A DNA stretch of 21,513 nucleotides from a virus. The DNA lies in IMG/VR virus record IMGVR_UViG_3300031510_000813, positions 1 to 21,513 of that record. One strand, written 5' to 3'. A model generated the notes under the pieces. That model did not search any database, was not told the DNA's origin, and was given only the letters and a program-made list of their open reading frames with translations. Of this stretch, positions 1 to 21,513 are shown piece by piece (position 1 is the first letter of the stretch; the number at the start of each line of letters is the position of its first letter). The position numbers were made by a program, and so were the translations under genes.

Positions 1-148
1 TGATGATGTCATAACTAATGTAACAACTGGTGGTGTTTTTCAAATGCATGAAAATCAAGCTATAGTAATACATAAAAATAAATTTGATCTAATACACACC
101 GGTGTAACAACAACGCATGTAACTAAAATAGCATACCCAAGAGGTTAA
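1..148 (+). CDS. 3' end of an unrecognised protein upstream of gp21 (partial)
   Basis: An open frame enters from the left edge (codons begin at base 2) and ends at TAA 146-148, giving about 48 residues that finish in AYPRG. The fragment is rich in beta-branched residues (Val, Thr, Ile) and has alternating polar and hydrophobic stretches, which suggests a beta-structured C-terminus. The stop lies one base before the gp21 start, so it belongs to the same late transcript. In T4 the genes before 21 are 20, 67 and 68, but this sequence does not look like the acidic end of portal gp20 and I do not recognise it. A small virion or head protein is a guess from position only. Confidence 0.55.
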   Translation, partial: DDVITNVTTGGVFQMHENQAIVIHKNKFDLIHTGVTTTHVTKIAYPRG

Positions 149-149
149 T

Positions 150-812
150 ATGAAATTAATATCAGAATTCGCAGAAAATGAGCTAGAATTTTTAATTACT
201 GAGGATAAAAAAACTGGTAAAAAAAATTATGCCATTGAAGGTGTGTTTGCACAGGCAGAAACAAAGAATCGTAACGGACGTATATATCCAATGCCAGTGA
301 TGGAAAAAGCACTTGGCAAATATAATAACGATCAGGTTAGTAAAGGAAGAGCAGTTGGAGAGTTAAATCATCCGGAAGGACCAACTGTTAACTTAGATAA
401 AGTTTCCCACAAGATCACTGAATTAAAATTTCAGGGTAATGATATTGTGGGCAAAGCATCGATACTGAACACCCCTATGGGAGAAGTTGTTAAAGGCTTA
501 CTCGATGGCGAAGTTCAATTTGGTGTATCGACTCGTGGTATGGGAAGTTTGAGCCAGCGTAATGGCGTCGCAGTCGTCAATGACGATTATATTCTAAACG
601 CGGTAGACATCGTGCAAGATCCATCCGCCCCTAGCGCATTTGTTAATGGGATTATGGAAGGGGTAGAATGGGTTTGGAATAACGGCATTATAGAAGCACA
701 AACAATTGAAAGAATGGAGACTGAAATTAAGAAAGCTCCACGCGCTGATCTCTATGAGACACAAGTACGTGAGTTTAAGAATTTCCTCTCGTTACTCAAA
801 AATAATAAATAG
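150..812 (+). CDS. 21: Prohead core protease gp21
   Basis: This is the T4-type prohead maturation protease, which cleaves scaffold, capsid and internal proteins after glutamate in (I/L)-x-E sites once the prohead is built. At 220 residues it is close to T4 gp21 (212). Family landmarks are visible: a GVFAQAE...NRNGRIYP block (31-47), ELNHP with the likely catalytic His73, and GVSTRGMGSL with the likely nucleophile Ser127, followed by the conserved QDPSAPSAF stretch (156-164). IME at 168-170 is a possible self-cleavage site. AGAGG lies just upstream of the ATG. It is followed by scaffold and capsid genes, the classical 21-22-23 order. Confidence 0.95.
   Translation: MKLISEFAENELEFLITEDKKTGKKNYAIEGVFAQAETKNRNGRIYPMPVMEKALGKYNNDQVSKGRAVGELNHPEGPTVNLDKVSHKITELKFQGNDIVGKASILNTPMGEVVKGLLDGEVQFGVSTRGMGSLSQRNGVAVVNDDYILNAVDIVQDPSAPSAFVNGIMEGVEWVWNNGIIEAQTIERMETEIKKAPRADLYETQVREFKNFLSLLKNNK
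804..811 (+). promoter_or_regulatory. Candidate late promoter octamer before gp22
   Basis: AATAAATA fits the NATAAATA form of T4-type late promoters as I recall it for marine T4-like phages (T4 itself uses TATAAATA). It overlaps the last codons and TAG stop of gene 21. Spacing as in T4 would put transcription start near 817, only 5 bases before the gp22 ATG. The same arrangement recurs before gp23. In such AT-rich DNA a chance match is possible. Confidence 0.4.
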
Positions 813-821
813 GAGTCTAAA

Positions 822-1877
822 ATGACTGATAAAGAAATTATCGAAAATCAGGAAGAAGAACTCCATGACGAAGTAACTGACGAAGTTGTGGAAGCTCACG
901 ATCCTAAGAATGCTGAAGCTCAGTCAATAGTTTCTATCGACAAGGCAGGTGAAGCCACTGGAAGCGCTCCAAAGCGTAAAGGTGATAACACTAAGCAAGA
1001 TCCAATGCCTAAAACTAAAGCAGGAATTATTTCTGCAATGGTTGGTAAAATGCAAGGAATGGACAAAGCAGGTTTATCTGCAATGTTTAAAGGTGAAAGT
1101 TACGTAAGTGACGAAGACCAACTTGCTGAGGATCAAGATCAAAATCAAGTTCATATTGAAGTTGATTTCAAAGACGATCTTAAAGCACTTGTTAATGAAG
1201 AAGCTACGCTGTCTGAAGAGTTTAAGCAGAAAGCAGAGACTATCTTTGAAGCTGCAATCAATTCAAAAATAAATGTTGAGATTGATAGACTAGAAGAGAA
1301 GTACAACGAAGAACTTTCAGAAGAAATTGAAAGTACTAAAAAGGAACTTGTGGAAAAAGTAGACAGCTACCTAAACTACGTAGTTGAAGGCTGGATGGAA
1401 GACAACAAGTTAGCAATCCAAAATGGTTTAAGAACTGAAATTGCTGAAGATTTTATGAATAAGTTAAAAGACCTATTCACTGAGTCTCACATTCATGTAC
1501 CAGAGGAATCTGTTAATGTAGTTGACGAACTTGCTGAGACTGTTGAAGAACTTGAGGCAACCCTCAATGACGCAACTGAAAAGTCTATTCACATGGCTGA
1601 AGAGTTAGAGTTATATAAAAGGGAGTCTATCATTAGAGAGGCAACCAAAGGTTTAGCTGAAACTCAAATTGAAAAGCTAAAAAGTTTAGCAGAAAACGTT
1701 GATTTTGATAACGAAGAAACTTTCGCAATGAAAGTAGCTCAATTAAAAGAATCATATTTTGCTAAGGCAACTATCACTCAAGACGAGATTACTGAAGACG
1801 AAGATGGTCCAATTACGGAATCATCAAGTTCAATGGATCAATATCTTAAAGCAATAAAGAAAACTGCAAATAAATAG
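822..1877 (+). CDS. 22: Prohead scaffolding core protein gp22
   Basis: The assignment rests on position between 21 and 23 and on composition. The protein is 351 residues, very acidic and Lys/Glu-rich, with long predicted helices and coiled coil (roughly 125-200 and 235-310) and no Cys, as expected of a scaffold that is digested during head maturation. It is longer than T4 gp22 (269). Several (I/L)-x-E sites suit gp21, the clearest being I331-T-E333 before a Ser run near the C-terminus. The N-terminal 60 residues look disordered. AGGAG at 811-815 precedes the ATG, and an AATAAATA octamer overlaps the upstream stop codon. Confidence 0.85.
   Translation: MTDKEIIENQEEELHDEVTDEVVEAHDPKNAEAQSIVSIDKAGEATGSAPKRKGDNTKQDPMPKTKAGIISAMVGKMQGMDKAGLSAMFKGESYVSDEDQLAEDQDQNQVHIEVDFKDDLKALVNEEATLSEEFKQKAETIFEAAINSKINVEIDRLEEKYNEELSEEIESTKKELVEKVDSYLNYVVEGWMEDNKLAIQNGLRTEIAEDFMNKLKDLFTESHIHVPEESVNVVDELAETVEELEATLNDATEKSIHMAEELELYKRESIIREATKGLAETQIEKLKSLAENVDFDNEETFAMKVAQLKESYFAKATITQDEITEDEDGPITESSSSMDQYLKAIKKTANK
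1869..1876 (+). promoter_or_regulatory. Candidate late promoter octamer before gp23
   Basis: AATAAATA overlaps the final codons and TAG stop of gene 22. The 11 bases that follow are nearly the same as those before gp22 (GGAGTCT then an A/T run into ATG). The projected start near 1882 would give a leader of about 6 bases without the GGGAG element. The capsid gene needs high late expression, which fits a dedicated promoter. Confidence 0.4.
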
Positions 1878-1887
1878 GGAGTCTTAA

Positions 1888-3234
1888 ATGACACAATCAT
1901 ACGATAGATTGATTGAGAAATGGGCACCAGTACTGAACGAAGAGTCAGCTGGTACTATTACCGATCACCATAAAAAAGCTGTGACTGCCGCAGTACTTGA
2001 AAATCAGGAAATCGCTCTTAGAGAAGAAGGAATGATCAACGAAGCAGCCCCAGGAAACGCAACTGGTTCAGTAGCAAACTGGAATCCAGTATTAATCGCA
2101 CTTGTACGACGTGCTATGCCTAACTTAATGGCATATGACATCTGCGGTGTACAACCAATGTCAGGCCCAACTGGTCTTATCTTCGCAATGAAGTCAAGAT
2201 ACGGTGGTGGTTCAACATCAAATACTGAAGCATTATTTAACGAAGCCGATACTAAGTTTTCTGGTGATAGTGGTAGTACTCATGATTCAGATAACGTATC
2301 TGGTCTTGGTTTAGGAATCAAAGATGATTCCACTGCTGGTCAAACAGTTATTACAACTGACTCTACAATTGACGATCAAAGAGTCACTGCATTAGCTGGT
2401 AGAGGTATGACAACTGCCCAAGCTGAAGCACACGGCGCAAGCGGTGAAACTGCTTTCAGAGAGATGGGATTCACTATTGAAAAAGCAACTGTGACTGCTA
2501 AGTCAAGAGCATTAAAAGCTGAATACAGCTTAGAATTAGCTCAAGACCTTAAAGCTATTCATGGTCTAGACGCTGAGACAGAATTGGCAAATATCTTGTC
2601 AACTGAAATCTTAGCTGAAATCAATAGAGAAGTTATCAGAACTATTAACTCTCAAGCTAAAACTGGTGCACTACAATCTAACACTGCTATTAACGGTATT
2701 TTTAACGTTCAGACAGATGCAGATGGTAGATGGTCAGTAGAGAAGTTCAAAGGCCTAGTATTACAAATCGAAAGAGAATGTAATACAATTGCAAAAGAGA
2801 CACGTAGAGGTAAAGGAAACTTTATTATATGTTCTTCTGATGTAGCATCTGCTCTTAGCGCAGCTGGTATGTTAGACTATACACCTGCAATGTCAATGAA
2901 CTTAAGTGTTGATGACACAGGTAATACTTTTGCTGGTATCATGAACGGTAGAACAAGAGTATACGTAGATCCATATGCAACAGAAAACTATGTTACAACT
3001 GGATATAAGGGTACTAACCCATACGATGCTGGTCTATTCTATTGCCCATACGTTCCATTAACAATGGTACGTGCAGTTGGTGAAGATACATTCCAACCAA
3101 AAATTGGTTTTAAAACCAGATATGGAATGGCATCAAACCCATACGTAGGTTCAACACCTGCTGATGGCCTAGCCGCTGTAAAGACTAACCAATATTACAG
3201 AGTATTTAGAGTTGACAATATTCTAGGTGCTTAG
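1888..3234 (+). CDS. 23: Major capsid protein gp23
   Basis: This is the precursor of the main head protein and has an HK97-type fold in this family. At 448 residues it is shorter than T4 gp23 (521). It shares the diagnostic stretches ALVRRAMPNLMAYDICGVQPM (about 71-91), EMGFTIEKATVTAKSRALKAEYSLELAQDLKAIHG (about 189-225) and ILAEINREV, and the C-terminal FQPKIGFKTRYGMASNP. In T4 gp21 removes the first 65 residues after SFLTE. Here the equivalent site appears to be I50-N-E52 before AAPG, leaving a mature chain of about 396 residues. GGGAG at 1877-1881 precedes the ATG. A hairpin terminator follows 21 bases after the stop. Confidence 0.97.
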   Translation: MTQSYDRLIEKWAPVLNEESAGTITDHHKKAVTAAVLENQEIALREEGMINEAAPGNATGSVANWNPVLIALVRRAMPNLMAYDICGVQPMSGPTGLIFAMKSRYGGGSTSNTEALFNEADTKFSGDSGSTHDSDNVSGLGLGIKDDSTAGQTVITTDSTIDDQRVTALAGRGMTTAQAEAHGASGETAFREMGFTIEKATVTAKSRALKAEYSLELAQDLKAIHGLDAETELANILSTEILAEINREVIRTINSQAKTGALQSNTAINGIFNVQTDADGRWSVEKFKGLVLQIERECNTIAKETRRGKGNFIICSSDVASALSAAGMLDYTPAMSMNLSVDDTGNTFAGIMNGRTRVYVDPYATENYVTTGYKGTNPYDAGLFYCPYVPLTMVRAVGEDTFQPKIGFKTRYGMASNPYVGSTPADGLAAVKTNQYYRVFRVDNILGA

Positions 3235-3255
3235 TCTTAGCATTTAATTAATATT

Positions 3256-3285
3256 AAAAGAGGGATGAAAGTCCCTCTTTTTTTT
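3256..3285 (+). terminator. Rho-independent terminator after gp23
   Basis: AAAAGAGGGA (3256-3265) pairs perfectly with TCCCTCTTTT around a 6-base loop (3266-3271), and the T run continues to 3285. It lies 21 bases after the gp23 stop, so it would end the capsid transcript. Confidence 0.9.
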
Positions 3286-3286
3286 G

Positions 3287-3294
3287 TATAAATA
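3287..3294 (+). promoter_or_regulatory. T4-type late promoter (TATAAATA)
   Basis: A perfect TATAAATA octamer lies two bases after the T tract of the preceding terminator and 13 bases before the next ATG. In T4 the octamer occupies -13 to -6, which would put +1 at base 3300, the A of the start codon. Confidence 0.75.
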
Positions 3295-3299
3295 TAGGT

Positions 3300-3869
3300 A
3301 TGAGCTTAACAAACAACTTCAACTATCTACAACCAACTGGATTTAAGTTAGTAATAGATAGAAAAAATTATCCGAACTTAGAGTTCTTTTGCCAGGACTT
3401 CACTCACGCTGGTGTGATTATGAACACAGCTGACCTTGGCTATAAGAAGATATCTGCAATTCCGTTTATAGGTGATAAACTTACTTATAACGAAATGCTA
3501 GCAAACATAATAATCGATGAAGATATGAAATCTTATACAGAGATGCATAACTGGATGAGAAGAAATCTTGATACAGATAATGTATCAGCACTTGATAGAT
3601 TTAAATCTGCTACGCAAAAACCATCGTCAGTATCTGATATTACGTTATCAATATTAAATAGTTCTAATAACGCAATTGCACAAATTGTATATAGAGATAG
3701 TATACCAACAGCTTTAACTGATATTCAGTTTCAAGCAACTAGTGGTGCTGAATCTTTCTTAACGTTTGGTGCTTCATTTAGATTTACTTATTTTGATATT
3801 AAAATTATCAATTCAACAACTGGCGCAATTACAGATTCATTTGACGTAACTGGTTCCGTAACTGGTTAA
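3300..3869 (+). CDS. Putative tail-tube-like virion structural protein
   Basis: This is a 189-residue protein with a pattern seen in small virion proteins of marine T4-like phages: a NYLQPTGFKLVIDRKNYPNLEFFCQDF start, then IPFIGDKLTYNEMLANIIIDEDMKSYTEMHNWMRRN (about 54-89), then a beta-rich half ending in FRFTYFDI. The layout of a beta strand, a 'tail-tube' GDKLTYNE hairpin, a helix and further strands resembles the gp19/gp54 tail-tube fold, but residue identity to T4 gp19 is weak. No ribosome site precedes the ATG. The next Met is at residue 41, too late to be the start if the N-terminal strand belongs to the fold. The upstream terminator and TATAAATA indicate a separate late transcription unit. 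A baseplate or tail-completion role is also possible. Confidence 0.5.
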   Translation: MSLTNNFNYLQPTGFKLVIDRKNYPNLEFFCQDFTHAGVIMNTADLGYKKISAIPFIGDKLTYNEMLANIIIDEDMKSYTEMHNWMRRNLDTDNVSALDRFKSATQKPSSVSDITLSILNSSNNAIAQIVYRDSIPTALTDIQFQATSGAESFLTFGASFRFTYFDIKIINSTTGAITDSFDVTGSVTG

Positions 3870-3892
3870 TATATATTATTATTGGAGAGATT

Positions 3893-4339
3893 ATGATCGA
3901 CTTGAAAAAAGTCCACGAAATGTGGCAGAACGATAGCATTATTAATAATGCAAAATTAGACGAAACTTCCAAAAATACACCTCAGTTACATGCAAAATAT
4001 CTGCAAATATGGTCAACCGCAAAATTAGAATTAAGGCGTGCTGAGTTTGAACAGAAGAAACTATTGAAAGAAAAGTGGTTATATTATAATGGAAAAATGG
4101 ATCAAGAGACTATGAAAGAAAAAGGTTGGCAACCAGATCCATTTGATGGTTTAAAAGTATTAAAAGGAGAAATGGATTATTATTATGACAGTGATCCAGA
4201 AATTCAAAAATCAGAAGAAAGGATACAGTATTGGAAAACTGTAGTTGAATGTTTATCTGAAATTATAAGTAACTTAAACTGGAGACATCAAACAATTTCT
4301 AATATAATTAAATGGAAACAATTCGAATCAGGAAATTAA
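3893..4339 (+). CDS. uvsY: Recombination mediator UvsY
   Basis: UvsY loads the UvsX recombinase onto gp32-coated single-stranded DNA in T4 recombination-dependent replication. This 148-residue protein (T4: 137) follows the T4 pattern: an N-terminal KVHEMWQNDSIINNAKLDE segment, a helical LRRAEFEQKKLLKEKWLYYNGKMD block (about 47-71), the EKGWQPDPFDGLKVLKGEMDYYYDSDPEIQ region and a C-terminal helix ending in FESG, close to T4's FEAG. GGAGAG lies 5 bases upstream of the ATG. Its last 28 bases overlap the uvsW start, so the two are translationally coupled. Confidence 0.88.
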   Translation: MIDLKKVHEMWQNDSIINNAKLDETSKNTPQLHAKYLQIWSTAKLELRRAEFEQKKLLKEKWLYYNGKMDQETMKEKGWQPDPFDGLKVLKGEMDYYYDSDPEIQKSEERIQYWKTVVECLSEIISNLNWRHQTISNIIKWKQFESGN

Positions 4340-5784
4340 ATCATTCCACTATATATGTAGAATGCGATAGAGGAGTAGGAGCAGAACTGCGAGAGTTTTT
4401 TTCCTTCTTTGTGCCAGGATATAAATTTATGCCAGCATTTCGTAATAGATTATGGGATGGAAAAATAAGACTTTTTAACCAAATTACTGGTCATATATCA
4501 GCAGGTTTATTTCCACAAATAGTTTCATTTGCCGAAAGCCGAGAATACGAAGTTAAAGTTATGGAATCTGATTATGGTGATCCTAGCGTAGGAAACAAAA
4601 TTAATCCAGAATTTATGATGAAGTTTATTGATGCTTTAAAACTACCATTTAAAATAAGAGACTATCAGTTTGACGCAGTATGTACAGGAATAGGAAGAAA
4701 AAATGCTATATTATTATCTCCTACTGGTTCTGGTAAATCGTTAATCATCTATGTTCTTATGCGTTATATGTTAACATCTTTTGAAAATGATATATTAATT
4801 ATAGTTCCAACTACTTCGTTAGTTGAACAAATGTATAATGATTTTAAAACTTATGGATATGATGTTGATACGTATTGCCATAGAATATATTCAGGCAAAG
4901 ATAAGAACACACCTAAGAGAGTTATAATAAGTACATGGCAATCTATATACAAATTTCTTCCAGAATGGTTTAGTAGATTTGGTACAGTGTTTGGTGATGA
5001 GTGTCATGGATTTAAATCAAAATCGTTAACATCTATAATGAACAAATGTACAGAGGCTGAATATAGATTTGGCACAACCGGAACATTAGATGGTGCATTA
5101 ACTCATGAACTAGTGTTGCAAGGATTATTTGGTAAAGTATATAGAGTTACAAGTACAAGAGAATTACAAGATAACGATACTTTAGCTAAGCTTACGATAC
5201 GAAGAATAATATTAGATCATGGCGAAAACATTAAAAAAGATTTTGGAAAGAAAACATATCAAGAAGAAATAGAATTTATTGTTACAAATACTAAACGTAA
5301 TACATTCATAAAGAATTTAACACTTGATTTAAAAGGTAATACATTAGTATTGTACAACTATGTAGAAAAACATGGTAAGCCGTTATATCAATTAATTAAA
5401 GATGAAGTTGAAGAAAGCCGCAAGACTTTTTTTGTATCTGGTGAAACTGCTGCAACTGATAGAGAAGCCATAAGAGCAATTATAGAAAAACAAAAGAATT
5501 CTATAACTGTTGCATCACTTGGAACGTTTAGTACAGGTATAAATATTAGGAATCTACATAATATTGTCTTTGCATCACCATCTAAGTCACAGATAAGAGT
5601 TTTACAGAGTATTGGTAGAGGTTTAAGAAAAACAGATGATAATAAAGATGCAACGCTTTATGATATTATTGATGACATAACTTGGAAAAGTAAAAAGAAC
5701 TTTGGTATATTACATGCAGATGAAAGATTAAGAATTTACGGTAGAGAAAAATTTAACCATAAAACTTATAGAGTGAATTTATGA
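4312..5784 (+). CDS. uvsW: Recombination DNA-RNA helicase UvsW
   Basis: UvsW is a superfamily 2 helicase that unwinds R-loops and branch-migrates recombination intermediates. In T4 it drives the switch from origin- to recombination-dependent replication. At 490 residues (T4: 502), it has an N-terminal DNA-binding domain with LREFFSFFVPGYKFMP...WDGKIRLF (27-55), motif I SPTGSGKS (136-143), motif II DECH (229-232), motif III-like TTGT (255-258), TYQEEIEFIV (315-324) and motif VI QSIGRGLRK (432-440). The start aligns with the T4 start and lies inside uvsY with no ribosome site of its own. Its stop overlaps the next ATG (ATGA). A minus-strand promoter just beyond the next gene points toward this region. 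Confidence 0.95.
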   Translation: METIRIRKLNHSTIYVECDRGVGAELREFFSFFVPGYKFMPAFRNRLWDGKIRLFNQITGHISAGLFPQIVSFAESREYEVKVMESDYGDPSVGNKINPEFMMKFIDALKLPFKIRDYQFDAVCTGIGRKNAILLSPTGSGKSLIIYVLMRYMLTSFENDILIIVPTTSLVEQMYNDFKTYGYDVDTYCHRIYSGKDKNTPKRVIISTWQSIYKFLPEWFSRFGTVFGDECHGFKSKSLTSIMNKCTEAEYRFGTTGTLDGALTHELVLQGLFGKVYRVTSTRELQDNDTLAKLTIRRIILDHGENIKKDFGKKTYQEEIEFIVTNTKRNTFIKNLTLDLKGNTLVLYNYVEKHGKPLYQLIKDEVEESRKTFFVSGETAATDREAIRAIIEKQKNSITVASLGTFSTGINIRNLHNIVFASPSKSQIRVLQSIGRGLRKTDDNKDATLYDIIDDITWKSKKNFGILHADERLRIYGREKFNHKTYRVNL

Positions 5785-6275
5785 AAATAAAACAATTTAA
5801 ACTAACTAATAATGATGAAATAATATGTGAAGTCTTGGAATGGGACACTGGCGAAGATGCTGGAGATGTGTTAGTTAAAAAAGCCTTAAGAGTTGTTGGC
5901 GTAGAAGACTATCAAAAAGGATGGAGGTTCTTTTGTTTTAGACCATGGATGTGCTTTCAAGATGATCCGGAGTCTTTACAAACTTTAAATTCTGCACACA
6001 TAATTGTAACAACTAATCCTTCTCCAGATATATTAAAACATTATAAAACATGCATTACAAGAATTGAAGAAGACTTAAAATTAAATAGAAATACTAAAAG
6101 AAAAGCATATGCTAATTTAGATGAAATACAAGAAGAACTAAGAGATCTAACAGATGATGAAATGGATGATTTCTTATCTAATAAATATGGTGCTACTGAA
6201 GAAGTTCCGTATTCTTTAGACTCAGACGATGGCAAGATAATCAAGTTGTTTAAAAAGAAACCAAGCTTGCATTAA
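5781..6275 (+). CDS. Conserved-type hypothetical protein coupled to uvsW
   Basis: I do not recognise a named family for this 164-residue protein. The first 80 residues look like a small beta barrel: KIKQFKLTNNDEIICEVLEW, a strand LVKKALRVVGVE, then a Trp/Phe-rich WRFFCFRPWMCFQDD and SAHIIVTTNPS. This is reminiscent of Sm-like or SH3-like folds found beside uvsW in marine T4-like phages. The second half is a charged helix (about 90-150) with an acidic DDEMDDFLSNKYG segment and a basic end (KLFKKKPSL). The start overlaps the uvsW stop by ATGA, so it is co-translated and probably part of the late recombination unit. A nucleic-acid or protein adaptor role is a guess. Confidence 0.7.
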   Translation: MKIKQFKLTNNDEIICEVLEWDTGEDAGDVLVKKALRVVGVEDYQKGWRFFCFRPWMCFQDDPESLQTLNSAHIIVTTNPSPDILKHYKTCITRIEEDLKLNRNTKRKAYANLDEIQEELRDLTDDEMDDFLSNKYGATEEVPYSLDSDDGKIIKLFKKKPSLH

Positions 6276-6278
6276 ATA

Positions 6279-6304
6279 AGTATATCCCCTTCTCCCCGTA
6301 TACT
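6279..6304. other. Inverted repeat after the uvsW operon
   Basis: AGTATA (6279-6284) and TATACT (6299-6304) flank a 14-base pyrimidine loop with two CCCC runs around TTCT. On + it is followed by CTTTTATTAT and could be a weak terminator. On - it would form a hairpin with two GGGG runs in the loop at the very 5' end of RNA made from the facing promoter. Confidence 0.45.
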
Positions 6305-6309
6305 CTTTT

Positions 6310-6338
6310 ATTATACCATAGATTCACACAAATGTACA
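6310..6338 (-). promoter_or_regulatory. Minus-strand sigma70-like promoter, antisense to the uvsW operon
   Basis: Read on the minus strand this is TGTACA, a 17-base spacer ending in ATGG, then TATAAT, with TTTG following the -35 box. It matches the + strand promoters at 10179 and 18558 base for base in these elements. Transcription would start near 6303 and run left into the 3' end of the gene at 5781-6275. No plausible minus-strand gene lies there, so the product would be an antisense or small RNA. Confidence 0.65.
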
Positions 6339-6373
6339 CTATTATATTTTTAATTAAGAGAGAAATTAAACAG

Positions 6374-6402
6374 TGTACTTTTACGTAAAATCAGTGTATA
6401 AT
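6374..6402 (+). promoter_or_regulatory. Early-type promoter for the gp55-gp46 operon
   Basis: TGTACT (6374-6379), a 17-base spacer, then TATAAT (6397-6402), with TTTAC after the -35 and AATACTAT after the -10, as in the related sites. Transcription start is predicted near A6409. It stands back to back with the minus-strand promoter, the two -35 boxes being 35 bases apart. Confidence 0.75.
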
Positions 6403-6415
6403 AATACTATAAAAT

Positions 6416-6420
6416 AAAGG
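6416..6420 (+). promoter_or_regulatory. Ribosome binding site deciding the gp55 start
   Basis: AAAGG lies 8 bases before the ATG at 6429 but only 2 bases before the ATG at 6423, so the downstream ATG is preferred. Confidence 0.7.
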
Positions 6421-6428
6421 TTATGATA

Positions 6429-7013
6429 ATGGCACGCAAAAAAAGTATACACTATGTTAACAATTCTGACTTCTCTAGCGCAGTAGTCGAATATGTTGAA
6501 AGAGTTGTAATCGCACGAGATAATGAAACTAAAATTCCTACAGTCCCAGACTATGTTGCTCAATGCTTCTTAAAAATAGCTGAAGGTTTATCGCATAAAG
6601 GAAACTTTATAAGATATACTTATAGAGAAGAAATGGTTATGGATGCTGTTGAAAATTGTTTAAAGGCGATTAGCAACTATAATTTAGAAGCAGCAACCAG
6701 AACTGGTAAACCAAATGCATTTGCATATTTTACTCAGATAACATGGTATGCTTTCTTAAGAAGAATATCAAAAGAAAAAAAACAACAAGAAATTAAACTT
6801 AATTATTTAGCTAAATCTGGTATTGAAAATTTTATTGACATGGGTACTGAAGCTGTAGCTTCTAATCAAGCATCACGGTTTGTTGATACACTTAAAGATA
6901 GAATTGCAAGAGTACGTAATACAGATAATCAAGTAAAAGAAATAGTTAAGAAAGAAAAAAAGAAACGCAAAGTAAAATTAGCGGATTCAGATTTAAGCGT
7001 GTTTATGCAATGA
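6429..7013 (+). CDS. 55: Late-transcription sigma factor gp55
   Basis: gp55 is the small sigma-like subunit that directs host RNA polymerase to TATAAATA late promoters, with help from the sliding clamp gp45 and the coactivator gp33. This 194-residue protein (T4: 185) has the family pattern HYVNNSDF near the start, CFLKIAEGLSHKGNFIRYTYREEMVMDAVENCLKAISNYN (core helices), PNAFAYFTQITWYAFLRRISKEKK (resembling sigma region 2) and a basic C-terminal stretch. The final LSVFMQ is a short hydrophobic-acidic tail like the clamp-binding end of T4 gp55. The start at 6429 is chosen over 6423 on ribosome-site spacing. It is the first gene after an early-type promoter, so late transcription factors are made before late genes. 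The stop overlaps the next ATG. Confidence 0.93.
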   Translation: MARKKSIHYVNNSDFSSAVVEYVERVVIARDNETKIPTVPDYVAQCFLKIAEGLSHKGNFIRYTYREEMVMDAVENCLKAISNYNLEAATRTGKPNAFAYFTQITWYAFLRRISKEKKQQEIKLNYLAKSGIENFIDMGTEAVASNQASRFVDTLKDRIARVRNTDNQVKEIVKKEKKKRKVKLADSDLSVFMQ

Positions 7014-7432
7014 AGGTAGGTATTACAGCATCTACATTTGATTTATTACACGCTGGTCATATTGAAATGTTAAGAGAAGCAAAGGATCATTGTGAATATT
7101 TAATATGCGCTTTACAGATTGATCCTTCTATTGATAGAATAGAAAAAAATAAACCTGTTCAAACAATAGTTGAAAGATACACACAGCTATCTGCAGTTAG
7201 ATTTGTAGATGAAGTTATTCCATACATGTACGAAAATGATCTTATAGATATACTTTCTATGAGAAATATAGACGTACGCATACTAGGTGAAGAATATAGA
7301 GAAAAAGACTTTACAGGAAGAGATATTTGTAAAGCACGTGATATAGAATTGTACTTTAATAAAAGAGAACATAGATTTAGTACAAGTGATTTAAGAAAGA
7401 GAATAACGAATGAAAATAGCAATACTCAATGA
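7010..7432 (+). CDS. TagD-like cytidylyltransferase (nucleotidyltransferase)
   Basis: This is a small cytidylyltransferase-fold enzyme of 140 residues, similar in size to glycerol-3-phosphate cytidylyltransferase. It shows the N-terminal ITASTFDLLHAGH with the nucleotide-binding HAGH (14-17), ERYTQLSAVRFVDEVIPY (55-72), GEEYREKDFTGR (93-104) and the C-terminal FSTSDLRKRI (123-132), which matches the ISTT-type motif. The expected reaction is CTP plus an alcohol phosphate giving a CDP-alcohol. The physiological substrate is not readable here. The gene is coupled by ATGA to gp55 and overlaps gp47 by 23 bases, so it is embedded in a replication/recombination operon. It may serve modified lipid or polyol metabolism or surface sugar synthesis. 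Confidence 0.85.
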   Translation: MKVGITASTFDLLHAGHIEMLREAKDHCEYLICALQIDPSIDRIEKNKPVQTIVERYTQLSAVRFVDEVIPYMYENDLIDILSMRNIDVRILGEEYREKDFTGRDICKARDIELYFNKREHRFSTSDLRKRITNENSNTQ

Positions 7433-8468
7433 TACACATAACGGAATTCGAAACTCTTCAGAAATATTTTTAGATAATGCAGAAGATTTTTATAAAAATA
7501 TATTTTTTCCAGAGTGTAAAAAACGTGGAATAAAACAAATATTACACCTAGGTGATTATTATGATCACCGTAAATTTGTAAATTTTAAAGCACTTAACCA
7601 AAATAGAAGAGTGTTTTTAGAACCTTTAAGAAAAAATAATATGGTTATGGATATTATACCAGGCAACCATGATACGTATTATAAGAACACTAATGAATTG
7701 AATTCATTAAAAGAATGCCTAGGACATTATATGAATGAAATCCATATAATTATGGAACCAACTGTTATGCAATACGGTTCTTTGAATATGGGATTACTTC
7801 CATGGATATGCGCAGATAACTACGACCAATCAATGAATTTTATTAGAGACTGCAAAGCAGACTGGCTAGGCGCTCATCTTGAATTAGCTAACTTTGAAAT
7901 TGGCAGAGGTATCATGGCACATGGCGGTATGGATCCAAAGCTATTTCATAAGTTTGAACAAGTATTATCTGGTCATTATCATACAGCATCTAAAAGAGAT
8001 AACATATGGTACTTAGGTAATCCTATGGAGTTCTTTTGGTCTGATGCACATGATACAAAGTACTTTCATATTTTAGATACTGAAACAAGACAAATAGAAA
8101 AAATACAAAATACTTACACTTTATTTGAAAAAATAGTGTACAATGACAAAGAAGTATGTTATAATAACTATAATAAAAACTTATCTAAAAAGTTTGTTAA
8201 AGTTGTTGTAGCAGAAAAGACTGATCCATTTACATTCGATAGATTTATTGATAACATTCAGAATCAAGATATCTATGAATTAAAAATAGCAGAAAACTTT
8301 AATGAATTTATGGGTCAAAACGTTGAAGATGAAAATATGAAATTTGAAGATACAGGCGAAATTGTTGATTCATATGTCGAAGCAGTAGATACAGATTTAG
8401 ATAAGACCAAGATTAAACTGCAAATGAGAGAACTAATGACAGAAGCACAGGCACTTGAAATAGCATGA
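7410..8468 (+). CDS. 47: Recombination endonuclease subunit gp47 (Mre11/SbcD-like)
   Basis: gp47 is the nuclease partner of ATPase gp46. Together they resect DNA ends for recombination and help degrade host DNA. The 352-residue protein (T4: 339) has all calcineurin-like phosphoesterase motifs: D8-T-H10, G48-D-Y-Y-D52-H-R54, G85-N-H-D88, H156 in GAHLE, and SGHYH with H189 and H191. These ligands would hold two metal ions, and no active-site residue appears lost. The C-terminal third (about 250-352) is the less conserved capping and gp46-binding part. It overlaps the previous gene by 23 bases and its stop overlaps the gp46 ATG, so the two subunits should be made in fixed proportion. Confidence 0.95.
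   Translation: MKIAILNDTHNGIRNSSEIFLDNAEDFYKNIFFPECKKRGIKQILHLGDYYDHRKFVNFKALNQNRRVFLEPLRKNNMVMDIIPGNHDTYYKNTNELNSLKECLGHYMNEIHIIMEPTVMQYGSLNMGLLPWICADNYDQSMNFIRDCKADWLGAHLELANFEIGRGIMAHGGMDPKLFHKFEQVLSGHYHTASKRDNIWYLGNPMEFFWSDAHDTKYFHILDTETRQIEKIQNTYTLFEKIVYNDKEVCYNNYNKNLSKKFVKVVVAEKTDPFTFDRFIDNIQNQDIYELKIAENFNEFMGQNVEDENMKFEDTGEIVDSYVEAVDTDLDKTKIKLQMRELMTEAQALEIA
8137..8165 (+). promoter_or_regulatory. Possible internal promoter within gene 47
   Basis: TGTACA (8137-8142), exactly 17 bases, then TATAAT (8160-8165) preceded by ATGT and followed by AACTAT. It shares spacing, TGn extended -10 and downstream bases with the intergenic promoters, but lacks the TTT after the -35. It would drive gp46 alone. 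Confidence 0.35.
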
Positions 8469-10165
8469 TAAATTTTAAATCTATAAAATATAAGAACTTT
8501 TTATCTTCTGGAAATTCTTTCACTGAGATACCTTTGAATAAAGATAAGTCAACACTTATTGTTGGTCATAATGGTGCTGGTAAATCAACCATGTTAGATG
8601 CTATATCGTTTGCATTGTTTGGCAAACCTCATCGTAAAATTATGAAGAACCAATTAGTTAATTCTATAAATCAAAAGCAAGCAGTAGTTGAAGTAGAGTT
8701 TTCAGTAGGTGCAGCACAGTTTAAAATCATAAGAGGCATAAAGCCAAACATATTTGAAATATGGAAAGATGGTGCTATGATCAACCAATCTTCTCATTCA
8801 TTAGAATATCAGAAGATCCTTGAGCAAAATATATTAAAACTTAATCATAAAAGTTTTCATCAAGTAGTTGTCTTAGGTTCATCTTCTTTCATACCTTTTA
8901 TGCAACTGAATGCAGGCCATCGTAGGAATGTTATTGAAGATCTCCTAGATATTAATATTTTTTCTAAGATGAATCTTATTATAAGAGAAAGAAATTCTAT
9001 ATTAAAAGAAAGCATTACTAGAATAAGTAATGATACTAATATCGTAAAAAGTAAAATAGAACAGCAAGCAAAATATATTAGAGATATCGCTGCTCTTACC
9101 AAAGAGAATAGAAACAAATATGAAAATCAAATTGCAACTGCAAGAGAAAGAATAAAGAAACTTCAAATACAAAATAGTGAATTGAGTTTAGCACTCGAAT
9201 CTAGTACAGCAATTGATGAACTAAAAAAACTACAAACACAAAAGAATAAAGTTATAGGTGAAATTGCTACTATAAAACAAGAAATGAAATCAGTTGCAAA
9301 ACGTGGTATGTTTCTAGAAAAGAATGATGAGTGTCCTACATGTGATCAGCCTATAGCTAACAAAGATAAACTTATTTCAGAAACAAGAAGTGAAGCTCAA
9401 AAAGTCCAATCATCTCTAAATACAGTAGAAGTTAATGGTAATTCTATTGACACAAACATATTAGCATTAGAAGAAATCATTAAAGACGTAAAAGAAAAAA
9501 CAGATACTATTAATGCAAATAATAGAGAGATCGTTTCAGTAAATCAAAACAACGATGAGTTACAAAAGTATTTAGAAAGTGAAGTATCGGCTGATCTAAC
9601 TGGTGCACGTAACGACTTAGAAACTATGAATAGCGATAAAGAAAGTTTATTTGAAGAGAAGCTTAAGTTAAACGAACAGTTCGGTTATAACAATGTTATT
9701 GCTGAAATGTTAAGAGATACTGGTATTAAGACAAAAATTATTAAACAGTATTTGCCTACTATTAATAAACTTGTTAATCAGTTCTTGCAAACTCTGGACT
9801 TCTTCGTTTCTTTCAACTTAGATGAAAATTTTAATGAAACAATAAAGTCTAGACACAGAGATGATTTTACTTATGATTCTTTTAGTGAAGGCGAAAAGCA
9901 AAGGATCGATTTATCTTTATTATTTACATGGAGGCAAATCGCTAAAATGAAAAATTCAGTATCAACTAATCTATTGGTACTTGATGAAACATTTGATTCA
10001 TCACTTGATCATGATGGTATTGAAAACTTATTAAAAATACTATCCATGATGGACGCTAATAGTAATACCTTTATTATATCTCATAAAGGAGACATATTAG
10101 ATGGTAAGTTTGAGTCCAAGATTGAATTTGTAAAAGATAGAAATTTTTCTAAGATAAAAAATTAA
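8465..10165 (+). CDS. 46: Recombination endonuclease subunit gp46 (Rad50/SbcC-like)
   Basis: This is the ABC-type ATPase of the gp46/47 nuclease. At 566 residues (T4: 560) it has the split head typical of the family: Walker A G34-HNGAGKS-T42, a long coiled coil from about 170 to 430 interrupted by the zinc hook C290-P-T-C293, signature SEGEK (474-478) and Walker B LLVLDETFD (503-511) followed by the D-loop SSLDHDG. The hook lets two molecules join tip to tip around zinc, and ATP controls nuclease access to DNA ends. It is the last gene of the operon. The next promoter begins 14 bases after its stop, with no obvious terminator between them. Confidence 0.96.
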   Translation: MINFKSIKYKNFLSSGNSFTEIPLNKDKSTLIVGHNGAGKSTMLDAISFALFGKPHRKIMKNQLVNSINQKQAVVEVEFSVGAAQFKIIRGIKPNIFEIWKDGAMINQSSHSLEYQKILEQNILKLNHKSFHQVVVLGSSSFIPFMQLNAGHRRNVIEDLLDINIFSKMNLIIRERNSILKESITRISNDTNIVKSKIEQQAKYIRDIAALTKENRNKYENQIATARERIKKLQIQNSELSLALESSTAIDELKKLQTQKNKVIGEIATIKQEMKSVAKRGMFLEKNDECPTCDQPIANKDKLISETRSEAQKVQSSLNTVEVNGNSIDTNILALEEIIKDVKEKTDTINANNREIVSVNQNNDELQKYLESEVSADLTGARNDLETMNSDKESLFEEKLKLNEQFGYNNVIAEMLRDTGIKTKIIKQYLPTINKLVNQFLQTLDFFVSFNLDENFNETIKSRHRDDFTYDSFSEGEKQRIDLSLLFTWRQIAKMKNSVSTNLLVLDETFDSSLDHDGIENLLKILSMMDANSNTFIISHKGDILDGKFESKIEFVKDRNFSKIKN

Positions 10166-10178
10166 ATGAAATTAACTG

Positions 10179-10207
10179 TGTACATTTGCACAAATCTATG
10201 GTATAAT
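10179..10207 (+). promoter_or_regulatory. Early-type promoter for the sliding-clamp operon
   Basis: TGTACA (10179-10184), a 17-base spacer opening TTTGCA and ending ATGG, then TATAAT (10202-10207). TGG before the -10 makes it an extended -10 promoter. Predicted start is A10214, leaving a 29-base leader with AAGGAAGG before the gp45 ATG. Confidence 0.85.
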
Positions 10208-10242
10208 ATTATTATAAAATACAAAAAGGAAGGTTATTAATT

Positions 10243-10920
10243 ATGGAATTAAGTGAAAGCACTTTACAGGTTTTAAGAAACTTTTCAGGCATTAATCAAA
10301 ATATATTGATTAAATCTGGATCGAATATTAAAACTATTAGTGAAGCAAGAAACGTAGTAGCAACTGCCGATGTTACCGAAAGTTTCGAAAAAGATTTCGG
10401 CATATACGATTTAAACGAATTTATTGGAGTAATAGGATTAGTCAATTCTCCTAGTTTAAAATTCGAAGATCACTCTGTTACTGTTTCTGATGCATCTGGT
10501 AGATCTAAAGTAAATTACTTTTATGCTGCCGAAGAAACATTAACGGCACCTACAAAAGATGTTACTATGCCAGAGGCTGATGTTAAGTTTGTATTAGATA
10601 ATGATACACTAAACAAATTGAAAAAAGCTGCATCAACTTTAGGTCACACCGAAGTATCAATACAAGCAAAAGATGGTGTATTAAGCTTATCAGTTCTTGA
10701 GAATAAAAATCCAACATCAAATGCATTTTCGATTGACATTGATGGCGAGTTTAAACAAGACGCTGTGTTTAACTTTATCATAAGTATTTCTAATCTTAAG
10801 ATCCTACCAGGTGATTATGAAGTAGAAATATCTTCTAAATTAATAACGCAATTTAAAAATAAAGAAATACCTTTAAAGTATTGGATTGCACTTGAAAAAT
10901 CTTCAACATACGGAGCATAA
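10243..10920 (+). CDS. 45: DNA polymerase sliding clamp gp45
   Basis: This is the trimeric ring that tethers gp43 to DNA and, in T4, also activates late transcription through gp55 and gp33. At 225 residues it is nearly the T4 length (228). Shared stretches include the opening LSESTLQVLRNFSGINQNILIKSG (3-26), FGIYDLNEFIGVIGLVNSP (about 52-70) and the C-terminal FNFIISISNLKILPGDYEVEISS (about 176-198). A strong AAGGAAGG element and a dedicated promoter suit a protein needed in quantity. It heads the replisome operon and is followed 4 bases later by a small gene. Confidence 0.95.
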   Translation: MELSESTLQVLRNFSGINQNILIKSGSNIKTISEARNVVATADVTESFEKDFGIYDLNEFIGVIGLVNSPSLKFEDHSVTVSDASGRSKVNYFYAAEETLTAPTKDVTMPEADVKFVLDNDTLNKLKKAASTLGHTEVSIQAKDGVLSLSVLENKNPTSNAFSIDIDGEFKQDAVFNFIISISNLKILPGDYEVEISSKLITQFKNKEIPLKYWIALEKSSTYGA

Positions 10921-10924
10921 TAAT

Positions 10925-11170
10925 ATGTCAGATACGGATAATATAAAACAATTAAAAGATCTTGCAAACAAAGCAAGTAGAAGCATTGTTGCAGTAATTG
11001 ATGCTGTTACACAAAGAGGTGGATTTAAAGGCGAAGAGCTTTCCACTATTGGTGGCTTAAGAGACCAAGCCATTCAAATCATTCAAATAAGTGAAGCTAT
11101 TCAGCAAGAAGATGCAATGAATGATAAAAGTGAAACTAAAGAAGAAACTAAAGCGGAACCAAAGAAATAA
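10925..11170 (+). CDS. Small helical protein between gp45 and gp44
   Basis: This 81-residue protein starts MSDTDNIKQLKDLANKASRS. The start is set by GGAG (10912-10915), 9 bases before ATG 10925. A longer frame would run back into gene 45 without a ribosome site. The first 60 residues form likely amphipathic helices (KQLKDLANKASRSIVAVIDAV, GLRDQAIQIIQISEAIQQ), and the last 20 are a charged Lys/Glu tail. No known domain is evident. The T4 45-44 interval has no equivalent that I can name. Its place inside the clamp and clamp-loader operon suggests a replication accessory, but that is inference. Its last base overlaps the gp44 ATG. Confidence 0.65.
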   Translation: MSDTDNIKQLKDLANKASRSIVAVIDAVTQRGGFKGEELSTIGGLRDQAIQIIQISEAIQQEDAMNDKSETKEETKAEPKK

Positions 11171-12108
11171 TGAGTGCTGAGTTTCTATGGTGTGAGAAGT
11201 ACCGGCCTAAGGTTGTAGCAGATACAATCTTACCTGAATCTTTAAAATTAACCTTCCAAAAGATAGTCGACGGTGGTGAACTTCCTAATATGTTGTTCAC
11301 TGGTACTGCCGGCTTAGGTAAGACCACAATCGCCCGAGCTCTATGCAATGAGCTCGGTTGCGATTTTATTCTTATCAACGGTTCTGAAGAAGGTAATATT
11401 GATACGTTAAGAACTAAGATAAAACAATTTGCATCATCTGTTTCATTACAAGGTGGTTATAAAGTTGTTATATTAGATGAAGCCGACTATCTCAATCCAC
11501 AATCTACACAACCAGCGTTACGCGGTTTTATAGAAGAGTTTTCCAATAACTGCAGATTTATTCTTACATGCAACTTTAAAAACAGAATTATCGAGCCATT
11601 ACATTCACGATGTGGTGTATATGAATTTAACACATCTAAAAAATCTATGATTGAATTGTGTGAATCCTTTATGGCTAGATGTAAAACTATTTTAGATAAT
11701 GAAAAAATTGAATATGACGACAAACCTTTAGCTGAACTTATAATGAAATTTGCACCTGATTGGCGTAGAGTGCTAAATGAATTACAAAGATATTCTATTA
11801 ATGGCCGTATCGATTCAGGTGTTGTAGCTAACCTTCAAGATAAAAACTTTGATGATTTGTTCTCTCATTTAAAAAATAAAAATTTTAAAGGTATGAGATC
11901 TTGGGTAGTTAATAATATAGATACAGATGCAAGCGCTATTTTTAGAGCTATTTACGACAGAATGATAGATAAAGTTGCACCACAATCAATACCGCAACTT
12001 GTTCTTTTGCTTGCAGACTATCAATATAAAAATGCATTTGTTGCTGACCATGAACTTAATGTGGTGGCATGTTTAACGGAGGTAATGTCAGATGTTCAAT
12101 TCAATTAA
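11170..12108 (+). CDS. 44: Clamp loader large subunit gp44
   Basis: This is the AAA+ ATPase of the gp44/62 complex, which opens gp45 and loads it at primer ends. It has 312 residues (T4: 319). Visible are WCEKYRPK at the start (7-14), Walker A GTAGLGKT (45-52), Walker B VVILDEAD (99-106), sensor ILTCNF (131-136) and the SRC box (146-148) that supplies the arginine finger to a neighbouring subunit. The C-terminal part is the helical collar. It starts on the last base of the preceding stop (TAATG). Its end overlaps the glutaredoxin gene by 17 bases. A functional gp62 lies one gene downstream, so the usual 44-62 adjacency is broken by the redox gene. Confidence 0.96.
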   Translation: MSAEFLWCEKYRPKVVADTILPESLKLTFQKIVDGGELPNMLFTGTAGLGKTTIARALCNELGCDFILINGSEEGNIDTLRTKIKQFASSVSLQGGYKVVILDEADYLNPQSTQPALRGFIEEFSNNCRFILTCNFKNRIIEPLHSRCGVYEFNTSKKSMIELCESFMARCKTILDNEKIEYDDKPLAELIMKFAPDWRRVLNELQRYSINGRIDSGVVANLQDKNFDDLFSHLKNKNFKGMRSWVVNNIDTDASAIFRAIYDRMIDKVAPQSIPQLVLLLADYQYKNAFVADHELNVVACLTEVMSDVQFN

Positions 12109-12394
12109 GTTAACACTATACACTCAAGACGATTGTGGTTATTGCCAGATTTTAAAAAAGAAACTGTTAGATTGGGGTTATCAATATAGAGAAATCAATA
12201 TAAGCTATGATCTTTTTGCAAAAGATTTTATGAAGCAAAAAGGCCATAGAACTGTACCACAATTATATTGGCATAACACACATCTAAATAAACTGCCAAC
12301 AACAGAGCTCACTAAAAACCACATAGAAGCTGAAATTGATTATGATAATTATGTAGGTGGAGTAGAAAACTGGGCTCCTCTTAAAAGCGCATAG
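12092..12394 (+). CDS. Glutaredoxin
   Basis: This is a 100-residue thioredoxin-fold dithiol glutaredoxin. It has a first strand IKLTLYT, active site C15-G-Y-C18 at the start of helix 1, cis-proline motif T54-V-P56 and a C-terminal YVGGVENW glutathione-site segment. It could reduce a phage or host ribonucleotide reductase and so support dNTP supply, like T4 NrdC, although the order within the clamp-loader operon differs from T4. GGAGG (12078-12082) inside the end of gene 44 sits 9 bases before the ATG. All expected catalytic residues are present. Confidence 0.92.
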   Translation: MFNSIKLTLYTQDDCGYCQILKKKLLDWGYQYREINISYDLFAKDFMKQKGHRTVPQLYWHNTHLNKLPTTELTKNHIEAEIDYDNYVGGVENWAPLKSA

Positions 12395-12402
12395 GATATA
12401 CA

Positions 12403-12783
12403 ATGAATCCATTTGAATACTCGAACTCAATAAATTACACTAAGAAAAATATCATGGTAGATGATATTACTGAAAAAGCATATTTACCATACATGATTAA
12501 CAGGCAACTATCATATTTTCCTGATACAGTGTTAGCTGCAAATGAGATGAATCGTAATCATCACCTAGATAACCACCTTCAATATTCGTTTCTTATAAAT
12601 ATAATTAGAAAACGTAAAAGGTTTTCTAAATGGTTCAAACCTGAACAGATTAGTGACTTGGATGTGGTTAAAACATATTATGGCTATAGCAACGAAAAAG
12701 CCCGACAGATTTTACCTCTACTTTCCACTGATCAAATAAATGAATTGAAAAATAAGGTGGCAAAAGGTGGAACAAGAAAATAA
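12403..12783 (+). CDS. 62: Clamp loader small subunit gp62
   Basis: gp62 is the non-ATPase subunit that completes the clamp-loader ring with four gp44 copies in T4. This one is 126 residues, much shorter than T4 gp62 (187) but similar to the compact forms in marine T4-like phages. Conserved features are YMINRQLSYFPDTVLAANEMN (about 30-50), HLQYSFLINIIRKRKRFSKWFKP (about 58-80) and a final helix rich in Lys. The identification relies on these and on position next to gp44 and regA. AGGA lies 6 bases before the ATG. Its last 17 bases overlap the regA frame if the GTG start of regA is used. Confidence 0.85.
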   Translation: MNPFEYSNSINYTKKNIMVDDITEKAYLPYMINRQLSYFPDTVLAANEMNRNHHLDNHLQYSFLINIIRKRKRFSKWFKPEQISDLDVVKTYYGYSNEKARQILPLLSTDQINELKNKVAKGGTRK

Positions 12784-13186
12784 CATTGTAGAATGGAACC
12801 CAGCAAATATGCTAGAGGTTACATTAAACGAGCCAGACGATTTTCTTAAAATAAGAGAGACATTAACTAGAATAGGTGTCGCGTCACGTAAAGATAATAA
12901 GCTTTATCAATCGTGCCATATACTTCATAAGCAAGGACGATATTTTATCGTGCACTTTAAGGAGCTCTTTTTATTAGACGGAAAAAAGTCCAATCTCGAA
13001 GAAAATGATGTCGGCCGTAGAAACACTATAGCAACATTAATGAGTGATTGGGGATTATTAACTGTAGTAAATAAAGAACAACTACAACCTATAGCTCCAT
13101 TAAGACAAATTAAAATAATATCTTTTAAAGATAAAGATGAATGGGAATTATGTCCAAAATATAACATTGGTAATGGAACAAAATGA
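12767..13186 (+). CDS. regA: RegA translational repressor of early genes
   Basis: RegA binds AU-rich start regions of early mRNAs and blocks ribosome entry. The match to T4 RegA (122 residues) is strong: TLNEPDDFLKIRETLTRIGVASRKDNKLYQSCHILHKQGRYFIVHFKELF, then RRNTIA...DWGL and IISFKDKDEWEL.PKYNIGN. The frame opens at GTG 12767 with AAGGTGG (12754-12760) 6 bases before it, giving 139 residues. The T4 start aligns with Met15 (ATG 12809), which has no visible ribosome site, so the 14-residue extension MEQENNIVEWNPAN may be real. It overlaps gene 62 by 17 bases, and its stop overlaps the next ATG. Confidence 0.93.
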   Translation: MEQENNIVEWNPANMLEVTLNEPDDFLKIRETLTRIGVASRKDNKLYQSCHILHKQGRYFIVHFKELFLLDGKKSNLEENDVGRRNTIATLMSDWGLLTVVNKEQLQPIAPLRQIKIISFKDKDEWELCPKYNIGNGTK

Positions 13187-13386
13187 CTAGTAAAGATGAA
13201 AATGAAATCTTCTATGCTGTAAAAGGTCACTTGATACCAAGTCAATGGAGTAGGAAAGACATAGACCGCACAGTTAATAGTTATATTAAAAGACTATGGG
13301 GCAACTGTGAACGCTTACCTCGCACTTCTGAAGCATTTGAAAAAGCATGGGAAAAGCAAACACGACTTCCATTTGGCAGCTGTTAA
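13183..13386 (+). CDS. Small basic protein after regA
   Basis: This is a 67-residue protein starting MTSKDENEIFYAVKGHLIP, overlapping the regA stop by ATGA. It is rich in Trp, Arg and Lys (SQWSRKDIDRTVNSYIKRLWGNCERLP) and ends with a Cys. The middle section looks like a helix-rich small domain. No family is recognised. It is the last gene of the clamp operon before a 106-base gap. Coupled translation and normal codon use argue that it is a real gene. Confidence 0.65.
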   Translation: MTSKDENEIFYAVKGHLIPSQWSRKDIDRTVNSYIKRLWGNCERLPRTSEAFEKAWEKQTRLPFGSC

Positions 13387-13439
13387 ATTTTCATCTACTA
13401 GTTTAAATTAAAAACAAAGATACTATATATATTATTATA

Positions 13440-13461
13440 GAGGCGCCGATAAACGGGTCTC
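13440..13461 (+). other. GC-rich hairpin in the hsp20 leader
   Basis: GAGGC (13440-13444) can pair with GTCTC (13457-13461), and CC (13446-13447) with GG (13455-13456), leaving one bulged G and a 7-base loop. It lies 20 bases before AGGAGG (13482-13487) and 5' of the hsp20 ATG, in a gap that is otherwise extremely AT-rich. It could be an RNA regulatory structure. Direct masking of the ribosome site is not obvious. Confidence 0.4.
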
Positions 13462-13492
13462 GCACAACCTTGCTAGTCAATAGGAGGCAATT

Positions 13493-13903
13493 ATGACTAA
13501 GAACTTTTTATACCCAAGAAACGCTTTTTTGGGATTCGATCACATTTTCGACCAGCTAGAAAATATTCATAGCCACGCGAAAGATACATACCCACCATAT
13601 AATGTAGTTAAACACGACAATATGAAATATGAAATTGAGATGGCAGTAGCCGGATTCAAAAAAGAACATATCGATATTGAAGTAAAAGACCACGTTATGA
13701 ACATTATTGGTAATAGACCTAAGCGTAGAGAACAAGACGCGTATGTCCATAAAGGTATTAGTGCTCGAAAGTTTTCAAGATCATTTAGACTGTCCGAATA
13801 TACGGAAGTAAATGGTGCTGACATTCAGGACGGCATACTATCTGTTCAATTAAAGGTAGTCCTACCAGAAGAGAAGCGACCTCGTAAAATTTCAATTAAT
13901 TAA
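13493..13903 (+). CDS. hsp20: Small heat shock protein Hsp20 (IbpA-like)
   Basis: This is a 136-residue alpha-crystallin chaperone, which holds unfolding proteins in an ATP-independent way. It aligns with the E. coli IbpA pattern: N-terminal GFDHIFDQLEN (14-24), YPPYNVVKHDNMKYEIEMAVAGF (33-55), ISARKFSRSFRLSEY, GILSVQLKVVLPEEKRPRKISI, and the C-terminal I-x-I anchor (133-135) used for oligomer assembly. A strong AGGAGG is 5 bases before the ATG. Hsp20 genes are common in marine T4-like phages and probably protect phage or host proteins or aid assembly. The promoter is uncertain: the leader holds a TATATATT run and a GC-rich hairpin, which may matter for control. Confidence 0.95.
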   Translation: MTKNFLYPRNAFLGFDHIFDQLENIHSHAKDTYPPYNVVKHDNMKYEIEMAVAGFKKEHIDIEVKDHVMNIIGNRPKRREQDAYVHKGISARKFSRSFRLSEYTEVNGADIQDGILSVQLKVVLPEEKRPRKISIN

Positions 13904-13916
13904 CGAGGAAAAGTAA

Positions 13917-14144
13917 ATGACAACTTTAACTACAACTTACAACATCACGTGTCAAGTATGTGAATATATTGCTAGCTCATTCAAAAACACAATTAAATCT
14001 ATCATAAAAGGTAGACAAATGGCCGCGAATGCAGAAGTAGCAAGACAACTTCAACAGCTTGGTTTCTATGGAAGAGACGAAGATTTAAAGCATATCATTA
14101 TGCAATTAAATGAAAAAACTACTGAAGAATATAAAACAAAGTAA
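13917..14144 (+). CDS. Small hypothetical protein downstream of hsp20
   Basis: This is a 75-residue protein. A helix-prone first half holds a C-x-x-C pair (CQVC, 12-15), then comes a basic KSIIKGRQMAANAEVARQL segment (27-45), then GFYGRDEDLKHIIMQLNEKT. The last two segments faintly recall the short basic DUF1127-type proteins, but I would not assign that family. GAGGAA lies just upstream, and the gene ends 25 bases before a strong terminator, so it is the second and last gene of the hsp20 unit. Confidence 0.6.
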   Translation: MTTLTTTYNITCQVCEYIASSFKNTIKSIIKGRQMAANAEVARQLQQLGFYGRDEDLKHIIMQLNEKTTEEYKTK

Positions 14145-14168
14145 TATTGTAAGATATCAAAATAAATT

Positions 14169-14192
14169 AGGTGGGCAGTGCCCGCCTTTTTT
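14169..14192 (+). terminator. Strong rho-independent terminator
   Basis: AGGTGGGC (14169-14176) pairs with GCCCGCCT (14180-14187) around a 3-base loop with a single G-T wobble, followed directly by a T tract. It closes the hsp20 unit and lies just before a late promoter. Confidence 0.95.
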
Positions 14193-14194
14193 AT

Positions 14195-14202
14195 TATAAA
14201 TA
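14195..14202 (+). promoter_or_regulatory. T4-type late promoter (TATAAATA) for lysozyme
   Basis: A perfect TATAAATA overlaps the end of the terminator T tract. Start is predicted near 14208, so the mRNA keeps the AAGGAGG ribosome site at 14212-14218. Late timing suits a lysis enzyme. Confidence 0.85.
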
Positions 14203-14225
14203 GTATTTTACAAGGAGGTTATAAT

Positions 14226-14669
14226 ATGAATATAGAAAACTTAAGAAAAGAACTTGAATTGGATGAAGGTGTTAAACATGAAATATACAATGATCATCTT
14301 GGCTACGCTACTTTTGGTATTGGTCATCTTGTTATCGATTCAGATCCAGAGCATGGACAAGAAATTGGAACAACTATTTCAAAAGACAGAGTCATCGAAG
14401 CCTTTAATAACGACGTACAAACCGTGCTCGCAGATTGTGAGCGATTATATAACGATTTTAATGTCTTGCCAGAAGAATGTCAAATGATTATAGCAAACAT
14501 GATGTTTAACATGGGAAGACCTAGGCTTTCAAAATTTAAAGGTATGAAAGCTGGTGTTGATTCTCAAGATTGGAATAAAGCTGCAGACGAAATGATAGAC
14601 TCTGCATGGTATAGACAAGTTCCTAATAGAGCTGGTAGACTTGTTAAAAGAATGAAAGCCTTAGCATAA
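14226..14669 (+). CDS. e: T4-type endolysin (lysozyme)
   Basis: This is a muramidase that cuts the N-acetylmuramic acid to N-acetylglucosamine bond of peptidoglycan (glycoside hydrolase 24). At 147 residues (T4: 164), the catalytic triad keeps T4 spacing: E14 in LDEG, D23 in YNDHLGY and T29 before FGIGHL. The C-terminal lobe has MIIANMMFNMG, DSAWYRQVPNRAGRLV. ATG 14226 is chosen because AAGGAGG (14212-14218) is 7 bases before it and the late promoter start falls at about 14208. An in-frame ATG at 14178 lies inside the terminator. No signal peptide or transmembrane anchor is seen, so a holin elsewhere would release it. A structural tail-lysozyme role is less likely given its size. Confidence 0.94.
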   Translation: MNIENLRKELELDEGVKHEIYNDHLGYATFGIGHLVIDSDPEHGQEIGTTISKDRVIEAFNNDVQTVLADCERLYNDFNVLPEECQMIIANMMFNMGRPRLSKFKGMKAGVDSQDWNKAADEMIDSAWYRQVPNRAGRLVKRMKALA

Positions 14670-14932
14670 TGTCTGATTTAGATTTTGATTTTGGATTTAC
14701 TGCTGTAACTGAAGATGAGTTAGATGTAGTAAAGAAGACGCAAAACTCTGTAAATGATGCTGAACAGATGGCAACATCTGCACAAGATACACTCGATAAA
14801 TTATATAATGCTATCATTCCTTTGCTTAATAATCTTAAAAAGAATCCAGAAAAAGAATATATCCTTTGGCCTAATAGACTAGAAAAAGTTGAACAGTTTG
14901 AAGATCATATAAATGTAATTTATAGAGGTTAA
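14669..14932 (+). CDS. Small conserved-type hypothetical protein
   Basis: This is an 87-residue protein starting on the last base of the lysozyme stop. The N-terminus is acidic (SDLDFDFGFTAVTEDEL), followed by a helix 20-58 (VKKTQNSVNDAEQMATSAQDTLDKLYNAIIPLLNNL) and a compact end EYILWPNRLEKVEQFEDHINVIYRG. The helix has heptad-like spacing, so it may form a coiled coil. A similar layout, including the I-W-P-N-R segment, occurs in small proteins of marine T4-like phages as I recall, with no known function. Late expression with lysozyme suggests a virion or lysis-stage role. Confidence 0.7.
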   Translation: MSDLDFDFGFTAVTEDELDVVKKTQNSVNDAEQMATSAQDTLDKLYNAIIPLLNNLKKNPEKEYILWPNRLEKVEQFEDHINVIYRG

Positions 14933-14933
14933 T

Positions 14934-15398
14934 ATGGAAAAATTTAAAACTTATTTAAATATTAATGAGAAATGGATTAATCCACATCACACTGATGAAC
15001 ATGATGAAGTTCATACTCAGATGCAAGCTCCTAAGACTGCGTTTCCTCAACATGTTCATAAACAGCTTAAACACCTATCTACTCCAGCAAACTTTCATAA
15101 AGCAATGAAGAGTGCAACTACAACTCACATTCATCATTCAGATTCGAATCTGCACAAGATGGGAAATACCGATGTTAACAATAAAAAAGGTATACTTGGA
15201 AATCCAGAAATTGAAAAAGCTAAAGCTAATAGAGTTTCTAGTCAATACGATAACGCTCATAAGAAACCAATGACTAAACCTATTATCTTACACCATATTA
15301 AATCTGGTCATAAACACTTATTGGCAGGTAACACAAGATTAACGCATGGTGTACAAGATAGAAAAGAAAAAGTACCCCTACATACAATAAAATATTAA
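14934..15398 (+). CDS. His-rich protein with capsid-targeting-like N-terminus and ParB-like end
   Basis: This 154-residue protein is not assigned to a named family. Three things are visible. The N-terminus MEKFKTYLNINE resembles the T4 capsid-targeting sequence (MKTYQEFIAEA) and contains I-N-E, a site type cleaved by gp21. The middle is very His-rich, with about 19 His in the whole protein, including HIHHSDS. The C-terminus PIILHHIKSGHKHLLAGNTRLTHG resembles the ParB/sulfiredoxin-like core, where a G-x-x-R motif (here G132-N-T-R135) follows two strands. The gene follows the lysozyme and the 87-residue gene with one-base spacing, so it is probably made late. It could be an internal head protein injected with DNA, or a small nuclease-like protein. 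Both are inference. Confidence 0.55.
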   Translation: MEKFKTYLNINEKWINPHHTDEHDEVHTQMQAPKTAFPQHVHKQLKHLSTPANFHKAMKSATTTHIHHSDSNLHKMGNTDVNNKKGILGNPEIEKAKANRVSSQYDNAHKKPMTKPIILHHIKSGHKHLLAGNTRLTHGVQDRKEKVPLHTIKY

Positions 15399-15405
15399 AA
15401 AGTCC

Positions 15406-15434
15406 TTTACTTTTCAATAAAACTATGGTATAAT
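15406..15434 (+). promoter_or_regulatory. Early-type promoter for the HAD-BMP-oxygenase-APRT operon
   Basis: TTTACT (15406-15411), a 17-base spacer starting TTT and ending CTATGG, then TATAAT (15429-15434), followed by ATAACTAT as in the other sites. Predicted start is A15441, three bases before the ATG. Confidence 0.75.
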
Positions 15435-15443
15435 ATAACTATA

Positions 15444-16049
15444 ATGAAAAATTTTAAAACATACTTAGAAGAAGCTGCCGGAAAAGGTTTAACTATATTT
15501 GACATAGATGAAACTATGTTTATTACTAAAGCAAAAGTACACATAGTTAAAAACGGTAAAATTATCAAGAAGCTTGATAACCAAGAATTTAACACTTATA
15601 AGAAAAAATCTGGTGAAGAATACGATTTTGGTGAATTTAAAAATGCTGAAGTTTTTCAAAAGACTTCCACACCAATAGCAAGAATGATTAACAAAGTTAA
15701 GATGATACTTAAGAATGCTACAAAGGCAGGATCAAAAGTTATTATTGTAACAGCTAGACCTAACTTTGATAATAAGAAAACATTTCTAGATACATTTAGA
15801 AATCAAGGAATTGACATAGATAAAATCTATGTTGAACGTGCTGGCAATCTTGGAACTGGTCCAGCAGCAGATAACAAGAAAGTCATTTTTAAAAAATATT
15901 TAGATCAAAAAATATACAAAAGAATAAGATTATTTGATGATGCTATGTCAAATTTAAAAATGTTCAATTCATTACAAAAAGACTATCCGGATGTTTCCTT
16001 TGAAGCATTCCTAGCAAAACCAAACGGCTCTATTTCTAGAGTACGTTAA
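15444..16049 (+). CDS. HAD-superfamily phosphatase-like protein
   Basis: This 201-residue protein carries the four HAD motifs: D20-I-D22-E-T24 (nucleophile and acid/base Asp), T103 in VTARP, Lys145/146 in the DNKKVIFKKY segment, and D165-D166 in LFDDAMSN. It should hydrolyse a phosphomonoester, with the substrate unknown. The N-terminus MKNFKTYLEEAAGK is unlike an ordinary HAD start and resembles the T4 capsid-targeting sequence, as does the upstream gene. No ribosome site precedes the ATG, and the predicted RNA starts 3 bases before it, so translation may be leaderless. The next Met lies within motif I. It heads an operon with nucleoside uptake and salvage genes, so a nucleotidase role is attractive but unproven. 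Confidence 0.8.
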   Translation: MKNFKTYLEEAAGKGLTIFDIDETMFITKAKVHIVKNGKIIKKLDNQEFNTYKKKSGEEYDFGEFKNAEVFQKTSTPIARMINKVKMILKNATKAGSKVIIVTARPNFDNKKTFLDTFRNQGIDIDKIYVERAGNLGTGPAADNKKVIFKKYLDQKIYKRIRLFDDAMSNLKMFNSLQKDYPDVSFEAFLAKPNGSISRVR

Positions 16050-16061
16050 CAGGAGATAATT

Positions 16062-17132
16062 ATGAATATGAAGACCATCGCGGCAGTGGCGACACTGGCA
16101 TCTTTGTTCTGTTTTTCGGCTTTTTCAGCTGAAAAAATTAAAATTGGATTTATCTATGTTGGCCCTACTGGCGATCATGGATGGACATATAGACACGACA
16201 TTGGAAGACAAGATGTTGAAAAACATTTTGGAGATAAAGTCAAAACTAAATACATTGAATCTGTATCAGAAGGTCCAGATGCAGAAAGAGTTATGCGGTC
16301 AATGGCTATGGAAGGTATGGATATTATATTCGCAACTTCTTTTGGTTACATGAATAGTATGGTAAAAGTTGCAAAAGAATTTCCAAATGTAAAATTTGAA
16401 CATGCTACAGGATACAAACAAGGACCTAACTTATCAACTTATGGATTAAGATTATATCAAGCAAGACATGTACAAGGTGTTATTGCTGGTATGATGACTA
16501 AAACTAATAAGATTTGTTATGTTGGTGCATTTCCTATTCCTGAAGTTATCAGAGAAATTAATACATATTACTTAGGTGCTAAGAGCGTAAATCCAGATGT
16601 TGATATCGATATTATTTGGGTAAACACTTGGTACAATCCTGTTAAAGAAGGCGAAGCTGCAAAAGTTTTAATTGCACAAGGTTGTGATATGGTTGCTCAA
16701 CATACAGATTCACCTTCACCATTACAAGTTGCAGAAAAATTAGGTAAATTTGGATTTGGACAAGCATCAGATCAAATGAAATTTGCTCCTAAAGCTCAGT
16801 TAACTGCAACTATTGACAACTGGTCACCTTACTATATTGCAAGAGTACAAGCAGTATTAGACGGTACATGGAAGTCAGGAGACTACTTTGGTGGTATGAT
16901 TGATGGCACTGTTGAAATGGCACCGTTTGCAAATATGCCTGCAGACGTTGAAGCACATGCTGCTAAGATAAAAGAAAGTATTAAGAATGGCAAGTACTAT
17001 GCTTTTACTGGACCTATCAAAGACAACAATGGCAAGTTACAATTAAAAGACGGCGAAATTGCTGATGATGCACATCTAAATAGTATGATGTACTATGTTG
17101 AAGGCATCGATGCTAAAGTACCTGGTAATTAA
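16062..17132 (+). CDS. BMP/PnrA-family periplasmic substrate-binding protein
   Basis: This is a complete 356-residue solute-binding protein of the basic membrane protein (Med/PnrA) family, whose characterised members bind purine nucleosides for ABC importers. It has a Sec signal peptide (MNMKTIAAVATLASLFCFSA, then FSAEK) with no clear lipobox Cys, so it is probably soluble in the periplasm. The mature part shows IGFIYVGPTGDHGWTYRHDIGR (about 28-49), MDIIFATSFGYM, GLRLYQARHVQGVIAGMMT and ATIDNWSPYYIA, all typical. AGGAG (16051-16055) lies 6 bases before this ATG. No permease or ATPase gene is adjacent, so it would have to work with a host transporter. This is an auxiliary metabolic gene of evident bacterial origin. 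Its ligand, nucleoside or another small molecule, cannot be read from the sequence. Confidence 0.93.
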   Translation: MNMKTIAAVATLASLFCFSAFSAEKIKIGFIYVGPTGDHGWTYRHDIGRQDVEKHFGDKVKTKYIESVSEGPDAERVMRSMAMEGMDIIFATSFGYMNSMVKVAKEFPNVKFEHATGYKQGPNLSTYGLRLYQARHVQGVIAGMMTKTNKICYVGAFPIPEVIREINTYYLGAKSVNPDVDIDIIWVNTWYNPVKEGEAAKVLIAQGCDMVAQHTDSPSPLQVAEKLGKFGFGQASDQMKFAPKAQLTATIDNWSPYYIARVQAVLDGTWKSGDYFGGMIDGTVEMAPFANMPADVEAHAAKIKESIKNGKYYAFTGPIKDNNGKLQLKDGEIADDAHLNSMMYYVEGIDAKVPGN

Positions 17133-17134
17133 AA

Positions 17135-17995
17135 ATGATTCCAGTAATTGATTTTAAAGGTCCGAATGTACTGGAAAAAATACGCAAAGCTTATACGACT
17201 GTAGGCTTTGCAGTTTTCACTAACACACTACAAAATAAAGATCAAACCACAATGAATGTTTGGTTTGATTTAATGAAAGAATTCTTTAAGCAAGATTTAG
17301 AAAAGAAAAACGAATACAAATATCAAGCTGAAAACAATCTAGGTTATACAGTTATGGGCGCAGAAAATGTAGATCCAGACGCGCCAAAAGATATGAAAGA
17401 AAGCTTTAATTATAATAATAGTAGAATGCCTAGTGAATTATGGCCTACTTTAAACGGATTTAAAGCAACAGCATTACAGACTATTGATATTGCAGATAGA
17501 CTTACATTAAAAATATTAGAAAAGTTTGATGAGATTTTAGATACAGGATCATTATTAACTAAAGCACATATAAAACCGTATAACACAACTCGAGTTATAC
17601 ATTATCCTGCATATGATGGTCCATTAGAACATAAACAAATGAGAATAGGAGAACATAGTGACTATGGTACTATTACTTTACTTTGGCAAATTAATGATGT
17701 TCCTGGGCTCCAAGTCCAAGACCTACAAAAAACATGGCACCCGGTCCCGTATGCAAATGATGGAGTAGTTGTTAATATTGGCGACTTACTACAGCGTTGG
17801 ACTAACGATTATTTTGTAAGTACAAAACACAGAGTAGTTAATAGTCATATACATACACCAAGATATAGTATGGCACACTTTGTTGATCCAGAACCTGGAA
17901 CAATAGTACAAAATTTATCTAAGATTAAACTTGATCAATACAAACCTATCGAAAGTAGGCAATACTTAATGAACAGATTAGCACAGAGTTATTAA
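17135..17995 (+). CDS. 2-oxoglutarate/Fe(II) oxygenase, isopenicillin N synthase-like family
   Basis: This is a 286-residue non-haem iron oxygenase. The N-terminal DIOX_N-type region (IPVIDFKG ... FFKQDLEKKNEY, 2-61) is followed by the double-stranded beta-helix core with the iron triad H174-S-D176 (GEHSDYGTITLL) and H232 (STKHRV), plus R243-Y-S245 for binding 2-oxoglutarate. These support an active oxygenase. This family includes thymine 7-hydroxylase and bacterial enzymes of unknown substrate, so oxidation of a nucleobase is possible given its neighbours. The start lies 2 bases after the BMP stop and its stop overlaps the APRT start, so all three are made together. A GC-richer patch near 17700-17755 differs from the surrounding codon use. 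Confidence 0.9.
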   Translation: MIPVIDFKGPNVLEKIRKAYTTVGFAVFTNTLQNKDQTTMNVWFDLMKEFFKQDLEKKNEYKYQAENNLGYTVMGAENVDPDAPKDMKESFNYNNSRMPSELWPTLNGFKATALQTIDIADRLTLKILEKFDEILDTGSLLTKAHIKPYNTTRVIHYPAYDGPLEHKQMRIGEHSDYGTITLLWQINDVPGLQVQDLQKTWHPVPYANDGVVVNIGDLLQRWTNDYFVSTKHRVVNSHIHTPRYSMAHFVDPEPGTIVQNLSKIKLDQYKPIESRQYLMNRLAQSY

Positions 17996-18525
17996 TGAAA
18001 ATTAAACATTATATTAAAAGTTACAAAGACTTTCCAGTTGCTGGTGTAGACTTTAAAGACATATCAAGTCTGTGTAATAGCAATGGATTAAAATTAGCAT
18101 GTGACTTAATGGAAAAACAACTCGTATTCCATATGTGTAACTCTATACCAAAGATATTAGCATTAGATGCAAGAGGGTTTATATTCGGTAGTATTATTGC
18201 TGATAGAAACAATCTTAATTTAGTGTTATGCCGTAAAAAAGGTAAGTTACCTGGAGAAACTATTAAAAAAAATTTACAACTTGAATACGGCAATTCTACA
18301 TTAGAATTACAAAAAGATACTATAAAGACCGATGATGACATTATTATCATTGATGACTTAATGGCTACAGGCGGAACAGTCATAGCAGCTATTGAAATGG
18401 TTAAAGAGCTAGGCGGCAACATATCTGCTGTTGCATGCGCAATAGACTTACCAGACTTAGGTGGAAGTGACAAGATAAAAAATCTTGGTATTCCATTTTA
18501 TACAGGTGTAGAATATCTCGACTAG
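17995..18525 (+). CDS. apt: Adenine phosphoribosyltransferase
   Basis: This is a purine-salvage enzyme: adenine plus PRPP gives AMP plus pyrophosphate. At 176 residues it matches the usual length. Landmarks are FPVAGVDFKDISSL (13-26), LDARGFIFG (57-65), RKKGKLPGETI (80-90), the PRPP motif IIIIDDLMATGGT (116-128) with D120 and D121, and a C-terminal GIPFYTGVEYLD. The ATG lies on the last base of the oxygenase stop, so it is translationally coupled. Together with the BMP binding protein it points to scavenging of adenine or adenosine-derived base for phage nucleotide pools. A related specificity (other 6-aminopurines) cannot be excluded. Confidence 0.93.
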   Translation: MKIKHYIKSYKDFPVAGVDFKDISSLCNSNGLKLACDLMEKQLVFHMCNSIPKILALDARGFIFGSIIADRNNLNLVLCRKKGKLPGETIKKNLQLEYGNSTLELQKDTIKTDDDIIIIDDLMATGGTVIAAIEMVKELGGNISAVACAIDLPDLGGSDKIKNLGIPFYTGVEYLD

Positions 18526-18557
18526 TTAACATGTTATGTATTTAATTAATTTTTTAG

Positions 18558-18586
18558 TGTACATTTGCTTAAAAGCATGGTATAAT
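18558..18586 (+). promoter_or_regulatory. Early-type promoter for the DNA polymerase operon
   Basis: TGTACA (18558-18563), a 17-base spacer opening TTTGC and ending ATGG, then TATAAT (18581-18586) followed by AATACTATTAAAA. TGG gives an extended -10. Predicted start is A18593, and GGAG (18601-18604) follows for the small gene. No clear terminator separates it from APRT, so readthrough is likely. Confidence 0.85.
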
Positions 18587-18613
18587 AATACTATTAAAAT
18601 GGAGTAATACATA

Positions 18614-18805
18614 ATGACATTAACTAAACTATCAGTAATTTATTCACACTTTCAATCCCTTCCGGATTATCACCATAAAATTAAATACCTTCAGGATCAC
18701 AAATCTGAACTTGAAAAATTTGATATAAAAGTTGACAATTTAATCAGTCACTATACGACCAACGGCGATAAACAATATCAAACAATTAAAAAAACGGAAT
18801 ATTAA
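18614..18805 (+). CDS. Small protein upstream of DNA polymerase
   Basis: This is a 63-residue protein starting MTLTKLSVIYSHFQSLPDYH. It is helical throughout, with a charged KIKYLQDHKSELEKFDIKVDNLISHY stretch (about 23-48) that could pack as a helical hairpin. GGAG lies 9 bases before the ATG, and the gene starts 21 bases after the predicted transcription start. It is the leader gene of the gp43 transcript and ends 3 bases before the polymerase ATG. No family is recognised. A translational-control role over gp43 is conceivable from position only. Confidence 0.7.
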   Translation: MTLTKLSVIYSHFQSLPDYHHKIKYLQDHKSELEKFDIKVDNLISHYTTNGDKQYQTIKKTEY

Positions 18806-18808
18806 TTA

Positions 18809-21280
18809 ATGGCTTTTTATACTAACCTTTATCGATATAAAAGTAACATATACTATCGTGGCTATTCAACTAAAGGCGATAGAGTTACTAAAAAAGATCA
18901 TTACGAACCAAAGTTCTGGGTTACTACACCAGATGAAACTGGTTACACTAGTATTGATGGCCATAATGTTGGATCAATAAACTTTAATAGTATGTACGAA
19001 GCTGGACAGTGGTTGCGTGATAACCTCGAAGTTTCAGGTAGAAAAATTTATGGTAATAAAAGATACATATCACAGTACGTAATGGAAAACTTTCCAACTG
19101 ATATTCAATTTGATCGTAGCGCAATTAACGTTGGTACATTTGATATCGAAACAGATTATGACGATGGCTTTCCACATCCCGATCAAGCAGCTCATAAAAT
19201 ACTATCAATATCGTATAAGTCTAGTAAATTTTCAACATATCACGTGTGGGGTTATGGCGATTTTGATATTAAAGCAGCTCTTATAACCGATGTTAAATAT
19301 ACTCAATGTAATAGTGAAGAAGAACTTCTTACTAAATTTATAGAATTCTGGTCAAATCCAGATATTACACCTGATGTCATCACGGGCTGGAATACAAGAT
19401 TTTTCGATATACCTTACGTACTAAATCGTACAAAGCAGGTTTTAGGTGAAGAATATTTACATAAGTTTTCTCCTTATGGTTTACTAATACCACCACCAAG
19501 ACCTGTTACGTATCGTGGTAGAGAAAATCTAGTTTATGAAATACCAGGTATTCAAACATTAGATTATATGGAACTATTTCAAAAGTTTGGTTATACGTAT
19601 GGCCCTCAAGAATCATATGCATTAAATCATATTGCTTATGTTGTCCTCGGTGAAAAGAAACTTTCATACGATGAATCAGGTTCACTTAAAAATCTATATA
19701 AAGATGATCATCAAAAGTACATCGACTATAATATGAAAGATGTTCAACTCGTTGATAGACTCGAAGAAAAACTTGGATTGATTACGTTGGCTATTACTAT
19801 GGCTTATAAAGGCGGTGTTAATTTCCAAGACACATTTGGTGTAACTGCTATATGGGAATCGATTATTTGTAGAAAACTATATCAAAGTAAAGTTATTCCG
19901 CCACTTACACAAAAGTATGATGACTATCAAATTCAAGATGGTAAAACTAATATTGCTGGTGGATATGTTAAAGACCCTATTGCTGGTAAATATCAGTGGG
20001 TAGTATCATTTGATTTAAATTCACTGTATCCTAATATCATTGTACAAAATAATATGTCACCAGAAACAAGAGTTAATCGTATTGATGATCCATCTAAATT
20101 TGCAAGAGCTGCAAATGAAACATATTATCGTAAAGACTTTCAAGGTGTACTACCAAAAATTATTGAAGAATATTATGATGAGCGTGTATCTATTAAAAAT
20201 ATGATGTTAGCTGCAAAAGCTGAAGAGCAAAAAGGTTATACATCTGCACTAGATAAAGAAATAAGTAACTTAGAAAACAGGCAGATGGCTATTAAGATTC
20301 TACTTAATAGTTTATATGGTGCACTTGCTAATAAACACTTTTTATACTTCAGTACAGGATTAGCCGAAGGCGTAACACTTACTGGCCAAAAAGCAATTAA
20401 ACATGCTGAAGTTACGATGAACACTGAATTAAATAAGTTACTTAAATCTGATAAAGATTATGTGATTGCAATCGATACCGATTCTTTATATGTTAACTTT
20501 GGTCCATTGGTAGAGCAATTTGCTCCAAATAATCCAGTTTTATTCTTAGATAAAATATGTAAAGAACATTTTGAACCTGCTATTGGAAAAGCATATGCTA
20601 AGTTTTTTGAAATGCATAACGCATATAAAAACAGAATGGTTATGGCAAGAGAAGCAATATCAGATGTTGGTATTTGGACTGCAAAGAAACGATATATACT
20701 TAACGTACATAATAATGAAGGCGTACAATATGCTGAACCTAAACTTAAGATTATGGGTATTGAAGCTATTAAGTCATCAACACCAGAAATTGTACGTAAT
20801 AAATTTAAAGAAGCATTTAAGCTTATAATATCTGGTACTGAAAAAGAAACACAAACGTTTATTGCTAACTTTAAAGCTGAGTTTAAAAGTTTAAATCCAG
20901 AAGCTATAGCTTTTCCACGTGGAGTTAGTAACATAACAGATTGGCACGATCGAAAAACTATATTTAAGAAAAGCTGTCCAATACATGTTCGTGGATCATT
21001 GCTGCATAATTATTATCTTAAACAAAATAAACTAAATGACAAATATGAACTTATACAAAATGGTGATAGAATTAAATTTGTATATCTAAAACTACCAAAC
21101 ACTATAAGACAAAATATAATATCATTTAAAGATGTGTTACCTAAAGAATTAAAGTTACACAATTATATTAATTATGATTTACAATTCGAAAAAACATTTA
21201 TCGAACCACTAAATCTAATACTTAACCCAATTGGCTGGTCAGCCGAAGAACAAGCAACACTGGAGGATTTTTTCGTATGA
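18809..21280 (+). CDS. 43: Replicative DNA polymerase gp43 (family B)
   Basis: This is the phage replicative polymerase with a 3'-5' proofreading exonuclease. At 823 residues it is shorter than T4 (898) but complete: Exo I D112-I-E114 (FDIETDYDDG), Exo II GWNTRFFDIPYVLNR, Exo III YIDYNMKDVQLVDRLE, polymerase motif A with D402 (FDLNSLYPNII), motif B K496-ILLNSLYGAL and motif C D556-T-D558 (AIDTDSLYV). It uses the gp45 clamp through its C-terminus, ending LEDFFV, a plausible short clamp-binding tail. Its ribosome site is weak (a CGGAA stretch about 10-15 bases upstream), so translation may be coupled to the small gene before it. T4 gp43 represses its own translation. Whether this one does is not visible. 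The stop overlaps the next ATG. Confidence 0.97.
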   Translation: MAFYTNLYRYKSNIYYRGYSTKGDRVTKKDHYEPKFWVTTPDETGYTSIDGHNVGSINFNSMYEAGQWLRDNLEVSGRKIYGNKRYISQYVMENFPTDIQFDRSAINVGTFDIETDYDDGFPHPDQAAHKILSISYKSSKFSTYHVWGYGDFDIKAALITDVKYTQCNSEEELLTKFIEFWSNPDITPDVITGWNTRFFDIPYVLNRTKQVLGEEYLHKFSPYGLLIPPPRPVTYRGRENLVYEIPGIQTLDYMELFQKFGYTYGPQESYALNHIAYVVLGEKKLSYDESGSLKNLYKDDHQKYIDYNMKDVQLVDRLEEKLGLITLAITMAYKGGVNFQDTFGVTAIWESIICRKLYQSKVIPPLTQKYDDYQIQDGKTNIAGGYVKDPIAGKYQWVVSFDLNSLYPNIIVQNNMSPETRVNRIDDPSKFARAANETYYRKDFQGVLPKIIEEYYDERVSIKNMMLAAKAEEQKGYTSALDKEISNLENRQMAIKILLNSLYGALANKHFLYFSTGLAEGVTLTGQKAIKHAEVTMNTELNKLLKSDKDYVIAIDTDSLYVNFGPLVEQFAPNNPVLFLDKICKEHFEPAIGKAYAKFFEMHNAYKNRMVMAREAISDVGIWTAKKRYILNVHNNEGVQYAEPKLKIMGIEAIKSSTPEIVRNKFKEAFKLIISGTEKETQTFIANFKAEFKSLNPEAIAFPRGVSNITDWHDRKTIFKKSCPIHVRGSLLHNYYLKQNKLNDKYELIQNGDRIKFVYLKLPNTIRQNIISFKDVLPKELKLHNYINYDLQFEKTFIEPLNLILNPIGWSAEEQATLEDFFV

Positions 21281-21513
21281 GTGCGAACTGGTTTAAAGAC
21301 ATGCAAGCCATGCATAAGAAATATGGCGTAGACGAATGGATGAATAAAGAAAAGAATTCTGAATGGTGTAAACTGAGAACGTTTATGGATTTTAGAATTA
21401 ATATGATGCAAGAAGAACTTGATGAAACAAAAGCAGCATTTAAAAATAACGATCCAGAAGAAATTGTTGATGGCATTATAGATATGTGTGTCTTTGCTAT
21501 CGGCACATTAGAA
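21277..21513 (+). CDS. MazG-like nucleotide pyrophosphohydrolase (partial, 5' end)
   Basis: 79 residues are visible before the window ends, starting MSANWFKDMQAMHKKYGV and overlapping the gp43 stop by ATGA. The section LRTFMDFRINMMQEELDETKAAFKNNDPEEIVDGIIDMCVFAIGTLE has the helix arrangement of the all-alpha NTP pyrophosphohydrolase superfamily (MazG, dimeric dUTPase, PRA-PH): an E-E-x-x-E pair (QEELDE) and a later E-x-x-x-D (EEIVDGIID) that would hold magnesium. Such enzymes clear or trim nucleoside triphosphates or alarmones. Coupling to gp43 suggests a role in the nucleotide pool at the replisome. The substrate is unknown and the C-terminus lies outside the window. Confidence 0.8.
   Translation, partial: MSANWFKDMQAMHKKYGVDEWMNKEKNSEWCKLRTFMDFRINMMQEELDETKAAFKNNDPEEIVDGIIDMCVFAIGTLE

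Follow-up and report, generated by a model that had tools for sequence, protein, structure and literature searches.

A binding protein and a 2-oxoglutarate/Fe(II) oxygenase form a recurrent viral gene pair, a candidate for purine-base scavenging

Introduction

Viral 2-oxoglutarate (2OG) oxygenases are often listed in marine phages and, to our knowledge, seldom given substrates. The stretch of DNA analysed here, hereafter the window, is the 21,513-nucleotide IMG/VR virus record IMGVR_UViG_3300031510_000813, in which such an oxygenase gene (OXY) lies between the genes for a BMP-family solute-binding protein (BMP) and an adenine phosphoribosyltransferase (APRT). The locus raises a concrete, assayable question: on which base does OXY act? 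We consider it rather probable that the genes belong to a phage-borne cassette for scavenging purine nucleobases, for which we infer secretion, ligand, reaction, permease partner and benefit. If so, a set of viral 2OG oxygenases would gain an assigned role.

Results

Organization of the locus

The features of the locus are the following.

15444..16049, + strand: HAD-type (polynucleotide-kinase-like) gene immediately upstream of BMP (phrog_415, E 4.7e-9); context only, cassette membership not implied
16051..16056, + strand: likely ribosome-binding site AGGAGA of the BMP gene, by eye from the sequence
16062..17132, + strand: BMP gene, BMP-family solute-binding protein of the purine-nucleobase subgroup, 356 aa (Pfam, PDB, pocket, AlphaFold2/Foldseek)
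16062..16130, + strand: putative Sec-type signal peptide of BMP, end approximate (by eye from the translation and the relatives' alignment)
17135..17995, + strand: OXY gene, 2-oxoglutarate/Fe(II) oxygenase, thymine-7-hydroxylase-like, 286 aa (Pfam, invariant residues, PDB, Foldseek)
17995..18525, + strand: APRT gene, adenine phosphoribosyltransferase, 176 aa (NCBIfam models, nearest PDB chains, PRPP loop)
18809..21280, + strand: DNA polymerase gp43 (family B), downstream, marking a T4-like block (PF00136 and PF03104)

As an earlier note on this DNA had described, three intact ORFs abut on the plus strand between 16062 and 18525, with a 2-base gap at the BMP/OXY junction and a 1-base overlap at the OXY/APRT junction. 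The window also encodes a capsid protein matching T4-like major head proteins, the family B polymerase and a clamp-loader gene. The MazG-like enzyme that the same note had placed after gp43 was borne out by the full copy of its gene in contig L002 (BMP 100% identical to that of the window), which matches PF01503 with 40.1 bits against a cut-off of 21.3. A HAD-type gene immediately precedes BMP in 30 of the 132 records among the matches listed. The cassette genes are under selective constraint, with dN/dS values of 0.10-0.20 when the window is compared with L004 or L007 (five comparisons). A search for the T4 late-promoter motif was uninformative (4 matches in comparison with 5.4 expected, none less than 1.8 kb from the trio).

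BMP and OXY form the conserved unit

Virus records were drawn from the best 80 of 197 BMP stretches and the best 80 of 198 OXY stretches, so that distant members are under-sampled. With 22 loci repeating already included contigs removed by hand, the set comprises 134 records (133 contigs and the window); L001, L002, L003 and L012 were kept in the counts though their BMP is identical to that of the window, while L088 and L091 hold neither gene. Among the matches listed, both BMP and OXY are present in 124 of these 134 non-duplicate records and are directly adjacent in 117 of the 124, with one to four genes between them in 7; we therefore reject chance adjacency. The intergenic distance has a median of -1 base and is 10 bases or less in 112 of the 117 adjacent cases, again among the matches listed. 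When loci were found through BMP (best 80 of 197), OXY is visible in 75/80 and the remaining 5 end no more than about 150 bases past BMP, and BMP is visible in 47 of 50 further records found through OXY (from the best 80 of 198). Among records showing OXY without BMP, L188 and L236 are truncated at the end of their contigs and L229 is a true exception; in L051, the OXY frame is split.

Several distinct gene neighbourhoods contain the pair, among them those on gp23-bearing contigs measuring 316 and 328 kb. The Gp23 family was found in 4 of the 50 carrier records tested, most of which are fragments (the four contigs measure 328, 316, 117 and 30 kb). Shared by several phage lineages that carry viral hallmark genes, BMP-OXY qualifies as an auxiliary metabolic cassette. 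The distances for BMP and for OXY are only moderately correlated (Mantel r 0.41 over 38 rows and 0.33 for the 32 viral ones), with none of 2000 shuffles reaching the observed r. The conserved unit is the BMP-OXY pair. Of the three-gene set proposed in the earlier note, the recurring pair stands (both genes in 124/134), with salvage genes as frequent neighbours, while APRT is not a constant member (37/108). The trio itself, whose absence elsewhere the note had named as part of a refutation, occurs in other records. Isolated phage records yielded no cultured phage carrying the trio, because the matches there (14, 1 and 16 for BMP, OXY and APRT, respectively) are all below 60% identity and all but one unannotated; nor did we find a description of the pair in open-licence papers.

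BMP resembles purine-nucleobase binders

The window BMP matches Bmp PF02608 with 169.6 bits, above the curated Pfam cut-off of 24.1, and its N-terminus is hydrophobic, by eye, both in the translation and in the relatives' alignment. Its nearest PDB entry is 3s99 (E 1.4e-122), followed by AtzT 6pi5 (E 1.1e-107), and Foldseek searches with the AlphaFold2 model (pLDDT 81.7) also returned 3s99 best and AtzT second. It is reported (PMC6834077) that the Brucella BMP protein 3s99 has adenine modelled and that AtzT has guanine bound, AtzT binding guanine at ~110 nM and adenine at 2.5 uM.

At the nine AtzT site positions the window BMP reads W,S,F,R,E,E,W,H,D; eight of these residues are the same in 3s99. 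The base-sandwich aromatics, Ser, Phe, Glu and the 218/220 pair are all present (W,S,F,E,W,H,D), like 3s99, whereas AtzT has Y and an Asn/Asn pocket in place of the His/Asp shared by BMP and 3s99. At the second-shell position of AtzT Asn169, the phage BMP has Glu and 3s99 has Gly; this residue is Glu or Asp in eight BMP rows tied to an OXY-type oxygenase, and Gly, as in 3s99, in three SAR116 ABC-operon BMPs. Compared with AtzT (Pseudomonas sp. ADP) and Brucella 3s99, BMP thus shares the fold, 49-55% identity and most pocket residues, and differs in being phage-encoded, in being paired with an oxygenase and in the Glu that replaces the Gly of 3s99.

The PnrA-type nucleoside binder suggested by the earlier note is not what emerged: guanosine-bound Lbp (28% identity) and PnrA (16-17%) come after 3s99 and AtzT, both nucleobase binders. 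The phage BMP groups with these purine-nucleobase binders and not with PnrA, and its ligand would be a free purine base, adenine-like by the pocket. A vitamin B6 transporter protein was also rejected, NF047927 scoring 60.4 bits against a curated cut-off of 400.

OXY resembles thymine-7-hydroxylase

OXY scores 70.7 bits with 2OG-FeII_Oxy PF03171 (cut-off 23) and 57.1 with DIOX_N PF14226 (cut-off 27.3). The intact H174-D176-H232 triad and R243 of the earlier note held up: together with S245 they are invariant across 24 viral rows, and H174, D176, H232 and R243 align with His214, Asp216, His271 and Arg286 of thymine-7-hydroxylase (T7H). With both Pfam domains and the HxD...H triad plus Arg, OXY fits the DIOX_N-type 2OG/Fe(II) oxygenases. 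The nearest PDB entry by sequence is 5c3p (T7H of Neurospora crassa, E 7.7e-26), and that by fold is 5c3q, from a model with a pLDDT of 72.8 that falls below 50 at residues 171-180, which include H174 and D176.

The T7H base contacts are N87, E122, R190, Y217, F292 and N294 (PMC4787775). Four are kept in OXY (N87, R190, Y217 and F292 as N68, R153, Y177 and F249) and two are altered (E122 to N92, N294 to D251), so that the OXY substrate is not readable from sequence. The two enzymes have in common the 2OG/Fe(II) fold, the metal and 2OG ligands, the base-stacking Phe and Tyr and the Arg190 equivalent; OXY differs in being ~34% identical, in N92 and D251, and in its link to a binding protein. Since two of six base contacts are altered and a special kinship with T7H finds no support in the tree, we did not file OXY as a thymine-7-hydroxylase.

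Phosphoribosyltransferases are frequent but variable companions

An APRT with an intact PRPP motif had been claimed, and the assignment was upheld: the window protein passes two of five main NCBIfam APRT models (NF002634, 171.5/170; NF002636, 163.3/125), misses TIGR01090 (155.7/185.85), NF002632 and NF002633, matches Pribosyltran PF00156 (45.6 bits, cut-off 26.3), carries the PRPP loop IIIIDDLMATGGT and has APRTs as its nearest PDB chains (5b6h, E 8.7e-36). Among the matches listed, APRT lies within six called genes of the pair in 38/132 records, and any of three phosphoribosyltransferase-like clusters does so in 55/132, a count that includes family k18, a weak match of 17-21 bits against a cut-off of 26.3. 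In the 108 listed records that contain the two genes and also show a called gene after OXY, APRT is near the pair in 37 and a phosphoribosyltransferase-like gene is absent in 54. Phosphoribosyltransferases are frequent but variable companions, APRT being the less constant third member. By best match, those that could be named in the vicinity of the viral pair are of the purine type, with APRT above and xanthine-type below the cut-off. In phage C48C1, which is absent from the BMP and OXY matches, an APRT-like protein (31%) lies beside ribonucleotide reductase genes.

Cellular copies and the permease

Six alphaproteobacterial genomes contain the pair, as does, more distantly, Thalassolituus. Five SAR116 genomes carry it, and their copies branch within the viral tree, so that transfer of this metabolic unit from phages to the bacteria is likely. 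The earlier note had proposed trees with SAR11 and other alphaproteobacterial homologues; the nearest cellular copies found are those of SAR116, and none of the 50 loci examined is titled SAR11 or Pelagibacter. A xanthine phosphoribosyltransferase follows the pair in SAR116 locus L096 and, by sequence, in L098, and an adenosine-deaminase-family gene does so in Thalassolituus L101; such companions fit the scavenging reading. So does a separate clade in which a 2OG oxygenase is associated with genes for nucleoside hydrolase, BMP and ABC components (7/30 loci with a BMP neighbour). No BMP neighbour was detected for 43 of 44 cellular OXY relatives (L101-L144, 26-34% identity), which counts against it.

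That the phage cassette would come without its own permease was borne out within the viral stretches fetched (8 kb or less on each side), whose 2,666 called proteins include no BMP-type permease. Since the phage seems to bring none, the base would be handed to the BMP-type ABC permease of the host; all three SAR116 genomes read have a BMP-permease-permease-ATPase operon. This arrangement is reminiscent of phage-borne PstS-type nutrient binding proteins (pstS occurs in viral genomes, PMC6359870), in that an uptake system of the host receives its binding protein from the phage; it differs in its ligand, by inference a purine base and not phosphate, and in the linked processing enzyme.

Discussion

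In the scavenging reading, BMP would be secreted to the periplasm, bind a free purine base, adenine-like by its pocket, and pass it to the host's own permease. Cytoplasmic OXY would then use O2 and 2-oxoglutarate to oxidise the base, most likely dealkylating or hydroxylating a purine not directly usable by salvage enzymes, and APRT (another phosphoribosyltransferase in other carriers) would convert the product to a nucleotide for phage DNA and RNA.

Several other explanations were weighed. It is improbable that BMP-OXY feeds oxidative purine breakdown, freeing ring nitrogen as a nitrogen or carbon supply while phosphoribosyltransferases serve a parallel need. Cellular neighbours lend this some colour, namely hydantoinase/caprolactamase-like genes after the pair in L097 of SAR116 and, judged by sequence, in L099 (531.8 bits where the cut-off is 1000), a TRZ/ATZ-type deaminase in L097 and, by sequence, L095 (also below cut-off), an amino-acid-type ABC ATPase in L095, where it was tested, and the adenosine-deaminase-family gene after OXY in Thalassolituus L101; no ring-opening gene, however, occurs among the annotated viral neighbour families, in which APRT recurs near the pair (38/132 listed). 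Quite improbable, in our estimate, is a thymine or pyrimidine hydroxylase served by a BMP that carries pyrimidines or nucleosides. T7H is indeed the closest solved structure by sequence and fold, and the parallel alphaproteobacterial operon L254 has genes for nucleoside hydrolase, cytidine deaminase and uracil phosphoribosyltransferase. Operons of the L254 kind likewise place an IPNS-like oxygenase beside BMP and salvage enzymes, but their oxygenase is ~25% and their BMP ~28% identical, with another pocket, and they carry a full ABC permease. The viral pocket belongs to the purine-base type, OXY departs from T7H at two base contacts and the named viral phosphoribosyltransferases are purine-type, all of which argues against pyrimidines.

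We give still less credence to a supply of guanine-type or 7-deazaguanine-type precursors for modified phage DNA. Among the matches listed, 13 records have a member of a GTP cyclohydrolase I cluster (family tested on one member) as the gene immediately before BMP and 21/132 have one no more than six genes away, a PTPS/QueD-type gene is near the pair in L024, and QueE-like genes were seen by eye in L024, L053 and L219. However, the Pfam scan of the L024 QueE-like gene returned no family, the PTPS cluster is near the pair in just 6/132 listed records, and the window's genes within six of the pair all fall outside both clusters; moreover, the BMP pocket carries His/Asp, like adenine-modelled 3s99, where guanine-bound AtzT carries Asn/Asn. 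Finally, phages collect metabolic genes in clusters and the BMP and OXY gene trees agree partly, as would be expected of unrelated auxiliary genes that became neighbours by accident in one phage lineage. This explanation is disfavoured and very improbable, given the adjacency in 117/124 listed records, the several different neighbourhoods and the cellular occurrences.

Purine-base scavenging, the preferred reading, bears on nitrogen, as purines are nitrogen-rich, and the near-invariant tie between BMP and an oxygenase suggests that marine viruses alter host organic nitrogen uptake, beyond phosphate or light handling. The auxiliary 2OG-Fe(II) oxygenase genes of pelagiphages likewise have a linked partner, ferrochelatase (PMC9599517), whereas that of OXY is a BMP binding protein; the term 'bmp' is absent from the main text of that paper.

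A bolder version, which we hold to be unlikely, is that N-methylated or N-alkylated purine bases from the nucleic acids of lysed cells are used through a phage-owned pathway, with BMP capturing, for example, N6-methyladenine, OXY demethylating the free base and APRT making AMP, the pair having later passed from phages into SAR116 chromosomes. In that case OXY would demethylate purines as free bases, which sets it apart from AlkB-type enzymes; E. coli Add acts on N6-methylated purines by hydrolysis (PMC13296781). Hints in this direction are the adenine-type pocket with its changed second-shell residue, the resemblance of OXY to T7H, which oxidises a methyl group on a base, and the adenine-using neighbours.

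A binding protein and an oxygenase form a conserved viral unit

The window is a 21.5 kb virus record, a fragment of a T4-like phage. Its major capsid protein is most similar to the Phage C48C1 protein (67%); those of Melnitz phages and of pelagiphage HTVC008M reach about 61%. The window carries three mutually abutting genes.

16062–17132, + strand, BMP-family solute-binding protein (BMP), well above curated cut-offs
17135–17995, + strand, 2-oxoglutarate/Fe(II) oxygenase (OXY), well above curated cut-offs
17995–18525, + strand, adenine phosphoribosyltransferase (APRT), two curated APRT models passed and three others missed

IMG/VR was scanned with the window BMP (197 confirmed stretches) and with 24 aligned viral OXY proteins (198 stretches); the best 80 of each were kept and removal of 22 repeats of a contig left 134 records, namely 133 contigs and the window. 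Among these best 80 of 197 BMP and best 80 of 198 OXY stretches, BMP is present in 129 records, OXY in 127 and both in 124; the genes are adjacent in 117/124, with a gap of at most 10 bases, often an overlap, in 112 of the 117. One to four genes separate them in the other seven, including L060, where an NMT1-type binding protein, an ABC ATPase, a permease and an ASST-like protein are inserted (families tested), and L055, whose insert has the same gene clusters. All five BMP records without OXY stop within about 150 bases past BMP, and two of the three OXY records without BMP are truncated by the contig end, leaving L229 as a true exception. BMP-OXY is a conserved unit, and purifying selection is strong, dN/dS being 0.10–0.20 when the window is one of the two sequences (five comparisons) and 0.05–0.09 between L047 and L060 (two comparisons). 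According to the portions of the sources consulted, phage-borne PstS (PMC6359870) and phage 2OG oxygenases (PMC9599517) are known kinds of phage-carried protein; in the open-licence literature searched, we found no description of a BMP binding protein in fixed linkage with an oxygenase.

The inserts of L060 (9120–12546) and L055 (9182–12640) look like a complete ABC importer, and the same lies before OXY in L229 (4536–8004), with families tested in L060 only. In L051 (9068–9925) OXY runs in two frames, for which decay and sequencing error are both possible.

The pair occupies differing neighbourhoods

Across the 134 records the surroundings of the pair differ. One neighbourhood is a T4-like block of HAD (kinase-like), BMP, OXY, APRT and gp43 (DNA polymerase); in a second block a lysozyme-like gene, so labelled by eye, is directly upstream (17 records); in a third GTP cyclohydrolase I is directly upstream (13 records), and in L069 a phosphoribosyltransferase is upstream. 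In the same best-80 sets, APRT lies within six called genes of the pair in 38/132 records, and at least one of three phosphoribosyltransferase-like clusters does so in 55/132, one of the three (k18) being weakly supported as such; when the count is confined to the 108 records that contain both genes and have a called gene downstream, the figures are 37 and 54. Of 50 carrier records tested, most of them fragments, 4 have a Gp23-family capsid gene; contigs of 328, 316 and 117 kb are among the 4.

Several other genes were observed near the pair. On the 328 and 316 kb contigs (L024, 7262–15263; L053, 7248–13888), BMP-OXY is surrounded by the GTP cyclohydrolase I cluster, a PTPS/QueD-type gene and a QueE-like gene, the last called by eye and matching no family in a Pfam scan of the L024 copy; the set possibly serves 7-deazaguanine metabolism. 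Downstream of the pair in a 134 kb virus record (L243, 10278–15890) are COX1 (PF00115, 529 bits), COX2 and a plastocyanin/azurin-type gene, COX1 and COX2 being putative phage-borne cytochrome c oxidase-like genes. A TauD-type dioxygenase, from a second, different 2OG oxygenase family, occupies the same place shortly past OXY in L243 (9291–10199) and L232 (4674–5657). Directly 3' of OXY, L022 has a short Na+/phosphate cotransporter-like gene (9989–10456), and L074 has a PBP_like_2 binding-protein gene 3' of OXY (5804–6808). ClpP-type protease genes lie near the pair in L046 (9095–9682, by Pfam) and L053 (10934–11551, best PHROG head maturation protease). The window itself has an Hsp20-type small heat shock gene (13493–13903, phrog_432), which 23 records have no more than six genes away from the pair, and, in the replication region, a cytidylyltransferase-like gene (7010–7432) matching phrog_7878 (heptose adenylyltransferase-like).

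Both proteins resemble handlers of free bases

The solved structures nearest to BMP by sequence are the purine-base-binding proteins 3s99 from Brucella (E 1.4e-122) and AtzT (6pi5, E 1.1e-107), the next being far behind (1.3e-21); a fold search with an AlphaFold2 model (pLDDT 81.7) again placed these two first, with nucleoside complexes ranking lower. As described in the part of PMC6834077 consulted, the guanine site of AtzT has Tyr45 and Trp194 on the two sides of the base, together with Ser97, the backbone of Phe98, Glu165, Asn218 and Asn220; AtzT binds guanine with a Kd of about 110 nM and adenine with 2.5 uM; adenine was modelled in 3s99. Mapping nine named AtzT positions across the BMP rows gave W,S,F,R,E,E,W,H,D in five viral rows, SAR116 BMP1 and the alphaproteobacterial L100, and W,S,F,R,E,G,W,H,D in 3s99 and three SAR116 ABC-operon BMPs. 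Thus, of the eight OXY-linked rows, seven have Glu at position 169 and the Thalassolituus row has Asp, against Gly in 3s99 and the three ABC-operon proteins; this change could adapt the pocket to a modified base.

For OXY the nearest solved structure is thymine-7-hydroxylase (T7H) of Neurospora crassa (5c3p; E 7.7e-26 with a single sequence, 1.6e-38 with a profile). T7H was again nearest in a fold search with a model that is only fair (pLDDT 72.8, under 50 at 171–180, where two metal ligands lie, and over much of the C-terminus). In T7H, according to the part of PMC4787775 consulted, Phe292 and Tyr217 stack against the substrate, which is a free base. Of the contacts given there, N87, R190, Y217 and F292 are kept in OXY as N68, R153, Y177 and F249, while E122 and N294 are altered to N92 and D251. 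Across 28 aligned rows the R190, Y217 and F292 equivalents are common, and N68 occurs outside OXY's own clade in T7H only. Given the kept stacking and base contacts and the two altered ones, a free base is a reasonable guess as the OXY substrate, thymine itself less so.

SAR116 bacteria carry the pair and a candidate permease

A genome-contig scan returned 50 loci and placed the pair in six alphaproteobacterial genomes, five of SAR116 (BMP about 78% and OXY about 71% identity) and L100 (76% and 61%). In L096 the pair is followed by a gene for xanthine phosphoribosyltransferase (NF006613, 244.9 bits, cut-off 138), as it also is in L098, judged by sequence; neighbours differ in L095, L097 and L099. 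In Thalassolituus (L101), BMP (54%) and OXY (33%) are followed by an adenosine-deaminase-family gene (NF006850, 541.3 bits, cut-off 419). In a sample of 385 genomes from the class to which genome G004 belongs, a close OXY occurs in G004 itself only (559 bits, next 151). The SAR116 rows are nested within viral rows in both trees (39 rows), whose starred branches require at least three label changes. The simplest reading would be passage of the pair from phage to SAR116, a direction that we infer from trees whose only outgroup is very distant.

Each of the three SAR116 genomes read contains, in addition, an ATPase-permease-permease-BMP operon (families tested in L251), its BMP being about 51% identical to the viral one. 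Four BMP-type permease queries matched none of the 2,666 proteins called from the viral stretches that were fetched (up to 8 kb each side, repeats included); the same queries recovered each other in bacterial loci.

A capture, import, oxidation and salvage scheme

The reading that fits most of the facts is that BMP would capture a ligand in the periplasm, a host permease would bring it into the cell, OXY would oxidise it and a phosphoribosyltransferase would salvage the product. Three features suggest adenine chemistry: the adenine-type BMP pocket, APRT, and the neighbouring deaminase-family gene. T7H acts oxidatively on the methyl group of a base, which makes demethylation an attractive step, and by analogy OXY may catalyse it. 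In the part of PMC13296781 consulted, demethylation of N6-methylated purine bases in E. coli is called not established, and the deaminase Add is reported to support growth on N6-methylated purines; with this hydrolytic route, an oxygenase is not the sole way to use such bases.

Judged by counts of BMP neighbours, the association of oxygenases with BMP is recurrent, not general in the family. Among the 44 loci L101–L144, a BMP is present in L101 alone. Among 30 loci from a scan of G004-class genomes, one is the SAR116 pair itself, four (L162, L164, L165, L166) have a BMP-like neighbour of 28–32% identity on the opposite strand, and the remaining 25 have no BMP within 1.5 kb. BMP adjoins an oxygenase of the L254 type or its relatives in 7/30 loci. 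L254, from one alphaproteobacterial genome, is an independent parallel in which an IPNS-like oxygenase of a different kind has a nucleoside hydrolase on one side and a BMP-ABC set on the other. The BMP of L254 lacks most of the purine-base pocket (G,G,F,S,L,F,W,G,T), and genes for cytidine deaminase and uracil phosphoribosyltransferase lie farther out.
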